DNA from: an uncultured Planctomycetales bacterium
GTDB lineage: Bacteria; Planctomycetota; Planctomycetia; Isosphaerales; Isosphaeraceae
Reading direction: 5' to 3'
Length of the DNA: 64,000 bases
NCBI GenBank assembly: GCA_903926465.1
Contig: CAIYJE010000023.1
Location: forward strand, 1 to 64,000
The position numbers were made by a program, and so were the translations under genes. Positions within the stretch are counted from its first letter, which is position 1. Every line of letters begins with the position of its first letter. Below the pieces are notes generated by a model, which saw only the letters and a list, made by a program, of their open reading frames with translations, did not search any database and was not told where the DNA came from. Shown here one piece after another: positions 1 through 64,000 of this stretch.

Positions 1-12
1 GTGAATACGATT

Positions 13-32
13 CACGGCTCGCAAGAGCCGTG
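13..32. repeat. REP-like hairpin, 8-bp stem, GCAA loop
   Basis: Arms CACGGCTC and GAGCCGTG pair perfectly around a GCAA loop. No T-tract follows on either strand within a few bases, so it looks more like an extragenic palindrome than a terminator. Confidence 0.5.
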
Positions 33-179
33 CGACTTTATCAGGCGTTCGCAGTCCTCGGCTGACAGTACCGTCGTTACAGGACGGAAACTGTCGGATC
101 TCGATGATTCTGAATTTGGCTCAATTGGTATGTGAATATCTCTTTTTCAGGGGTATTGCGTGAGTAGCCCCCAGAAAAT

Positions 180-273
180 CGCAACTTCAAAGCTCACGCG
201 TCAGGCTCATATTTCCGGCGTTTTGCCTACCAAAACCCCAGGAAGCGCAACTTCAAAACCTACGCGTCGGGCT
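180..273. repeat. pair of 28-bp imperfect direct repeats
   Basis: Units at 180-207 and 246-273 both begin CGCAACTTCAAA and share ACGCGTC-GGCT near their ends, 66 bp apart. The function is unknown. They may be relics of a dispersed extragenic repeat. Confidence 0.5.
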
Positions 274-384
274 TGTACCCAGTTCAACCGCTGGGCCAAG
301 CCGTGTGGAACGCCACGAACGGCGATCAGCCAACCGTGTTCGACCTGCCGCGACGCTGACTGATGGCCTGTGAATTCAGCCACC

Positions 385-792
385 TCATTGGGAGTTTGCC
401 CGCACGTATTTGTGACAGCCCACGCAGTTGGTGGTCAACTTGACGTAGCCTAGCGTTGCCGCGTCGATGTTTTTGGCCTGGGCGGCCTTCAGAATCTCAT
501 CACAGTGGCGCTGAAATTCGGTTGTCTGGGGTAGGTATTCTTCGAGATGGGGAACGGTGGGCACTTCCCACTCGGCCGCCATACTCAGACGCTTCATCCC
601 CTTGGCGTTCTTCTCAATCAGGTCAAAGTTCTCAAGGCTTAACCCCTCAAGCATGTTCTTGGCCAGATCCAGTTTCTGACGCATGAATGCGCTTCGGGTA
701 TTTTGATTCTGGGGTCGGGCGGAGGTCACGGAAACCAGAACCAGAATGAGTGCCAGGCCCAGGCCGAAGACGACTGGAATCGTTCGCCGCAT
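385..792 (-). CDS. cytochrome c'-like haem protein
   Basis: Secreted or membrane-anchored monohaem c-type cytochrome of about 135 residues. An N-terminal hydrophobic segment (residues 7-24) serves as signal or anchor. A mostly helical body follows, and a single haem-binding C-V-G-C-H motif lies near the C-terminus (C123, C126, H127). A C-terminal CxxCH after a helical body is the layout of the cytochrome c' (Cyt_C_2) family, which carries electrons or binds small ligands in the periplasm. The start at 792 is preferred over the longest frame because GAGGGTGAGAAG lies just upstream and the signal sequence begins right after it. No operon partner is evident. Family membership is probable and the electron partner unknown. 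Confidence 0.75.
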   Translation of the reverse strand: MRRTIPVVFGLGLALILVLVSVTSARPQNQNTRSAFMRQKLDLAKNMLEGLSLENFDLIEKNAKGMKRLSMAAEWEVPTVPHLEEYLPQTTEFQRHCDEILKAAQAKNIDAATLGYVKLTTNCVGCHKYVRANSQ

Positions 793-1026
793 CTTCTCAC
801 CCTCTCTCGTGCCCCAAGAAGCTGGTTCTGGCCAATCCAAACTCAACGCATCCCGAAGTCGATCTCTTCAGGATGCGTTCGATCAAAGTCCAGGTCTAAC
901 TTGATCCTAGATCCAGAATGCCGGTTGGGCAATGAGTTTGATCTCAGGATCGTTGGGTATCCTGCAGGAACCGATCAATCGCGGTTTCTGTTTATCCTGC
1001 ACTCTGGTGTCTGAAATACCGGTGAC

Positions 1027-1055
1027 AAAAAAACCCAGGGCGAATAGGCCCTGGG
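1027..1055 (-). terminator. Rho-independent terminator after lpdA
   Basis: On the minus strand a CCCAGGG/CCCTGGG stem with an 8-base loop is followed at once by seven T. It lies about 80 bases past the lpdA stop codon, at the end of the pyruvate dehydrogenase cluster. Confidence 0.85.
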
Positions 1056-1132
1056 CAATGTGATCAATCGGCCAGAGACTCGATCCAGGGACGAAGCAAC
1101 TCATCCTCCCCGGATCGGCCACCATTCTCATG

Positions 1133-2518
1133 TCAGATATGCACAGACTCGCCACTCGCCTGGCCGGCGGCCTCCATGATCGCTTCCGAGAAGGTCGGGT
1201 GCGGGTGCATGGTACTCATGATCTCTTCTTCGGTGGCTTCCAGGCGCTTGGCCAGAACCAGTTCCGAGATCATCTCTGTTGCCTGTGAGCCAATGATGTG
1301 AGCCCCCAGCAGTTCGCCATGGGTGGCATCAAATACCAGCTTCACAAACCCTTCAGTTTCGTCGGCAGCAAGGGCCCGGCCACTGGCAAAGAACGGGAAC
1401 CGACCAATGCGCACCTTGTGGCCAGCCTCAATGGCCGCCTTCTCGGTCAGTCCCACGCTGGCAACACCCGGATCGGTGTAGGTACAGCCAGGGATGATCG
1501 AGTAATCCACCGGGTGATGCGCCTTGCCGAACATCGCCTCAACGGCGGAGATTGCTTCGTGGTGAGCAACGTGTGCCAGCCAAGGGGGGCCAATCACGTC
1601 ACCCACGGCAAACAGGCCAGGCACGTTCGTCTTGTAGCCTGACTTCGGATCGGCCTTGATGTGGTTCTTGAACAGTTCAACACCCAGCTTGGGATCAAGC
1701 ACCTCTTCCACATTCCCAGTCACGCCCACGGCAACCAGCATCAGTTCAGCCTCAAGGGTTCTGGTGCCGCTTGGCGTCTCAACCTCAACCTTGATCCCCT
1801 TCGGCCCCTTGGTGAACTTGGTGGTCTTTGAGGAGGTCAGAATCTCAATTCCCCGCTTCGACAGGCTCTTTTCAAGCGCGGCTGATACCTCTTCATCTTC
1901 GGCTGGCAGAACCCGGGGCATCATTTCCACAACCGTGACCTTGGTCCCAATCGCGTTGTAGAAGTAGCCGAATTCCAGACCAATGGGCCCTGCCCCAATG
2001 ATGATCAACGACTTCGGCTGCTGGGCCAGCGACATCGCTTCCTTGGAAGTGATGATGACCTTGCCGTCATACTCTGCGCCTGGTAATGGACGAGGACGGG
2101 CCCCAGTGGCCACCAGAATGTTGGCGGCGGTCAGGGTCTCATTGCCCACTTGGACCGTGTGCGGCTTGGTAACGCGTGCCACGCCAACCTTGTGACCAAC
2201 CTTGTACTTCTTGAAAAGGCCTTCAATCCCCTTGTTCAGGCGAGAGGCAACGTCTCGGCTCCGGCCGATCATCTGGGTGAAGTTCCAGGCCGCCTTGCCG
2301 GTGAAACCAAAGTTCGCGCCATGATTTTGGAGCAATTCGGCCAGGTGGGCGTTGGTCAGCAAGGCCTTGGTTGGAATGCAGCCCCAGTTGAGGCAGATAC
2401 CGCCCAGCTTGTCCTTCTCAATACACAGCGCTTTCTTTCCAAGCTGACTGGCACGAATGGCTGCCGCGTATCCGGCGGGGCCGCCACCAATCACAATCAG
2501 GTCGTAGTCATGAGCCAT
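1133..2518 (-). CDS. lpdA: dihydrolipoyl dehydrogenase (E3)
   Basis: FAD enzyme that reoxidises dihydrolipoyl groups of the pyruvate dehydrogenase complex with NAD+. The 461-residue length is typical. Residues 11-16 are the FAD-binding GGGPAG. The redox-active disulfide is C42/C47 (GGICLNWGC). A second nucleotide-binding motif (IIGAGPIGLEFG) lies mid-protein, and the C-terminal interface carries the HPHPTFSEA signature with the catalytic His-Glu pair. The longest frame starts at 2617, but the conserved N-terminus MAHDYDLIVIGG begins at 2518. It is the last gene of the pdhA-pdhB-pdhC-lpdA cluster and is followed by a strong terminator. The function is secure. The same E3 could also serve other 2-oxoacid complexes. 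Confidence 0.97.
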   Translation of the reverse strand: MAHDYDLIVIGGGPAGYAAAIRASQLGKKALCIEKDKLGGICLNWGCIPTKALLTNAHLAELLQNHGANFGFTGKAAWNFTQMIGRSRDVASRLNKGIEGLFKKYKVGHKVGVARVTKPHTVQVGNETLTAANILVATGARPRPLPGAEYDGKVIITSKEAMSLAQQPKSLIIIGAGPIGLEFGYFYNAIGTKVTVVEMMPRVLPAEDEEVSAALEKSLSKRGIEILTSSKTTKFTKGPKGIKVEVETPSGTRTLEAELMLVAVGVTGNVEEVLDPKLGVELFKNHIKADPKSGYKTNVPGLFAVGDVIGPPWLAHVAHHEAISAVEAMFGKAHHPVDYSIIPGCTYTDPGVASVGLTEKAAIEAGHKVRIGRFPFFASGRALAADETEGFVKLVFDATHGELLGAHIIGSQATEMISELVLAKRLEATEEEIMSTMHPHPTFSEAIMEAAGQASGESVHI

Positions 2519-2569
2519 GGGGAACTGTCCCTTGGATGAATCGGTTTTGTAGAAGTATAAAACACAAAT

Positions 2570-2600
2570 GGGCGAGAGCGGGCATAGCCGTCTCTCGCCC
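2570..2600 (-). terminator. hairpin between pdhC and lpdA
   Basis: Perfect 9-bp stem (GGGCGAGAG/CTCTCGCCC). On the transcribed strand it is followed by ATTTGTGTTTTA, a weak U-rich tail. It may partly terminate or stabilise the message between the E2 and E3 genes. Confidence 0.5.
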
Positions 2601-2624
2601 AAAAAACTCGGTCCCAAGCGGGGA

Positions 2625-3911
2625 TCAGATAATCATCGTGGCTGGCTCTTCCAGGAAGACCTTCAGGGTCTTGAGGAAGTCGGCACCCGTTGCACCGTCA
2701 ACAGCGCGATGGTCGGCCGTCAGAGTCACGGTCATCACGGTGCCCACGGTAAGCTGGCCGTTTTCAACCACGGGTCGCTGTTCACCAGCACCCACCGCCA
2801 GAATGCCAACTTCAGGAAGGTTCAGGATGGCATCAAACTGCTTGATCCCGTACATCCCCAGGTTGCTGATGGTGAATGTCGAACCCATCATCTGCTTGGC
2901 GGTTAGCTTGTTATTACGGGCAGCGTCGGCCAGTGACTCGGTATGCAGCCGGATATCCCGCAGGCCGAGCAGATCCGCATTGGGGATCACGGGAACAATC
3001 AGGCCCCCGTCCAGAGCCACGGCAATACCCACGTTCACATCACCGTGCTGAACGATGGCGTCGGACTCATAGCTGGCATTGAGCGCAGGATGGCGACGAA
3101 GTGCGACCGCCACGGCCTTGGTCACGAAATCACCAACCGAGAGCTTGATCTTCTCGGCGGCGAGTTGCTTGTTCATCACTTCGCGGATGGCAAGCACCTT
3201 GTCGAGTCGGATATCGACCGTAAGGTGGATTTCCGGGGCCTGCTGCTTGGCTTGCAGCATGCGCTGGGCGATCGTCTGACGCATCTTGGTGTGCGGGATT
3301 CGCAGAGAACCGCGAGGTGCGCCGGAAGGAGCGGCGGGAACCGGTCGGGCGACCGCTGGCTGAGCGGGAGCCGAAACGCGAGCAGGCACGGCTGGCGTGG
3401 CATGCTTTGCGGACTCAACATCATCACGAAGAATCCGGCCGCCAGGGCCAGAACCCGCAACGCGGCTCAAATCTACACCTGCGGCTTCGGCAACCTTACG
3501 GGCCAGCGGGCTGGCTTTGACACGGCCGCCCTCGCCTGCGGCGTGGTGGTCACCATTGGCGGCCGAAGCAGCTTGAGCATGAGCCACGTCCGTCTTGCTG
3601 GCCTCTGCACTGGCTGCGGGCTTGGAAGCCGTACCAGTCGCAAACTGCTTGGCAATTTGGGCTGGGTCTTCACCCTTCTTCGCGAGCACAAGCACACGCT
3701 GGCCGAGGGCGATCTCTTCGCCTTCCTTGAGGTCGAGAACAGCGACGATCCCCTCGTCAAACGACTCCATCGGCATGGTGGCCTTGTCGGTCTCGACGTC
3801 GGCCAGGGTATCACCCTCTTTGACCTTATCGCCAACTTTGACGAACCATTTGACGAGTTTGCCGGTCTCCATGGTGGGACTGAGTTTGGCCAGCGGCACT
3901 TCGATCGGCAC
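2625..3911 (-). CDS. pdhC: pyruvate dehydrogenase E2, dihydrolipoamide acetyltransferase
   Basis: Core acetyltransferase of the pyruvate dehydrogenase complex, 428 residues. One N-terminal lipoyl domain (about 1-78) has the lipoylated lysine K43 in ETDKAT. An Ala/Pro-rich linker leads to a peripheral subunit-binding domain near 130-165 (SPLARKVA...GRILRDDV). A second linker leads to the catalytic domain, whose HRAVDG motif has its active His at about 401. The start codon is GTG at 3911 with GGAG seven bases upstream. A strong terminator-like hairpin sits directly before that ribosome binding site, so this gene may be transcribed separately from pdhAB or by read-through. A branched-chain E2 is possible, but the neighbouring E1 genes fit pyruvate. 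Confidence 0.95.
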   Translation of the reverse strand: MPIEVPLAKLSPTMETGKLVKWFVKVGDKVKEGDTLADVETDKATMPMESFDEGIVAVLDLKEGEEIALGQRVLVLAKKGEDPAQIAKQFATGTASKPAASAEASKTDVAHAQAASAANGDHHAAGEGGRVKASPLARKVAEAAGVDLSRVAGSGPGGRILRDDVESAKHATPAVPARVSAPAQPAVARPVPAAPSGAPRGSLRIPHTKMRQTIAQRMLQAKQQAPEIHLTVDIRLDKVLAIREVMNKQLAAEKIKLSVGDFVTKAVAVALRRHPALNASYESDAIVQHGDVNVGIAVALDGGLIVPVIPNADLLGLRDIRLHTESLADAARNNKLTAKQMMGSTFTISNLGMYGIKQFDAILNLPEVGILAVGAGEQRPVVENGQLTVGTVMTVTLTADHRAVDGATGADFLKTLKVFLEEPATMII

Positions 3912-3925
3912 GGCGCGACTCCAGC

Positions 3926-3952
3926 AAAAAAAGGCCGCAACTGGGAGCGGCC
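3926..3952 (-). terminator. strong terminator between pdhB and pdhC
   Basis: Minus-strand stem GGCCGC/GCGGCC with an 8-base loop, followed by seven T. It ends only about 15 bases before the pdhC start codon, with the pdhC Shine-Dalgarno between them. Confidence 0.75.
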
Positions 3953-3980
3953 GAACTGATTGAAATTTGTGAAAGAAAAT

Positions 3981-4009
3981 GTGGGCGACCCCCGTGAGGG
4001 GTAACCCAC
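3981..4009 (-). terminator. second hairpin between pdhB and pdhC
   Basis: Minus-strand stem GTGGG...CCCAC enclosing CCCC/GGGG, followed by ATTTTCTTT. It lies just after the pdhB stop, in tandem with the stronger hairpin at 3926-3952. Confidence 0.55.
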
Positions 4010-4029
4010 TTTGTTAGCAAGCTGGTGGC

Positions 4030-5010
4030 TTATCGAGGAACGATTTTCTGAACCTCGGCCACAATTCTCTCAACACTCGGAAGCATCGCAGCTTCCATGG
4101 CCCGGTTGTAAGGTACCGGCGCGTCTTTGGTGAAAACTCGGCCAATCGGGGCATCGAACTCATCAAACACAGCGCGATAGAGACGGTCAGAAACGCCCGC
4201 TCCAATACCGCAGAATGGCCAATCCTCTTCAATAATGACCGCCCGGTGGGTCTTCTTGACCGAGGCAATCAGGGTGTCCAGATCCAGCGGCCGCAACGTC
4301 CGAAGATCAATCACTTCCGCGCTGATCCCATCCTGAGCCAGCACTTCTGCAGCTTTCAGGCTGGTGATCAGCGAACGGGAATAGCTGATCAGGGTGACGT
4401 CACTACCCGTGCGCTTGACGTCGGCCTTGCCAATTGGAACCAGGAAATCTGGATCGGCGGAGACTTCACCCTTGTCGCCAAGCAAATTCTCATGCTCGAT
4501 GAAGACTACGGGGTCGTCGCAGCGGATCGCGCTTTTGAGCATCCCCTTGGCGTCGGATGGGGTCGCCGGCATCATCACAATGAGGCCAGGGACGTGAGAG
4601 AACAGGGCCTCTGGACGGTGCGAGTGGGTGGCACCCAGGCACCCGGCCATTCCGGAGTTACCCCGGAAAACGATCGGGCAACTGAATTGGCCACCACTCA
4701 TGTAACGCAGGTTGGCGGCGTTGTTCGTGATCTGATCAAACGCGACCAAACTGAAGCTGAAGGTCATGAACTCGACAATCGGTCGCAGGCCAACCATCGC
4801 CGCACCAATCCCGATTCCGGAAAAACCTTCTTCGGAGATCGGGGTGTCGATGATCCTGCGGGGGCCGAACTGATCGAGCATTCCCTGGCTTACTTTGTAA
4901 GCCCCGTTGTACTCGGCAACTTCTTCACCCATCAGAAACACGCGATCGTCGCGAACCATCTCTTCAGTCATCGCCAGCCTCAGGGCTTCGCGATATTGCA
5001 TTTCTGGCAT
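4030..5010 (-). CDS. pdhB: pyruvate dehydrogenase E1 component, beta subunit
   Basis: Beta chain of the thiamine-diphosphate-dependent E1 decarboxylase, pairing with the alpha chain encoded immediately upstream. The 326 residues match the family. Visible signatures are the N-terminal YREALRLAMTEEM block, the conserved LMGEEVAEYNGAYKVSQG segment with the Glu that activates the cofactor, DTPISEEGFSGIGIGAA, and the transketolase C-terminal domain with its EVIDLRTLRPLD element. Only 6 bases separate it from pdhA, and an AGGAG lies 9 bases before its ATG, so translational coupling is likely. Two hairpins follow its stop codon. Confidence 0.96.
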   Translation of the reverse strand: MPEMQYREALRLAMTEEMVRDDRVFLMGEEVAEYNGAYKVSQGMLDQFGPRRIIDTPISEEGFSGIGIGAAMVGLRPIVEFMTFSFSLVAFDQITNNAANLRYMSGGQFSCPIVFRGNSGMAGCLGATHSHRPEALFSHVPGLIVMMPATPSDAKGMLKSAIRCDDPVVFIEHENLLGDKGEVSADPDFLVPIGKADVKRTGSDVTLISYSRSLITSLKAAEVLAQDGISAEVIDLRTLRPLDLDTLIASVKKTHRAVIIEEDWPFCGIGAGVSDRLYRAVFDEFDAPIGRVFTKDAPVPYNRAMEAAMLPSVERIVAEVQKIVPR

Positions 5011-5016
5011 CGGAAC

Positions 5017-6033
5017 TCACTCCTGAGGGATATACGGTGATACGGAAATATCTTCGTAAACAGCATCGAGTGGCGGCTCAGGAGCTTCGTTCGCAAAGTC
5101 AATGGCTTCTTCAACCTCAACCTTGATCTTCTCATGCATCTCTTCGAGTCCGGCCTCGTCAATCCAGCCGCGTTCTTTGAGAATGGTCTCGTAGATCACG
5201 ATCGGGTCATGTTCTTTGGCCTTATCGGCCTCTTCCTTGCTGCGATACTTCATCGGGTCACTCATGGAGTGACCACGGAACCGGTAGGTCTGAGCCTCGA
5301 TGAAGGTTGGGCCTTCACCGGCACGGGCTCGAGCCGCGGCCTGACGCACGGTCTTGGCCACAAGTTCCACGTCGTTCGCGTCGATTGCAATGCCCGGAAT
5401 ACCGTAAGCCGTTCCCAGGCGAATCGTCAGGTCCATCAGACAGGAATGCCGCTGAAGCTGCGTTCCCATCGACATGAAATTGTTCTCGACCACATAAATG
5501 ACCGGGAGTTTCCAGAGTGAGGCCATATTCAGGGCCTCATGGACTGACCCTTGGTCAATCGCTCCGTCACCGAAGTAACAGATACAGACTTGGTCGCCGC
5601 CCCGGTACTTGCTGGCAAACGCAACACCAGCCGCCAGTGGCACGTGGCTACCGACAATGGCGTGACCACCCAGAAAGTTCTTCTCCGCGTCGAAGAAGTG
5701 CATAGAGCCGCCCTTGCCCTTGGAGCAACCGACAGCTTTGCCCAGCATTTCGGCCATGCCGAACTTGGGTTCCATGCCTCGCGCAATCGCGTGGCCATGG
5801 TCACGGTAGGCCGTGATCACATAATCATCTTCACGAAGCACACCAATCGAGCCGACGGCGACGGCTTCCTGACCACTGTAAAGATGGCAAAAACCACCGA
5901 TCTTGCCGTGCTGATAAAGCATGGCCGATCGCTCTTCAAAGCGGCGAATGGTGAGCATCTGCCGAAGCCAGCCGATGGCTTGATTGCGTGTAACGATCGG
6001 CTTAACTTCGGGATCGGCCTGGACGGAAGACAT
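5017..6033 (-). CDS. pdhA: pyruvate dehydrogenase E1 component, alpha subunit
   Basis: Alpha chain of E1, binding thiamine diphosphate through the GDGAIDQG...ENN motif. The phosphorylation-loop region typical of E1 alpha (TYRFRGHSMSDP) is also present. The protein has 338 residues from the preferred start at 6033, where AGGAG precedes the ATG. The longest frame would add 40 residues with no family similarity. It is the first gene of the pdh cluster. The upstream 490-bp region is shared with a divergent secreted-protein gene and should hold the promoter. With pdhB, pdhC and lpdA it makes acetyl-CoA from pyruvate. Confidence 0.96.
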   Translation of the reverse strand: MSSVQADPEVKPIVTRNQAIGWLRQMLTIRRFEERSAMLYQHGKIGGFCHLYSGQEAVAVGSIGVLREDDYVITAYRDHGHAIARGMEPKFGMAEMLGKAVGCSKGKGGSMHFFDAEKNFLGGHAIVGSHVPLAAGVAFASKYRGGDQVCICYFGDGAIDQGSVHEALNMASLWKLPVIYVVENNFMSMGTQLQRHSCLMDLTIRLGTAYGIPGIAIDANDVELVAKTVRQAAARARAGEGPTFIEAQTYRFRGHSMSDPMKYRSKEEADKAKEHDPIVIYETILKERGWIDEAGLEEMHEKIKVEVEEAIDFANEAPEPPLDAVYEDISVSPYIPQE

Positions 6034-6523
6034 AAATCCAACTCCTGATGATCCTTGCGTCCGAGCGGTGACTGCGGCGGTCAAACGATGAATCAAAAAC
6101 GAGATCCACGTCGGCGCTTGTGGCGTGTTGAATGGAAGCCAGGTCGAAATCAAAGCTCAGGTTTGAAGTTCGACACAGATTCTAAACACCATGGACGGTT
6201 CCCTTCCAGTCGAAGCGCCGGGGAAGGCGGCACTAGTCGAACGTCAGGAAGGAATTTCAACGAACACCGATTGTAGGCAAACAAACCCGGATGGGGAAGT
6301 GCGACTAAATGTCCCAGATGGTCCAACTGAGCAATTCGACCCCGTTGAACACAATCCCTGTGCAGTGAGCAGACCAAACCGATCCACTTAAAGCGAAAAG
6401 CTGGCCTTCATAAGCACGATATATCGGTTTACTATTTCGCGAAACCGTAACGGGTCGAGACCGGCCTGCAAGGTAGGCCTTGAAGCCATGGCTGGACCTC
6501 GCTTCAGGTCCAGGAGGTTGATC
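6034..6523. other. divergent intergenic region, pdhA / secreted protein
   Basis: 490 bases between divergent genes. Promoters for both sides must lie here, but I could not assign convincing -35/-10 pairs. No RNA gene or repeat was recognised. An AGGAGG at 6512-6517 is the ribosome binding site of the rightward gene. Confidence 0.5.
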
Positions 6524-7621
6524 GTGGAGAATTGCCAGAAATCCATTGTCTTGGGAAGTTGTTTCACGCTCTGGTTCTGGCTGGCGGTCTGGACTCAGGC
6601 AAACGTTCAGCATCCAGCGCCTAGCTTTGTCGCTCAAGATCCCAATCAAACTGCTGAGCCAGCCGGCCTGGTTGATGAGGATTTCGGTTCAATCAGCCCG
6701 AATTCCAGTTCCAACCCACAGGCTGGACCAAACCAGACTCTGCCAGAGCAGGACCGCCCGGTTCGAGGACGGCTTGGGACCATCAGTGAGTCGATTTTTG
6801 GAAACGCGTACGCCAAGCCTTCGCCCTGGCACCCCTTGCTGGCCACTACATTCTTTTCTGAGGGCTGGGACGAGCCTTATGTGGCATCTCCGGCCGGGTC
6901 TGGGGGAGCCGCTCGCGGTGGCTGGATCAATGGCTTTGACGGCGTTTTCTTTCGGGCCTGGTTCCTGGACTTCGCCTATCTTGATGACTTCCACCACAAC
7001 GGCGCGGCCTGGGCAGCCGATTATCGAATTTATGTCCCTTTCAACCGCCGATTTGAGCTGCGAATTGACGTTCCGTTTCTGGTAACGAACCGGGGTGGAC
7101 CCAGCAACCAGTACCAGACGAGCTTTGGTGACTTCACTGTCAGCCCGCGATTCCTGATCTCCGAGACCCAGGATTTCAGCCAGGTTTTTGCCCTCAACGT
7201 GCGAACCCCTACAGGCCAAGCCGTGAATGCCGGTGGGGTCACCAGCCTCACGCCACAATATCAGTTCTGGGCCAATCCGGCGGGTCCGTGGATCCTTCGT
7301 GGGGGAACTGGCCTGACCATCCCCACATTGGATCAGGCCACAGTGCGTAACACCTACTTCGCGAATCTGGGTATTGGTCAATTCTTTGCGCGTGACGACG
7401 CGAAGTACGTTCGCGACCTGTACTGGTACCTGGTCGCGAATGTCTCTACCACCGTGGATCACAAGCTACCCGCCTCCACCTTTGTCTCACTCTCGCCCGG
7501 AGTCCGATTTGCGCTCACTCGCGACCACATGTGGCATTTTTTAGCCGCCATTGAAACCCCCGTCACCGGGCCCCATTCTTTCAGATATGCCCCTGTGTTC
7601 TTACTCCTGAAAGATTACTGA
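6524..7621 (+). CDS. secreted protein, probable outer-membrane beta-barrel
   Basis: Not assigned to a named family with certainty. The start is GTG at 6524, because AGGAGG lies 6 bases before it and a signal peptide (hydrophobic residues about 8-25) follows directly. The upstream ATG at 6488 has no such site. After a Pro/Asn/Gln-rich linker (about 30-75) the mature part shows alternating hydrophobic/aromatic strands, for example WAADYRIYVPFNRRFELRIDVPF, and ends in VFLLLKDY with a terminal aromatic. Both features are typical of outer-membrane barrels such as the MetA-pathway transporter-like family. It is transcribed away from pdhA. The substrate, if any, is unknown. Confidence 0.65.
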   Translation: MENCQKSIVLGSCFTLWFWLAVWTQANVQHPAPSFVAQDPNQTAEPAGLVDEDFGSISPNSSSNPQAGPNQTLPEQDRPVRGRLGTISESIFGNAYAKPSPWHPLLATTFFSEGWDEPYVASPAGSGGAARGGWINGFDGVFFRAWFLDFAYLDDFHHNGAAWAADYRIYVPFNRRFELRIDVPFLVTNRGGPSNQYQTSFGDFTVSPRFLISETQDFSQVFALNVRTPTGQAVNAGGVTSLTPQYQFWANPAGPWILRGGTGLTIPTLDQATVRNTYFANLGIGQFFARDDAKYVRDLYWYLVANVSTTVDHKLPASTFVSLSPGVRFALTRDHMWHFLAAIETPVTGPHSFRYAPVFLLLKDY

Positions 7622-7760
7622 GGAACGATTCGCGGTTCAGACATCGCCTTGCATCAAGCTTCCAAGACCGTGACCAACGCTAGGTCTGCCAATCTCAAGA
7701 ACAAGAGAGACCGTGCCATGGGCCTTGAACTATGCGCCTGATTCAGAGGTCCTGAAAAAG

Positions 7761-7798
7761 CCAGAAGGAGCGATCGCCAGGGCGACCGCTCCTTCTGG
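7761..7798. terminator. bidirectional terminator between convergent genes
   Basis: Perfect 12-bp stem (CCAGAAGGAGCG / CGCTCCTTCTGG) with an inner TCGCC/GGCGA pairing. On the minus strand CTTTTTC follows, so it clearly ends acnA. It also lies downstream of the rightward secreted-protein gene. Confidence 0.8.
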
Positions 7799-7855
7799 AG
7801 TTTGATCAAAATGTCTTCGATCCACAGATCGACAACAATCCGCGGGTCTACAAGC

Positions 7856-10549
7856 TTAACTCTTGGTGGCAAGCAACTGACGGAGCACGAACTGCAAAAT
7901 TCCACCGTGCTCGTAGTACCGAACTTCTTGTGGCGTGTCGATCCGGACGCGTGCCTGGAATTCGGTGGTCTTGCCATCGGCGGCAGTGGCAACCACTGTC
8001 ACGTCTCTGGGGCCGGCGAGTTCGGCGGCGAGCACGTCCGGCAGCCCGTTGATGGTGTAAACCTCTTCGCCGGTGAGCCCGAGCGACTCGGTGGTGTGCC
8101 CAGCATGATACTGGAGCGGCAGAATCCCCATCCCCACCAGGTTGGAACGATGGATTCGCTCGAAGCTCTCGGCAATTACGGCCCGCACGCCCAGGAGCCG
8201 AGGTCCCTTGGCGGCCCAGTCTCGGGAAGAGCCCGAACCGTACTCTTTACCGGCGAGAATGATGGTAGGAATGCCATCCTTCTCGTACTGTTCGGCCGCT
8301 TCAAAAATGCTTGTCACTGCGCCGCCGGGCAGGTGGCGGCTAAATCCACCTTCCGTGCCAGGAGCTAGCTTGTTGCGGAGCCGGATATTGGCAAAGGTGC
8401 CACGCACCATCACCTCATGGTTACCGCGACGCGCGCCATAGGAATTGAAATCGGCCGGCTGAATGCCATGCTTCTGGAGGTAAAGACCGCCAGGGCTCTG
8501 GGCCTTGATAGAACCAGCGGGAGAAATGTGGTCTGTGGTAATACTGTCTGCGAGAATGGCCAGGACTCGGGCATCCTTGATCTCGCGAATAGGCGCGGGC
8601 TTGAGCGGCATGTTGTCGAAGTACGGCGGGTGCTTGACGTAGGTCGATGCCGGATCCCAGGCATATAGCTGCCCTTCTGGAGCCGGCAGTTCTCGCCACG
8701 CTTCATCCCCCTCGAATACGGTAGCGTACTTCTGGCGGAACATCTCGGACCGGACCGATTTCAGGATCGTGTTCTGAACTTCGGACTGGGTGGGCCAGAT
8801 ATCTTTCAGGAACACGGGATGACCGCTGGAATCATGCCCCAGGGGATCTTTGATGAGGTCAATGTCCATGGTGCCCGCAAGAGCATAGGCAACCACCAGC
8901 GGAGGCGAGGCCAGGTAGTTGGCTCGCACGTCGGGGTTCACTCGCCCCTCAAAGTTGCGGTTCCCGGAAAGCACGGAGACCGCCACCAGGTCTTGTTCCT
9001 TGATCGTGTGAGAGATCGCCGGATCCAGCGGACCAGAGTTGCCAATGCAGGTTGTACAGCCGTAGCCAACCACGTTGAAGTGCAAGGCATCCAGGTAGCG
9101 GGTCAGGTCGGCATCATCCAGGTAGGCGCTAACAACCTGAGAACCAGGAGCCAGGCTGGCCTTCACCCAGGGCTTGGTTTTCAGGCCTTTTTCCACAGCC
9201 TTCTTGGCGAGCAGGCCGGCGGCAACCATGACCGAGGGGTTTGAGGTGTTGGTGCAACTGGTAATCGCCGCAATCACCACCGAGCCGTGCTTGACGTCAT
9301 GGTCAGACCCGTGCGAAGCCGCCGGGGCATCGGCCGGTCGACTGCCCAGGAAGGACTGAAGTGCCTTGTGGAATTCAGGCTTGGCGTTGCGGAGTGGCAC
9401 GCGGTCCTGGGGCCGCTTGGGACCAGCCAGGCTCGGTTCCACCGTGCTCAGATCCAGTTCCAGGGTGTCTGAATAGTGGGCGTCTGGGGTAGCCTCGGTG
9501 CGGTACAGGCCCTGCTCCTTCGCATACGCCTCGACCAGCTCAATCAGTTCCTTGGGCCGGCCACTGAGTTCGAGATATCGAATCGTCTCGGCATCGACCG
9601 GGAAGATCCCACAAGTTGCGCCATATTCTGGAGCCATGTTGGCAATGGTGGCTCGGTCGGCCAGCGGCATGCCGCCAAGACCTTCACCGAAGAATTCCAC
9701 GAACTTGCCAACGACCCCCTTCTTGCGAAGCATCTCGGTTACGGTCAACACCATGTCGGTGGCCGTGGCCCCTTCGCGGAGTTTTCCAAGCAGCTTGAAT
9801 CCCACCACCTGCGGGACCAGCATCGAAACCGGCTGGCCCAGCATGGCCGCCTCGGCCTCAATACCACCAACTCCCCAGCCAAGTACACCCAGACCGTTGA
9901 TCATGGTGGTGTGCGAGTCGGTTCCCACCAGGGTGTCTGGGTACACCATCTTGGGATCTTGAGAATCTTGGTCGGTAAATACAACTTGGGCCAGATATTC
10001 CAAATTCACCTGGTGAACGATACCGGTTTCCGGCGGCACGACCCGGAAATTCTTGAACGCCTTCTGCCCCCATCGCAGGAAGGAATAACGTTCCTTGTTC
10101 CGCTGATATTCCAGCTCGGTATTGTGCAGCAAAGAAAGCGCGGAGCCTGCTTCATCAACCTGGACCGAATGGTCAATAACCAGGTCCACTGGCTGCAAAG
10201 GGTTGATGAGCGTGGGATCGCCACCGAGCCGGCTCATGGCATCTCGCATGGCGGCAAGGTCGACAACGGCGGGCACGCCGGTGAAGTCTTGCAACAGAAC
10301 TCGGGCCGGACGGAACGCAATCTCGTCTTTGGGCTCGGCCTTGGGGTCCCAGGCGGCGAGCGCCAGAATATCTTCACGTTTGACCGTGCGATCGTCCTCG
10401 TTCCGAAGCAAGTTCTCAAGCAAGACCTTGAGTGAGAACGGGAGCCGAGAGAGATCGGCACCAGCTTTCTCAACCGCCTTCAGGGAGAAGTAGCGATAGG
10501 ACTGATTACCCACACGCAGCACAGATGCCGCACCAAAACTGTTCGCCAT
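7856..10549 (-). CDS. acnA: aconitate hydratase A
   Basis: TCA-cycle enzyme converting citrate to isocitrate through a [4Fe-4S] cluster, cytosolic, 897 residues as in the AcnA/IRP family. The cluster cysteines are visible in [12 protein letters not shown] and [14 protein letters not shown]. The swivel domain near the C-terminus carries the [10 protein letters not shown] substrate-binding motif. The start MANSFG at 10549 agrees with the family. It is monocistronic: a hairpin terminator follows, and a 187-base leader region with a REP-like hairpin precedes it. Its closeness to the pdh cluster groups acetyl-CoA production and entry to the TCA cycle. Confidence 0.97.
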
Positions 10550-10657
10550 CTCGGAGAACCCCAGAGTTGTTGAGGATTGTCGAGTTTTTACTCAACCAGA
10601 TTCGGTTTGAACACGGTTTCTAACACACCAGAACCAGTGTAATCAGAAGCCAACGAA

Positions 10658-10696
10658 GGGGCGAGCCAACTCCGCACGAAGTGCGGAGCCTGCCCC
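10658..10696. repeat. REP-like hairpin with GAA loop
   Basis: Perfect 8-bp stem CTCCGCAC-GAA-GTGCGGAG, flanked outside by GGGGC and GCCCC that can extend the pairing. It closely resembles the hairpin at 53002-53035 (GGGGC..GC, GAA loop, GCCTG.CCC), suggesting a dispersed extragenic family. Confidence 0.55.
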
Positions 10697-10736
10697 CGTC
10701 AATCGGCACGCCAATCCAACTGGAATTGGCCTATTC

Positions 10737-11591
10737 TCAGCCCACGAACTGAATATCGACCGGCGGAATCAGCCCCTGTTCGGTGGCTCGGCCAAGCAAC
10801 GTGCGCACCGCTTCCCGACCCCGAGGACCATAGTCCACGGTCCAGTCATTGACGTACATCCCCACAAAGCGGTCGGCCAAGGCTGGGTCCAGGCCACGGG
10901 CATATTCCAGGGCATATCCCAAAGCCTCTTCCCGGTGCTCAAGCGCGTACTGGATAGAGGCCTTGAGAAGCCGAGCGACCCGCTCAACCGTCTCTTCCCC
11001 AAGATCCCTACGCACGATATTTCCACCCAGAGGCAGCGGGAGGCCGGTCTGCTCGTACCACCATTCCCCCAGATCCAAGATCTGATGGAGCCCCTGATCT
11101 GGGTAATAGAGCTGGCCTTCGTGAATAATCAGACCAACGTCCGCACGGCCTTCGAGGACAGCGGAAATGATCTCGTCGAACGGCACCACAATCAGGTTCA
11201 GGTCCTTACCCAAACAGAGTTGCAGGGTCAGGTAGGCGGTGGTCAACGTTCCTGGAATTGCGATCGTCTTGGATTTTGCCTCTTCCAAAGAGATCGGGGT
11301 TCTTGCGATCAGCTTGGGGCCGTATCGGTCACCCATACTGCAGCCAGAAGCCAGCAGGGCATAACGGTCTGCCAGATGGGCGTAGGCATGCAGGCTGACG
11401 GCAGAAACTTCGAGTTCCCCTTGGAGAGCCCGCCGGTTCAGGGTCTCAATGTCTTCCAGTTGGTGCACAAAGCGCAAGTCACCGGTATCGAGCCGATCAT
11501 GTGTCAACGCGTAGAACATGAAGGCGTCGTCGGAGTCTGGACTGTGTCCGACCCGGATGGTACGGACAGCCGACGAAGGTGATGCGGACAT
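10737..11591 (-). CDS. mqnD: 1,4-dihydroxy-6-naphthoate synthase, menaquinone biosynthesis
   Basis: Enzyme of the futalosine route to menaquinone that releases 1,4-dihydroxy-6-naphthoate from cyclic dehypoxanthine futalosine. The fold is that of a periplasmic-binding-protein-like MqnA/MqnD. Signatures are the N-terminal GHSPDSDDAFMFYAL, the SVSLHAYAHL-type segment (here AVSLHAYAHL), the TAYL element after IAIPGTLT, and DVGLIIHEGQL, which distinguish MqnD from MqnA. The length of 284 residues is typical. The start at 11591 has GGAAG seven bases upstream, whereas the codon at 11606 lacks a site. No other men/mqn gene is in the window. Confidence 0.88.
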   Translation of the reverse strand: MSASPSSAVRTIRVGHSPDSDDAFMFYALTHDRLDTGDLRFVHQLEDIETLNRRALQGELEVSAVSLHAYAHLADRYALLASGCSMGDRYGPKLIARTPISLEEAKSKTIAIPGTLTTAYLTLQLCLGKDLNLIVVPFDEIISAVLEGRADVGLIIHEGQLYYPDQGLHQILDLGEWWYEQTGLPLPLGGNIVRRDLGEETVERVARLLKASIQYALEHREEALGYALEYARGLDPALADRFVGMYVNDWTVDYGPRGREAVRTLLGRATEQGLIPPVDIQFVG

Positions 11592-11725
11592 AATAGCTTC
11601 CGGCATGTAGGGCGACAGATCTTCAAATCGCTCGCAATGAGCGAATTCCGTTTAGTGTGTACGAGAAAGCCTGTAACGACAAGGATCGTTACTGGCTTAC
11701 CCACTGTCGAATTGCGTTGCCGGTC

Positions 11726-13156
11726 TCACCTGGAGCCAGCAGCCGCAGATTTCGGAGCTTCTTTCAGCTTCATCATGTCGAGCTGGTCGAAAGGATCGCG
11801 GAACGGTTCGTTTTTGACGCCTTCATAAAGCTCTTTGAACGGCAGGTCGTCGGGTGGAGTTTCACCAACCTGCTTGAGAGCAAATACGTAGCGTCTGACG
11901 ATTTCACCGGTGTCCCGCTTGTTCAGGTCGTCATCCCGGTAAACGGTATGACGTTCCAGCAGATCCTGCCAGCGATTGATCCCTTCCTGATACTTGGTCA
12001 CGGAATCCCGGAACCGGGCTTCCTTGAGGGCAACGGTCCCCTCATAAAAATCTTGTCTGGCAAGTACACCGGTCATTTCTCGCTCGGCGTCGGTCTTGTC
12101 TTTCCAGTAGCGGTAGTTCATCTGGTCGGCCCAGCGATTGACCCAGTAGCGCTGGTTATCGCTGAGCTCAGGGCTCTTGAACCGCTCTTTGTCCGTGCTT
12201 AGGTCAAGCTGGATCTTTTCGTCGGGGTTGTTGAACGCTGGAAACTCATATTCACCAAACTCTTTCCAGTCTCGGTTGGCATGGTCCCATTCTGCCTGAG
12301 CCACGTCGCCAAAGGTTGGCGTGAGGTCCTTGACGCTCATTTTTTCGAGGCTAAGAGCGTACCTGGTTTGAGCATGGGCCGGCATTACGCGGAAGTTCAG
12401 GTCACCGGGACGGCCTTTGCGGTCTGGCATTTTGTCCACGTACTGAACTTCGCCTTCAAGCCGGCTATCCATGCGCTGAACACCTTCGTCGACCAGTCGG
12501 ATGGCCCGGGTGTACCAGCCTTTGGAGACGAGAAAGTTGTCGTCTCTGGGTTCTTGAGTGATCGGATCAATCTTGAAGTTCAAGCCTTCAAGGTCTCGGT
12601 CATCATAGAAGAGGCGGCGAAGGATGATCGCCTCGTCTGAGAAGCCAATTTTGTGGTAGTAAGTCCAGGCGGTATCCCAGATCAGGTCGGGAGATCGACG
12701 ATTCTTCTCAACCCCCTGACGCAGGAACGTGATGCCGTTCTTGATCCAGGTGTATTTGTCGGCTGGATCGTCCCATTCCACAGCCACGTTGTAGGCCAAG
12801 TTCCACCCCTGGAAGGTCCAGACCGAGAGGAAGTGGGGCTGGAGCTTGGTGATGAAATCGACCTTCTCCTTGAGTTTGTCCCATTCCTGCTGTTTCTGAA
12901 GTTCAATGGAGTCGTTCCAGAGGACGTCGGCCACAACGCCACGGAAACCACCAATCATGGCAAGTTTCAGTAGGAAGCTGCCGCCATCAATCTGGCCGAT
13001 GCTGGCCTCGCCCAGGTCGGCATCAACCTTGCGGCGTTGCAGCCACTCGGTGTACGGCCACATGGCACCAAAGATAAGAACGATCCCAAGCGCGTAAACG
13101 AGTTGCCGGGTTCGAGACGTTTGCGCTGTCGATTTCGGGGAAGAACCAGTGCTCAT
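11726..13156 (-). CDS. membrane-anchored TPR-like protein of ABC-2 module
   Basis: Family not recognised. 476 residues: one N-terminal transmembrane helix (about 19-37), then a long soluble, helical, Trp/Tyr-rich domain (for example KLQPHFLSVWTFQGWNLAYN and SPDLIWDTAWTYYHKIG). Its repeat-like helix pairs suggest a degenerate TPR fold, with the domain probably outside the cytoplasmic membrane. The start overlaps the end of the ABC permease gene by four bases (ATGA), so it is translationally coupled to it and follows the ATPase gene in the same direction. I infer that it is the third component of an ABC-2 exporter or an envelope scaffold for it. The substrate is unknown. Confidence 0.8.
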   Translation of the reverse strand: MSTGSSPKSTAQTSRTRQLVYALGIVLIFGAMWPYTEWLQRRKVDADLGEASIGQIDGGSFLLKLAMIGGFRGVVADVLWNDSIELQKQQEWDKLKEKVDFITKLQPHFLSVWTFQGWNLAYNVAVEWDDPADKYTWIKNGITFLRQGVEKNRRSPDLIWDTAWTYYHKIGFSDEAIILRRLFYDDRDLEGLNFKIDPITQEPRDDNFLVSKGWYTRAIRLVDEGVQRMDSRLEGEVQYVDKMPDRKGRPGDLNFRVMPAHAQTRYALSLEKMSVKDLTPTFGDVAQAEWDHANRDWKEFGEYEFPAFNNPDEKIQLDLSTDKERFKSPELSDNQRYWVNRWADQMNYRYWKDKTDAEREMTGVLARQDFYEGTVALKEARFRDSVTKYQEGINRWQDLLERHTVYRDDDLNKRDTGEIVRRYVFALKQVGETPPDDLPFKELYEGVKNEPFRDPFDQLDMMKLKEAPKSAAAGSR

Positions 13157-15618
13157 GCCGCGATCTCCCGATTCTTGAAGATGTAGTAAGCAAAAGCTGT
13201 GAGCGGCAGGGCATAACCCAGGCCAAGCAGAACCTGGCCGATCAAGGTTGGAGTGGTCACCGCAAAGCCCAGGGCAACCTGGTTACTGACGTCGAGTGCC
13301 GAAATATTCGGAATCACATAAATCAAACGGGTCAGAATGGGGGTCAGGAACAGGTCGAAACTCTTCGCAGCCATGACCGCCGGCGTGCTGGCAAGATTAC
13401 TTTGCAAGTTCTCGTGCGTCAGCAAGCGAATCAGAGACTCGAAGGGGCCGCCACCCACCACACCCATCTGGTTGAACTGGTCCAGGAATCCAATCGCCAG
13501 TTGCCCAAACACGAACACCGCGAGCGTGAGCAAGAACGCCACGCTCCAGCTCAGGAACGTACCGGCAAACAGGCCAACCGAGGTGATCACCAGCGCCTGG
13601 AGCCAGACGCCCGTCAAACCCGCAATGTAGTTGGTCCGGAACGAGCCCTGGTTTGACAGAACGTAGAGGTCTTTCTCAGACATCCCAATGAACTGCGACG
13701 GCGTAATACACTGAATTTCGATGGCCAGTTGCCCCATCGAGCCGACCAGCATCCGTGAGGGGAAGAATCGCCTGATGGTGTAATACTCGATCACCGGAAA
13801 CACCGAACGGTGCAGTTCAAGGTCTGGCCGTAAGGGATTGGAAACCACCATCGAGGCTCGAACCGCTTCGCCGAGTTCCCCCTTGGACGTACGGAAGACG
13901 TTGAACACCATTTCCACCGGGATCGGGGGCGAATGGAGCTTATCTCGTTCCGCTCGCAAGCTCGTGAGGTCCGCCGATTTCCCAGCCCCCTCAAGCTTTT
14001 GAATCTGTTCACGCAGATCCCGTTCTTGCTTCTGAATCGGCTCCAGTTCCGCCTGGATTCGCTTCACCTCTGAATCCACCTTGGTCAAGCGATCTTCGAG
14101 TCTCCGCCGCTCGCTTCCCTTCAAGTTCGGCGCTTCCAGGTTCATCTTGATCTGAGCCTGGTCATAGCGAGCGCGAAAAAGGGAATCTTCCACGGCTTCC
14201 AGGGTACCGGGCTTCAGCAAACGCTCGATCGGCAGAACATTCTCAGCGGTGAGGGTTCGTCCCTCTTTCTGAGGAGCCTGACCGAACCGCCAGGAGGCCT
14301 TGGATGCGCTGGCACCTTCGATATGGCTCCGGAGCTTTTGCTCCTGCCCCACATCAATACCTTTTCTGCGTGCCTTGCCACGGCTGTCCGTGAAACTCAG
14401 GAAGCCGAAAACAGGGACTCGGGCCGACATCTTGTTCTCAAGCTGTGCGGCCTGTTCTTCGGAGCGCCGGGCATCATCAAGCTTGCCCACTTCACGCGAT
14501 GCCACCGCCTGCTCTCGGGTGGTACTGATACGGCTGTTCACCACACGTTCCACAAAGAACATGCTCACCAGGCCCATCACCAGCAAAACCGCGGTGATCA
14601 GACCCATGTATCCAATCAACCGGCCCCAGATCAATTCCAGGCGGTTCACCGGCTTGGTGGTGATGGTGTAAATGACCTGGGTTCGAATATCGGTAGGAAG
14701 GCTCATCGGAGCCAGCAGCAAGATCATCAACGAGAGCAACAGAGAGCTGACCCAGGACAAGGTCTCAATGTAACGTCTTGCCAGCTCTGGGGTACGGGTA
14801 CCCGGCCCACCCAGGAACCAGTTGGTAAACGCCAGAAACAAGACGAACAAAACCAACACCACCCAGGGGGCCCACATCCGCCTGACCGCGTCGAGCACGG
14901 TTTGCCAGGCGATGGAGTAAAGCCGCCGCCAGCGAACACTGAGCGCCTCTTTGAACATGCCGAGGGCAAAGTAGGCCAGGACCACCAACCCTGCGTAGGT
15001 GGCTCCGTAGCGAAGTCCATCGGTCAGAATGAGCTGCCAGTCTTGGGACGCGATGGAACCTTTGAGCCCTCGAACGTTCCGGTTGAATTCGAACGCTTTG
15101 TAAATCACAAAAACGCCGGCGGCCAGAGCGGCATGAACGCCGAGCGCCAACCCTCGTTGAGAGGCAGATCCACCCTGCGGGCGTCGGTAAGACGACCACA
15201 TCACCGCCTCTAGAGCGAGAAATCCCAGCAAGAATTCGATTCCAACCAGCAGAGCCGGTATCGGATACCCCGCGATAAGTGGAATCGGAAACACTGCGGC
15301 CTGCTGCACAATTGAAAGGAAGGCCGTGAGAATGGCAATTCCCACGAACAGCAGCAGCCCAATCACGGGCAGGTTCAGAACTACGGATTGACCAGACCGT
15401 GACTGCTGAGACCGTAGGAACAGATTGAAAAACCGTGTTCCTAGCCAGCTAATCAGGCAGAACAACCCGAGTAGCTTGGACCAGGTCATGAACCCGCCGA
15501 AAAACCCACCCAGCAATCGGGCGTCTGTAAACTGGGGATCGGCCCACACGATCATCCACTGAATCCAGCTCGGAAGCGTGACCGTTGTTCCCTGTGCCCA
15601 CAAGCTCAGCCATGGCAT
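13153..15618 (-). CDS. ABC-2 type transporter permease, large
   Basis: Integral membrane component of an ABC-2 exporter, 821 residues, much longer than a simple ABC-2 permease. Several transmembrane helices lie in the N-terminal half, including segments near FLSIVQQAAVFPIPLIAGY and VVLVLFVLFLAFTNWFLGG. The helix pair beginning IYTITTKPVNRLELIWGRL is a typical ABC-2 coupling element. A large soluble coiled-coil insertion (about residues 380-560, many E/K/R/Q with heptads) separates these from four to five C-terminal helices. It is downstream of its ATPase, with a hairpin between, and overlaps the next gene by 4 bases. The substrate cannot be told from sequence. Confidence 0.85.
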   Translation of the reverse strand: MPWLSLWAQGTTVTLPSWIQWMIVWADPQFTDARLLGGFFGGFMTWSKLLGLFCLISWLGTRFFNLFLRSQQSRSGQSVVLNLPVIGLLLFVGIAILTAFLSIVQQAAVFPIPLIAGYPIPALLVGIEFLLGFLALEAVMWSSYRRPQGGSASQRGLALGVHAALAAGVFVIYKAFEFNRNVRGLKGSIASQDWQLILTDGLRYGATYAGLVVLAYFALGMFKEALSVRWRRLYSIAWQTVLDAVRRMWAPWVVLVLFVLFLAFTNWFLGGPGTRTPELARRYIETLSWVSSLLLSLMILLLAPMSLPTDIRTQVIYTITTKPVNRLELIWGRLIGYMGLITAVLLVMGLVSMFFVERVVNSRISTTREQAVASREVGKLDDARRSEEQAAQLENKMSARVPVFGFLSFTDSRGKARRKGIDVGQEQKLRSHIEGASASKASWRFGQAPQKEGRTLTAENVLPIERLLKPGTLEAVEDSLFRARYDQAQIKMNLEAPNLKGSERRRLEDRLTKVDSEVKRIQAELEPIQKQERDLREQIQKLEGAGKSADLTSLRAERDKLHSPPIPVEMVFNVFRTSKGELGEAVRASMVVSNPLRPDLELHRSVFPVIEYYTIRRFFPSRMLVGSMGQLAIEIQCITPSQFIGMSEKDLYVLSNQGSFRTNYIAGLTGVWLQALVITSVGLFAGTFLSWSVAFLLTLAVFVFGQLAIGFLDQFNQMGVVGGGPFESLIRLLTHENLQSNLASTPAVMAAKSFDLFLTPILTRLIYVIPNISALDVSNQVALGFAVTTPTLIGQVLLGLGYALPLTAFAYYIFKNREIAA

Positions 15619-15647
15619 CGAAGACGACTCTCCGCATGAGGGACAGA

Positions 15648-15678
15648 AAGAGCTGGAGCAGATTTTGCTCCAACTCTT
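15648..15678 (-). terminator. hairpin between ABC ATPase and permease genes
   Basis: A 13-bp stem with one G-T pair (AAGAGCTGGAGCA / TGCTCCAACTCTT) and a GATTT loop, followed on the minus strand by TCTGTCC. The T-tract is poor, so it may be a processing or attenuation element rather than a full terminator. Confidence 0.45.
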
Positions 15679-15792
15679 TCCCGGTGCTTGATCGAGGGAG
15701 GCACCTATGTGATGTCAGACACCCGTTGGGACTTCAAAACAGAACGGTGACTCATGGCCCAGGCCATCAAGGCACCAGCAGGCAGCCGTTGA

Positions 15793-16713
15793 TCACTTGG
15801 GACCCGGACTACCTGCGGGAGTAGGCTGCTGATCGGCGGCAATCCGGCGGCGACCTGGATATTTATCAGACTCGGTCACAATTCGCAGGAACAATTCTTC
15901 CAGCGTGGTGGTGGGACGACCAACATCCACAACTTCTCCACCGTGGCGAGAAACCACGCCGCGAATCTCTTCCCAGGCCGACTCCGGCAAATCTTTCACC
16001 TTGATCTGCGTGATGTCTTGCACAGTCAGGAGGTCCGAAACCTTGCCGATTTCTCGCAACTCACCGTGATGCAAAATGGCGATCCGGTCACAGATATCCT
16101 GCATGTCTGCCAGCAGGTGGCCGGAAAGGACCACAGTCTTGCCCTGCCGGCGCAGGTCAACGATCAACTTCTTGATCTCATCCGTACCGATCGGGTCTAA
16201 ACCCGACGTCGGCTCATCAAGCAACACGAGTTCAGGCTGGTTGATCAGGGCTTGGGCCAAACCAATCCGGCGCTGCATACCTTTGGAGTATTCCCGCAAC
16301 TGGCGATGCTTGGACCGAGTCAGGCCGACGAGGTCAATCAGTTCGTGAACCCGCTTGGTTCGCTCTCGCGAGGGAATTTTGAAGAGCCGACCATAGAAAT
16401 GGAGGGTTTCTTCGGCATTCAGATACTTATAGAGGTAAGTCTCTTCAGGCAGGTAACCAATGCGCTCGTTCTTGGCAACGTTCGTGGTTGGTTCACCAAA
16501 GATCAACGCTTCCCCTTCCGAAGGGAAAAGCAAACCAAGCAGCAGCTTGATCGTGGTGGTCTTTCCCGAACCGTTCGGGCCAAGCACGCCAAAGATCTCT
16601 CCCTGTTTGACTTCAAGGTCAAGCGCCTTCAAAGCCTGGACTTTGGGTCGACCCCAGAAGTCTTTGTAAACCTTCGAGAGGTTTCGGGTCTCGATGATCG
16701 AGTTCGAACCCAT
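15793..16713 (-). CDS. ABC transporter ATP-binding protein
   Basis: Cytoplasmic ATPase of the ABC-2 exporter encoded with the next two genes, 306 residues. Walker A is GPNGSGKT (45-52). The ABC signature is the variant YSKGMQRR (142-149), Walker B is [13 protein letters not shown] (162-174), and the H-loop is SGHLL. A C-terminal extension (about 230-306), rich in charged residues, is typical of the CcmA/DrrA-like subfamily that partners ABC-2 permeases. The promoter should lie in the 388 bases upstream. The exported substrate is unknown. Confidence 0.93.
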
Positions 16714-17101
16714 CGGGGAAGCCCTTCAAGAGGAAAAACAAGCCGCAAAGAACCCCGGTGGTGAGAACGGAGATCTTCAAATCGCCGAGACAGGAGCACA
16801 GAAATGATGTATGAAGCCCACTGCCCGAGAGCGACACCAGTAGAACCGAATCACGGATGACCGAAGTTTCGAACGCGTCAATCGAGACCTCACCACGCCC
16901 TTTACGAGCCAGGTTTCGATTTAGTTCACGCGACCGAAAAGTTTTTTGAGCGTATACCCACCCAATCAAGGGTGGGTACGTGCTCAATCAGCCTATCTCG
17001 TCCAGAAAGTCTATTCCAACCAGGCCTCAGCTACAAGCAGACGCCCGGTTCATCCTGTCCTTTGATGGCCCAATTCACAAACTCTTCACGTGGAGGAGGA
17101 A
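16714..17101. other. intergenic region with a hairpin
   Basis: 388 bases without a supported gene. A 9-bp perfect inverted repeat TACCCACCC/GGGTGGGTA (16955-16978) with loop AATCAA probably ends the minus-strand gene at 17102-17617, though it lacks a clean T-tract. A 122-codon minus frame here has no ribosome binding site and unlikely composition. Confidence 0.5.
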
Positions 17102-17617
17102 TCAGCGGGCACTGTCCGAATTTTCCTGACGAGGAGTGACTTCGGTTCTTCCGTTGAGCTGAATGGGAGCCTGAACTCGCTGAGCCCGCCTGACCTGATC
17201 CTGGTAAGGATACATTGGCATCTCAGACGATCCGGTGGGCAAGCAGCCCGCGGGGTGTGCGCCACCAGCGCCAGAGTACGGCAGATACCGTTGCCCACGC
17301 GTGAGGTAAGGATTGTAGTAGTTCACCATGAACAATTCAGACGCCGGCAGCGCGTACTGACGGCGAAAGAAATAGTCTGGAATTCGGTCACCACCCAGCG
17401 GCAGTGAGGTTCCAAAATCGACCCAGCCGTATCCATCTGGGGCGTCGTTGGCGAACCCCCAGCCGTATCCAGGGCCGGGAGGAGCAACCCGTCCACCGGG
17501 TGGCAGCAGAAACGTAGTGCCGTGGGCGTAGGCGTGCAGGTCCACGCAATCTGTACAGGGACCAGCATTCATCAAAAACGCGGCTAGCAACGCCGTTGGA
17601 GCAAAAAGTGTACCCAT
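17102..17617 (-). CDS. small secreted or lipid-anchored protein, unknown
   Basis: Unrecognised, 171 residues. The start at 17617 is chosen because GGAGG lies 5 bases before the ATG and a hydrophobic leader (about residues 2-17, LFAPTALLAAFLMNAG) follows. The cysteines right after the leader (PCTDC) could be a lipobox-like or disulfide site. The mature part is rich in Gly, Pro and Tyr (GGRVAPPGPGYGWGF, YNPYLTRGQRYLPY), suggesting an extended surface or cell-wall protein. It is transcribed away from the pabA-moeA-lnt operon. The function is unknown. Confidence 0.7.
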   Translation of the reverse strand: MGTLFAPTALLAAFLMNAGPCTDCVDLHAYAHGTTFLLPPGGRVAPPGPGYGWGFANDAPDGYGWVDFGTSLPLGGDRIPDYFFRRQYALPASELFMVNYYNPYLTRGQRYLPYSGAGGAHPAGCLPTGSSEMPMYPYQDQVRRAQRVQAPIQLNGRTEVTPRQENSDSAR

Positions 17618-17806
17618 GTCAACCTCCGTGTCGGTGCCGCCCTGGATTGGAAAACCCGCATCCGTTATGACTAGGATGACACATGGAAGATGAAGTGGGC
17701 CCAACAGGCCGCGCGGTATCTTCCGAAAAGCCGGTGTTCCGGCTACTATGCAACAGCTTTGCCAAATTCCTCAGGCCGAACCACGAATCCTTTCCATCTC
17801 GTCCCA

Positions 17807-18376
17807 ATGATTCTTCTCATCGATAATTATGATTCGTTCACCTACAACTTGGTGCAACGACTGGGCGAGATCGATCGTCGTCTCGATATTCAGGTCGTCC
17901 GAAACGACCGGATCTCGATTGAGGAGATCGAAAAAAAGCTTCCCTCCCATATCATCATCTCTCCTGGACCTTGCACTCCGCTTGAGGCGGGGGTCTCGAA
18001 CGAGATCATTCAGCGGTTTGCGCCTCGCATTCCGCTGCTTGGGGTTTGCCTGGGCCACCAGTGTATTGGCCATTCCTTTGGCGCAGAGGTTGTGCGGGCC
18101 GATCGTGTAATGCATGGCAAGATCTCATTGATTCACCACGACCAGAAGGGGATCTACCGCGGGGTACCGACCCCCTTTGAGGCCACGCGTTACCACAGCC
18201 TGGTGATCAAACCCGGTACCTTGCCCCCGGAATTCGACGTGGTGGCCTGGACCGACGAAAATGAGATCATGGGCGTACGTCACAAGACGTACCCACTGGA
18301 AGGGGTCCAGTATCACCCGGAAAGTTTTCTGACGGTCGAAGGAATCCAGTTGCTTCGTAACTTTCTTGAACGTTGA
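17807..18376 (+). CDS. pabA: glutamine amidotransferase of anthranilate/aminodeoxychorismate synthase
   Basis: Class I glutamine amidotransferase, 189 residues, that supplies ammonia to chorismate-using synthases in folate or tryptophan synthesis. It begins MILLIDNYDSFTYNL, the TrpG/PabA signature. SPGPC is the oxyanion-loop region, the nucleophile Cys lies in LGVCLGHQ, and the His-Glu pair is in YHPES. The start at 17807 matches the conserved N-terminus; the longer frame adds 39 unrelated residues. No synthase subunit is adjacent, so trpG and pabA cannot be told apart and it may serve both. It heads a plus-strand unit with moeA (9-base gap) and lnt. Confidence 0.9.
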   Translation: MILLIDNYDSFTYNLVQRLGEIDRRLDIQVVRNDRISIEEIEKKLPSHIIISPGPCTPLEAGVSNEIIQRFAPRIPLLGVCLGHQCIGHSFGAEVVRADRVMHGKISLIHHDQKGIYRGVPTPFEATRYHSLVIKPGTLPPEFDVVAWTDENEIMGVRHKTYPLEGVQYHPESFLTVEGIQLLRNFLER

Positions 18377-18385
18377 TCCCACGGC

Positions 18386-19630
18386 ATGCTGACCGTTGAC
18401 GAAGCTCTGGCCAAGGTTCTTCTGGCCTCTGTTCCGCTGCCTCCAATCCGCTGCGAACTTGAGCGCACGCTGGGTTGTTGCCTGGCTGAAGATGTGCATG
18501 CCGATCGTGAAAGCCCGCCCTTCAACAAAGCACTCGTAGACGGTTACGCGGTTTGCTCTAGTGATTGGCTAGCTACCAATACGGCAGTACGCCTGGCTGT
18601 CATTGAGCATGTGCCGGCGGGTCGAATACCAACCAAACCGGTTCAGCCTGGCCTGGCATCCTTTGTAATGACGGGTGCCCCCCTGCCCGCCGGCGCAGAC
18701 GCTATGGTGATGCGGGAGTACGCAGAGCCCGATGGCGACCACGTCATTCTAGCTCCACCACGTCCGCCGGCACCTGGTACCCATTGGATGCCACAGGGTC
18801 GGGAGCTGGCCGAGGGGGCGATTGTCGCACTGGCGGGCTCGCGAATTGACGCGGTCCGGCTGGGTGTTTTCGCCTCGGTGGGTGCGAGTCGGCCATGGAT
18901 CTGGCCCCGGCCTCGGGTGACCATTCTCTCTACGGGCGACGAACTGGTGCCGCACCACCTGACACCGGGCCCAGGCCAGATCCGGAATTCCAATTCCGTG
19001 CTCCTGGAGGGACTTGTCAGACAGGCAGGAGCAGACGCTCTGGTTCTGGAAACGGCCGCCGACGAGGCTTCGATCCTTGCAGAGCGGCTGGCGCAAGGAC
19101 TTGACCCGGCCCATTCCAATCTGTTTCTAGTTTCTGGCGGGGTTTCGGCCGGTACCCATGACCTGGTGCCAGGGATTCTTGAGCAGCTGGGCGTTGAGCC
19201 AATTTTTCACAAGATCCGTATGAAGCCGGGTAAACCGCTATTCTTCGGACTCAAGCGAACCCCCGGTCAGTCCCACCCGGTGCTCACGTTTGGCTTGCCA
19301 GGAAATCCTGTGAGTGTGCTGGTGGGGTTTCTTAACTTCGTTTTGCCCTGTTTGCACCGTCTGGGTGGCCATCCGCCTGCCGCTGACCCCAATCCCCGCG
19401 CAATTCTGACGAGCTCCTTTAGCCACCGTGGCGACCGGCCTACGTATTACCCTTGCCGCCTTGAGCAGGAACCAACTGGTGTCCGCCGGGCCACTCCGCT
19501 GGCGTGGGCCGGCTCCTCGGACCTGATTACACTTTCCAGGGCCGACGCCTTGGTGGTTTTCCCTGCCGGTGATCGGGATTATGCGGCTGGGGAAAGTCTG
19601 GCAATTGTCAAGATTCCTGGACGAGACTGA
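18386..19630 (+). CDS. moeA: molybdopterin molybdotransferase
   Basis: Inserts molybdate into adenylated molybdopterin to form molybdenum cofactor, in the cytoplasm. 414 residues, the normal size. Family marks are the N-terminal MLTVDEAL block, the PFNKALVDGYA motif, the central MPT-binding-like domain with LSTGDEL and GQIRNSNS, SGGVSAG, and GLPGNPVS with the conserved Pro/Asn, followed by the C-terminal domain IV. It lies 9 bases after pabA and 73 bases before lnt, so it is probably in one operon. No other Mo-cofactor gene is in the window. Confidence 0.95.
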   Translation: MLTVDEALAKVLLASVPLPPIRCELERTLGCCLAEDVHADRESPPFNKALVDGYAVCSSDWLATNTAVRLAVIEHVPAGRIPTKPVQPGLASFVMTGAPLPAGADAMVMREYAEPDGDHVILAPPRPPAPGTHWMPQGRELAEGAIVALAGSRIDAVRLGVFASVGASRPWIWPRPRVTILSTGDELVPHHLTPGPGQIRNSNSVLLEGLVRQAGADALVLETAADEASILAERLAQGLDPAHSNLFLVSGGVSAGTHDLVPGILEQLGVEPIFHKIRMKPGKPLFFGLKRTPGQSHPVLTFGLPGNPVSVLVGFLNFVLPCLHRLGGHPPAADPNPRAILTSSFSHRGDRPTYYPCRLEQEPTGVRRATPLAWAGSSDLITLSRADALVVFPAGDRDYAAGESLAIVKIPGRD

Positions 19631-19703
19631 TCATCCGCAGAGTCGGTCGTCCGGATTTCATCGAATTCCTTGTACCAGAGAAATTCCAGGAGCCTCCCAG
19701 TTC

Positions 19704-21458
19704 ATGTCATCGGTCGAACTCGGCGAGCCACAGACGGACTTTGCACGCTGGAACCGGCTCTGGCAAATGGTGGTCTCTGCCCCTGGGTTGGCAATTTTGG
19801 CGGGAATTCTGCATGCGGCCACATTTCCACCGGTTGGTCTGGCCTGGGTGGAATGGTTTGCGTTGGTGCCGCTGCTGGCACTTATTGAAAAGCCGGGGCG
19901 CCCGGCCAAGCTGTACCTATCTGCCTGGCTAGGCGGGCTGGTTTTCTGGGTCTTCTCACTACAGTGGCTCTGGGAGTTACACCCAGACGCCTGGTTGGGC
20001 TGGCTGGCGCTTGCCGTTTACATGTCGCTTTACTGGCCGCTGTTCCTGGGATTTGCAAGACGCCTGGTTGCGCTTCGGGTCCCCATGGTGCTGTCGGCTC
20101 CGGTGGCCTGGCTGGCCTGCGATTATCTGCAATCTTTTCTGCTCAGTGGCCTTCCCTGGTACTACCCGGCCCAGTCTCAGTACCAATTTCTGCCAATCAT
20201 CCAGGTCAGTGATCTGCTAGGAGTTTGGCTGGTCTCTGCGCTCATTGTGATGAGCAATGCCGCGCTCCTGACTTTGATCCAGGTAATCATCCGCTCGATT
20301 CCGCCAGCCGCGGTACCCGCGACCCCACGCACACTCATCTGGCCCGGGCTCACGGCAGCCCTGCTCAGCCTGAGCTTGATCTACGGGTACTACCGGATCA
20401 ACCAGGCCCAGTTCACGCCGGGCCCAGACGTGATCTTGCTCCAGTCGAACCTGCGTCAGGCCCTGAAAATGGGCATGAGCGCCGAGGACATTGTGCGGAT
20501 TTACGTCAAACTCATCGAGTCTGGGCTCGAAAAGTCCAGGACCAGGAGCTCGGATGCTGGCTCGCTGGTGATCTGGCCCGAAACCTCTTATCCCTGGGGT
20601 TATGTTTGGGTTGATGAAAACCTGACCCCAGACCAGGCGGCCGAGTCTGGCCGGAAAATCTTTCCAGCCTGGTCACTGGCCGAGGTTCTCAATTTGCGAA
20701 CCGAGACCGCACGCGACCTGAACGAACTGAGCCGGGCCATTGGTCGGCCCATGATTGTGGGCTCTGTGCTCTACGAACTGCTGCCGGACCGCGGCCAGAA
20801 ATCGAATGCAGCCATCTGGATCGATGGCAAATCGGATCGACCCCAGCTCTATCGCAAAATCCACCTGCTCCCGTTTGGAGAGTACGTGCCGCTGGTTGAG
20901 ACCTTCCCCTGGATTAAACGGCTGGCCCCGTATGAAGATAACCACGTGCCAAACCTGGTCTCGGGCGGCTCCCCCACCTGGTTCGATGAAGGACCAATCC
21001 GGTACGCCCCGGTGATTTGCTTTGAAGACTCGGTCCCCTACCTCGTCAGACGCTTTTTTACGGAAACGAAAGACGGCCGCCCCCCCGACGTTATTGTCAA
21101 TATTTCCAACGATGGCTGGTTCAACGGCTCTGCGGAACATGAGATGCACCTGGCAACCAGCGTCTTCCGCTGTGTAGAGCATCGCGCTCCCATGGTACGT
21201 GCCTCCAACATGGGCCTGAGCGCCATTGTTGACGGCAACGGGCAGGTACTCACCGTGCAAGCCACCAAAACCGAAGGTGCAGTCACGGCCCCGGTTCCAC
21301 TCGACCCACGACAGACCGTTTACACCTTGGTGGGCGACATTTTCCCCCAAGCCTGCCTGACCGTTAGCATTGCCTGTTTTGCCATAACCGTCATGAGCTC
21401 GCCAAACTCCCGAATTCGCAAGAATCCGCGTTCCACCCCAAGCTCGCGACTTGCCTAA
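19704..21458 (+). CDS. lnt: apolipoprotein N-acyltransferase
   Basis: Third enzyme of lipoprotein maturation, transferring an acyl chain to the N-terminal cysteine of lipoproteins in the inner membrane. 584 residues from the start at 19704, which has AGGAG 11 bases before it; the longest frame begins inside moeA and lacks family similarity. Six to seven hydrophobic segments in the first about 270 residues precede a nitrilase-like domain. The catalytic triad is visible as Glu in WPETSYP, Lys in YRKIHLLPFGEYVP and Cys in VICFEDSVP. One further hydrophobic segment ends the protein. A divergent Lgt-like gene is 1.5 kb downstream on the other strand. Confidence 0.93.
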   Translation: MSSVELGEPQTDFARWNRLWQMVVSAPGLAILAGILHAATFPPVGLAWVEWFALVPLLALIEKPGRPAKLYLSAWLGGLVFWVFSLQWLWELHPDAWLGWLALAVYMSLYWPLFLGFARRLVALRVPMVLSAPVAWLACDYLQSFLLSGLPWYYPAQSQYQFLPIIQVSDLLGVWLVSALIVMSNAALLTLIQVIIRSIPPAAVPATPRTLIWPGLTAALLSLSLIYGYYRINQAQFTPGPDVILLQSNLRQALKMGMSAEDIVRIYVKLIESGLEKSRTRSSDAGSLVIWPETSYPWGYVWVDENLTPDQAAESGRKIFPAWSLAEVLNLRTETARDLNELSRAIGRPMIVGSVLYELLPDRGQKSNAAIWIDGKSDRPQLYRKIHLLPFGEYVPLVETFPWIKRLAPYEDNHVPNLVSGGSPTWFDEGPIRYAPVICFEDSVPYLVRRFFTETKDGRPPDVIVNISNDGWFNGSAEHEMHLATSVFRCVEHRAPMVRASNMGLSAIVDGNGQVLTVQATKTEGAVTAPVPLDPRQTVYTLVGDIFPQACLTVSIACFAITVMSSPNSRIRKNPRSTPSSRLA

Positions 21459-21712
21459 CACAATAATTTGATGTAGGTTTGTGAAGATACGGACAGACCC
21501 TCCACAAGCCTGACGATTCTCTGGCCTGGAGTGGGGTGCAGGGCTTGATTGTCGTTGCCTCCGGCTTTTACGATGAGATGTTGACTGCGTAGGTTGTTCC
21601 AGCTGCGTAGTTTGGCGTCTGGCGTGGTTTGTCCTTCTGGTGAATATGTGCGACCCGCTCAGTTCTTCGACGCGGGCCCCGTCCGTCGAACCCCGATTGG
21701 TTAGGTGAGACC

Positions 21713-22570
21713 ATGACGCACATCGGCAAAATCTTCGTGATCGTCCTCATGGTCTTCTCGCTTGTTTTCCTGACCCTTTCCACGGTCGTCTTCATGACCG
21801 AACGGAATTGGAAGCAGGAAGTTGACAAGCTGAAGGCAGACCTCAGTAAGAAGTCCGGTGATCTGAACACGGCCAAGGATGAAAAGGCAAATCTTGAACG
21901 GCAGTTTGAAGCTGCTGTTAAGGATAAAGATCTGGCGACAACGCAGGCTGACCAGCAGGTTGGGCAACTCAAGGATGAGATTACCCGTCGTCAGAATGAG
22001 ATCACCGATCAGCGGCAGAAGGTTGAGACTTCGCTTGAGAATGCTCGACTGGCCCAACTTGATGCCGAGGCAAAGACCAAAGACATCGAGAAGGCCCGGC
22101 AGCTCCTCAGAGATGTTCAGCTTGAAGCTGGCGAGTATAAAAAACAGGAGAAGGATCTTAAGGACGAGATCTTCAACATGCGCAGGGAACTGGCTGTTGC
22201 CAAGCAGAACAACAAGTATCTGCGAGACAACGTGGTCACGTTGCAAAACGTGATTCAGTCGAACGGGCTTGATCCCAACCCCGCCAAGTACAGTCAGCTT
22301 TCGGTTCCTCCCGAGGTTGATGGAGAGATTGTTCGCTCAGATGCTGCGAACAAACGCTTCCAGATCAGCATTGGCTCGGATGACGGCCTGGTGGCTGGCC
22401 ATGAACTGTTCGTGTATCGCCTTCAGCCACAGCCCGAATTCCTTGGCAAGGTCAAGGTGCAGACCGTTGATAGCGATCAGGCGGTTGTAACGGTGATCGG
22501 CACGACACCTCAGGGCAAAAAGATCCGGGAGGGCGACATTGTCTCGACAAAAATCGGGCCGCGGGGCTAA
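21713..22570 (+). CDS. membrane-anchored coiled-coil protein
   Basis: Family not recognised. 285 residues: an N-terminal transmembrane helix (about 7-28), then a long coiled coil (about 35-180, rich in K, E, Q, D, with repeats such as LKDEITRRQNEI) and a compact beta-rich C-terminal domain (about 205-285, IGSDDGLVAGHELFVYRL) that resembles short beta-barrel or SH3-like folds. AGGTGAGACC precedes the ATG. Its 3' end overlaps the next gene by 32 bases, so the two products are likely made together and may form an envelope complex. A role in cell shape or envelope, as for MreC-like coiled-coil plus barrel proteins, is speculative. Confidence 0.85.
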   Translation: MTHIGKIFVIVLMVFSLVFLTLSTVVFMTERNWKQEVDKLKADLSKKSGDLNTAKDEKANLERQFEAAVKDKDLATTQADQQVGQLKDEITRRQNEITDQRQKVETSLENARLAQLDAEAKTKDIEKARQLLRDVQLEAGEYKKQEKDLKDEIFNMRRELAVAKQNNKYLRDNVVTLQNVIQSNGLDPNPAKYSQLSVPPEVDGEIVRSDAANKRFQISIGSDDGLVAGHELFVYRLQPQPEFLGKVKVQTVDSDQAVVTVIGTTPQGKKIREGDIVSTKIGPRG

Positions 22571-22814
22571 TACCGCCAAGGCCAAGCCGGCCAAGCCTGG
22601 CAAGTCGGCAAAACCGAAGATGGCATCCGCGGCTGGCGGCCGCGGGGTTTACGTGCAGTCGCCCAAAAGCGATGTGTACGTGACTATTCTCGGGATCAGC
22701 CTGGCCGCCATGCTACTTGCCTGCCTGTTCATGTTCCTGGTCTGGCAGAAGTATGAGATGAAGCTGAATCCTACGGCCGCACTGGCCCAGATTCAGACAA
22801 CCATTCTCTCTTGA
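22539..22814 (+). CDS. small basic single-pass membrane protein
   Basis: Unrecognised, 91 residues, starting with TTG at 22539 and overlapping the preceding coiled-coil gene by 32 bases in another frame. GGGAGGG lies 5 bases upstream, which supports this start. The N-terminus is basic and Lys/Ala/Pro-rich (about 1-30, KAKPAKPGKSAKPK). One strong transmembrane helix follows (about 48-68) and then a short periplasmic tail. The basic cytosolic part could bind DNA, RNA or acidic lipids. Because of the overlap it is probably co-translated with, and a partner of, the upstream protein. A bidirectional terminator follows. Confidence 0.75.
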   Translation: MSRQKSGRGANTAKAKPAKPGKSAKPKMASAAGGRGVYVQSPKSDVYVTILGISLAAMLLACLFMFLVWQKYEMKLNPTAALAQIQTTILS

Positions 22815-22841
22815 TCCAGCCCCACATATTACAAAACCCTT

Positions 22842-22876
22842 ACGGCCCACTCGTCCCCTTGGACGATGTGGGCCGT
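22842..22876. terminator. bidirectional terminator between convergent genes
   Basis: 15-bp stem with a single bulged base: ACGGCCCACTCGTCC pairs with GGACGATGTGGGCCGT around CCTT. TTTGATTTGATC follows on the plus strand and AAGGGTTTTG on the minus strand. It ends the 22539-22814 gene. Confidence 0.75.
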
Positions 22877-23012
22877 TTGATTTGATCTTGGGTTTCAGAA
22901 CACAGCCAAGAGATCAACTCGCCCAGCGCATGAATCACGGACGTGGCCACTGCCCCCTTGTTCCGGGACATCCTTGCCGTTCGTTTGGCAATTAGCGCCA
23001 GACCTGCGTGGC

Positions 23013-23726
23013 TCACCGATGCGTGGGGGCCTGGATAGGCCGATCACGAATCCAGAGGAACACGAACAGAGGAAACAGGGCCAGACAGGCCCACTGGTAG
23101 CCCGTGAGCCCCAGGGCCAGAACCGGCTCAGGGCGAACGAACTCGCTCAGGAATCGGTAGCCCAGGTAGGCCAAAATATACAGTTTGATCAACTGACCTC
23201 GCAACAAGCCCGCGCTCCAGAGTTGCGCCAACACCAGGCACATCGCCATGTGAAACCCAAACTCATAGAGCTGGGCGGGATGGCAACGCACGCCATCACC
23301 AAAGTCGATTCCCCAGGGCAGCGTGGTCTCAACGCCACGGCAACAGCCCACGCTGAAGCAGGCCAGGCGACCAATTGCCACCGCGGCCGACACGGGAACC
23401 GCAAAACTATCCCCCGTCTTCACGGTAATTCCCAGAAACCGCTTGGCCAGTTCTACCCCCAGATACCCCCCGACGATCCCAAAGACAATCGTCTTGCCGT
23501 TCTCCACCAGGGCCTGCCCACTCAGCAGCCCTTGCCAATCCACCAGCGCGAACGGCAGCTTGGCCCCAATCATCCCGCCACAGAACGCTCCCAGGCCAAT
23601 CCCGATCCGTTCCCTGAGCCCTAGTCCTAACCTGGGCTGAGTCCAGCGCGAAAGCAGAATTCCCGTGAAGATCGCCAGCCCCATGATGGCCGCATACAGC
23701 GAGCTTGGAGATCCAACCGGATTCAT
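23013..23726 (-). CDS. divergent Lgt-like (prolipoprotein diacylglyceryl transferase family) membrane protein
   Basis: Polytopic membrane protein of the Lgt family, 237 residues, with about six to seven hydrophobic helices. From the start at 23726 (AGGAAAG upstream), R120 in IGR and the HPAQLYE element (149-155) fit conserved Lgt positions. Classical Lgt instead has GRIGNFINGELWG-like residues; here the Asn is replaced by C123 and the Glu by C128 (RLACFSVGCCRG), and the HGGL histidine loop reads FGIVGG. These are known Lgt active-site positions, so ordinary diacylglyceryl transfer is uncertain. It lies 37 bases downstream of the radical SAM gene on the same strand, so the two are probably functionally linked. 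Confidence 0.82.
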   Translation of the reverse strand: MNPVGSPSSLYAAIMGLAIFTGILLSRWTQPRLGLGLRERIGIGLGAFCGGMIGAKLPFALVDWQGLLSGQALVENGKTIVFGIVGGYLGVELAKRFLGITVKTGDSFAVPVSAAVAIGRLACFSVGCCRGVETTLPWGIDFGDGVRCHPAQLYEFGFHMAMCLVLAQLWSAGLLRGQLIKLYILAYLGYRFLSEFVRPEPVLALGLTGYQWACLALFPLFVFLWIRDRPIQAPTHR

Positions 23727-23763
23727 AAGACTTTCCTGGACCTGGGAATAGAGCCCGCAAGAA

Positions 23764-25224
23764 TCAATTTGCCTGTTTGACGGCCGCAGAGATCGACTCA
23801 ATAAGCTGTGGCAATTTTGCGTGCCCCTCGCGATACAACACGTTATACGCGCAAAACGGAATAATATGGCCGCTGGGCAGGACGTGATGAATGCAGCACT
23901 TCATCAAGCGACTCACGTCAAAATTGTAAGCGTCCAGGAACGACGTGATCGTGATCCGGAACACATCGGCCGAGGAGAGTTGCTCGGCCAGAGCGCGGGT
24001 GAAGAATTCTCCAGCCGCGCCGGTTACGGCAGACTCCAGAGCCTGAGCGTTGGTCTTGAAGGTGTCTGAAGGCACGGTCGACAGGTCATGACCACAGCAA
24101 CCGAGCTTGCTCAGATATTCTTCAATCAACTGCCGAGCCCGATTCCTGGTGAACAGGATTCCGTTGGCAAGAATCTCCAGATGGTTCCGGGCATCAATGA
24201 ACCGGGTCAGCGGAACAATGGTACTTCCCGCCCGATAGGCATAGGTCAGGCTATGGCAATTGGGATGGGCGCACGGGAGCGGCAAGAAATCTTCGACCCG
24301 AAACAGACCACCGGTCTGTTCGGCAATTGCATGAATCACATCCGGAAAGGTGATCCTGCGCTCCAGGTCTTCCGGCAAAACATAACGCCCCGAATAGGTC
24401 GCCGGCTGGAAACTGACTCCGGTGATCCAGGGCCGCTCGATGCCGAACCGGACGATCTCTCCGATCTCGTGATCATTCACGCCTGGCTGAAGCGTGCAAA
24501 CCAGGGTAATTCGTATGTTCCGCTTGCCCAGCTCTTCAATAACCTTGAGCTTGGCCGCCGTCACACTTTCTCCACGCAACTCGCGTGAGGTGGCTTCCGT
24601 GAACCCATCGAACTGCAGATAAACCTCCACTCGCTCTCGCAGCTCGCCCAGAGCATCAAGCAGAGATAGCTCATGCGCAAGCCGTATTCCATTGGTGTTC
24701 ACCATCACCACGTCGATCGGTTGTTCGCAGGCGTACCGGAGCAATCTCAGAAAATCGGGATGAAGCGTAGGCTCACCGCCGGAAAGCTGAAGAACTTCTG
24801 GCCTTCCCTCGGTCTCCACCAGCCGGTCAATGGCCCGCTTGCATTCCTCAAACGAGAGATGCTTGCCACCCGGCCCACTGGAGGCAAAGCACATGGGGCA
24901 CCGCAGGTTACAGGCCGACGTCACCTCAAGAAGTCCAACACAGGTGTGCTGCTCATGCTCGGTACAAAGGCCACAGTCATAAGGACAGCCGCGGTTTGGC
25001 TCCGTTCCGAACTCCAGGGGAATCTTGCCAGGCAAGCTGTACTGCATCTGATCGTAGTACGCCACATCCGAGCACACAAAATCTTCGCGCACTCCGTGCT
25101 CTGGACACCGCTTCCGGAAGTAAACCCGCTTTCCCTTGGTAATGATCTTGGCCGGTACCAGCGCCAAACATTCAGGGCAAAGGCTCTGCGTCATCCCCAG
25201 CAAGGTGTGGTCTCGGAGTTCCAT
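23764..25224 (-). CDS. radical SAM protein, tetraether-synthase (Tes/MJ0619)-like
   Basis: Radical SAM enzyme of 486 residues, started at 25224 because GAGG lies 5 bases upstream. An N-terminal zinc-ribbon- or rubredoxin-like pair (C16xxC19 and C40..H43) precedes extra cysteines CPYDCGLC (C80, C84, C87) and HTC (C95). The radical SAM motif CNLRCPMC (C105, C109, C112) and SGGEP follow. Additional Cys clusters sit at the C-terminus (PCAHPNCHS, GCCGHD, KCCIHH). This pattern is that of the MJ0619/Tes family, whose archaeal member joins biphytanyl chains of membrane lipids. Here the substrate could be a bacterial fatty-acyl or ether-lipid chain, but that is inference. Its neighbour is an Lgt-like protein. 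Confidence 0.8.
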   Translation of the reverse strand: MELRDHTLLGMTQSLCPECLALVPAKIITKGKRVYFRKRCPEHGVREDFVCSDVAYYDQMQYSLPGKIPLEFGTEPNRGCPYDCGLCTEHEQHTCVGLLEVTSACNLRCPMCFASSGPGGKHLSFEECKRAIDRLVETEGRPEVLQLSGGEPTLHPDFLRLLRYACEQPIDVVMVNTNGIRLAHELSLLDALGELRERVEVYLQFDGFTEATSRELRGESVTAAKLKVIEELGKRNIRITLVCTLQPGVNDHEIGEIVRFGIERPWITGVSFQPATYSGRYVLPEDLERRITFPDVIHAIAEQTGGLFRVEDFLPLPCAHPNCHSLTYAYRAGSTIVPLTRFIDARNHLEILANGILFTRNRARQLIEEYLSKLGCCGHDLSTVPSDTFKTNAQALESAVTGAAGEFFTRALAEQLSSADVFRITITSFLDAYNFDVSRLMKCCIHHVLPSGHIIPFCAYNVLYREGHAKLPQLIESISAAVKQAN

Positions 25225-25260
25225 GAAAGCCTCGACTCCATTCATACCACGAATTAACAT

Positions 25261-25816
25261 TCACACAAACGTAACAGCAACAGTCGCCACCACAAACGGC
25301 TGCCGGAAACCGTGATCAACGACCCGATCAGCCCGGCGAGACATCGCAAGCGAACGGGTCTAGACGACACAGCCCGGCAATCCATCAACTTTCAGAATAC
25401 ACCAGCCTGATCCCTAAATATACGCCACTCCCCTGATCACGCTTGATTCACCAACTTGCACCACAAGGACCCAATCTGCACACCACAACACAGTACGCTG
25501 ACTTACAAAGCATGGCGTCCTTCCTAAAGCCATTGATTCCATTCTCAATCCAGACCGTCTCACGCTGAAGATCTCTCGGTTTGCAGACCTGGCCTGAAAC
25601 GAATCACCGGCTCAATCTGAGTTGGGCGAACACGAGCACCAGACGGATGAAACTTGCAATGAGACAGGAATCAACCTCGGTTAACGGACGTCGGCTTTCC
25701 ATGAGAGATCGAGCGATCAGGGTCCAGACCATTGCCACGCCTTAGAATGGCCTATATCTCGTGTGAGCACTATCATAACCTGCACATGTTTATCTAAAAA
25801 CCCACAACCCGGAACC
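25261..25816. other. long intergenic region without a visible gene
   Basis: 556 bases, noticeably more AT- and C-rich than flanking genes, with no frame that looks coding, no tRNA signature and no strong hairpin. It presumably includes the promoter for the radical SAM gene. I see nothing else in it. Confidence 0.5.
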
Positions 25817-26341
25817 TCATCGTTTCTTCCATAAGCGATAACGCAACAGCCACGCCAAAAAGCCACCAACCGCAAATGCCGACGTGAAGCCGACAACCCA
25901 GGGCACCCAACTCCTGGTCATGTAAGCATTGCCTTGCATCGTTGCCAATCCGAGTGGAATACATGTGGTGAAGAACGCGAAGTACGTTGCAAGTTCAATC
26001 ACCAGAACGATTCCAAACGCGACCAGGTAGATTTGAATTTTTCCGAAGAGCGATGGCGGGCGACCGGCCTGCACGCGTCGTTTAGTTGTGAGAACGGTTG
26101 AAACCAGAGTGGGTACTACCACCAGCACCAGCAGAAGTCCAATAAACACGTCTACCCGAAAGGCGCTCAGACAGACCGCGACCAGAGCAACGAGCAGCAT
26201 CACCGAACCGAGCGATAACCGCCCGCCGATTACCAGCGTAGCCGCTGGATTCTGGCCGCACTCACAGCAAACCAGCCGCCCCGGCCAGTTCTCAGCGCCA
26301 CACTGGCGGCAGGTTTCCCATTCGATTTTACGGTTGTCCAC
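25817..26341 (-). CDS. zinc-ribbon membrane protein, unknown
   Basis: Unrecognised, 174 residues from a GTG at 26341. The N-terminus carries a four-cysteine zinc ribbon: CRQCGAEN and CCECGQNP (CxxC twice) within residues 10-31. Four hydrophobic segments follow (roughly 40-60, 66-85, 105-130 and 145-165), making it a membrane protein with a cytosolic metal-binding head. It sits between a possible broken gene upstream and the long gap before the Tes-like gene, with no clear operon. The role is unknown. The combination resembles small stress- or secretion-linked membrane proteins but matches no named family to me. Confidence 0.7.
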   Translation of the reverse strand: MDNRKIEWETCRQCGAENWPGRLVCCECGQNPAATLVIGGRLSLGSVMLLVALVAVCLSAFRVDVFIGLLLVLVVVPTLVSTVLTTKRRVQAGRPPSLFGKIQIYLVAFGIVLVIELATYFAFFTTCIPLGLATMQGNAYMTRSWVPWVVGFTSAFAVGGFLAWLLRYRLWKKR

Positions 26342-26359
26342 GGGATCCGCCTCTTGTTT

Positions 26360-26637
26360 CTATTCGAGTTGATCACCAAGATTCTCACCGAAGTAATCCT
26401 CGCCAACAAGTGTCCGGCCAAGGCGAACTTCGGACCCAGCAACCGAACCACCAATTCCTATCGCACAAGCCGACAATTGAACCGGTATACGGGTGGGTTG
26501 CGTTCTCGTGCCCGATACAAGCCCGTACCGCCAGCGAGTAAATCTCTTCTCCGTATGTGAGTCCGTAGCGCGAGGCCAGGTCAACTAGCACGCCATGGTG
26601 AATCGCGATCTTTCGCAATTGAAATCACAATCATGAA
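26360..26637 (-). pseudogene. possible frameshifted small gene
   Basis: Two overlapping minus frames look protein-like in different parts. The frame starting at 26618 gives a convincing beginning (IHHGVLVDLASRYGLTYGEEIY). The frame ending at 26360 gives a convincing end (RLGRTLVGEDYFGENLGDQLE). They would join with one frameshift near 26480-26420, which suggests a decayed gene or a real short protein read in one frame only. There is no clear ribosome binding site and the start codon would be TTG. It lies directly upstream of the zinc-ribbon membrane protein gene. I do not recognise the family. Confidence 0.3.
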
Positions 26638-27792
26638 TCAAGCAAGACTTTGCTCGGTGCCGCTAGCCTCTGCATTCGCACACAACACACAACGGCGATA
26701 CACCAACCAAGCCACCGCATAGCTCAGGCCGGCAACCAGCGCATCAACCCACGCTTCATGCCGTTTGATCCAGGCGGGGTTCGTGGGCACAATCAGCAAC
26801 GCCGCCAGGCCCAGGGGAAGATAGCTCTGAAGATTCCAGGATTGACGTTCACCCGGCACCTGCGGCCTGAGCAAAACCACAACCGCCGGCATCAGCAATC
26901 CCAGGTCATAATGCCGATGATACGTTCCAAATGCCGCGAGCGCGAGTGCCAATGCCGTTTGATCGATGATCCGACCTTTACGTGCGTTCCACAAAAGCAC
27001 AGTCGATAGACCAAGCATCAACACCGTTGCCGCCAATCTCGCCCGCTCGCCTGCCCAGATCGTCCCCACCAGTGTGGGTAAATCCAGGGTGCCGGCATTC
27101 ATCTGGCCACGGGCATTCACCATCCAGTCATGCGTCAAATCCCAAATCGGTACACCCAACCAAAGGCTACAGCCAATCGTGAGCGCAGCCTGAATGGCCA
27201 GCGCTGTTGCCAGTGATCGCCAGTACCCGGTAAAGGCCCAGACCAGCACAATTGGATAAACCATGGTGGGCTTGATCAACGCCAGCCCAAGCAGGACGCC
27301 CGCCACGTACTGACGACCGGTCGTCAACGACACCGTGGCCCACAACGCCAGCGTGATCGGGATAATGTGAAACTGACCCAGCGCCAACCCGGCGCGCACG
27401 GGCCTGCAGGCCACACACCAGGCCAGCAAACACCAGGTCGAAGGATCTCGCCAGCCCCTGCCACTCTCGTTGGCCACCCACGCCATCAACCCGGCCAGAG
27501 CCAGCAAATTGAGCCCCAGGTAAACCGCCGGCAATGCCGATTCACTCCAGGGCCCCACCAAACCAGCAAACACCGGCATTGCGCTTGGCGGATACGTGCA
27601 ATCTGGGTCGGCGTAAGGATTCATCTGCTTCAGGAACAGTTGCACCTCTTCCGCCCTACGCAGCAGATCGGCACTATCCAAAAGCGCAGCACGCGCGCCC
27701 CAGCCCAGGCTTACAACCGCCAGGGCCACCAATCCTGGGAAGATCACCCAGATCCACCATCTCCGTACCGTTACCAAGCGGCCACTCCCCAT
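26638..27792 (-). CDS. polytopic membrane glycosyltransferase, GT87/DUF2029-like
   Basis: Polyprenyl-phosphate-dependent mannosyl- or arabinosyltransferase-like protein of the GT87 (DUF2029) type, 384 residues, with about ten hydrophobic segments. A conserved N-terminal periplasmic loop carries the NPYADPDCTYPPSAMP segment, whose NPY..P..YPP pattern is the family signature (catalytic Asp region). LGLALIKPTMVYP, a typical GT87 helix, lies mid-protein. The start is uncertain: the longest frame begins at 27987, but the N-terminal helix starts just after 27792. It would act on glycolipids or polysaccharide at the outer face of the inner membrane. It is divergent from galT. Confidence 0.78.
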   Translation of the reverse strand: MGSGRLVTVRRWWIWVIFPGLVALAVVSLGWGARAALLDSADLLRRAEEVQLFLKQMNPYADPDCTYPPSAMPVFAGLVGPWSESALPAVYLGLNLLALAGLMAWVANESGRGWRDPSTWCLLAWCVACRPVRAGLALGQFHIIPITLALWATVSLTTGRQYVAGVLLGLALIKPTMVYPIVLVWAFTGYWRSLATALAIQAALTIGCSLWLGVPIWDLTHDWMVNARGQMNAGTLDLPTLVGTIWAGERARLAATVLMLGLSTVLLWNARKGRIIDQTALALALAAFGTYHRHYDLGLLMPAVVVLLRPQVPGERQSWNLQSYLPLGLAALLIVPTNPAWIKRHEAWVDALVAGLSYAVAWLVYRRCVLCANAEASGTEQSLA

Positions 27793-28088
27793 CCATAGGT
27801 GCAAAACAGGTGATACAGGTTCACAAGAACGTTTCTTGAAACCATCGTACGCGACCACCCAATCTTCCTGAAGTCCGACTTTTTCACACACATTGCCCAA
27901 ACCTCCAGAACTGCCTCTATAGTGAGGCGGGGCAGGAATCTGGCGATGGTGTTCCCGGGATGAATCGGTTAACGATCCTGCTCTCACACCGATGCGGTAT
28001 ATTCAAACGATCTCCAGACGAAGAACGCGGGTGATTAGACTTTGACCACCCGTGTGCCGTTGTGCTTCATTGTTTTGTGAGTCGCTTT

Positions 28089-29126
28089 ATGCCCAGCCTG
28101 CGTAAAGATCCAATTATGGGCCGCTGGGTCATCATCGCCGATGAACGGGCTCAACGACCGCAAGACTTTCATGCGGTGGTACACCAAACCGAACGGACGA
28201 GCGATTGTCCCTTCTGCGAAGGGAATGAGTCTCATACCCCACCGGAAGTTCATGCGCACCGGCACGATCACTCCAATCCAGATCAGCCTGGCTGGAAGGT
28301 TCGAGTGATCCCCAACAAGTACCCTGCGCTAAGATCCGAGGGAACCGTCGATCGGAAAAGCGAGGGGCTTTATGAGACAATGGCAGGGGTAGGTGTGCAT
28401 GAGGTAATCATAGAGAGCCCCCGGCATATCATCAGCCTGACCGAGGCGCCCGCAGACACCGTCCGCGCAGTCTTCCAGATCTACCGAGACCGCCTGAAGT
28501 CCCTCAAAAAGGACGGGCGATTTGTGCACGGGATCATCTTCAAGAATGTGGGAGCAGGCGCGGGAGCTAGCCTGGAGCATACTCACAGCCAGTTGATTGT
28601 GGCCCCAATTGTGCCAATCAACATCTGGCAGGAACTGACCGGCTCACTCAGGTATTACAACGATCGAGGTCGGTGCGTCTTTTGCGAGATGATGGAAGAG
28701 GAAATCAAGGACGGCCGACGCGTTGTGCTGGAAACGCCCCACTTTCTTGCGTTCTGTCCCTACGCCGGCCGTTTTCCCTATGAAACCTGGGTGGTTCCCA
28801 AGGATCATAACAGCCATTTTGAAACCATCGGCAAACCTGCTCTGGAAGACCTTGGCCGGCTCATGAAACAGGTTCTGACCAACCTGGAACAGAAACTGGA
28901 CCATCCTCCCTACAATTACATCATCCACTCGGCCCCGTTTGATCAGTTGGGCCTGCCTCATTTTCACTGGCACATCGAGATCATTCCAAGACTGACGCAG
29001 GTGGCCGGATTTGAATGGGGGACCGGTTTCTACATCAACCCGGTCCCGCCCGAAATTGGCGCTAAAACTCTTAGAGCCAATCCGCCCTCTCAAGACCCTG
29101 GTCATGGCTCGATAACGAATGGGTAA
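28089..29126 (+). CDS. galT: galactose-1-phosphate uridylyltransferase
   Basis: Leloir-pathway enzyme exchanging UDP between glucose-1-P and galactose-1-P, 345 residues. Metal ligands are likely CPFC at residues about 45-48 and further His/Cys. The nucleophilic-His region has the variant EHTHSQ in place of HPHGQ, with the second HIT-like motif HFHWHIEIIP near the C-terminus. The start at 28089 (MPSLRKDP) is favoured by the conserved PSLRKDPI...GRWVIIA start, although its ribosome site (GTGAG) is weak. A GH57 glucanotransferase gene follows 212 bases downstream. Some family members act on other sugar-1-phosphates, so the sugar is not certain. Confidence 0.9.
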   Translation: MPSLRKDPIMGRWVIIADERAQRPQDFHAVVHQTERTSDCPFCEGNESHTPPEVHAHRHDHSNPDQPGWKVRVIPNKYPALRSEGTVDRKSEGLYETMAGVGVHEVIIESPRHIISLTEAPADTVRAVFQIYRDRLKSLKKDGRFVHGIIFKNVGAGAGASLEHTHSQLIVAPIVPINIWQELTGSLRYYNDRGRCVFCEMMEEEIKDGRRVVLETPHFLAFCPYAGRFPYETWVVPKDHNSHFETIGKPALEDLGRLMKQVLTNLEQKLDHPPYNYIIHSAPFDQLGLPHFHWHIEIIPRLTQVAGFEWGTGFYINPVPPEIGAKTLRANPPSQDPGHGSITNG

Positions 29127-29337
29127 GAATGCAGACCCGTGGTCGACTTTGACGGCGTGTTGGATCTTGAGTCAAAACCCCGCGACACTCTGCCGATCGT
29201 ACCGAAGGGGAGGGCTAGACCAGTCCACGGATCGGGCTGAGAGCTAGACCCGCGGTCAGGACTCGCGATAATGCAGTGCATCCGACTGGACGGCGGCGTT
29301 CTAGACGGCAATGCTCCCGACCTCATCGAGGCTTCTC

Positions 29338-31536
29338 ATGCCTGCCGTTCGCATGATCTTTGGTCTGCATAACCATCAACCGGTCGGCAATTTCGGAAGC
29401 GTCTTTGAAGCCGCTTACCGCGAGAGTTATGAGCCGTTCTTGAACGTGGTCGAGGAGTACCCAGAGTTCCCGTTCGTCCTGCATATTTCTGGACCACTGC
29501 TGGAATGGCTGCTGGCGGAACGCCGCCCCTACATTGAGCGAGTGCAAGCCCTGGTCCGTGCCCAACGGATTGAAATTCTGGGCGGGCCAATTCAAGAACC
29601 GATCCTGCCGAACATCCCGCACCGTGACAGGGTTGGCCAGATCCAGACCTTCACGAAACTGCTGGGCAACGTCTTCGGTCAACAGATCCGCGGGATGTGG
29701 CTTCCCGAGCGGGTCTGGGAACAGGGACTTGTCAGTGCGCTCGTGGAGGCAGGGATTGAGTACACCGTGCTCGATGACTTCCATTTCCAGGGAGCCGGGC
29801 TGAACTCTGACCAGCTTTACGGATATTACCTGACCGAGGATGAGGGCCGGCTGCTCAAGGTTTTCCCGAACTCCGAACGAATGCGGTACCTGGTTCCCTG
29901 GCTGGAACCTCATGAGTGCTACGTCTACCTGAAGCAGCTTGCGGAAACTCGCCCTGGCGCGGTGGTGGTGTGCGCCGACGACGGCGAAAAGTTTGGCGCA
30001 TGGCCCAACACGCATGAGCACGTTTACACCAGAGGATGGCTTCGGAACTTCTGCGAACTGATCCGCGCCAACCGAACGTGGCTCGAACCAACCACGTTCG
30101 CCAAGGCCGTGGACGAAACCTTGCCGCTGGGCAAGATTTACATCCCCGACTGCTCCTACCGAGAGATGACCGAGTGGGCGCTGACCCCCGCCCGATTCCG
30201 CGAATATCGCGCCACCCAGAAAGCGATCGAAACGAACACCAGGGCCGAAGAACTCAAACCTCTGGTGCGGGCTGGCGGTTTCTGGCGTAACTTCAAAACG
30301 AAGTATGCCGAAAGCGACGAAATGTACACCCGCATGCTCCAGGTTTCTAACCGGCTCGCCAGCCTGGAGACTCAAGGCCAGCTTGATCGCGAACTACTTG
30401 AAGCCGCCCGAGAAGCGCTTTACCGAGGTCAGTGCAATTGCCCTTACTGGCATGGCGCTTTTGGAGGCCTGTATCTGCCGCACCTACGCAACGCCATCTT
30501 CAAGCACCTGATCGAGGCCGATAATCTGCTGGATCAGGCCGAAGGACGCGAAGGGCCGTGGATTGACGCCAAGGTGGCAGACTTCAACCTGGACGCACGA
30601 CAGGAAGTACGCCTGGAGAATGATCGGCTCGTTGCTCTGATCAGCCCTGCGCAAGGGGGCCACCTGTATGAGCTGGATTGTAAACGGACCACCACCAACC
30701 TGCTCGCCACGCTTGACCGCCGCCCAGAGGTCTATCACGAGACCATCAAGAATAGCCTGCTGGGGATTGAAGATCCCAATATGCCGGCTACGGTTACACA
30801 GCAGGTGGTCTTCAAGCAAGAAGGGCTCGATCGGCTCCTGGTTTATGACAAGTATCCCCGCAAGGCATTTGTTGATCACTTTGTAAACGCCGCGACCACG
30901 CTGGATGACTGGGTCAAAGGAACCGAGCGCGAACAGGGTGACTTTGTGCGAGGCGCGTACCTTGGCCAGTTGCATCACGATGCCGATCGCGTTCGAATTT
31001 CTCTCGAACGGAAAGGGCATGTGGCCGGCCATCCCATCCGCATTCTCAAAACAATCACGCTTGAAGCTGGCTCCCCTCGCCTAACCGTGAACTACGAACT
31101 TTCTGGCTTACCGGCTTCCAGTGAACTGACCTTTGCTGTGGAACTGAATGTGGCCTCTATGGCAGGCAATGCCCCAGACCGGTTCATCCTCAGTGAGACA
31201 GGCCAGAATCTGGGACCGCTCAATTCTGCGCATGATGTTCCCAGTTGTCATCGGCTGGCCCTGAGTGATGGCTGGCTCGACCTCCGAGCCTCACTCCAAT
31301 GGTCACGCCCTGGACCGGTCTGGATCTTCCCAATTCAGACCGTGAGCCAGAGCGAAGGGGGGTTTGAGTCGGTCTACCAGAGCACTGCCGTGGTGCCTCG
31401 CTGGCCAGTTGAGCCAGATTCGCACGGGAACTGGAATGTCCAGATTTCCTGGTCTTTGGAGTCTGCTTCCCAGTTGGCCGAGCCCCTCAAGCTCGCCGGC
31501 CATGACCATTTAACCACCGCCCGGGCTGGCAGCTAG
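29338..31536 (+). CDS. GH57 4-alpha-glucanotransferase / alpha-amylase-type enzyme
   Basis: Glycoside hydrolase family 57 protein of 732 residues with the GH57 barrel (about 1-300), DUF1925-like middle and DUF1926-like C-terminal domains, the architecture of archaeal 4-alpha-glucanotransferases. GLHNHQPVG (9-17) is motif 1. Nucleophile E124 is in GMWLPERVWE, the acid/base is in CADDGEKFG (D214/D215), and VLDDFHF is the substrate motif. Those residues sit at nearly the same numbers as in the Thermococcus litoralis enzyme (E123, D214). The start at 29338 has GAGG about 6 bases upstream. It probably remodels glycogen or maltodextrin, with galT as neighbour. A strong terminator follows. Confidence 0.92.
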   Translation: MPAVRMIFGLHNHQPVGNFGSVFEAAYRESYEPFLNVVEEYPEFPFVLHISGPLLEWLLAERRPYIERVQALVRAQRIEILGGPIQEPILPNIPHRDRVGQIQTFTKLLGNVFGQQIRGMWLPERVWEQGLVSALVEAGIEYTVLDDFHFQGAGLNSDQLYGYYLTEDEGRLLKVFPNSERMRYLVPWLEPHECYVYLKQLAETRPGAVVVCADDGEKFGAWPNTHEHVYTRGWLRNFCELIRANRTWLEPTTFAKAVDETLPLGKIYIPDCSYREMTEWALTPARFREYRATQKAIETNTRAEELKPLVRAGGFWRNFKTKYAESDEMYTRMLQVSNRLASLETQGQLDRELLEAAREALYRGQCNCPYWHGAFGGLYLPHLRNAIFKHLIEADNLLDQAEGREGPWIDAKVADFNLDARQEVRLENDRLVALISPAQGGHLYELDCKRTTTNLLATLDRRPEVYHETIKNSLLGIEDPNMPATVTQQVVFKQEGLDRLLVYDKYPRKAFVDHFVNAATTLDDWVKGTEREQGDFVRGAYLGQLHHDADRVRISLERKGHVAGHPIRILKTITLEAGSPRLTVNYELSGLPASSELTFAVELNVASMAGNAPDRFILSETGQNLGPLNSAHDVPSCHRLALSDGWLDLRASLQWSRPGPVWIFPIQTVSQSEGGFESVYQSTAVVPRWPVEPDSHGNWNVQISWSLESASQLAEPLKLAGHDHLTTARAGS

Positions 31537-31919
31537 GCCTGATCGCGGTTCCGTGCCCTGCCCTGTCTGGAGGAAGCGGAATCCAGAACTCCAATATTCA
31601 GGCCTGAAAAGCAAGCGAGTGGGTTGCTCTTGTGAGACTGCCAGGATGGCAAAGAGCCCCACTCGCTTGCGCCTTTTTGGAAGCTGCGCTTTTGCAGTTA
31701 AAAACCAAAGAAAACGCCGTGGAGGCCGTAGATCTTTGGATAGGCCGAAAGACGAGAACATCCACTCGCTGATGCTTCTACAGACTGCCTGGTTTTCGCC
31801 TCGCGTTTAATGACACCGTTGCAAGACCAGGCCTGGACATCGGAAAATTGAACAGCAAAGACCGACCGCCAGGGAAACGCCATCCGACCTGACGTAATGC
31901 ACCCAGCCTGAGAGATCTC
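31537..31919. other. intergenic region with terminator
   Basis: 383 bases between the GH57 gene and the DUF58 gene. Apart from the terminator (31611-31677) I see no gene and no RNA. The last part presumably contains the promoter for the DUF58 gene. Confidence 0.5.
31611..31677 (+). terminator. terminator after the GH57 gene
   Basis: 13-bp perfect stem GCAAGCGAGTGGG / CCCACTCGCTTGC (31611-31623 and 31658-31670), with an inner CTCTT/AAGAG pairing. GCCTTTTTGG follows on the plus strand. Confidence 0.8.
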
Positions 31920-32861
31920 TTGCCTGAAAACGGACCTTCAAAAACGGTCGCCCTGAACTCGGCACAGATTCTGAGGGAAGCCCGCAGGCTCCAGTTTCTG
32001 GTCCACCCCCGCGCCCTGGCAGAACTGGCAGGCGCGTACCATGGCGCTCGACCAGGCGCAGGCCTCACCTTTGCCGAACTCAGGCCCTATGAACCCGGTG
32101 ACGATGTTCGCCACATCGATTGGAACGTCTCCGCGCGTCAACAACGCCCCTACGTGCGGCACTACACCGAGGAAAGATCTCTCACACTCTGGCTGGCGGT
32201 AGATCTTTCGGCCAGCATGAAATTTGGACAGGTTGGCAGAACCAAGGCCGACCGTGCCTGTCAGGCGGCTGGACTGCTGGCCGCGGCCGCAATTCATAAC
32301 GGTGACCGCGTAGGACTGCTGCTTGTTGGGAACCGAATTGTTCAGGAACTGCCGCCGCAGGCCGGAATCAAACACCTGGCTCACCTGCTCAGGCTTCTCG
32401 TGGAAGGTCGGGCGACCGACGTCCCCACCAGCTCCAATCTCTCAACCATCCCCGCGCGGTTCGGCCGTAAATCCCACCCCCACCGCGCTCTCATCATCTG
32501 CCTGAGCGACTTCCGAGACCCACTCGATTGCTACACCTGGCGCAGACTGGCCGCCAAACATCAATGCACGGCCATTCGGATCTATGACCCGCTGGAAGTC
32601 GAACTACCCAGGGTTGGCCTGATCCACGCAGTCGATCCCCAGACCGGCCTGAAATACCCGATCGACACCGACTCACAATCCGTTCGCAACCGCTACCGTG
32701 AAGACGCCACCCTGCGACAAGAGTTGTTTGACCAGTTCTGCCGGCAGAGCTGCGTGGTAGGATGGCAACTCTCCACCGCCGATGACCCACTCAGAAGCCT
32801 TCAAAAACTTTTCAGAGAAGCTCAGCACAGCCAACCCTCCCGTATAAGGGTTAGACGCTGA
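31920..32861 (+). CDS. DUF58 protein (Bat-associated, vWA-like)
   Basis: DUF58 family, 313 residues, with the conserved FAELRPYEPGDDVRHIDWNVSARQQRPYVRHYTEER block and a vWA-like core carrying a MIDAS-like DLSASM. Such proteins normally accompany a MoxR ATPase and vWA (BatA/BatB) proteins in envelope stress or metalloenzyme maturation clusters. Here the MoxR gene is absent, and the BatA/B/D-like genes are 11 kb away. The TTG start at 31920 is tentative, since the upstream GAGAGA is only a fair ribosome site. The stop codon overlaps the ATG of the next gene by one base (TGATG), so they are co-translated. Confidence 0.85.
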   Translation: MPENGPSKTVALNSAQILREARRLQFLVHPRALAELAGAYHGARPGAGLTFAELRPYEPGDDVRHIDWNVSARQQRPYVRHYTEERSLTLWLAVDLSASMKFGQVGRTKADRACQAAGLLAAAAIHNGDRVGLLLVGNRIVQELPPQAGIKHLAHLLRLLVEGRATDVPTSSNLSTIPARFGRKSHPHRALIICLSDFRDPLDCYTWRRLAAKHQCTAIRIYDPLEVELPRVGLIHAVDPQTGLKYPIDTDSQSVRNRYREDATLRQELFDQFCRQSCVVGWQLSTADDPLRSLQKLFREAQHSQPSRIRVRR

Positions 32862-33394
32862 TGGACGAGCAGACGACCCATTTCTACGAGGGACTTGTAC
32901 CACCCAGGCCAATTCCAGACCCAATCCCCTTGGAGCAGTTCCAGTTCCCCTGGCTCGCAGTGGGAATCGTGCTGATGGGGGCCTTGCTCGTAAGTGCACT
33001 GGTTATCTGGCAACAAAGAAGAAAGCGCAGGCCAGTGCCTGCAGTAGCCACGGTATCAGAGGCTGCCACCAAGCAACCACCTGCCGAACCCTTGGACCCA
33101 ACAACCCTGGAAGGAGCAGCCCTCCAGATCCGATTATGGCTCGCCAGGCGACTCGGCCCTTCCTGGCTAGCCAAGACCACCGAGGTTATCGTTCAAGACC
33201 CTGAACTGGAAACGATCCTGGATGCCTCGGCCCGCAACACCGTTTCCGAGATCTTGATGGAAGCCGACTCCCGCAAATTCCAGCGCCCCGGCGAAACCGC
33301 ACAAGCCGCGAACCAGTCGCCCCCGCTACGAGCCCAGCAACTCGCTCAGATCAAAGCCTCACTCTTCCCAGAGGCCCTTTCCGATAAGCCCTGA
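32861..33394 (+). CDS. small single-pass membrane protein, DUF4381-like
   Basis: 177 residues. The short N-terminus is followed by one transmembrane helix (about 29-50), a basic stop-transfer stretch (RRKRR) and a cytosolic helical domain. The N-terminus with PPRPIPDPIP resembles the DUF4381 (BatC-region) layout, in which a membrane helix links the DUF58/vWA complex to the membrane. It is translated with the DUF58 gene by a TGATG overlap, so its function is tied to it. It ends 68 bases before the convergent bioD gene. Confidence 0.75.
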   Translation: MDEQTTHFYEGLVPPRPIPDPIPLEQFQFPWLAVGIVLMGALLVSALVIWQQRRKRRPVPAVATVSEAATKQPPAEPLDPTTLEGAALQIRLWLARRLGPSWLAKTTEVIVQDPELETILDASARNTVSEILMEADSRKFQRPGETAQAANQSPPLRAQQLAQIKASLFPEALSDKP

Positions 33395-33462
33395 CCAATC
33401 CCTGGCAGGCGAACCCGGAATGTATGCTTCTAACATCGGCGGTGAATCCCCGTTCCACCGCA

Positions 33463-34230
33463 TCAGGTGCCGGCGTGCGTCATGCGCGATCGCTCGGAAA
33501 GCGATCCCCAGTTCACGGCATCAAACACGCGTGACACCGTTTCCAATGAAGGATTGCAGGGCACTTCGGCCAGAATCGGTTCCCGATCGAGCCAGCGGGC
33601 AAGCTCTTCCGCGTTCGTTTGCTCAGCCAAGGGGTCGGCGGTGGGCACCGCGCCGTTCAAAATCACTCCGGCCACACGTAAGCCACGCATCCGCGCAGCT
33701 TCAAGAGTCAGCAGCGTATGATTCAAGGTCCCCAGCCCGCGTCTGGCAACAATAATCAGGGGAAAGTCCAGATCAGCCGCCAGATCAGCAACCGTACGCC
33801 GCTCAGCCAGCGGACAAAGTAACCCCCCAACCCCCTCAACCAGCATGAGATCCGAGCCCGGAGTCCACTCATCAAGCGACCGCTGAAGCCGCTCACACAC
33901 GTAAGGATAGGTGAGTGAAAACCCTTCCAAGCGTGCTGCCACAGGAGGGGCCAGTGGGGCGGTGAGTCGAATGGGGTTCACCCGGTCCACGAATGAGGCG
34001 GGATACGGCGTTGCACATCCTGCGGCGTCCAACAAAATTGCAGCATCGGAATCCCAGGGTAACGGACAGGCGGGGTCGATCCCGCTTGCAACGGGTTTGA
34101 TCACGCCAGCCCTGGTCCCCCGACGAACCAAGGCCCCGACAATCTGCGCACTTACCCAGGTTTTGCCCACGCCGGTATCGGTTCCGGTGACAAAGAGTCC
34201 CGGCAATTCGCATTTCAGGAAAGCGGACAT
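33463..34230 (-). CDS. bioD: ATP-dependent dethiobiotin synthetase
   Basis: Closes the ureido ring of biotin: DAPA plus CO2 plus ATP gives dethiobiotin. 255 residues. The P-loop TGTDTGVGKT starts near residue 15. Further marks are VIKPVASG (K and P conserved), the EGVGGLLCPL loop with catalytic residues, and GTLNHTLLT. It overlaps bioA by 16 bases and is the last gene of a bioA-bioD unit. bioB and bioF are not in the window. Confidence 0.95.
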   Translation of the reverse strand: MSAFLKCELPGLFVTGTDTGVGKTWVSAQIVGALVRRGTRAGVIKPVASGIDPACPLPWDSDAAILLDAAGCATPYPASFVDRVNPIRLTAPLAPPVAARLEGFSLTYPYVCERLQRSLDEWTPGSDLMLVEGVGGLLCPLAERRTVADLAADLDFPLIIVARRGLGTLNHTLLTLEAARMRGLRVAGVILNGAVPTADPLAEQTNAEELARWLDREPILAEVPCNPSLETVSRVFDAVNWGSLSERSRMTHAGT

Positions 34231-35663
34231 CCTGTTACCTCTTCCAGACTCAGGAGCATGGCCCGCATCAGTTCATCAAGCTCTGTTGCGGTGATGCTCA
34301 GCGGTGGCATGACCACCAGTACGTCACCCAGTGGGCGAATCAGGATGCCGTGCTTGCGGGCATGTCGACAGATCCTTGCGCCTAGCTTATTGATACTGGG
34401 AAACGGCTGCCCGGTCTCCCGATCCTGTACCAGTTCGATGCCGGCCATCAGTCCTTTTTGCCGGGCCTCGCCCACATGCGGGTGCCTCCGGAATTGTTCG
34501 AGCCAGCCGGCAAGCTGCTCAATTTTTTCAGGCATCCGTTCGATGGTCTGCTCTTCGTCAAACACTTCCAAATTCGCTAGCGCCACGGCCGCGCCTAGCG
34601 GGTTTCCACCGTAGGTATGACCATGAAAGAATGTTTTATCCGAATGTGGGTCTCCGACAAAGGCTGAGTAAATTTCTTGCGTCGTCAGGGTGGCGGCCAG
34701 CGGCAGGTAGCCGCCGGTTATCCCCTTGGCCAGGCAAAGAAAGTCTGGCGAAACCTGCTCGTGCTCACACGCGAACAGCCGCCCGGTCCTCCCAAAACCA
34801 ACTGCCACTTCATCGGCAATCAAGAGCGTATCATGGCGTTTGGTCAGCTCTCGCAAACCTTTGAGGTACCCCTCTGGATGCACGATCATTCCGGCGGCCC
34901 CCTGAACCAGGGGCTCCACCACCACAGCCACCACCTCACCCGGATGATCCACCAACAACTTCTCAACAGCGGCCAGGCAGGCCATCCCGCACTCTGGACG
35001 TTTGAGTGAAAGCGGGCAGTGGTAACAGTGTGGCAATGGGGCCCTGAGGGTGGGAAAGAGCAGAGGCCGGAACATCTCATGGAAGGCATCGAGCCCGCCC
35101 AGGCTCACGTCACCCAGAGTGTCACCGTGGTAGGCCTCTTGGAGCGCGATGAACCGGGTGCGCTGGGGCTCTGGGTTGGCTTTCTGCCGCCAGTACTGGA
35201 AGGCCATTTTGAGGGCAACTTCGACGGCCGTGGCACCGCTGTCGGATAGGAAAACCCGGCTCAAACCCTCTGGAGCGCGTTCGGCGAGTTGCCGACTCAA
35301 TTCGATGGCACCCGGATGAGAGACCCCGAGCAGCGTGGAATGCGCCATGCGATCGAGTTGCTGGCGGATGGCGGCATCCAGACGGGGGTGATGATGCCCG
35401 TGAACATTGCACCAGAGTGAGCTCACACCATCGAGGTAGCGGTTGCCTTCGATGTCGAAGAGGTACACTCCTTCGCCGCGTTCGATGATCAGGGGATCAT
35501 CGTTCAACCAGGCAGCCTGGGGTGTGAACGGGTGCCAGACGTGCGCATGATCCCACTGAATCAGGTCCGCGCGAGAAACCGACCTGTGCGGGTCGACCGC
35601 GGCCCTTGTTGAGGTGGGTTCCGGAACGACACTACGACCTGGAGAATCAGACAAGGGGATCAC
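34215..35663 (-). CDS. bioA: adenosylmethionine-8-amino-7-oxononanoate aminotransferase
   Basis: PLP enzyme of biotin synthesis that makes DAPA, with S-adenosylmethionine as the unusual amino donor. 482 residues. Family motifs are HPFTPQ near the N-terminus, the YLDGVSSLWCNVHGH segment, LSDSGATAVEVALKMAFQYW, LIADEVAVGFGRTG, and the PLP lysine in CLAKGITGG. The N-terminus of about 30 residues is poorly conserved, so a later start is possible. It overlaps the SAM hydrolase gene by four bases at its 5' end and bioD by 16 at its 3' end, so all three are translationally linked. Confidence 0.95.
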   Translation of the reverse strand: MIPLSDSPGRSVVPEPTSTRAAVDPHRSVSRADLIQWDHAHVWHPFTPQAAWLNDDPLIIERGEGVYLFDIEGNRYLDGVSSLWCNVHGHHHPRLDAAIRQQLDRMAHSTLLGVSHPGAIELSRQLAERAPEGLSRVFLSDSGATAVEVALKMAFQYWRQKANPEPQRTRFIALQEAYHGDTLGDVSLGGLDAFHEMFRPLLFPTLRAPLPHCYHCPLSLKRPECGMACLAAVEKLLVDHPGEVVAVVVEPLVQGAAGMIVHPEGYLKGLRELTKRHDTLLIADEVAVGFGRTGRLFACEHEQVSPDFLCLAKGITGGYLPLAATLTTQEIYSAFVGDPHSDKTFFHGHTYGGNPLGAAVALANLEVFDEEQTIERMPEKIEQLAGWLEQFRRHPHVGEARQKGLMAGIELVQDRETGQPFPSINKLGARICRHARKHGILIRPLGDVLVVMPPLSITATELDELMRAMLLSLEEVTGCPLS

Positions 35664-36457
35664 AGCTCCTGTTTATTCCTGAACCAGACGGTTGTGCCCG
35701 GGCCTGCGCCCAGGGTCTGGCCAGCGTCTCCGTTGACAACGGCAATTTCAACCCAGCCCGAGCTTCCCACCAGCGCCACCAGAGAGCCTGGAAGTCTGTT
35801 TGCATAGGTCTGAACCAGGCCTGCGATCTGAGTCCCAGAGATCTGGACCTGCCAGTCAGAGCTTGGACGGCCGCTGAGCTCTTCATGTCGCACGTTCGTG
35901 ATCAGGTTACCGAATCGGTCACGGAAAATGACTTCGCCGATAATCTCTTGTCCCTGGATGCGCGGCTGGAGTGTCGTCAGTTCCAGAACGTGTTCATGTC
36001 TGGGTCCGAGTTCGGCGGGGTTCCCGCCGCAGAGCAGGAAGGCGGCCGCCGGCGCCAGGATGTCGCGCCCGTGAAACGTGCGAGAAACCACGGGGCGTCG
36101 AATCATTGGGTTAGAGATTTCCCAGATGCCGTCGACTGGTCGTTGCCGGCAAACTCCGCCTAGCAGGCCGTTATCGGGACCCAGCACCCACTGGCCGGCA
36201 ACCCTCACCGCCTTCAGTTTTCGGTTGGTACCAACTCCCGGGTCAATCACGGCCAGATGGACCGTGTCTGGGGGAAAGGCATCAAGAACCGAGGCCAGCA
36301 CAAACGCTCCTTCCAGAATGTTCTGGGGAGAGATCTGGTGGCTTACGTCCACCATCTGGGTACCGGGAGCAAGGCCCAGAATGATCCCCTTCATTGAGGC
36401 AACGTAGGGGCCATCGGAGCCAAAGTCGGTCGTCAGAGTCAGAATGGGCAAAGTCAT
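35660..36457 (-). CDS. SAM hydrolase / SAM hydroxide adenosyltransferase (DUF62 family)
   Basis: Family of the chlorinase/fluorinase fold. Most members hydrolyse S-adenosylmethionine to adenosine and methionine. 265 residues from 36457, where TTDFGSDGPYVASMKG begins the catalytic domain. Key motifs are DPGVG, LGPDNGLL and DRFGNLITN, all conserved in the family. The longest frame begins at 36553, but family similarity starts only after 36457. The 3' end overlaps bioA by four bases. Co-expression with a SAM-using aminotransferase is notable. Halogenation is not suggested. Confidence 0.88.
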   Translation of the reverse strand: MTLPILTLTTDFGSDGPYVASMKGIILGLAPGTQMVDVSHQISPQNILEGAFVLASVLDAFPPDTVHLAVIDPGVGTNRKLKAVRVAGQWVLGPDNGLLGGVCRQRPVDGIWEISNPMIRRPVVSRTFHGRDILAPAAAFLLCGGNPAELGPRHEHVLELTTLQPRIQGQEIIGEVIFRDRFGNLITNVRHEELSGRPSSDWQVQISGTQIAGLVQTYANRLPGSLVALVGSSGWVEIAVVNGDAGQTLGAGPGTTVWFRNKQEL

Positions 36458-36583
36458 AAGACGCTGTTTCAGATCTGGGACCGGCGCCTGGTCCGCAAGC
36501 GGCCTGTCCCAGAATTGAAACCACCACTCCTCAAGCCTGCCAATGGAGTTCATTCAGGCCGGCGTTATGCTCAAAGGCGATGA

Positions 36584-36934
36584 TCAGCCGGTTTTGTGAC
36601 TGAAATTCGCGGTGATGCGTGAGGAGATACCACCTCGCGGAGTGAATTGACCGATGACCGTCATTGTACGAGGCGCACATGCCCGAACGAGATCGTCCAG
36701 GATTGCGTTCACAACGCTCTCGTAAAAAATCCCCCGGGTGCGGTAATCCTGAAGGTAATACTTGAGGCTCTTGAGTTCCACGCACGATTGATCGGCCACG
36801 TAACGGATCAAGATTGTCCCGAAGTCAGGCTGTCCGGTTTTGGGACAGACCGACGTGAATTCGGGACAATTGATCTCGATCTCGTACGGACGATCAGGAT
36901 ACGGGTTCGGAAACGTCTCCAGCAGAGTCGACAT
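36584..36934 (-). CDS. queF: NADPH-dependent 7-cyano-7-deazaguanine reductase
   Basis: Reduces preQ0 to preQ1 in queuosine synthesis. 116 residues, the short type-I size. Catalytic Cys C30 is in [12 protein letters not shown], with the proton-donor Asp D37, and the substrate-binding [13 protein letters not shown] is present. It lies 126 bases upstream of the SAM hydrolase gene on the same strand. The matching queE is at 53.1 kb on the other strand, so the window holds two steps of the queuosine pathway. Confidence 0.95.
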
Positions 36935-37028
36935 GACAGGGCTCGCGGCGATCGATACGGGCGGAATCTCGTTGTGAGATCTCGTACGCTATTTTTATCG
37001 ACCAGCAGCGCGCCCGGTCAATCTGCTA

Positions 37029-37664
37029 TCAGCCAGCAAGTTCAACAACAAGCGATCCGGGTGGCTCATCACCCACAACCACCTCACCGTATTTCTTGGG
37101 TTCTACTCCGTGCTCACGCGAGTAATCGGCCACGCCCTGAAAGCCGGCCTTGCGTGCGAAAGCATCCAGAATGGAGTAGGTGTAGGCGTACTTGTGCTGC
37201 CCCTCGCAGAACAGGTAATTCACGGCTTGGGCTACGGGATCGGCAAACGGACGTGGCCAATCTTCCACGGCGGCCCCATGAGCAACCTGGAGGGCATGGT
37301 CCACACTTGGAACCGCAATCCGTGCCGTACCGCCCGGCCGAAGCACGCGCCGAATCTCTTGAAGGAGATTGATCGCCTCGTCGGGAAATAAATGTTCGAG
37401 CGTGTGGGAACTATACACAAATCGGCAGCTTCGGTCGGGAAACGGAAGTCGGTTCCGCAGGTCGATCCAGAGGTCGATCTTCTGAAAACGGTTTCCATCG
37501 GCATTGATCATGCCTGGAATGTACTTGTGACCGCACCCCAGATGGAGGTCGAACCCTTCCTGGGGTGGTTTCATGCGGTGCTTCAAGCTGGCAATGCAGG
37601 TGCTGGGCATGCACAGATAGCGAGCAACCGCGAAATACGCATTTTTCAGCTGTTGTGAGAGCAT
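37029..37664 (-). CDS. SAM-dependent methyltransferase (Methyltransf_11)
   Basis: Class I methyltransferase, 211 residues. SAM-binding motif I is LHLGCGHKYIPGMINAD (about 40-56), the SSHTLEHL motif follows, and LRPGGTARIAVP is present. The N-terminal about 35 residues are not conserved. The substrate cannot be told. Gene-neighbour logic suggests nothing firm, as the next minus-strand gene, queF, is unrelated. Confidence 0.85.
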   Translation of the reverse strand: MLSQQLKNAYFAVARYLCMPSTCIASLKHRMKPPQEGFDLHLGCGHKYIPGMINADGNRFQKIDLWIDLRNRLPFPDRSCRFVYSSHTLEHLFPDEAINLLQEIRRVLRPGGTARIAVPSVDHALQVAHGAAVEDWPRPFADPVAQAVNYLFCEGQHKYAYTYSILDAFARKAGFQGVADYSREHGVEPKKYGEVVVGDEPPGSLVVELAG

Positions 37665-37970
37665 GGTGCGTCCGTGAACCGAGTGCTCGAATCAGGGTGG
37701 CCGCCCCGCAAGAGGCTCCACCCTTCTCCTTGGTGTGTCATCCAGAAGGGGATTATCAGAATGATCAGGCTCCCTGTCCAGACGACCTGACCGTAAGACT
37801 TGCCCAGGCCAAGGTCGGCCGACCCCAGACCGATTCCAACCCTGGCCGGGAAATCGCAAGCTCTCGGGCCGGTTTTCCGTTCGATTCTGAAGCAAAACCG
37901 TGCGAGAATCAGTGATCCGCACTCCCTTTGATCTCTCGCACGCCCACCTTCAGCCAGCGGTCCTAACACC
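37665..37970. other. divergent intergenic region
   Basis: 306 bases between the methyltransferase (minus) and the propeller protein (plus). I find no gene, RNA or repeat in it. Promoters for both are expected but not assignable. Confidence 0.45.
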
Positions 37971-38912
37971 ATGCAAAATGCACGACGAACCTTCTTGAAA
38001 TGGCTCGGAGCCGGCCTCCTTTGTAGCGGCCAGTCGCTTCTGGCCGGCACCACGGCAGACCAGCCCGCGAACCCAGTCCGCCATTCCTATCTCGTCTTTG
38101 GTGCCAAAACCGCCATCATCGGCGAAGATGGCGCGGTGCTCTGGGAATACACCGACGGGAGCCGGGACGGCTTTGTGCTGCCTGGCGGAAATGTGCTGGT
38201 GGCGTTTGCCGACCTGGTTGAAGAAGTCACTCCCGACCGCAAAGTGGTGTTTTCCTACAGGTTGAGCCCAGAGAACCAGGAGATCGGTACCACTCAGCGG
38301 CTCTACAACGGAAACACCCTGGTCACCGAACTGGGCAAAAAGCCTCGTCTGCTGGAAGTGGATGCACGAGGCAAGATCGTGCATGAGTTCGCCCTGCAGC
38401 CTGAAACCGATAACGCCCACCTGCAAACGCGCATGGCTCGTCAGTTGAAGAACGGCAATTATCTGGTGCCGCACCTCCTGGCGTTTGCCGTGAAGGAATA
38501 CACGCCAGAAGGAAAAATTGTCCAGGTCATGAAAACCGACTTCGACGAACTCGGTGGCAGACCTGCGGAAAACTGGCCCTTCACCGCAATCCGACTCGAT
38601 AACGGCAACACGGTGGTCTCACTCACTCACGGAAATAAGATTGTGGAACTCGACCCCCGTGGGAACATCGTCTGGAAAGTCACCAATGAGGACGTGGGCG
38701 GCCTGTTCAAAGACCCCTGCGGATCCCAGCGGCTGGCGAACGGCAATACGGTGGTCGGCAGCCACGCCGCCAACACGGGGACTTCCATGGTGGAACTGAC
38801 CCCCGATAAGAAAATTGTCTGGACCAGTGAACACCCGATGGCCGCCAGCGTGCACCACTTCCAGATTCTCACCACCAACGGGCAGCCAGAACCAGGCGTG
38901 CCACTCAAGTAA
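37971..38912 (+). CDS. Tat-type exported beta-propeller protein
   Basis: Exported protein of 313 residues. The N-terminal RRTFLKWLGAGLL is a twin-arginine-like signal (RRxFLK), with a possible cleavage site near LAGTTA. The body consists of repeated blades with NGN-type turns, for example NGNTLV, KNGNYLV, DNGNTVV and ANGNTVV, each with a WK/WEY-type strand, typical of PQQ/arylsulfotransferase-like propellers. A role as a periplasmic sensor or dehydrogenase-type scaffold is possible. No enzyme motif for PQQ is obvious. Flanking genes do not suggest a pathway. Confidence 0.8.
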   Translation: MQNARRTFLKWLGAGLLCSGQSLLAGTTADQPANPVRHSYLVFGAKTAIIGEDGAVLWEYTDGSRDGFVLPGGNVLVAFADLVEEVTPDRKVVFSYRLSPENQEIGTTQRLYNGNTLVTELGKKPRLLEVDARGKIVHEFALQPETDNAHLQTRMARQLKNGNYLVPHLLAFAVKEYTPEGKIVQVMKTDFDELGGRPAENWPFTAIRLDNGNTVVSLTHGNKIVELDPRGNIVWKVTNEDVGGLFKDPCGSQRLANGNTVVGSHAANTGTSMVELTPDKKIVWTSEHPMAASVHHFQILTTNGQPEPGVPLK

Positions 38913-38931
38913 GCGAAAACCCAGGGGTTAA

Positions 38932-38958
38932 CCAGGCCGCAGTCGCCACACGGCCTGG
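38932..38958. terminator. hairpin between convergent genes
   Basis: Stem CCAGGCCG/CGGCCTGG (8 bp, loop about 11). On the minus strand it is followed, after an AACCCC stretch, by a T-rich GGTTTTCG. It separates the propeller gene from the convergent DUF3352-like gene. Confidence 0.5.
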
Positions 38959-38963
38959 GCAAC

Positions 38964-40706
38964 TCAAGGGCTGGTTGCGGGCTGAAGGGTGAGCTGCTGG
39001 GTGAATCGGCTTGAGTCCGTACTCAACCACGCCCGAAAGCTCACCCGCTCCAGCAAGCTCATCAATTCTAGCGCCTGCTCATACTCGCGAGCCGCCTGCT
39101 CGGCCGACGAACCATTGGCACGGCTGCTCTCTCGAATCCAGTATTCTCGGTTCCTCTCAAGGCAAGACCGCAAAGAACCTGCCATCACTTCGGCCTGTGC
39201 CTTCAGGCCCGGCTCAAGGGCAGGCAAACGCTCAGGTGCGGCAGACTTGCCCCCAGCTTCCAGCCAGTCTCCACCAGAATCCAGGTTCCCCAGAATCAAC
39301 CACCCACCCGTGATACGGGCCACAACCGTGTTCGCCTGGGAGACAAGCCTCAAAATGGCCCCTGCTGAACTCGTCTCAACCTGGACGTCGGGCTGATCTT
39401 CCGTCTGCTTGTCGCCCAGCGCCATCAACGCAAACACCGCCTGTACCAACCGCTGAAGCTGAGACGCGGTTGGCTGCCCCCCCTGGTACTGAACGGCCAC
39501 TCGCAATTCCAGGCCACGCTGCAACAGCCGGCCCACCCCTCGCTCATCGGTCTGCCCAAGCATCAGGCAGACCTGGGGCCCCATCCTCCCCAAAATCGAA
39601 CGCAGGGCATCGCCCTCCCCAAGAATCGCCGAGGCCAGCAACTCCAGGTGTTTCCACTGAGCGGCTTGCTTTTCATCCAGCAAATCAAAAATCAGTGCCG
39701 CCAGCTCTTTCGTATTCAGCGCGATGCTCGCCCGCCCAATCATCCACGAATCCGTTGAAACGCCACCAAACGGCTTTAAATCTGGTGCGGTGGCCAGAAT
39801 CTTCAAGAACGATTCTTCTTGATTGACGGCTGGGAACCGCGTGACCAGGCGGACCGAAAGCCCGTCATCATCGCTTAGCCCCAAGCTGATTCCACGACAG
39901 GAGGCTGCCCACTTTTGCAACCGGACTTCAAAGCTGCCCGGCACACGATCTTCGAGTGCACCCGTCGGAACGTTCCCCTTCACACGCCAGAGCGCGTCAG
40001 AGACGTGAAGTTCCAAAACGGAGCGAGCAATGGCATCACGACTTTCCACGAACCAGTTCTGAGATTCTCCAGCATCGGAACTTACCGTTCGTTTCAAATA
40101 CGCTCGGATCACCGATTCAGAGTTCGACCACGCAAACTGGCCGTCCCCTGAGAGGGCGAATGCATCGGAAACCGGCCCCCCTGCCCCCTTGGTTCTGACC
40201 CAGTAGGAAAGTTCGCCCTCGGTCCGCTCAATCGGAGGGATCGCTTTGCCACCGGCAACATCCAGACTCTCCAGCCGCTCCACAAGGGCACGAAGCCGCG
40301 CGACATCAGGAGACTGAATCAGCACCAGCCCCGCATACCCTCCATCCACTTGCGCATCTGGATGGAGCGAAAGCACCATCGCCCGACCAAGAATCGACCG
40401 CAAGAGTTCTTCAGTTGAAAGCCCAAGCAGAGCCTCAACCTTGCCAACCTCGCTTTGGAGCCGAGCATAGTCGGGCGATGCCAGCCAAAGCTGAAATCCA
40501 GGCAAGGCCTGGATTTGTTTCCAAGATTGAGATTGTCGCCAAAAATCCAGGTGTTCGCCCAAACGATCAACGACCAACACGGCCACGGAATCGGTGGGCA
40601 GTGCCCTCACCAGTGGCTCAGTGGCCCTGTTCGGGGAAGGCGAACCGCGATCTGCGCCCGCCTGAGCGATCAGGATTCCCAGAACAAGTGAGCAAAGCCC
40701 GTTCAC
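38964..40706 (-). CDS. secreted DUF3352-like envelope protein
   Basis: Secreted or anchored protein of 580 residues. The start is GTG at 40706, chosen because GAGGAG lies 6 bases upstream and a signal peptide (LCSLVLGILIAQAGA) begins there. After a Pro/Ser-rich segment, the mature domain (about 30-560) shows LPTDSVAVLVVDRLGEHL and WKQIQALPGFQLWLASPDY, characteristic of DUF3352-like proteins found in planctomycete operons. The role is unknown; it may sense or modify the envelope. It lies 10 bases downstream of the anti-sigma gene on the same strand, suggesting it is the product regulated by, or tethered to, the sigma system. Confidence 0.75.
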   Translation of the reverse strand: MNGLCSLVLGILIAQAGADRGSPSPNRATEPLVRALPTDSVAVLVVDRLGEHLDFWRQSQSWKQIQALPGFQLWLASPDYARLQSEVGKVEALLGLSTEELLRSILGRAMVLSLHPDAQVDGGYAGLVLIQSPDVARLRALVERLESLDVAGGKAIPPIERTEGELSYWVRTKGAGGPVSDAFALSGDGQFAWSNSESVIRAYLKRTVSSDAGESQNWFVESRDAIARSVLELHVSDALWRVKGNVPTGALEDRVPGSFEVRLQKWAASCRGISLGLSDDDGLSVRLVTRFPAVNQEESFLKILATAPDLKPFGGVSTDSWMIGRASIALNTKELAALIFDLLDEKQAAQWKHLELLASAILGEGDALRSILGRMGPQVCLMLGQTDERGVGRLLQRGLELRVAVQYQGGQPTASQLQRLVQAVFALMALGDKQTEDQPDVQVETSSAGAILRLVSQANTVVARITGGWLILGNLDSGGDWLEAGGKSAAPERLPALEPGLKAQAEVMAGSLRSCLERNREYWIRESSRANGSSAEQAAREYEQALELMSLLERVSFRAWLSTDSSRFTQQLTLQPATSP

Positions 40707-40716
40707 AATCGGCTCC

Positions 40717-41424
40717 TCAAGCGCCGCGCCCGGTAGGCACGGAACCGTTTTCCGACTCCTCACGAACAGGCACGACAAAATCAAAAGCACCACGTGCACG
40801 ATTGGAAATTGGCTGAATGCTGGAGATCACCCGGCCGCCAATTTGTTTCAAGCGGTCGCTGGCTACAGGTGGACGGGGATTCGCCGGTTCCTGAGCGGTG
40901 TTCAGCACCTCACGACCAAGCAAGGTCGCAGGCAAGGATGCCACTCTGATCAAATGGCCAGTTCCAGACGAAGATTCTAGCCAGGGCTTGACCCCAGCAA
41001 GATGCGCTGGCACCACAACCGATGGGCCAGGTCGAACCGAAGCCACTTCAACGGGTGCAGGAGTTCTGAGGACGAAATAGGCAAGCGATGCCGCAAACCC
41101 CAGCCCGAGTCCGACCTGCCGTACTACGCCCGAAGGTCGAGCGGTGGCTGTTCGGTTTTGATCACGGGGATCATGAAACTGCAAAACGTGGCGGTGCGAG
41201 TCTGAAAGTGGCACCAGACTTGAGCTGGAATGACTCCAGCCTTGCAGGGCCTGCCGAAGTTTCCGATAGCGGCTATCCAGCTCAACACATTTGGAACACG
41301 TGCAAAGATGAGTATCCCAGTCGGTCAGATCCGAAGGGGGGCAGGGACTCTCAGCATCAAAGTGGGCCTGCCAGGCGGCTTCGAAGGCTTGGCAATTCAT
41401 GCAATCGTTCTCGTGATCATTCAT
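40717..41424 (-). CDS. anti-sigma factor with zinc finger (zf-HC2-like)
   Basis: 235 residues. The N-terminal cytosolic part carries the ZAS zinc motif H-x3-C-x2-C (THLCTCSKC), and one transmembrane helix (about residues 104-121, VGLGLGFAASLAYFVL) separates it from a C-terminal domain. It would bind and inactivate the ECF sigma encoded directly upstream; they overlap by four bases (ATGA). The DUF3352-like gene follows after 10 bases, so this may be a sigma/anti-sigma/effector unit. Confidence 0.88.
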   Translation of the reverse strand: MNDHENDCMNCQAFEAAWQAHFDAESPCPPSDLTDWDTHLCTCSKCVELDSRYRKLRQALQGWSHSSSSLVPLSDSHRHVLQFHDPRDQNRTATARPSGVVRQVGLGLGFAASLAYFVLRTPAPVEVASVRPGPSVVVPAHLAGVKPWLESSSGTGHLIRVASLPATLLGREVLNTAQEPANPRPPVASDRLKQIGGRVISSIQPISNRARGAFDFVVPVREESENGSVPTGRGA

Positions 41425-41975
41425 GCCGTGATCCCCCGTCGCTCAAGTTCACTCGCAAGCTCGGCGCGTGCCCGGTGCAGCCAGGTTTTGATGGTGCCGG
41501 TCGGCCGGTTCAACCGCTCACCGATCGCTTCATAACTCAACCCTTGATCATGGAAAAGCAGGAAAACTTCTCGATATTCCGGGCGAAGTAGACTCAAAGC
41601 TCGATCAATCTCGGCCCTGAGATCGAGAAAGGTCGGATTCTGAGTGCCAGGATCCAGGGGCCCGTCATCCAGGTTGGTGCAAACGGGATGTCGTTTGCGT
41701 TTGGCCAGCGCGGTCCGGCACCGGTTGGCCGCAATTCCCAGCAGCCAGGGGCGTAATGCGCGTTCACCATCGAACCGGTGAATGGCTCGAATTGCCCTGA
41801 CAAAAGTTTCTTGGAGTACATCTTCGGCGTCTTGTCGATGCCCCAGGATGCGGATGCACACACCGAAAAGCAGCCCTTGATAGCGGCTAACAAGTCGAAC
41901 CGACGCAGTTTGATCACCGGCCTGAAGCGCAGCGACCAGTGAGGTTTCCTCGGTTCGTTCGGTTTCTGCGTGCAT
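41421..41975 (-). CDS. RNA polymerase sigma factor, ECF (RpoE-like)
   Basis: Sigma-70 family group IV factor, 184 residues, with only regions 2 and 4. Region 2 shows DAEDVLQETFVRAIRAIHRF. Region 4 shows the helix-turn-helix LSYEAIGERLNRPTGTIKTWLHRARAEL. GAGGG lies 6 bases before its ATG. The anti-sigma follows immediately with a four-base overlap, then the DUF3352-like gene. It likely autoregulates this unit and may control other envelope genes. The signal is unknown. Confidence 0.94.
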   Translation of the reverse strand: MHAETERTEETSLVAALQAGDQTASVRLVSRYQGLLFGVCIRILGHRQDAEDVLQETFVRAIRAIHRFDGERALRPWLLGIAANRCRTALAKRKRHPVCTNLDDGPLDPGTQNPTFLDLRAEIDRALSLLRPEYREVFLLFHDQGLSYEAIGERLNRPTGTIKTWLHRARAELASELERRGITA

Positions 41976-42124
41976 AACAGCCCTCGATCAAATGCTCCTT
42001 CGAGCATAATACCCTGACCAAGGGGGGCTCGTTTCGAATTTCGACCAACTCAGGCCAATATTTTCTGGGACCGATGCATTCACGTCTGGGTTGAACCGAA
42101 ATTCGGGTAGCCAGATCCTTGAAC

Positions 42125-42173
42125 AAAAAACGAGGCGGTCTGGATCTCCCAACATGGAGCCAGAGCCGCCTCG
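42125..42173 (-). terminator. terminator after the 42198-42572 gene
   Basis: Long stem CGAGGCGG / CCGCCTCG with further pairing (CTGG/CCAG), followed on the minus strand by six T. It ends the small gene upstream on the minus strand. Confidence 0.8.
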
Positions 42174-42197
42174 TTCATCGTTCGCAATCATCAAGAC

Positions 42198-42572
42198 TCA
42201 GCAGTTGTTTGGACTGGCCAGCACCGTGAGTTCCTGAGCGGTTGCCGTCTGGAATGTCTGACCCTGTTTTTCAAGCCCCAGGGCCATCCGCATGGCAATC
42301 TCTTCGAGTTCTGGCCAGTCGATTCGCCAGGCGATTTCCGCCAGTTCCTCTGGCTCAACATCGCCGAGATCTCGACCTATGCGTTCCAGTTCTCCCTCGA
42401 GGCGCTGCATCGTTTCCAGCATGTCATCGCGGGTCGAGTCGGAGCCGCCGACCACCAGAAATTCCTGGCTTCGGAGAATTCGCACCGGGTGGAACGGCCC
42501 GTCGAGCCCTAGCCCGATGATCGCCGCCCGGAGGCGAGGACGCGGACCGTGCTCGTTGGTTGACGTCGTCAT
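42198..42572 (-). CDS. small acidic protein, unknown
   Basis: 124 residues from the ATG at 42572 (GTG at 42575 is an equally placed alternative). An N-terminal beta-like hydrophobic stretch (RAAIIGLGLDGPFHPVRILRSQEFLVVGG) precedes a highly charged, helical, Glu-rich C-terminal half (LEGELERIGRDLGDVEPEELAEIAWRIDWPELEEIA). The codon pattern is consistent with coding, a strong terminator follows, and the ribosome site (AAAGG) is fair. No domain is recognised. It lies in a separate unit between the sigma factor gene and the small protein gene at 42738. Confidence 0.65.
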   Translation of the reverse strand: MTTSTNEHGPRPRLRAAIIGLGLDGPFHPVRILRSQEFLVVGGSDSTRDDMLETMQRLEGELERIGRDLGDVEPEELAEIAWRIDWPELEEIAMRMALGLEKQGQTFQTATAQELTVLASPNNC

Positions 42573-42737
42573 CACGAGGATGGCCTTTCACAAGGGATGC
42601 CGAAGAAGCATGGGGAAGGCCGGTGCGAAAGTTCGACTCGACCACTCCACGGCTTTCTGTATCGGCAACCAACGCGAAATGCGCCACCCCCTAACGACTC
42701 AAAACGGAACAGATACGGCACATCTTCCGCACCGCTC

Positions 42738-42950
42738 TTACGACCCGCTCAGATGCTCTTTGAGGAGTCCACGCGCCAGACGGTTCGCTGTTCGCAAACT
42801 GGTGAGCCGCGCTTCCATCTGTTCTTCGCTGTAAAGCCGTCCCTCACTGGTAGGTAAACCGGCGAGAGCGATGGTGAGCGGCAGCAAATCCACAAATTGG
42901 CGATATTTTTGCTGAAGTTCGTTCGGTGTCGCTTGCGTAGTATCTGACAC
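42738..42950 (-). CDS. small helical protein, unknown
   Basis: 70 residues, starting with GTG at 42950, preceded by GGGAGGGG about 8 bases upstream, which strongly supports translation. The sequence is helical and hydrophilic with a central conserved-looking LLPLTIALAGLPTSEGRLYSEEQMEARL. No family is recognised. It stands between the helicase (divergent) and the other small gene, which has the same direction with a 165-base gap. Confidence 0.6.
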   Translation of the reverse strand: MSDTTQATPNELQQKYRQFVDLLPLTIALAGLPTSEGRLYSEEQMEARLTSLRTANRLARGLLKEHLSGS

Positions 42951-43162
42951 GTCAGTTCCCCTCCCAGAACCGGCTAGGACAGGCTTGAACGTGTCAAACA
43001 GCCCTCTCGGCCGGTCTTGTATTTTGAACGTGATTTCAAGGGTGGTCCCCGATCCGGAAGCCTACACCCTCTCGACCTGCTCGTTACAATAATGCATACT
43101 CATAAAGGTTTCCAAGAAAAAGATTTATCCTTTGCAGTCGCCCTGACGGAGCGCACGTTTAA

Positions 43163-44407
43163 ATGCCGGAGTCTGTTCTAGAGTCCACACCCCGAACTGA
43201 GGGACTCGCCTCCTTTCGAAATATGCCCTTGAGCCGCACCATGAGGCAGTCTCTGGTCGAGGCAGGCTATGCGACCCCTTCACCCATTCAGGAAGCCCTG
43301 ATTCCGCTGGCACTTGAGGGGATCGATGTGATTGGGCAAGCGAAGACCGGGACCGGTAAAACCGCGTCCTTCGCAATTCCTTTGATCGAGATGCTCGAGG
43401 AACATGGCAAGTCGCCTCAGGCACTTGTCTTGGCCCCCACTCGCGAACTGGTTCAGCAGATCGTGGGGGAATTCGAGAAGCTTGGCCGCGGTCAACAGGC
43501 CAAGATCTGCGGGATCTATGGCGGAGAGCCCATTCAAAAGCAACTCCGCAGCCTCGAACGCGGTGTTGATATCGTGGTTGGTACCCCCGGCCGCGTGATT
43601 GACCACATTGAACGCCGCACACTCTTCCTCGGTGACGTGTTCCACGTCGTTCTCGATGAAGCGGACCGGATGCTGGATATCGGTTTTCGGCCCGATATCG
43701 AACGGATCCTCAAGCGGGTTCCCGATCCACACCAGACCTTGCTGCTCTCGGCCACCATCAGCCCAGAGATCCAAAAACTGGCCCAACGGTACATGTTTCA
43801 GCCGCAAGAGCTTAACCTCTCACGCGATGAACCGTCCGTGGAATCGATCCAGCAATATTACGTGACCGTGGATCAAGACCGGAAACTGGACCTGCTGATC
43901 GACATTCTGGGCCGTGATAAGCCCAGGCAGTGCATTATTTTCACCAGAACCAAAAAAGGAGCGGATCGGCTTGCCGAGAAGCTCAACCGGGTGGCTCGCG
44001 GAGTTGCGACCATTCACGGCGACCTACCCCAGACCGCCCGCAATCGCGTGATGCTAGGTTTCAGAGAGGGAACGATCCCTATTCTGGTTGCCACCGATGT
44101 TGTCGGACGCGGCATCGATGTCGAAGGGATCAGCCATGTGATCAACTTCGATATCCCAGACGACCCCGAGAACTATCTGCACAGAATTGGCCGTACCGGC
44201 CGTATGGGCAAAGATGGTGTCTCGTACACCTTCGTCCGACCAGACGAGGGGGGGCCGCTCACAGCCATCGAATTGATGATCAATCGGCCGATCGAGAACT
44301 TCAAGGTTGAAGGATTTCAGGGTACGCCCAAGGAATCTAACAAACCCGCGTTCCGTGAACTCTGGAACTCTGGTTCGAAACAGGCATCCGCACGCCCTCC
44401 TCAGTAA
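43163..44407 (+). CDS. DEAD-box RNA helicase, RhlE-like
   Basis: ATP-dependent RNA helicase of 414 residues, cytosolic, probably in ribosome assembly or RNA turnover. All motifs are in order: Q-motif (ATPSPIQ), Walker A AKTGTGKT, PTRELV, TPGRV, the DEAD box VLDEADRMLD, SATIS, then helicase C motifs IIFTRTKKGA, ATDVVGRGID and HRIGRTGR. The C-terminal extension is short. Convergent with the BatD-like gene, with a hairpin between. RhlE is the closest named type, but the exact RNA is not known. Confidence 0.93.
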   Translation: MPESVLESTPRTEGLASFRNMPLSRTMRQSLVEAGYATPSPIQEALIPLALEGIDVIGQAKTGTGKTASFAIPLIEMLEEHGKSPQALVLAPTRELVQQIVGEFEKLGRGQQAKICGIYGGEPIQKQLRSLERGVDIVVGTPGRVIDHIERRTLFLGDVFHVVLDEADRMLDIGFRPDIERILKRVPDPHQTLLLSATISPEIQKLAQRYMFQPQELNLSRDEPSVESIQQYYVTVDQDRKLDLLIDILGRDKPRQCIIFTRTKKGADRLAEKLNRVARGVATIHGDLPQTARNRVMLGFREGTIPILVATDVVGRGIDVEGISHVINFDIPDDPENYLHRIGRTGRMGKDGVSYTFVRPDEGGPLTAIELMINRPIENFKVEGFQGTPKESNKPAFRELWNSGSKQASARPPQ

Positions 44408-44420
44408 GCAGGACCAACGT

Positions 44421-44440
44421 GCTGGGCTCCCAAGCCCAGC
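44421..44440. terminator. hairpin between convergent genes
   Basis: Perfect 8-bp stem GCTGGGCT/AGCCCAGC with a CCCA loop, followed on the plus strand by CTTCAGACTTTG. It lies in the 35-base gap between the helicase and the BatD-like gene. Confidence 0.6.
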
Positions 44441-44442
44441 CT

Positions 44443-45717
44443 TCAGACTTTGACCTCTGACTTCTGATTGGCCCACAAGGCCTGGAGAATCGCCAGCACC
44501 TCCGCGTGGGTGGCGTTGTTCCAGGCCTTTTCCGATTCCAGCTTCACCCCATCTCGCCGATAGATCGCGGCTTCACAACGAATCACCAATCGTTCCGCCC
44601 GATCCGCAAGCTGATCCCCATCAGGACCACACTTCCACGCTCGTCGCGCCTCAAGCGGTGTCAGCACCCCCGTGCCTGTTGCTCTCGGCCCCCGGGTAGA
44701 TTCCGCCAGAAGTTCCATCACCCTGCGAGCAAAGACTTGAGACGGAACCCCCGTCGAGAGCCTGTGGACCTTCTGGATTACAGCCATTAACTGTTCCTGC
44801 TCGCCTGTTCTGGTATGCCTCTGCCGCCACCACAGTCCCGTCAGCATCAAACAACCAAGGACGGCCACGGCCATCCAGATCGATCGCGCAGACCAGACCG
44901 GTTCCCGCACTTCATTGGGCGGGGCCGGCCATTCCCCCTGCGGGGCAGCGAGCTTGGTAACCATCAGCGTAGGGATTTTCCAGGATCTCAACACGAATCG
45001 CGCAGTCTCAGGCTCAAAAGTCTCACAGGTCAACGGTTCCAATTCCAAAGGACCGGCGGTCATTGCTCGCACCCGAAATCGTTCGGTTCGAACCGGCGGA
45101 AACAGCGATCTCTCCACGCTTGTCCTTTCCATCCGGGCCGAATCTCTATTCACGTCCACGGGTACCAGCGGTGAATTAACCAGGCCCAGCACACCCGCAC
45201 CCCTGGCAACAATCTCAAGTTCGGCAGACTCTCCCTCTCGCACCCGCGAATCGCTCCAGTGAGCGGTCAACTGCACAGGGCCCACTCCACCTTGAAAAGC
45301 CGAGCTTCGGCCACCCACCGGAACAGGTCGAATCTCCAGCCGCAGTGGATTCGACAACCAGACCCGATCTCCGTCCTGAGCCTTCAACGCAGGAATCAGA
45401 AGCATTCCTGGGCGTTTTGCCACAATCAGGCCTTGGCGAGTGCCGGCCCCTGCCTGGTTGGTTCGGTCACTCTCAGGCTCAAGCTCAATTACCCCATCGT
45501 TCAAAGCCGGCAACTTCAGAACTGCCAATCGGGCAGATTCGGGCAGTTCAAGCTGAAACGAGATCCCTTGTCCAACGTAGAAACGCCCGCCCTGGAGCGT
45601 TTTGAAAAGTAGCCGTTCGCCCTGCAAAGATTGCGCGGATGCCACAGGAATGGCTGAGGTCAGCGGAAGCACCAAGATCAAGCAACTCGGGAGCAGCGAT
45701 CTGATTGCGCTTACCAA
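44443..45717 (-). CDS. BatD-like membrane protein
   Basis: 424 residues. A signal peptide (LILVLPLTSAIPVASAQ) is followed by a beta-rich periplasmic region with BatD-like repeats (for example FYVGQGISFQLEL, and REGESAELEIVARGAGVLGLVNSP). A transmembrane helix near residue 285-305 (IWMAVAVLGCLMLTGLWW) leads to a cytosolic domain. BatD proteins act with vWA proteins and MoxR in envelope integrity or oxygen-stress tolerance. It overlaps the upstream vWA-TPR gene by seven bases, so it is in the Bat operon. It is the last gene of the unit. Confidence 0.82.
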   Translation of the reverse strand: MVSAIRSLLPSCLILVLPLTSAIPVASAQSLQGERLLFKTLQGGRFYVGQGISFQLELPESARLAVLKLPALNDGVIELEPESDRTNQAGAGTRQGLIVAKRPGMLLIPALKAQDGDRVWLSNPLRLEIRPVPVGGRSSAFQGGVGPVQLTAHWSDSRVREGESAELEIVARGAGVLGLVNSPLVPVDVNRDSARMERTSVERSLFPPVRTERFRVRAMTAGPLELEPLTCETFEPETARFVLRSWKIPTLMVTKLAAPQGEWPAPPNEVREPVWSARSIWMAVAVLGCLMLTGLWWRQRHTRTGEQEQLMAVIQKVHRLSTGVPSQVFARRVMELLAESTRGPRATGTGVLTPLEARRAWKCGPDGDQLADRAERLVIRCEAAIYRRDGVKLESEKAWNNATHAEVLAILQALWANQKSEVKV

Positions 45718-47495
45718 TCTGGAGTCTCCAGTTGAGCTGGCAGCTTTTCAAGCGTTTGCGCGCCCTGGTTTCGTCTCCGGTCCACGTCGTTGACCGCGCT
45801 TCGCCACCGCTCCCGCACAGATTCCTGAATGCTCGATGAGTTGACCGAATTGGACTGCGTTGGTCGGCGTGAAGGGTCTCCCTTGGTCCCCGTTGAAGCC
45901 GGTTGAGAAGAAGCTGAAGTCCCGCCCTCTCCTGGCGTCTTCTGCTGGCTTGCTGGACTGGACCCCGGTTCCGGCAACTCCTGACCCTTCTGCCCGGCCG
46001 ATAGATCGCCGCCTGCCTGTGCCTTTTGTGATGCCTCGGCCTGATCCTGCTGGTTTCTCAACTGAACCAAATACTCATGGTTTGTCCGGGCGTCTTCCCG
46101 GATGGCGTCGGCTTCCGGACCTGCCGTGGAATCGGCCTCGCAAAGCTGGTAAATGGCCGCAGCCTCATTAACCAGCCCCAGCCCTATCAGCGAATTGCCC
46201 CTGGCATACCGAGTTTTCAGCCTCAGTAACCCGGCTGAGCCCTTCTCGGCTCGGGAAAAGAGCGCGGCCGAGTCTTCATATCGGCCCAACTGGTACGCAC
46301 ACACGCCACGATTGAAGATCAGAACCGGATCACCTTGCGCGAACTCAGGCCTGTGCTCATAGTACCGTTCCGCCTCGTTCCAGCGACCCGCTCTGTACGC
46401 CTTCAAGCCAGGATCATCCGGACGCCCGGCTGCCACACAAACCAGAATCAGCGAGGCCGCCCCCAGCCAGCGCGGAACTGGTACCGAAAATCGCTTCAAG
46501 ATGGGCAACACCGCCAGGCACAACAACGCGACCAACGCCGACCAGGGCAGGTACTCACTTTGCCGCTGCTGCGTTCGTTGCAGCTCAACCTGCCTGGCGG
46601 CCGGCAAATAGACCGCCTGATCTGTGGGACCAAGGTTCATCGCGGTCCGGCCCATGGCCAGAAATCGACCGCCGGTCAACAGGGCGATCCGTTCCAGGCT
46701 CTCATCCTGGCGCCTGGTTTTCACAACCTCGCCCTGGTACGTAAGCGGGACCGTGGCTTGGGTATCCTGGCCCTGGCGGGTGGATCGGCTTCCGCCCGGA
46801 ATGGTGCTGCCCACGTCTGGGGCACCAATCGCAATGGTGTGGATGAGCACCCGGTCATGCTGAGCCAGACCCAGAACCGCTGGCCAGCTTTGCTCATGAT
46901 CCTCACCGTCACTCAGCACCAAAAGCGATCCCCCTGGCTCCTGGGAACCTGCATCAAGCAGCTTCAAGGCAGTCTCAAGCCCGGCACCCAGGTTGGATCC
47001 ACCAGGCTGGACCGTGCCCGGCTCCAGGCGCTCAAGTGCCCGACGCACAGCCCCAAGGTTTTCCGTGAGCGGACTCCGCACCACGGCCCTGCTTGCAAAC
47101 GCCACCAGGCCAACCCGCGTGCCTGGCTGCTTGATCAGTTCATCGAGCAGGCTGAGGGCCGCCTTCTTGGCCACCGTCATCCGGTCTGGTACCGCGTCCT
47201 CGGCCGCCATGCTCCGACTGACATCCAGTACCAGCACCAGGTCTCTGGACTCCCCGGTGCGCCGGTTCGGCCAGGCCCAGCCAAAACCCGCCAGCGTCAG
47301 GATGAGAAAAACGGCCGAGCAAACCCCGGACAGGTCTGCCCACGATAGGGAAGGACCGCTCCAACCCAGGCCGCGAAGAAATAACGAACGCGACCGCGCA
47401 CGCAGCCAGGCCGCAGCCAGAGCCGGCGGAATGAGCAGCAACAACAGGAACCACTCTGGATGTGCGAGCGAGATCAAATTCAACGCAATCCTCAC
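45711..47495 (-). CDS. vWA-TPR protein, BatB/BatC-type fusion
   Basis: 594 residues. The N-terminus has membrane helices (about 13-30 and 58-75, plus one after residue 310), then a von Willebrand A domain (about 85-270) with a MIDAS motif DVSRSM and a later GSN loop (PGGSNLGAGL). The second half has TPR repeats (for example YRAGRWNEAERYYEHRPEFAQ, YQLGRYEDSAALFSRAEKG), and a long low-complexity Q/S/G/P-rich tail ends it. This combines BatB (vWA) and BatC (TPR) in one chain. It overlaps the BatD-like gene and follows the BatA-like gene by 42 bases. Its work with MoxR and DUF58 is inferred. Confidence 0.85.
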   Translation of the reverse strand: MRIALNLISLAHPEWFLLLLLIPPALAAAWLRARSRSLFLRGLGWSGPSLSWADLSGVCSAVFLILTLAGFGWAWPNRRTGESRDLVLVLDVSRSMAAEDAVPDRMTVAKKAALSLLDELIKQPGTRVGLVAFASRAVVRSPLTENLGAVRRALERLEPGTVQPGGSNLGAGLETALKLLDAGSQEPGGSLLVLSDGEDHEQSWPAVLGLAQHDRVLIHTIAIGAPDVGSTIPGGSRSTRQGQDTQATVPLTYQGEVVKTRRQDESLERIALLTGGRFLAMGRTAMNLGPTDQAVYLPAARQVELQRTQQRQSEYLPWSALVALLCLAVLPILKRFSVPVPRWLGAASLILVCVAAGRPDDPGLKAYRAGRWNEAERYYEHRPEFAQGDPVLIFNRGVCAYQLGRYEDSAALFSRAEKGSAGLLRLKTRYARGNSLIGLGLVNEAAAIYQLCEADSTAGPEADAIREDARTNHEYLVQLRNQQDQAEASQKAQAGGDLSAGQKGQELPEPGSSPASQQKTPGEGGTSASSQPASTGTKGDPSRRPTQSNSVNSSSIQESVRERWRSAVNDVDRRRNQGAQTLEKLPAQLETPDW

Positions 47496-47537
47496 CTCAT
47501 GAGATCAAGTCATCTTCTCACAAAGCGCACTCGCCAA

Positions 47538-48494
47538 TCACGGCAAAGTCCGGCAACGCGTCCAAAGCAACACCGCCTCGGCCAGCAGACAGACCATCGC
47601 CAGGCCAATCAAGAATCGGAACCAGTCCTTGTATCGGACCGGGATCACTTCGCTTTGGAGCGTTCGTTCCAACCGATCGAGCTGCCCAAACGCCAGATCA
47701 AGCTGACCACCCTCCATCGCATTGAAGACCTGCCCGCCACCCTGCCGGGCAATCTCCGCCAGAAGCAGCGCGGGTTCATCCCCAGCCGCATCCTCCGCAG
47801 ACCCCTCACCAAGCGCAAAGATATGAACCACAATCCCCTGCTCGTGGGCAAGCAAGGCCGCTTCCGCAGGAGGAATATCCCCAGAACTGCCAGGCTCTTC
47901 GCGACCATCGGAAATCAGAACCACCACCCGGCGGCGGGCCTCAACACTGAGTGCTTCCTGCCCAGCCCAGATGATTGCATCACCCAGGCTGGTTCCCGCG
48001 TCCTGCGGCGGAGCCACCACAACCGCCCTGGCCGCCTCGATCAGAAAGTCGTGATCAAGCGTCGGTGGGCAGGTGGTATCTGGCGAGCGAGCGAACGCCA
48101 CCAGCCCCACCTGATCGGCCGGCCGATTGCGAACAAACTCAATAACCGACTGCTTGGCCTGCTCTAGCCAGCTCGTTGTACCCCGCTGTTTTGCCATGCT
48201 CGCACTCACATCGAGCGCAACCACAACGGTGATCCCGCTCGCCCGGACCGGCTCCAGGCCATTCGAAGTTTGCGGCCGAGCAAGCGCTATCGTGAGTAAC
48301 AGGATCGTCAGCGATCGGACGAGTGCGGGAAACCACGGCAAAATCCGCCCAACCTGGAACCCAGACGCCGCAAGGCTGGACGACACCGGCCACGTCAAAC
48401 GGGGCTGCTTCCAGATCTCGATCCAGGGCAAAATCACCAGTCCGCCGAGCAGCAACCACCAGGGTTCAGCGAATCGAAAGCCACTGGGTATCAT
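47538..48494 (-). CDS. vWA membrane protein, BatA-like
   Basis: 318 residues from the ATG at 48494 (a TTG at 48536 is possible, but family similarity begins later). Two N-terminal transmembrane helices (about 10-24, 48-65), a vWA domain (about 75-270) with MIDAS DVSASM, and a C-terminal helix (WFRFLIGLAMVCLLAEAVLLW). It is the BatA member of the cluster and the first of its three genes, 65 bases after purK on the same strand. It may share transcription with purE-purK. Confidence 0.85.
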   Translation of the reverse strand: MIPSGFRFAEPWWLLLGGLVILPWIEIWKQPRLTWPVSSSLAASGFQVGRILPWFPALVRSLTILLLTIALARPQTSNGLEPVRASGITVVVALDVSASMAKQRGTTSWLEQAKQSVIEFVRNRPADQVGLVAFARSPDTTCPPTLDHDFLIEAARAVVVAPPQDAGTSLGDAIIWAGQEALSVEARRRVVVLISDGREEPGSSGDIPPAEAALLAHEQGIVVHIFALGEGSAEDAAGDEPALLLAEIARQGGGQVFNAMEGGQLDLAFGQLDRLERTLQSEVIPVRYKDWFRFLIGLAMVCLLAEAVLLWTRCRTLP

Positions 48495-48559
48495 CTGGAC
48501 CTGGAACGACCCTATTGAAGTGAGATCAGGCGGCAATCACTGGAATTCTACGCGCTCGA

Positions 48560-49720
48560 TCAATCGCCTGGAATTTCTCGGCAAAGCCTTTGCCTGGCGG
48601 CCAGCACGCGGGCCCTTGCAGACTCGGGGTTGGATTCGGTCACCGTCAGATGGCCCATCTTGCGACCGACCTTGGGGTTCGACTTACCATACAGGTGAAG
48701 CGCAACCTCAGAATCACCCGCCAGACAGCCAGCCCAGTCTGGTTCCCCATTGGCCCAAAGATCTCCCAAGAGATTGGCCATGGCCGCCGGTTGTCGAAGC
48801 TGGCCGGAGCCAAGCGGCAACCCGCAAAGCGCACGCACTTGCTGCTCATATTGAGAGGTGGGTGTTGCCTCGATGGTCAGGTGGCCCGAGTTGTGCGGCC
48901 GTGGAGCTAGCTCGTTAATCAGCAACTCGCCCTGCCGGGTCAGGAACATCTCAACCGTGAGCAGGCCGACCGTTCCCAGGCAAGATGCCACGGCCGTGGC
49001 CACCCTTTGGGCTTCTGTCGTAGCAGCTGGCCCGATGGGGGCTGGCGCCTGTGTGAGATCCAGAATATGGTGCCGATGCTGGTTCCAGAAAACCGGGAAT
49101 GGCTCAACCTGCCCATTCACCCCGCGCGCCACAATACAGGAAATCTCGCCCGCGAAATTGACCACCTCCTCGACCACGCACGGCACCCGACCCAGACTGT
49201 CCCACGCCGAAGCAATGGCCTCTGGGCCAGAAACCCGCACCTGTCCCTTGCCGTCGTAACCAGAGGCTGCGGTTTTGAGGATCAGGGATTGGCCCTTGAA
49301 TTTCGACATCCCCTCCAGGTCAGACGCCATGCGCAACGAAGCCCAGGCCGGCAGCGGAAACCCGTTGGCAGCCAGGAATGACTTTTCTCGGATCCGGTTC
49401 TGCGCCACCCAAATCGATCTCCAGCCCGGCCGCACCGGCTTGCTACGCTCCAGCCACCGGAGGCCGGCGGCAGACACATTTTCAAATTCCACCGTAACCG
49501 CATCGGCCCGCTTGGCCAGCTCTCGAAGGGCGGTCAGGTCATCAACGGCCCCCTCAATCACGTGCTCGGAAATTGCAGCCGCCGGATCGTTACGGCTTGG
49601 GCTCAACACCACGGTGGTATAGCCCAGCCGGTGCGCGGCCTGAACAAACATCCGACCAAGCTGGCCACCCCCCACCACTCCAAGAGTTGAGGGCGGGTAC
49701 AGAATTCTTTCGGTCGTCAT
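48560..49720 (-). CDS. purK: 5-(carboxyamino)imidazole ribonucleotide synthase
   Basis: ATP-grasp enzyme of purine synthesis that carboxylates AIR to N5-CAIR. 386 residues. The N-terminal [21 protein letters not shown] is the nucleotide-binding block. The ATP-grasp segment has [13 protein letters not shown], and [16 protein letters not shown] is the conserved C-terminal part. It overlaps purE by four bases (ATGA) and follows it in one operon. Confidence 0.96.
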
Positions 49721-50211
49721 TCGGGATTCTCCCCAACCGCCTCGGTCTGACGGGCCCGATAAGATTCCAGAGCCTGGCGAATTCGCGTATCACTTCGGGC
49801 CAGAATGGCCGCCGCCAGCAAGCCCGCGTTTGCAGCCCCCGCAGAACCAATTGCCAGCGTACCGACCGGAATCCCCTTGGGCATCTGAACAATGGACAGC
49901 AAGGAGTCGACACCGCGAAGAACCCGACTCTCTACCGGCACACCCAGTACCGGCAAAAGACTGATGGCCGCGATCATGCCCGGCAGATGGGCCGCACCCC
50001 CTGCCCCCGCAATAATCACTTCGATTCCACGCCCCTCCGCCTCTTTGGCATAACGGAAAAGCCGTTCAGGAGTCCGGTGCGCTGAGACCACCCGCTGCTC
50101 ATGAGGGACGCCCAGCTCTTGAAGGATCTCGGAGGCATGCTTCATCGTCTCCCAGTCGGAACGGCTCCCCATCACAATCCCGACCCTCGGGAGCCCATCT
50201 GATTGCACCAT
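49717..50211 (-). CDS. purE: N5-carboxyaminoimidazole ribonucleotide mutase
   Basis: Rearranges N5-CAIR to CAIR in purine synthesis. 164 residues, the class I size. The conserved [18 protein letters not shown] and [10 protein letters not shown] with catalytic residues are all present. The start at 50211 (MVQSDG) is best by family; the longest frame would add 49 residues of poor similarity. It overlaps purK by 4 bases. The promoter lies in the 271 bases shared with the divergent redoxin gene. Confidence 0.95.
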
Positions 50212-50482
50212 AGATCCAGAACCTTTGTCACTGGTCACTTCAACCCCCCTCACATAGCCGCCCCAAATTGCAACAAGATCGTAACCGAGAATGAGGCTGA
50301 GGTCAGCGGCTCGCCCGGCCCGATTCCAGGCAATGGCCACCAAACCGGGGATGCTCAAGGCGGTTGAATCCCATCACGCGGGGGATGTCGCCGGCGACGA
50401 TCAACCGGTAGCATAGTTACAAGGCCGTCTCCTGACGCGGCTTTACCTGCGCCCTTGCTTTGTTTTTCTGTGTGGTGAAGGC

Positions 50483-52984
50483 ATGTTCAACCGCCCGTGG
50501 TCTGACCCACTTTCGCCCCTGCCATGGCAACCCGCCCGCCACGCCCTCGGCCTGTCCCTGGCGTTTCTGCTCAGCACGCAGTTCTCTACCGGCCAGGACT
50601 CGCCACCCGCCACCCAGCCCGCCAGTGAAGCCGCACCCGCCATACCAGCCCAAGGCCACTCGATTCACGGCGAAGCCTTCGACGAAGGACCCAGACAGGC
50701 GGCCAAGCTTCTGAACGGCATGGGCAAAATCGATTTCCCTGTCTCCTCGGCCTCCACGCCAGCCATCGCGTTTGTGCAACAAGGGGTGGCCCAGCTTCAT
50801 ACCTTCTACTACCTGGAAGCCGAGCGCTCGTTCCGGCAGGCGGCCACCCTCGATCCCCAGTGCCCCCTGGCCTTCTGGGGAATGGCCATGGCTAACGTCA
50901 ACAACGGCAAGCGGGCCAAGGCCTTCTTGAAAGAGGCAGAGACCCAGGCCAAGGCCCACCCGCCCACCAGGCGAGAATCGCTTTACCTGGAATCGCTGTC
51001 TGCCCTCTACTCCAGCGATGGAGACGACAAATCCAGGCGCAGAAAACAACTGGAAACCCTGGAAACGCTGGTTCAGGAGTTCCCCACCGATGTCGATGCC
51101 CGGTGCTGGCTCGCCCTCTTGACCTGGCAAAATGCCGACAAAGACGGCATTGGTAGCCGCCAAGCCGTTGAGGAACTGATTCGATCGGCCGAACGAATTT
51201 CCCCCATGCATCCGGCCGTTCACCATTACCGCATCCACCTCTGGGATGGCGTAAAACCGGCCCTCGCTGAAAACTCAGCGCGGCTGTACGCCCCCGCAGC
51301 CCCCGGCATCGCCCATGCCTGGCACATGCCCGGCCACACCTACACCGGACTCAAACGCTACGCCGATGCCGCCTTCCAGCAAGAAGGCTCCGCCCGTGTG
51401 GATCATGCCGCCATGAGCCGCGCCCAGCTTATGCCGTTCGAAATTCATAATTACGCTCATAACAACCAGTGGCTGGCCACCAGCCTGAGCAATATCGGGC
51501 GGGTCCGTGAAGCCGTTCAGATGGCCCGCAACCTGGTCGAGCAGCCGCGTGACCCTCAGAAAAACACCGCCACCGACGGCGGTTCCGCCCAGTCGAACGG
51601 GCGGGCCCGCTGGTCCGAAGCACTCACCAGACATGAACTCTGGGACGAGTTGATGACTGCCACCACCAGCGGCGCAATCGATTGGTCGGACCTACCCAGA
51701 GAACGCAAGGAAAAAGCATACAGCCTGGGGCTGGCCCACGCGGCCAAGGCAGATAAAGCCCAACTTCAGGCCCAGATTGACGCGTTGAAAGCGCTTGAAC
51801 CTCCCAAGCCGCCCGCGGAAACTAAGCCCGATCCAGCCACACCCGCCACCGGCGAAACTCCGCCCGCAAACCCAGCCCCCAAAGAAGGTGCCGCTCCCTC
51901 CCCGAGCGCTCCCGAGGCCGATAAAAAGACTGCCGAAACCGACCAGAAAACTCCCGAGTCTGATAGAAAGCCTGCGGAACCGGACAAGAAGCCAGCCGAA
52001 ACCGACAAGAACGCTCCAGAAGGGGACAAGAAGCCAGCCGAGCCCCCCAAACCCGAGGCACCTGCCGGGTTACCAGAGGCTCTGGCCGAACTGGAAGGGT
52101 ATCGACTGCTGATCGACGGCCAGAATGAAGAAGCGCTGGAGAGCTTTGAAAAGGCGGGCTCGATGCGTCAGGAATCCAAAGCACGTGTTCAGTTGCGTGC
52201 CGGTAAGCCCGATCTGGCCGTAGAGACGGCCCGCAAAGCGGTTGAGCAGAATGAAAATCTGGTTGCCCCACTGGCCGCGCTGGTGGAAATTCTGGATGCC
52301 GTGGGCAAAAAAGAGGATGCTCAAGCCGCCTACCAGAAGCTCGCTCCATTTCTGGCCGAAGCCGATCAGAATTTGCCCGCACTGGTACGGGTTCAAGCCC
52401 TGGCCGCGCGCTGGAATCCGCCGGTCAGCCAGAACCAGCCGGCCGCAATTCCACGCGAACCGCGCCCTGAGCTGGGGTATCTTGGCCCTCTGCACTGGAC
52501 CCCAAACAACGCACCGGCCCTGGACCTGCCCGACACGGAAGGAACCACCTGGCGACTTTCTGAACACCGCGGGCGCAACGTGCTGGTTCTGTTTTTCCTG
52601 GGCGGGGGCTGCGCCCACTGCATGCAACAACTCCAGGAATTCAGTAAAGTTGCAACCGATTTCGAGAGCCTGGATACCGACATCGTTGCCGTGAGCACCG
52701 ATGACCCCACGGCCAGCCATGCCCTGAAGCACAACAAAGATGGTATTTCATTCCCCATGCCAATTTTGGCAAACCCGAAGCTTGAATGGTTCAAGCAGTT
52801 CGGCAGTCATGACGATTTTGAATCACGACCGCTACACGGAACCTACTTGATTGACCGGATGGGCAAAGTTCGGTTCCAGAGAATCTCCGCCGAACCGTTT
52901 CTGGACCTCTCGTTCTTGAAACAAGAGATTGCCAGAATCAACCACCTGCTCAAGAGCGAACCAACGACCTCTGCCTCAAACTAA
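50483..52984 (+). CDS. exported TPR protein with C-terminal thioredoxin/redoxin domain
   Basis: 833 residues, exported: signal-like LALGLSLAFLLSTQFS near the N-terminus. A TPR-type helical part (about 85-410) is followed by a charged repeat linker (about 480-520, six 7-residue units of D-x-K-x-x-E-x), another helical TPR-like region (about 530-650), and an AhpC/TSA-like redoxin domain (about 670-820) with the redox pair CAHC in FLGGGCAHC. Thiol-disulfide work in the periplasm or a peroxiredoxin-like role is likely. GAAGG precedes the ATG. Confidence 0.82.
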   Translation: MFNRPWSDPLSPLPWQPARHALGLSLAFLLSTQFSTGQDSPPATQPASEAAPAIPAQGHSIHGEAFDEGPRQAAKLLNGMGKIDFPVSSASTPAIAFVQQGVAQLHTFYYLEAERSFRQAATLDPQCPLAFWGMAMANVNNGKRAKAFLKEAETQAKAHPPTRRESLYLESLSALYSSDGDDKSRRRKQLETLETLVQEFPTDVDARCWLALLTWQNADKDGIGSRQAVEELIRSAERISPMHPAVHHYRIHLWDGVKPALAENSARLYAPAAPGIAHAWHMPGHTYTGLKRYADAAFQQEGSARVDHAAMSRAQLMPFEIHNYAHNNQWLATSLSNIGRVREAVQMARNLVEQPRDPQKNTATDGGSAQSNGRARWSEALTRHELWDELMTATTSGAIDWSDLPRERKEKAYSLGLAHAAKADKAQLQAQIDALKALEPPKPPAETKPDPATPATGETPPANPAPKEGAAPSPSAPEADKKTAETDQKTPESDRKPAEPDKKPAETDKNAPEGDKKPAEPPKPEAPAGLPEALAELEGYRLLIDGQNEEALESFEKAGSMRQESKARVQLRAGKPDLAVETARKAVEQNENLVAPLAALVEILDAVGKKEDAQAAYQKLAPFLAEADQNLPALVRVQALAARWNPPVSQNQPAAIPREPRPELGYLGPLHWTPNNAPALDLPDTEGTTWRLSEHRGRNVLVLFFLGGGCAHCMQQLQEFSKVATDFESLDTDIVAVSTDDPTASHALKHNKDGISFPMPILANPKLEWFKQFGSHDDFESRPLHGTYLIDRMGKVRFQRISAEPFLDLSFLKQEIARINHLLKSEPTTSASN
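51920..52045 (+). repeat. six tandem 21-bp units in a linker
   Basis: Six 21-base units encode 7-residue repeats of the form D-(K/Q/R)-(K/N)-x-(A/P)-E-x inside the TPR-redoxin gene. The third-base differences between units show that it is not a recent expansion. Confidence 0.75.
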
Positions 52985-53001
52985 GACGCGATGTAGAACC
53001 T

Positions 53002-53035
53002 GGGGCTGGCACCTCGCGAACGCGGTGCCTGTCCC
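53002..53035. repeat. REP-like hairpin with GAA loop
   Basis: A GGCAC...GTGCC hairpin enclosing CGCG/CGCG around GAA, flanked by GGGGC and GTCCC. It resembles the element at 10658-10696, including the GAA loop and a following GCCTG-CCC, and sits between the redoxin and queE genes. Confidence 0.5.
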
Positions 53036-53110
53036 GGTTTTGAAACGGCTTCTCAGAATCTCGTTCATCCAGCCAGCGAGCCCGACGTTCACAGGATTCA
53101 AGAATCGCCA

Positions 53111-53869
53111 ATGCCAGACGTCGAACACCCTTCCAGCACCAACGCCCCCCTGGAACAAGTCACCATTCATGGAATCGAACCCGCACTCCTGAACCAAAGA
53201 CTTCGCCCAATCGCCAAGCGCCCTCCCGGTTCACTGGTCATTCATGAAATCTACCGCAGCCTTCAGGGCGAAGGCACCCACGCTGGCCTGCCTTGCGTTT
53301 TCGTGCGGCTGACAGGCTGCCATCTCCGCTGCGGATATTGCGACTCTCCACACGCATTCACCCAGGGCGAGGTTCGGCCCGTTCAGGAAGTCATCGACGC
53401 GGTTCTCCAATTCGAAGATCGGCTGGTGCAAATTACCGGCGGCGAACCCTTGCTTCAGGCGGAAGTCTATCCGCTCATGAGGGCACTCGCCGACGCAGGT
53501 CGTACCCTGTTACTGGAAACCAGCGGTGCCGTGGATACCAGCCAAGTCGACCCCCGAGTCCGGGTCATTCTGGACGTCAAAACCCCAGGCTCCGGTGAAG
53601 TCCAGGCCAACCACTGGCCCAATCTCGACCGACTCAAAACGGGAGATGAGGTCAAATTCATCATCTGCGATCAGCACGATTTTGAATGGAGCCTCAAAAT
53701 CATCGACCGGTACAACCTCACGAACCGTGTACCCGTTCTGATCTCCCCCTGCTTCGGAAAAATTAACCTGGAAAAGCTTGCCAGCTTGGTGATCGATTCT
53801 GGACGGTTTTTGCGACTTCAGGTCCAGCTCCATAAAATCCTCTGGGACCCAAACCAGCGTGGCGTGTGA
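53111..53869 (+). CDS. queE: 7-carboxy-7-deazaguanine synthase
   Basis: Radical SAM enzyme of queuosine/deazaguanine synthesis, 252 residues. The motif CHLRCGYC (C70, C74, C77) is of the CxxxCxxC kind. QITGGEPLLQ is the GGEP motif, and LTGCHLRCGYCDSPHAF fits QueE substrate-binding residues. The N-terminus (about 40 residues) is longer than usual. queF, the later pathway step, is in the window at 36.6 kb. No queC or queD is seen here. Confidence 0.93.
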   Translation: MPDVEHPSSTNAPLEQVTIHGIEPALLNQRLRPIAKRPPGSLVIHEIYRSLQGEGTHAGLPCVFVRLTGCHLRCGYCDSPHAFTQGEVRPVQEVIDAVLQFEDRLVQITGGEPLLQAEVYPLMRALADAGRTLLLETSGAVDTSQVDPRVRVILDVKTPGSGEVQANHWPNLDRLKTGDEVKFIICDQHDFEWSLKIIDRYNLTNRVPVLISPCFGKINLEKLASLVIDSGRFLRLQVQLHKILWDPNQRGV

Positions 53870-53899
53870 GATAGCCCCTGAACGGCTGAACGCCTCGGC

Positions 53900-54712
53900 T
53901 CAACTCGCCATCTCCCCGACAGCAAGCCGGTCTGCACTCGGAAGCCGAAACAGGGCCCGGGCATTGGCCGTGGTAACCCCTGCCAGCTCCTCGACCGGCA
54001 CCCCACGAACGTCTGCCAGAACCTGTAACGTTTCCACCGCCCGTGCAGGCTCGTTGGTGCGTCCCCGGAACGGATGTGGCGAAAGATAGGGACTGTCCGT
54101 CTCAACCAGAATACGATTACCAGGCACCCGCGCCGCCGTGGCCCTGAGTGGGTTCAGTGACGGGTTTTTGAAGGTCAGCATCCCTGCGAAGGAAAGATGC
54201 AGACCCAGCTCCAGGAAGGCCAAGGCTTGCTCTTCCGTGCCGGTGAAAGAATGCAAGACTCCCCGCACCGGACGGCCAAGTGCCTTGAGCTGGTCAATGA
54301 TATCGGTCTCGCACTGGCGAGAATGAATGATCACCGGCAAATCCAGTTCGCCGGCAAGCTCCAGATGCTTCTGGAACATCGCCTGCTGTTCAGGGAATGG
54401 GGTCCGATCCCAGTGCCGGTCTAGCCCCGTCTCACCCATGGCCACAACCTGGCCGCAGCGAGCCAACGCTTCCAGCGAATCCCAGTCGCCCGCCTCAGAT
54501 TCGGCAACATGGTTGGGATGAATTCCAGCGGTGGGGAAAAGACCAACCCGCCCCCGGCACGCGGCAACGCCGGCCACACTGTCGGCCAGCGTTGTGCCCA
54601 CAACCACAACCTGAGAAACTCCCGCCCCGACCGCTCGTGTGAGTAGTTCCTCAAGCTGGCTGAAAAGTCTAGGTTCCATCAAGTGAGCATGTGTATCAAT
54701 CAGTTCCATCAT
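53900..54712 (-). CDS. tatD: TatD family metal-dependent DNase/hydrolase
   Basis: Metal-dependent hydrolase of the TatD type, 270 residues. N-terminal DTHAHL holds the first two His ligands, and GETGLDRHWDRTPFPEQQAMFQKHLELA is the characteristic block. IIHSRQ, HSFTGT and ETDSPYL complete the metal site. AGGAG precedes adjacent ATGs at 54712 and 54709; the second has the better spacing. Convergent with queE, with a 30-base gap. Confidence 0.93.
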   Translation of the reverse strand: MMELIDTHAHLMEPRLFSQLEELLTRAVGAGVSQVVVVGTTLADSVAGVAACRGRVGLFPTAGIHPNHVAESEAGDWDSLEALARCGQVVAMGETGLDRHWDRTPFPEQQAMFQKHLELAGELDLPVIIHSRQCETDIIDQLKALGRPVRGVLHSFTGTEEQALAFLELGLHLSFAGMLTFKNPSLNPLRATAARVPGNRILVETDSPYLSPHPFRGRTNEPARAVETLQVLADVRGVPVEELAGVTTANARALFRLPSADRLAVGEMAS

Positions 54713-54780
54713 TTACTCCTAGATTCAGGGGAATGGGCTCCAGACCAGGCTCAACCAGACTCGATCCGTTACGCATTTGC

Positions 54781-54810
54781 TTGACACGAATACGCGTTTG
54801 AGGGTATTGT
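54781..54810 (+). promoter_or_regulatory. probable sigma-70 promoter for the nusA operon
   Basis: TTGACA and TATTGT separated by 18 bases. This pair is close to the -35/-10 consensus and points toward nusA, about 280 bases downstream. A transcript from it would have a leader of about 275 bases. Confidence 0.5.
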
Positions 54811-54811
54811 T

Positions 54812-55006
54812 TTAAGGCTGAGGGGTCCGTGTCATGGAGTAAAAAGCTCTCTGATTCACGGCTTGATCGATTTTATCCAGCAATCCCAGCTCGATGAATT
54901 GATCGCGGATCGCCATTCGCATCTCACCGGGAAGCAATCTCCCGCGGCGATCCTGAGCAGGCGTTGCGTCTGAAGAATCAGACGCGATTTCGGGGGTCTG
55001 AACCAC
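54812..55006 (-). CDS. small protein, unknown, doubtful
   Basis: 64 residues, GTG start at 55006 with AGAAGG upstream. The second half is helical and protein-like (LLPGEMRMAIRDQFIELGLLDKIDQAVNQ). It lies antisense in the nusA leader region, where other genomes often have rimP, but it is not RimP-like. It could be a chance frame. No family is recognised. Confidence 0.35.
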   Translation of the reverse strand: MVQTPEIASDSSDATPAQDRRGRLLPGEMRMAIRDQFIELGLLDKIDQAVNQRAFYSMTRTPQP

Positions 55007-55091
55007 GCCTTCTCAGGCGGACGGTTCGTGTTCACCCCTCAAAAAGCCGGTGCTTTTTCTCTCCCGATGCTTTCCACTCCAGGGTTTTCTG

Positions 55092-56573
55092 ATGAGCGTT
55101 GACCTCGTCCGGATTGTTGACAGCATCCATCGCGAAAAGAATATCTCCAAGGAACTTCTCTTTGAGGGGATCCAGGCAGCGCTCGCGATGGCGGCCAAGA
55201 AGCATTATCCAGATGCGAACGAGATCGAGGTCAAGATCGACCGCGAGACCGGCAAAGTTTACACCCTTGCCGATGGCAGCCCGGTTGAACCTCCCGACTT
55301 TGGACGAATTGCGGCCCAAACGGCCAAACAAGTCATTATCCAAAAAATTCGTGAGGCTGAGAGAGACAGCCTGTTCGACGAATTCGTAGGACTTCAGTCA
55401 GACCTGATCACGGGCACGGTTCAAAGGTTTGAGGGGGGTGCCGTCACCGTCAACCTGGGCAAGACCGATGCTCTCCTACCCCGCCCTGAACAAATTCCCG
55501 GTGATGACCTTCACCCTGGCGAACGTGTTCGGGCCGTCATCAAAGAAGTGAGCAAGCGTGGCCAGAGGGTCAAGATTATCCTCAGCCGCACGCACCCAGA
55601 CTTTGTGCGCCGCTTGTTCGAACTCGAAATTCCTGAGATTGCCGATAACGTGATCTCGATTCGGGCCCTGGCTCGTGAAGCCGGTTACCGCTCCAAGGTT
55701 GCCGTAAGCTCGGCAGATACCAAGGTTGACGCCGTAGGTGCCTGCGTCGGGGTTCGCGGAACCCGCATCAAGAATATTGTAGACGAACTGGGCGGTGAAC
55801 GCATTGACATCGTTCGCTGGAACGAGTCACTGCAGGTGCTGATTCCCAATTCCCTGCAACCGGCAGAAATTGAAGAGGTGATGCTTTGCCACCTCCTGGG
55901 CCGGGCCATTGTTCTGGTACGCGAGGATCAGCTTTCACTGGCCATCGGCCGCCGCGGTCAAAACGTTCGGCTGGCCTCCAAACTGGTTGGCTGGGACATT
56001 GAAATCATGACCGGGGATGAGCTTGATAAGCTCATTGACAAGGCTGTAAGAATTCTGTGTACCATCCATGGACTGGAAGCAGAGCTCGCGGAACGGATGG
56101 TCGAACAAGGGATCTTGAGCTACGACGATCTCTCGATCATGGACGCCAATGACCTTTCGAACACCATTGAGGGACTCTCGCTAGACACTGCACAAGAGTT
56201 CATTGACCGTGCAGAAGAATTAGCGGAAGAAGAACAGGAAGAATCTCCCCGGCGTAAAGGGGGACGGCTGGCCGCCAGTGAAAACCTGGACGGGCCAGGG
56301 TCAGCCTCGAGCGAACTCACCCAGGAGCCGTTGGACGGCGAGTCCAGCGAAGAGCCGGGCGAAGATGGTGAGTTTAGCCCGGATGAAGAATCAACCACGG
56401 ACCAGGACCCCGTTCATGACCTTGCTCTTGCAGAAGAGGGTCTTGAAACCGAGGACCACGAGATTTCCAGGGCTCCAAGCGAAATTGACCAGGATGAAAC
56501 CGAACGGTTGATGCTTGAGGCCATTGAAGGGATTTCCGACGAGGAATCTGAATCCAGTGAACAGCCAAAGTAA
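55092..56573 (+). CDS. nusA: transcription termination/antitermination factor NusA
   Basis: RNA-polymerase-bound elongation and termination factor, 493 residues. An N-terminal domain (1-130), an S1 domain (about 132-195), then KH domains with GVRGTRIKNIVDELGGERIDIV and IGRRGQNVRLASKLVGWDIEI. A helix-hairpin-helix-like segment (about 325-375) and a strongly acidic tail (about 385-493) end it. The start at 55092 matches MSVDLVRIVDSI, the family start; the longest frame adds 14 residues. It is the first gene of a nusA-infB-ylxP-rbfA operon. A rimP gene, usually upstream, is missing. Confidence 0.96.
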   Translation: MSVDLVRIVDSIHREKNISKELLFEGIQAALAMAAKKHYPDANEIEVKIDRETGKVYTLADGSPVEPPDFGRIAAQTAKQVIIQKIREAERDSLFDEFVGLQSDLITGTVQRFEGGAVTVNLGKTDALLPRPEQIPGDDLHPGERVRAVIKEVSKRGQRVKIILSRTHPDFVRRLFELEIPEIADNVISIRALAREAGYRSKVAVSSADTKVDAVGACVGVRGTRIKNIVDELGGERIDIVRWNESLQVLIPNSLQPAEIEEVMLCHLLGRAIVLVREDQLSLAIGRRGQNVRLASKLVGWDIEIMTGDELDKLIDKAVRILCTIHGLEAELAERMVEQGILSYDDLSIMDANDLSNTIEGLSLDTAQEFIDRAEELAEEEQEESPRRKGGRLAASENLDGPGSASSELTQEPLDGESSEEPGEDGEFSPDEESTTDQDPVHDLALAEEGLETEDHEISRAPSEIDQDETERLMLEAIEGISDEESESSEQPK

Positions 56574-56728
56574 GAGTGAAGTACCTGAGCGATCCCCGGT
56601 CAGAGCTTCAGCTTGATCGAAAAAAACGGTATTACATGAAGTGCGGGGTTGGCAAAACTGATGCCCGCACGTCAGAATAGTTAATATCAGAGGTGGCGAG
56701 CACATTTCCGGGTGAGGAGGAGTAGCCT

Positions 56729-59700
56729 TTGTCCACGCGTGTCCATGAGTTGGCGAAAAAGCTCGGACTGAAAAGCCAGGAGTTGATCGATGCGATCCAG
56801 GAGGCCGGTCTGGATGTCAGACCCAGCCCCTTGGCCGGTCTCGATTCCGATATGGTCGAGAAGATCGAACGCCTTTACACCTCCCGGCCGTCCAGCGCCG
56901 CTGCGCCGTCGCCAACCCTTCGCCCCTCGCACACGCCTGATCGTGTCGAACCAGCGATCAAGTCGGAATCTCCGAAACCCGAACGCCCCATTCCTGATCA
57001 TCCAAAGGTTTCCGCACCCCGCATGAGCTCTGGTACCGAGCCCTCAACCATTCCGGGGGAACCGGTCGTCGCCGTGCCTCCCGTCGAGACATCAGCCCAG
57101 CCCACCACCCAGGCTGATTCGATTGAAGCTACACCTGCTGCGACCCCGGGCCCCAACCGGCTGACCTGTCGTCCTACGCCTGCTGCTCCCCTCATTGGTC
57201 AGCAGCCGCCCCGAGCCGCGGGAGGTGGACCACTCGCCTCACACACAAGACCTGCGAACGCGGCCCCGGCCGCTCGTGGATCTGGCCCGCTCTCGGCCCA
57301 CACTCAGCGGGTCCCTACCGGACCAAGTTCGGCCCAACGGCCGAACAGAGCTGATGCCCCTCCGTCAGCCGGCAATGTGGCCCAGGGTCCACTCCGACGA
57401 AGCGATTACATTTCGCCCACCGGAACCGGTCCTGCCGCCAATGCAACGCGGCAAACTCCGCCACCATCGGCCCCACGGCGGCCCATGGAACCGGGTGGTC
57501 GTCCTCCGGAAGGGCCTGGCCCAGCACGGATCAACCGACCTCTGCCTCCGGTTGCCAACCTGCCAACAGGTCCTACTGGCGGAATTCGCCGGCCTAGTAC
57601 CGCGCCACGGCCCACCGGCCCTGAAGAGCGTACGCAGCGGCCAGACGTCAAGTACACGCCCGCCCAACTGCTAGAGATGGCCAAGGCGGGACGGCTTCCT
57701 GGATCCACTCCCCAGGCTCCACCCACCGGCCCTCGACCGACCGGTCCAGCGGCTGGCTCTGGTGGTCGCCCCATGGGGCCCGCTTCTCAGCGTACAGGTA
57801 CGCTGGGTGGTCCAATTCCAACCGGTCCTGCGGCTGGCGTACCAGCGCCGATGATCGATGAAGAAGAGGATCGTGGACGTGGTCATCACGGCCGTGGTGC
57901 CGGCGGTGCCAATGCCGGCCGCGAACAGCGTCGTGCCGATCGCTCCAAGAAAGCGACCGATCGCAAGTCGATCGGTTCTCCGCTTCCCGCTTCGGCACTA
58001 CTGGACGAAGATGATTCTCCCGGCCTGCGTCGGTCTCAGCGGTCGGGCAACAAGCTCAAACGCCATATCATTGCTCCACGGAAATCCGAAGCGTTCGTAG
58101 AACCGCCGGTAACCGTGCGTGCCCTCTCTGAAGGAATTGGCATCAAGGCCACTGACCTGGTCAAGAAGTTGTTCCTGCAGGGCAACCTTGGAGTGAATAT
58201 CAACTCCACGCTCGATGACGACGTGGCGATGGAACTCGCTCTCGAATTCGGGATCTCGCTAACCATCGTCCATGAGCGAACTGCCGAGGACGAACTGCTC
58301 GAATCTTTCGAGCCGCGTGATGAAGACGAATCGGCGATGTCGCTTCGTCCGCCGGTTATTACCGTGCTGGGTCACGTTGACCATGGTAAAACCTCGTTGC
58401 TCGACCGCATCCGCAAGGCCAATGTGGTGGCGAGCGAGAGTGGTGGTATTACCCAACACATCGGCGCTTACCAGATTCAGCACCAAGGCCGTCCTATCAC
58501 CTTCGTGGATACGCCTGGTCACGAGGCGTTCACCTCGATGCGTGCTCGCGGTGCGAACGTCACCGACATTGTTGTGCTGGTGGTGGCCGCGGATGACGGC
58601 GTGATGCCTCAGACGATTGAAGCCATTGCCCACGCCAAGGCTGCTGACGTGCCGGTTGTTGTCGCGCTGAACAAGATCGACCTGCCGAACGCCGATAGCC
58701 TGTCCAACATCAACAAGATTTATGGTGAGCTGGCCCAGCAGGGCCTTAACCCCGCGGAGTGGGGTGGCGACACCGAAGTCATCCGTACTTCAACGTTGAC
58801 CGGGCAAGGGTTTGAGGAGCTACTCACCACCCTTGAGACCTTGTCGGAGTTGCTGGAACTCAAGACCAACGCGGATCGACCTGCGACGGGTACCTGTCTT
58901 GAAGCCCTCATTTCTGAAGGGCGCGGCGTGGTTGCTACCGTGCTGGTTCAAGACGGTACGCTGCGGGTTGGTGACGTAATGGTGTGCGGAGACGGCTACG
59001 GCCGCGTTCGGGCCCTGCTCAATGATCAGGGACAGAGCGTGACCGAGGCTGGTCCTTCGACACCGGTTGAGGTTTCCGGTCTGGATTCCGTGCCAACCGC
59101 CGGCGAGAAGTTCGCGGTTGTCGAAGAGATTTCCCAGGCTCGTGAAATTGCCGAAACCCGGCGTGATCGTGGTCGAGGTGCAGCGCTCACCGAACGTCAG
59201 CCTTTGACGCTTGAGAACGTTTACACCCGGATGTCTGAGCAGAAGGTCAAGACCCTCAACCTGATTCTTAAAGCCGACGTGCAGGGTTCCATTGAAGCCC
59301 TCACCAAGGAACTTGAGAAACTGCGCAACGATGAAGTTCCCATTCGCATCCTGCTCAAGGCTGTGGGTGGAATCACCGAAAGCGATGTCACCCTGGCTGA
59401 AGCGTCTGACGCCATCATCATTGGTTTCCGGGTTGCCCCAGACGACCGAGCGATGACCCAGGCTGAAGAGAAAAAGATCGACCTTCGTCGATACGACATC
59501 ATCTATCAGGTCACAGATGAGATCAAGAAGGCCGTTGAAGGGATGCTGGTTCCGGACGTGAAAGACGTCCACCTGGGCCGAGCAACGGTTCGGCAGGTCT
59601 TCAAGATTACCCGCATCGGTACGGTGGCTGGTTGCTACGTCACCCAGGGAACCATCGAGCGGGGTGCCAAGGCACGGATCATCCGCGAGGGTCGCGAGAT

Positions 59701-59860
59701 CTACAAGGGTACCGTCGAGGCTCTCAAACGCTTCAAAGACGATGTCAAAGAAGTGCGAGAGAACTACGACTGCGGTATCAAGATCTCCAACTACGATGAT
59801 ATCAAGCCAGACGATACCATTGAGGCGTTCCGAACGGAGATCATTCGTCGTACCCTCTGA
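56729..59860 (+). CDS. infB: translation initiation factor IF-2
   Basis: GTPase that brings initiator tRNA to the 30S subunit, 1043 residues, long for the family. The start is TTG at 56729, preceded by AGGAGGAG with 6 bases spacing. An N-terminal IF2N domain (1-52) is followed by a very long low-complexity P/G/T/A/R region (about 55-440) with PTGP repeats. A second IF2N-like domain (about 450-515) comes next, then the G domain with GHVDHGKT (P-loop, about 547), DTPGHEAF and NKIDLP, and domains II-IV. The linker is unusual in length and proline content. Confidence 0.97.
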   Translation: MSTRVHELAKKLGLKSQELIDAIQEAGLDVRPSPLAGLDSDMVEKIERLYTSRPSSAAAPSPTLRPSHTPDRVEPAIKSESPKPERPIPDHPKVSAPRMSSGTEPSTIPGEPVVAVPPVETSAQPTTQADSIEATPAATPGPNRLTCRPTPAAPLIGQQPPRAAGGGPLASHTRPANAAPAARGSGPLSAHTQRVPTGPSSAQRPNRADAPPSAGNVAQGPLRRSDYISPTGTGPAANATRQTPPPSAPRRPMEPGGRPPEGPGPARINRPLPPVANLPTGPTGGIRRPSTAPRPTGPEERTQRPDVKYTPAQLLEMAKAGRLPGSTPQAPPTGPRPTGPAAGSGGRPMGPASQRTGTLGGPIPTGPAAGVPAPMIDEEEDRGRGHHGRGAGGANAGREQRRADRSKKATDRKSIGSPLPASALLDEDDSPGLRRSQRSGNKLKRHIIAPRKSEAFVEPPVTVRALSEGIGIKATDLVKKLFLQGNLGVNINSTLDDDVAMELALEFGISLTIVHERTAEDELLESFEPRDEDESAMSLRPPVITVLGHVDHGKTSLLDRIRKANVVASESGGITQHIGAYQIQHQGRPITFVDTPGHEAFTSMRARGANVTDIVVLVVAADDGVMPQTIEAIAHAKAADVPVVVALNKIDLPNADSLSNINKIYGELAQQGLNPAEWGGDTEVIRTSTLTGQGFEELLTTLETLSELLELKTNADRPATGTCLEALISEGRGVVATVLVQDGTLRVGDVMVCGDGYGRVRALLNDQGQSVTEAGPSTPVEVSGLDSVPTAGEKFAVVEEISQAREIAETRRDRGRGAALTERQPLTLENVYTRMSEQKVKTLNLILKADVQGSIEALTKELEKLRNDEVPIRILLKAVGGITESDVTLAEASDAIIIGFRVAPDDRAMTQAEEKKIDLRRYDIIYQVTDEIKKAVEGMLVPDVKDVHLGRATVRQVFKITRIGTVAGCYVTQGTIERGAKARIIREGREIYKGTVEALKRFKDDVKEVRENYDCGIKISNYDDIKPDDTIEAFRTEIIRRTL

Positions 59861-59884
59861 CCGAAAAATCTCATGCTTAGATCG

Positions 59885-59919
59885 CCATGCGAGCCGAGTC
59901 TATGACTCGGCTCGCATGG
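59885..59919. terminator. 16-bp perfect palindrome after infB
   Basis: Arms CCATGCGAGCCGAGTC / GACTCGGCTCGCATGG, loop TAT, about 24 bases past the infB stop codon. No T-tract follows closely (TTGAATCG), so it may be a processing or partial termination site between infB and ylxP. Confidence 0.6.
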
Positions 59920-59967
59920 TTGAATCGATTCTGCTCTTTTCGCCCTGGACAACAGGCTTGCCAGTTC

Positions 59968-60246
59968 ATGCACGTGAAAAGTGTTGTTGTCTGGCTGAGA
60001 CTGACACACTGCTCGACTCAGCGTGACAAAGACCAGCGAGTGGAGCGGATCATGAAAAAACTCCGTCTCCATTTCAACGTGAGCACGGCCAACCTGGGAC
60101 CAGACCAGCAAGTCGATCTTGTGGCCCTGGGTGTCAGTTCGATTGCTCGCGATCGGCGAGAAAACCAGGAGGTTCTGGATCGGGTGGTCGATGCGGTCAG
60201 CGTGCACCCAGACGCCCAACTTGTGGGTGAGCCCGAGTGGCCCTGA
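59968..60246 (+). CDS. ylxP: DUF503 family protein, YlxP
   Basis: Small protein of 92 residues of the DUF503 family. It starts MHVKSVVVWLRL at 59968, with the family block RDKDQRVERIMKKLRLHFNVS and a typical DLVALGVSSIARDR. The start is not the longest one (59887), since family similarity begins at 59968. It lies between infB and rbfA, the usual place of ylxP. The function is poorly known; a link to ribosome assembly is suspected. Confidence 0.85.
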   Translation: MHVKSVVVWLRLTHCSTQRDKDQRVERIMKKLRLHFNVSTANLGPDQQVDLVALGVSSIARDRRENQEVLDRVVDAVSVHPDAQLVGEPEWP

Positions 60247-60300
60247 ACACAGACCCGACACCGTTTCCAGAATATTATTGGTTTCCTGAGAGAGAATTCT

Positions 60301-60705
60301 ATGGCCTCGCATCGACCGGAAAGAGTATCTGAAGCCATTCGTGAGGTGGTCGCCACCGCGATCTTGACGGAGATCTCTGACCCGCGGGTACAGGGGGTTA
60401 CGGTGACCCGTGTTGCCATTACCTCTGACCTGAGACAAGCCACGATCTTTGTCTCACTCATGGGTACCGAAACAGAGCAGAAGCAGGCGTTCCGAGGGCT
60501 CAACTCTGCGACCGGATTTCTGCAATCCCGGGTTGCGGCTCGACTTCAGATTCGCTACACACCCACTGTCAAGTTTGAGATTGACGAAGGTGTTAAGAAG
60601 TCGATTGCCATGACCAAACTGGTTGAAGAAGCCCTCGCCGCAGACCGCGCAGCTCATCCTGAAGACAGTTCCATCGTGAAGGCCGAGTCCGACACTGAGG
60701 ACTGA
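60301..60705 (+). CDS. rbfA: 30S ribosome-binding factor
   Basis: Ribosome maturation factor needed for 16S rRNA 5'-end processing, 134 residues. It starts MASHRPERVSEAIREVVA with the KH-like fold, then the family elements ITEISDPR-like (ILTEISDPRVQGVTVTRV) and SRVAARLQIRYTPTVKFEIDEG. GAGAGA precedes its ATG by a few bases. It is the fourth gene of the nusA operon. truB and rpsO, which commonly follow, are not here. Confidence 0.95.
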   Translation: MASHRPERVSEAIREVVATAILTEISDPRVQGVTVTRVAITSDLRQATIFVSLMGTETEQKQAFRGLNSATGFLQSRVAARLQIRYTPTVKFEIDEGVKKSIAMTKLVEEALAADRAAHPEDSSIVKAESDTED

Positions 60706-60778
60706 TTTTGCATGTCGATCGCTTCACAAGAAATCTATTTGCTCTCCTGTCCATCCTGACAAGGATTCCAATACTATC

Positions 60779-62077
60779 ATGGCCCCCTCGAGCAAGACCC
60801 AGCAAATCAGCCAGATTTCCGGTCTCCTGAAACAGCGGTCCAAGGCCGAACCCGCCGAGAATCGGCTCAGTATTCTTGAGGCAGTCGTGCTGGGAATTTG
60901 CCGGGAGGGCAGTACGGCCGATCAGGCAAATCAGGTTCTTTCCCGAATCAAAGACCATTTCTTCGACTGGAATGAAGTTCGCGTCAGCACGATCAAAGAG
61001 ATCGTAGGAGTTTTGGTAGGACTTCCAAACGCCGAACATCGCGCAAACACCATTCGCACCTTCCTTCGCCAGCTTTTCACCAAGACCTACGGCTTTAATC
61101 TAGACGCCCTTACCAAGAAGCCGCTCAAAGAGTCTCTGAAAACGCTCCAGGAATACGACGCCCTCCAGTCCGATTACGTTCTGGCCACCGTTGTCCAGCG
61201 CGCCCTGGGCGGCCATGCTATTCCAATCGCCGATTCCTCGCGCCGTGCGCTCGTGCGACTGGGAGCTACCGAGACCGATGTCGAGACATCCGCTCTCCGC
61301 TCCACTCTGGAACGCATCATCGCCAAAGCCCAAGGATGTCAGTTCCAAGAGGCGATCGAGCAGCTTTGCCAGGACACTTGCACCGAACGCAACCCAGATT
61401 GCCCCCACTGCATTCTACGCGAGATTTGTCCGACCGGTCTTGGAGAGACCGCCGTTGAAAAGCCCACCAGCAAGAAGCCCAAAAAAGGCAAATCGCTCGC
61501 TCAGATCAACTTGAAATTGGCAGCCCAGATCCAAACTCCCATCCTTGAGAAGTCCGGCAAAAAGCCCAAAGGCAAGTCCGGTTCCGCCGCCCCGGTCGAG
61601 ACGCCCCAGAGCGTCAAAGCCGCTGAGCCGGTTATTGATGCCAAGTCCCCCAAAGTTGCCGCCGAATCCAGCCCGGCGGCGGCCCCAGGTTCACCAGCAA
61701 CCAAGAAACCGACCAAACACAAGGTCGAGACGCCCGTTGAAGCCACGCCAGTCTCAGGCACACCTGAGCCTGAAAAAGTCGCCCACGGCACGGAAAAGGT
61801 TGAAAAGAAAGCCAAGGCCGCACCCAAGTCAAACGCTGCTGATAAGCCAGAACCCGTGAGCAAACGAGCTTCGAGTGCCAAGCCCGCAACCGAGGTTCAG
61901 GAACCAACGCCACCCCCGGCTTCCAAACCAGTAGCCAAGCCCCAGCCGAAGAAGGCTGAAACCAAGGCCGAATCTAAGCCTACTGCGTCCAAGGCCAAGG
62001 CGAAGCCTGTCGACGAAGCGGAATTGAATGGTGCCGACGTCAAACCCAAGAAGTCTTCGAAGAAGAAATCGGATTGA
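60779..62077 (+). CDS. endonuclease III-like protein with degenerate HhH and basic tail
   Basis: 432 residues. The N-terminal about 220 residues follow the EndoIII/HhH-GPD fold and keep the four iron-sulfur cysteines with normal spacing (C201-x6-C208-x2-C211-x5-C217). The hairpin region (123-137, LQEYDALQSDYVLA) lacks the GxG of LPGVGRKTA, and the catalytic Lys seems absent; D152 aligns with the catalytic Asp. The rest (about 222-432) is a Lys/Ala/Pro-rich, histone-H1-like disordered tail with many KPK/KAK stretches. It may bind DNA rather than cut it. It follows rbfA by 73 bases and is probably in the operon. Confidence 0.8.
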   Translation: MAPSSKTQQISQISGLLKQRSKAEPAENRLSILEAVVLGICREGSTADQANQVLSRIKDHFFDWNEVRVSTIKEIVGVLVGLPNAEHRANTIRTFLRQLFTKTYGFNLDALTKKPLKESLKTLQEYDALQSDYVLATVVQRALGGHAIPIADSSRRALVRLGATETDVETSALRSTLERIIAKAQGCQFQEAIEQLCQDTCTERNPDCPHCILREICPTGLGETAVEKPTSKKPKKGKSLAQINLKLAAQIQTPILEKSGKKPKGKSGSAAPVETPQSVKAAEPVIDAKSPKVAAESSPAAAPGSPATKKPTKHKVETPVEATPVSGTPEPEKVAHGTEKVEKKAKAAPKSNAADKPEPVSKRASSAKPATEVQEPTPPPASKPVAKPQPKKAETKAESKPTASKAKAKPVDEAELNGADVKPKKSSKKKSD

Positions 62078-62415
62078 CCTCACTCCGTGGATTCTCTGGA
62101 TTCGTGATTTCGGCGAGGGAGAGGGTGAAACCTATCCCTCGCCGTTCGCGTTGAACCTCCCAAGCACTTGCTGGTGCAAACTCTGTTTGCTGGCTGACCC
62201 ATTTCTTGGATAGCACTCAGACTTCTCGGACCTGGCTTTGCAGCTTGAGACCTGATCTGGTCTTGGTGGGGCTCCAACTGGCCTCAGATTGAGCTGTCGT
62301 CCCGATTTGGTGCCGGCGGGCGTTGAACGCTGGCTGGCATCACCCGTTGGGCTTTGCTAAGATTTTGCTGTGATGGAAAAGTCTTTTTTCACGCAAAGCC
62401 CGAGGACTGGTAGCT
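62078..62415. other. intergenic region with a hairpin
   Basis: 338 bases between the EndoIII-like gene and the next gene. A perfect 10-bp stem (CGGCGAGGGA / TCCCTCGCCG, 62111-62144) sits right after the stop. Nothing else is recognised; a promoter for the last gene is likely near the end. Confidence 0.5.
62111..62144. terminator. hairpin after the EndoIII-like gene
   Basis: Perfect 10-bp stem with a 14-base loop, about 35 bases past the stop codon. No clear T-tract follows (TTCGCG), so termination strength is uncertain. Confidence 0.55.
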
Positions 62416-64000
62416 ATGTATCGGGGTCTCAATTGCCCGTACACACGACGATGGGCCCTAGGTCTCACCGTGCTCATGTTCGTTTCGGGTGACTCCGCAA
62501 GCGGCCAGCAAACGCCCAGTCCCACGGATGCTCCCCAAGTTCGAAACGACGCGAATCTGGACGGGGTCCCGGAAGAATTCATTCCGCTCCACCCCATCAC
62601 AGAGCAGCAGCGGCACCAGATTGAGGTCTACAAGCTATACTCGGCCGCACGAGCGCTTGAGGACCAAGAGCGAATCAAAGAAGCGTTGTCACTTCTAGAA
62701 CAGGCCAAGAAAGAAGAAGACAACAGCGCACCGATTCTGAGCCGACTCAGCCGATTGTTCTTTGCCTCAGGCAAATTGAACGAGGCCATTGAGGCGGGTC
62801 GGCAATCGATGGCGATTGACCCGAACGATACGCAGACCCTGACCCTGCTCTTCGGGCTCATTCTCGAACGGAAGAGCGACCCAATTGCGGCCGAATCCTT
62901 CCTTCGATCCGTTCTCAATAACCCGAAACTTGAGGCCCGAGGCCCATCGGCACTGCTCTGCCAACGAGCGCTCGGAGATCTTTACTTCGAACTACTCGAC
63001 AAACCAGAGAAGGCGGCTGAAGCCTACACGGCCGTGGTTGAAGGTCTGGACGCTCGTCAGGCCAGCAAGCTTTCTCAGGCAGACCGAGAGCGGATTCTTA
63101 GAGGCGGCAATGCCGATAGCTACCTGCGCTTTGGCGAGGCGTTGCTGCAAACCAAGCATTATGATCTGGCCATCCGGGCGCTCCGATCCGGGCTTGCCTA
63201 TGACCCTGATCATGGTCAAATTCCGCGGGTTCTGGCGGAAGCCCAGTTGAAAAAGGGGCAAGTTCAGGAAGCCCTGACCACCCTGGAATCTTATCTCGCA
63301 AAGCAACCACAAGGGCGTGAAGCCTACGATCTCTTGGGACAGATCCTCGATAAACTCGGCCGGAAAGACGAGTTCTTGAAGCGTCTGGAAGACGCCGCCG
63401 CCAAGGATCGAAAAAATCTTTCGCTTCAATTTTTGGTGGCCGACTACCTGCGAGACGCTGGCCGAATTGCGGAATCCGATACCCTGCTCAGAGAACTGCT
63501 CCAAAACCAGCGCGATCCCCAGGTGTATGGCCCGCTTACCGCGTCTTTGATCAAGGCGGGCAAGACCGAAGAATTTTTGAGAGTGATTGATGAAGCGCTC
63601 TCTCAGCGAGGCGCGTTCCAGGCACTGGCACCACAAATTGAACTGGTGGCCCAAGACAAAAAGATTGCTGGCGAAGTTCTTTCTGCCGGCATCAAGCGCA
63701 TTGAGGCCAATCCCGCATCTCTGCGTGAACCAACACGCCGAGTGCTCTCTTACATCGCCGTGAAATCTGGACATCCCGATGAGTTCGTGAAGCTCGGCCG
63801 GCTCGTCCTCGATCAAGACCCCTCGGTTCAAAACTTCAGGGAATATATCGAAGATCTCAGGCGCGTGGCACGCCACTCGGAAGCCGCCAAGGCCATTGAC
63901 GAACTGTTCCAGAAATTCCCTGCGGAACGCAATGTGTTGATGCTTGGAGCCCAGTCTCAGAGCCTTTATGTGAGCGGCCAGATTGAAAAGGCACTGGAGG
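62416..64000 (+). CDS. large secreted TPR protein (3' end outside window)
   Basis: The frame opens with ATG at 62416 and stays open to the window end, about 528 codons, so the gene continues beyond. It starts with a short basic N-terminus and a hydrophobic segment (RRWALGLTVLMFVSGDSASG, about residues 11-30) as signal peptide. TPR repeats follow, recognisable as A-L-x-x-Y/G type helix pairs: ALSLLEQAKKEEDNSAPILS, ASGKLNEAIEAG, ALGDLYFELLDKPEKAAEAY, RFGEALLQTKHYDLAIRAL and so on. The protein is probably periplasmic, scaffolding others. No enzyme motif is seen in the visible part. Confidence 0.85.
   Translation, partial: MYRGLNCPYTRRWALGLTVLMFVSGDSASGQQTPSPTDAPQVRNDANLDGVPEEFIPLHPITEQQRHQIEVYKLYSAARALEDQERIKEALSLLEQAKKEEDNSAPILSRLSRLFFASGKLNEAIEAGRQSMAIDPNDTQTLTLLFGLILERKSDPIAAESFLRSVLNNPKLEARGPSALLCQRALGDLYFELLDKPEKAAEAYTAVVEGLDARQASKLSQADRERILRGGNADSYLRFGEALLQTKHYDLAIRALRSGLAYDPDHGQIPRVLAEAQLKKGQVQEALTTLESYLAKQPQGREAYDLLGQILDKLGRKDEFLKRLEDAAAKDRKNLSLQFLVADYLRDAGRIAESDTLLRELLQNQRDPQVYGPLTASLIKAGKTEEFLRVIDEALSQRGAFQALAPQIELVAQDKKIAGEVLSAGIKRIEANPASLREPTRRVLSYIAVKSGHPDEFVKLGRLVLDQDPSVQNFREYIEDLRRVARHSEAAKAIDELFQKFPAERNVLMLGAQSQSLYVSGQIEKALE

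Follow-up and report, generated by a model that had tools for sequence, protein, structure and literature searches.

We analysed a 64,000-nucleotide stretch of DNA (hereafter the window) from an uncultured Planctomycetales bacterium, in which a gene for a protein resembling endonuclease III (EndoIII) lies behind nusA, infB and rbfA, in that order, and ahead of a gene for a TPR protein (Table 1). The encoded protein can be divided into two structural elements, an EndoIII-like domain and a Lys/Ala/Pro-rich tail. Close orthologues begin with MATQSKAQ-type sequences that line up with its own N-terminus (MAPSSKTQQ), supporting the assigned start codon. Promoter-like sites near the gene (one found, mean of 0.5 in shuffled sequences) and terminator-like sites (two found, mean of 3.4 in shuffled sequences) occur at chance level. 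A 440-base gap separates infB from rbfA (59861-60300), and the open frames within it were taken as spurious.

Table 1. Positions of the EndoIII-like gene, its sequence elements and the genes upstream of it in the window.
Feature	Coordinates	Strand	Basis
nusA (coordinates are those of the open frame)	55002..56570	+	Pfam NusA_N and KH_5
infB (translation initiation factor IF-2), upstream	56729..59860	+	NCBIfam TIGR00487, 756.7 bits, over cut-off
rbfA (ribosome-binding factor A), directly upstream	60301..60705	+	Pfam RBFA, E=1.1e-29
Complete gene (EndoIII-like domain and basic tail)	60779..62077	+	ATG start, 432 aa, stop included
EndoIII-like (HhH-GPD superfamily) domain, aa 1-224	60779..61450	+	44-orthologue profile against PDB 8a5f
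Family signature DWNEVRVS, aa 63-70	60965..60988	+	near-invariance in 98 members
HhH-matching segment without GxG; Tyr133 (61175-61177) at the catalytic-Lys position	61148..61189	+	MAFFT and profile alignments
Ala151 in place of the catalytic Asp, followed by Asp152	61229..61234	+	alignment
Fe-S cysteine motif C201-x6-C208-x2-C211-x5-C217	61379..61429	+	EndoIII spacing, alignment
Lys/Ala/Pro-rich tail, 208 aa, residues 225-432	61451..62074	+	composition; no Pfam match

A profile of 44 orthologues matched the PDB EndoIII chain 8a5f at E=3e-16 over profile positions 3-219 of 224, and also matched ROS1 (E=6e-8). Profile homology across the whole domain places the protein in the HhH-GPD superfamily. 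We take the PDB chains 4unf, 8a5c and 8a5f to be Deinococcus radiodurans EndoIII-1 (the 4unf entry is itself titled 'Endonuclease III-1'). When the window protein was searched alone, 8a5f was again the best PDB match (E=5.5e-5), no Pfam family scored over its cut-off, and the NCBIfam matches fell far below theirs [NF053634, E=3.8e-8; mutY (TIGR01084), E=3.8e-6; PRK10880, E=0.026]. The Pfam HhH-GPD model recognised only 9 of the 44 members at E<=0.01, the window protein not among them. A structure predicted from two sequences, the window protein and its nearest relative (L005, 76% identical), was too poor to use (pLDDT 41.9, pTM 0.33) and was dropped as evidence.

Four further genes in the genome exceed the Pfam cut-off for HhH-GPD: an Nth (L001; TIGR01083, 245.5 bits) and a MutY (L002; TIGR01084, 307.9 bits), both of which also pass their NCBIfam thresholds, and a weaker pair resembling AlkA. 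With these genes present, the repair roles look filled. We aligned 98 family members with 11 outgroups using MAFFT; the outgroups were the genome's own Nth and MutY and nine EndoIII-like proteins from another phylum (L140-L148), which are the top-scoring EndoIII-like matches in a control phylum.

The hairpin segment of the window protein, 'YDALQSDYVLAT', lacks GxG, and Tyr133 occupies the catalytic-Lys position; both hairpin Gly are present in 11/11 outgroups and the Lys in 9/11. An independent profile alignment to 8a5f again placed an aromatic residue at the catalytic-Lys position. The catalytic Asp of bifunctional EndoIII is replaced by Ala151, with some doubt left by the adjacent Asp152, and L005 has Asp at the position aligned with Ala151. 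Gly39 aligns in two alignments with a Glu of the genome's own MutY that is presumably the catalytic Glu of that enzyme, so that both the Glu and the Asp of MutY are missing (Gly39, Ala151). The [4Fe-4S] cysteine motif is intact, and cluster binding is putative. These residues bear out what the initial annotation had read from the window, namely iron-sulfur cysteines at their normal spacing in a protein whose hairpin has given up GxG and the catalytic Lys. A Lys and an Asp in their proper places would have spoken against that annotation; the alignment places neither there, with a reservation for Asp152, and the displaced Asp is one catalytic change more than had been seen.

The window protein shares with EndoIII-1 and NF053634 the fold over the whole domain and the Fe-S spacing, but EndoIII-1 has GVGVKTA and PVDTH, while the Lys, the GxG and the aligned Asp are all missing from the window protein, which has a basic tail in addition. 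Fold and Fe-S cysteine spacing are likewise common to the genome's own Nth, in which GVGRKTA and VDTH stand against ALQSDYVLA and IADS in the window protein. The genome's own MutY also has Tyr at the Lys position; unlike MutY, the window protein has Gly39 for Glu and no aligned Asp, and its tail contains no recognisable second domain. This pattern of residues suggests that the window protein is non-catalytic and has lost lyase chemistry. An ordinary Nth or MutY was rejected as its identity on the residue losses in the alignment and the presence of a separate Nth and MutY in the genome.

A protein search gave a match in 59/59 genomes searched, 37 from the bacterium's own taxonomic family (its own genome included) and 22 more from its class. 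The 44-sequence profile matched 300/392 genomes of the phylum at E<=1e-10, and a wider 54-sequence profile matched 364/392 at that threshold. The E<=1e-10 matches (364/392) were rejected as evidence because EndoIII-like genes of another phylum reach 5.6e-20: 87 of the 97 control-phylum genomes match at 1e-5, the best at 5.6e-20 apart from the genome in which L005 is filed, and these matches mostly cover the C-terminal half only, as expected of ordinary EndoIII genes. At a strict cut-off of 1e-21, chosen after the control-phylum result, the wider profile matched 289/392 genomes. All 40 own, same-family and same-class genomes listed were among them (E<=7.2e-54), and no same-class genome was among the 20 listed of the 103 non-matching genomes.

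The 98 aligned members comprise the loci of the 59 genomes, L005, and 38 loci picked among the high-scoring matches listed for the 44-sequence profile; five of these 38 (L120-L124) are again class members, so that 33 lie outside the class, and the picked loci are not a random sample. In the maximum-likelihood tree the members separate from the 11 outgroups with support 100/99, and a less well supported branch (95/74) sets the class apart on one side. With the Fe-S region removed, the split between family and outgroups has support 99. The members are one family with largely vertical inheritance. Being one supported family found in 59/59 class genomes and in 289/392 phylum genomes at the strict cut-off, it is not the oddity of one genome. 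A separate scan of genome contigs with the single window protein, using strict patterns that reach close relatives only, returned one relative, L005 (CAINWE010000224.1). The L005 contig is filed under an Oligoflexia MAG; its orthologue is sister to the window protein (100/100), and the contig also encodes a homologue of the TPR protein downstream in the window. It is probably a mis-binned planctomycete contig. A scan of viral contigs gave 14 pattern matches, of which none was confirmed as a relative.

Across the 98 members, the catalytic-Lys position holds Phe in 47, Tyr in 35 and His in 5, the rest being scattered; Lys occurs in 0/98 by the state labels on the tree, where the Lys state changes solely with the outgroups, and is absent from the top residues listed. 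The first hairpin Gly is retained in 31/98 and the second in 3/98, both together only in L102 and L104. All four Fe-S Cys are present in 54/98 and none in 44/98. The Asp position is Asp in 83/98, Asn in 5 and Thr in 4, with one each of Ser, Ala (the window protein), His, Pro, Gly and Gln. With the outgroups included, the tree requires at least five changes of the Fe-S state and at least ten of the Asp state. Loss of the Fe-S Cys is repeated, and has occurred also within the window's own taxonomic family (L036-L038, L045). The residue patterns support family-wide loss of lyase chemistry, and glycosylase chemistry has probably been lost as well. Against reading the protein as a dead enzyme stand the Asp in 83/98 members and the Phe or Tyr that 82/98 have in place of the Lys, the Tyr occurring also in the genome's own MutY.

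The family signature is conserved to a different degree, with R68 in 98, N65 in 97, V69 in 96 and D63 in 94 of the 98 members. When the positions of the window protein are ranked by entropy, R68, N65, L96, V69, D63, A50, P149 and E66 come first and the Asp column fifteenth. Arg in the R68 column and Asn in the N65 column are absent from the top four outgroup residues listed, which cover 10 and 7 of the 11 outgroups. Because this motif is kept and the catalytic columns vary, the strongest constraint has moved from the catalytic hairpin to the D-x-N-E-x-R-V segment, which, going by EndoIII topology, presumably sits at the end of the helical barrel opposite the DNA face. Purifying selection acts on the domain in close pairs: dN/dS was 0.026/0.73 for L030-L031 and 0.014/0.35 for L022-L023, and 0.058/0.17 for the weakest of nine pairs (L037-L038). 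An isolated degenerate copy or pseudogene was rejected on these low values and on the presence of the gene in every class genome searched.

The tail, estimated at about 200 residues in the initial annotation, matches that description in length and composition (K43 A34 P30 S21 E18 D5 R1), with a net charge of about +21 over 208 aa. Lys and Arg are partitioned unequally in the window protein (11 Lys and 16 Arg in the domain, 43 Lys and 1 Arg in the tail) and in the summed members, where Lys:Arg is 1661:376 in tails against 1437:1517 in domains. The densest 60-residue stretch of K+A+P among the 47 non-overlapping ORFs of at least 150 aa in the window falls in the tail (37/60); this density alone is not unique, because the runner-up ORF reaches 36/60. 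That ORF (50417-52981, + strand) is K/P/E-rich and contains an imperfectly repeated linker (DKKPAEPDKKPAETDK-like). Tail length and sequence vary greatly across members (where the Fe-S region is missing, the start of the tail is placed only approximately). In seven of nine close pairs tail dN is at least 2.4 times domain dN; in L052-L058 it is 1.6 times, and L055-L062 shows no excess. Net charge is nonetheless positive in 96/98 tails and at least +5 in 88/98. We describe the tail as a region selected for its charge and probably disordered, rather than as a histone.

The gene neighbourhood is translational. In the class, rbfA lies directly upstream on the same strand in 59/59 loci, with 56-303 bases between the end of its frame and the aligned start, and infB lies upstream in 58/59 (in L051 it is elsewhere). 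By contrast, only 13/59 class loci, the window included, yielded a homologue of the TPR gene that lies downstream, the flanks extending only about 1.5 kb in 30 loci. For the 38 picked loci, an automatic neighbour rule gave rbfA in 25 and infB in 27; rbfA rises to 27/38 with L104 and L108, where the domain match runs a few bases into the rbfA frame. Outside the class, rbfA is next door in 22/33 loci, these having been picked among the high-scoring matches listed. The 11 outside-class loci without rbfA have yebC nearby in five (L102, L103, L107, L127 and L135), rpsP directly upstream in two (L113 and L126) and hisG next door in two (L100 and L101, with yebC behind hisG in L100), and no recognised neighbour in L099 and L119. 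In the outside-class loci examined (L100, L102, L105, L113 and L126), hisG and/or yebC often come next after the gene, with yebC-ruvC in one case. We confirmed RbfA, NusA, YebC, HisG, ribosomal protein S16 and RuvC on representatives with Pfam and IF-2 with NCBIfam.

According to the available part of its report (PMC12234827), YebC binds RNA, makes contact with 23S rRNA and promotes the translation of proline-rich stretches. Rhodopirellula baltica rbfA (RB5503) is listed as up-regulated under cold shock in the accessible portion of PMC2754498, which makes no mention of six locus tags looked up next to RB5503. The terms endonuclease, infB and rbfA are absent from the accessible main text of the PVC signature paper (PMC3444138), and the family is not described in the open-access literature searched, as far as those texts were available.

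We infer an origin by duplication, absence of enzyme activity, binding to nucleic acid, and a target in RNA or the ribosome. An EndoIII-type protein would have become a non-catalytic nucleic-acid binder early in Planctomycetota. The folded domain would have given up the hairpin Gly and the catalytic Lys and tolerated loss of the Asp and the Fe-S Cys, and a new site, D-x-N-[ED]-x-R-V-[ST], would now be under constraint in it. The Lys-rich, probably disordered tail may provide sequence-independent affinity for nucleic acid. That a dead EndoIII domain with such a tail acts as a general nucleic-acid binder is plausible. The target would most likely be rRNA or the assembling or initiating small subunit, together with RbfA and IF-2, because the gene lies behind infB-rbfA or beside yebC or rpsP. 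We favour a role with RNA or the ribosome because gene order is the only functional pointer and is unusually consistent.

A non-catalytic nucleic-acid binder with the EndoIII fold, tied to ribosome maturation or translation, is accordingly our leading interpretation, held as credible though not quite probable. A more specific version, in which a repair fold became a ribosome-maturation or translation factor near the root of the phylum and acts with RbfA and IF-2 through D-x-N-E-x-R-V as a new functional centre, we regard as possible but doubtful. Gene order is indirect evidence, and hisG, which has no role in translation, occurs in the same block; both points count against a translational role and keep it tentative. 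No RNA-binding domain is recognisable in the window protein. The basic-tail step has exceptions of its own: L119 and L137, two outside-class members, have tails of negative net charge and thus no basic tail, eight further members reach only +3 or +4, mostly with short tails, and the tail in the window is only moderately basic.

The target could instead be DNA. A dead EndoIII domain might dock on DNA while the tail neutralises phosphates as linker histone H1 does, condensing the nucleoid. EndoIII ancestry supplies a DNA-binding fold, and most members have Lys-rich, Arg-poor tails whose composition, also rich in Ala and Pro, resembles that of linker histone H1 and chlamydial HC2-type tails, most strongly in L052, L056 and L059, where charge density is 0.3-0.4 per residue. 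Composition of this type is found in some Fe-S-less members, the L056 tail being 41% Lys with a net charge of +29 in 70 aa. The window tail, by contrast, carries only about 0.1 charge per residue. A real H1 domain was rejected, as the window tail and five orthologue tails matched no Pfam family at E<=0.1; the 'histone-H1-like' label of the initial annotation is apt for composition and fails as a family assignment. An HC2 search of the genome gave one match, below cut-off (E=0.0045) and away from this gene, in a short frame of 110 aa (L149, G000:C32:10090-10305).

The hairpin Gly of HhH proteins hold a DNA phosphate, and their loss in nearly all members argues against docking of the domain on DNA. 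The translational neighbourhood argues against a nucleoid function too, and occurrence in 289/392 phylum genomes means that no single group such as Gemmata has the protein to itself. The tie to condensed nucleoids made in the initial annotation is circumstantial: tomography of Gemmata, in the part of the report available, describes DNA filaments with unidentified beads, and no histone homologue was found (PMC3440768). We consider a chromatin-like function unlikely, though a serious competitor to a ribosomal one.

Enzymatic activity could also have been retained, in a monofunctional DNA glycosylase whose active site is unusual and whose tail tethers the enzyme to DNA. The commonly kept Asp and the aromatic residue at the Lys position, shared as Tyr with the genome's own MutY, are consistent with such an enzyme, as is NF053634 ('monofunctional DNA glycosylase', the DR2438 model), which matches 39/44 members far below cut-off (window protein 33.2 bits as a whole and 35.5 bits for the domain, against a curated cut-off of 400). 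Sis-HhH-GPD, a crenarchaeal (Saccharolobus) alkylation-repair glycosylase, is like the window protein an HhH-GPD protein without the canonical Asp, and according to the accessible part of its report is active with Ser in that place, using an essential Glu134 (PMC11754123). Glu134 lies 18 residues before Ser152, which by numbering would put it at the Lys position, Tyr in the window protein. The window protein, however, combines Ala151 at the Asp position with Gly39 at the MutY-Glu position, and Glu is not among the eight commonest residues of the MutY-Glu column in the 98 members. Where the Asp is replaced, it is mainly by Asn, Thr or Ser (10/15), which would suit a helix N-cap at least as well as a catalytic acid. 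The lost hairpin Gly and the repeated changes of the Fe-S state also weigh against catalysis, and we judge a glycosylase distinctly unlikely. Both functions that the initial annotation had offered, a DNA-binding scaffold or chromatin protein and a monofunctional glycosylase, survive; neither is favoured. The infB-rbfA, yebC and rpsP neighbourhood points away from chromatin and repair, to ribosome maturation or translation.

An accessory protein whose domain serves as a scaffold for a protein partner such as RbfA, IF-2 or NusA, with DxNExRV as the contact, would accommodate a most conserved segment outside the old active-site segments and the adjacent genes of candidate partners, but that segment could be a buried structural element, and we consider this improbable.

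The family is a widespread planctomycete protein, poorly recognised by any Pfam model, in which kin of a repair enzyme stands inside a conserved block of translation genes, in a phylum known for unusual cell biology. Its near-invariant motif makes the question of function directly testable. If the protein acts on ribosomes, a repair-enzyme fold would have moved into ribosome biogenesis or translation; if DNA is the target, it would be a candidate nucleoid-condensing protein of planctomycetes.
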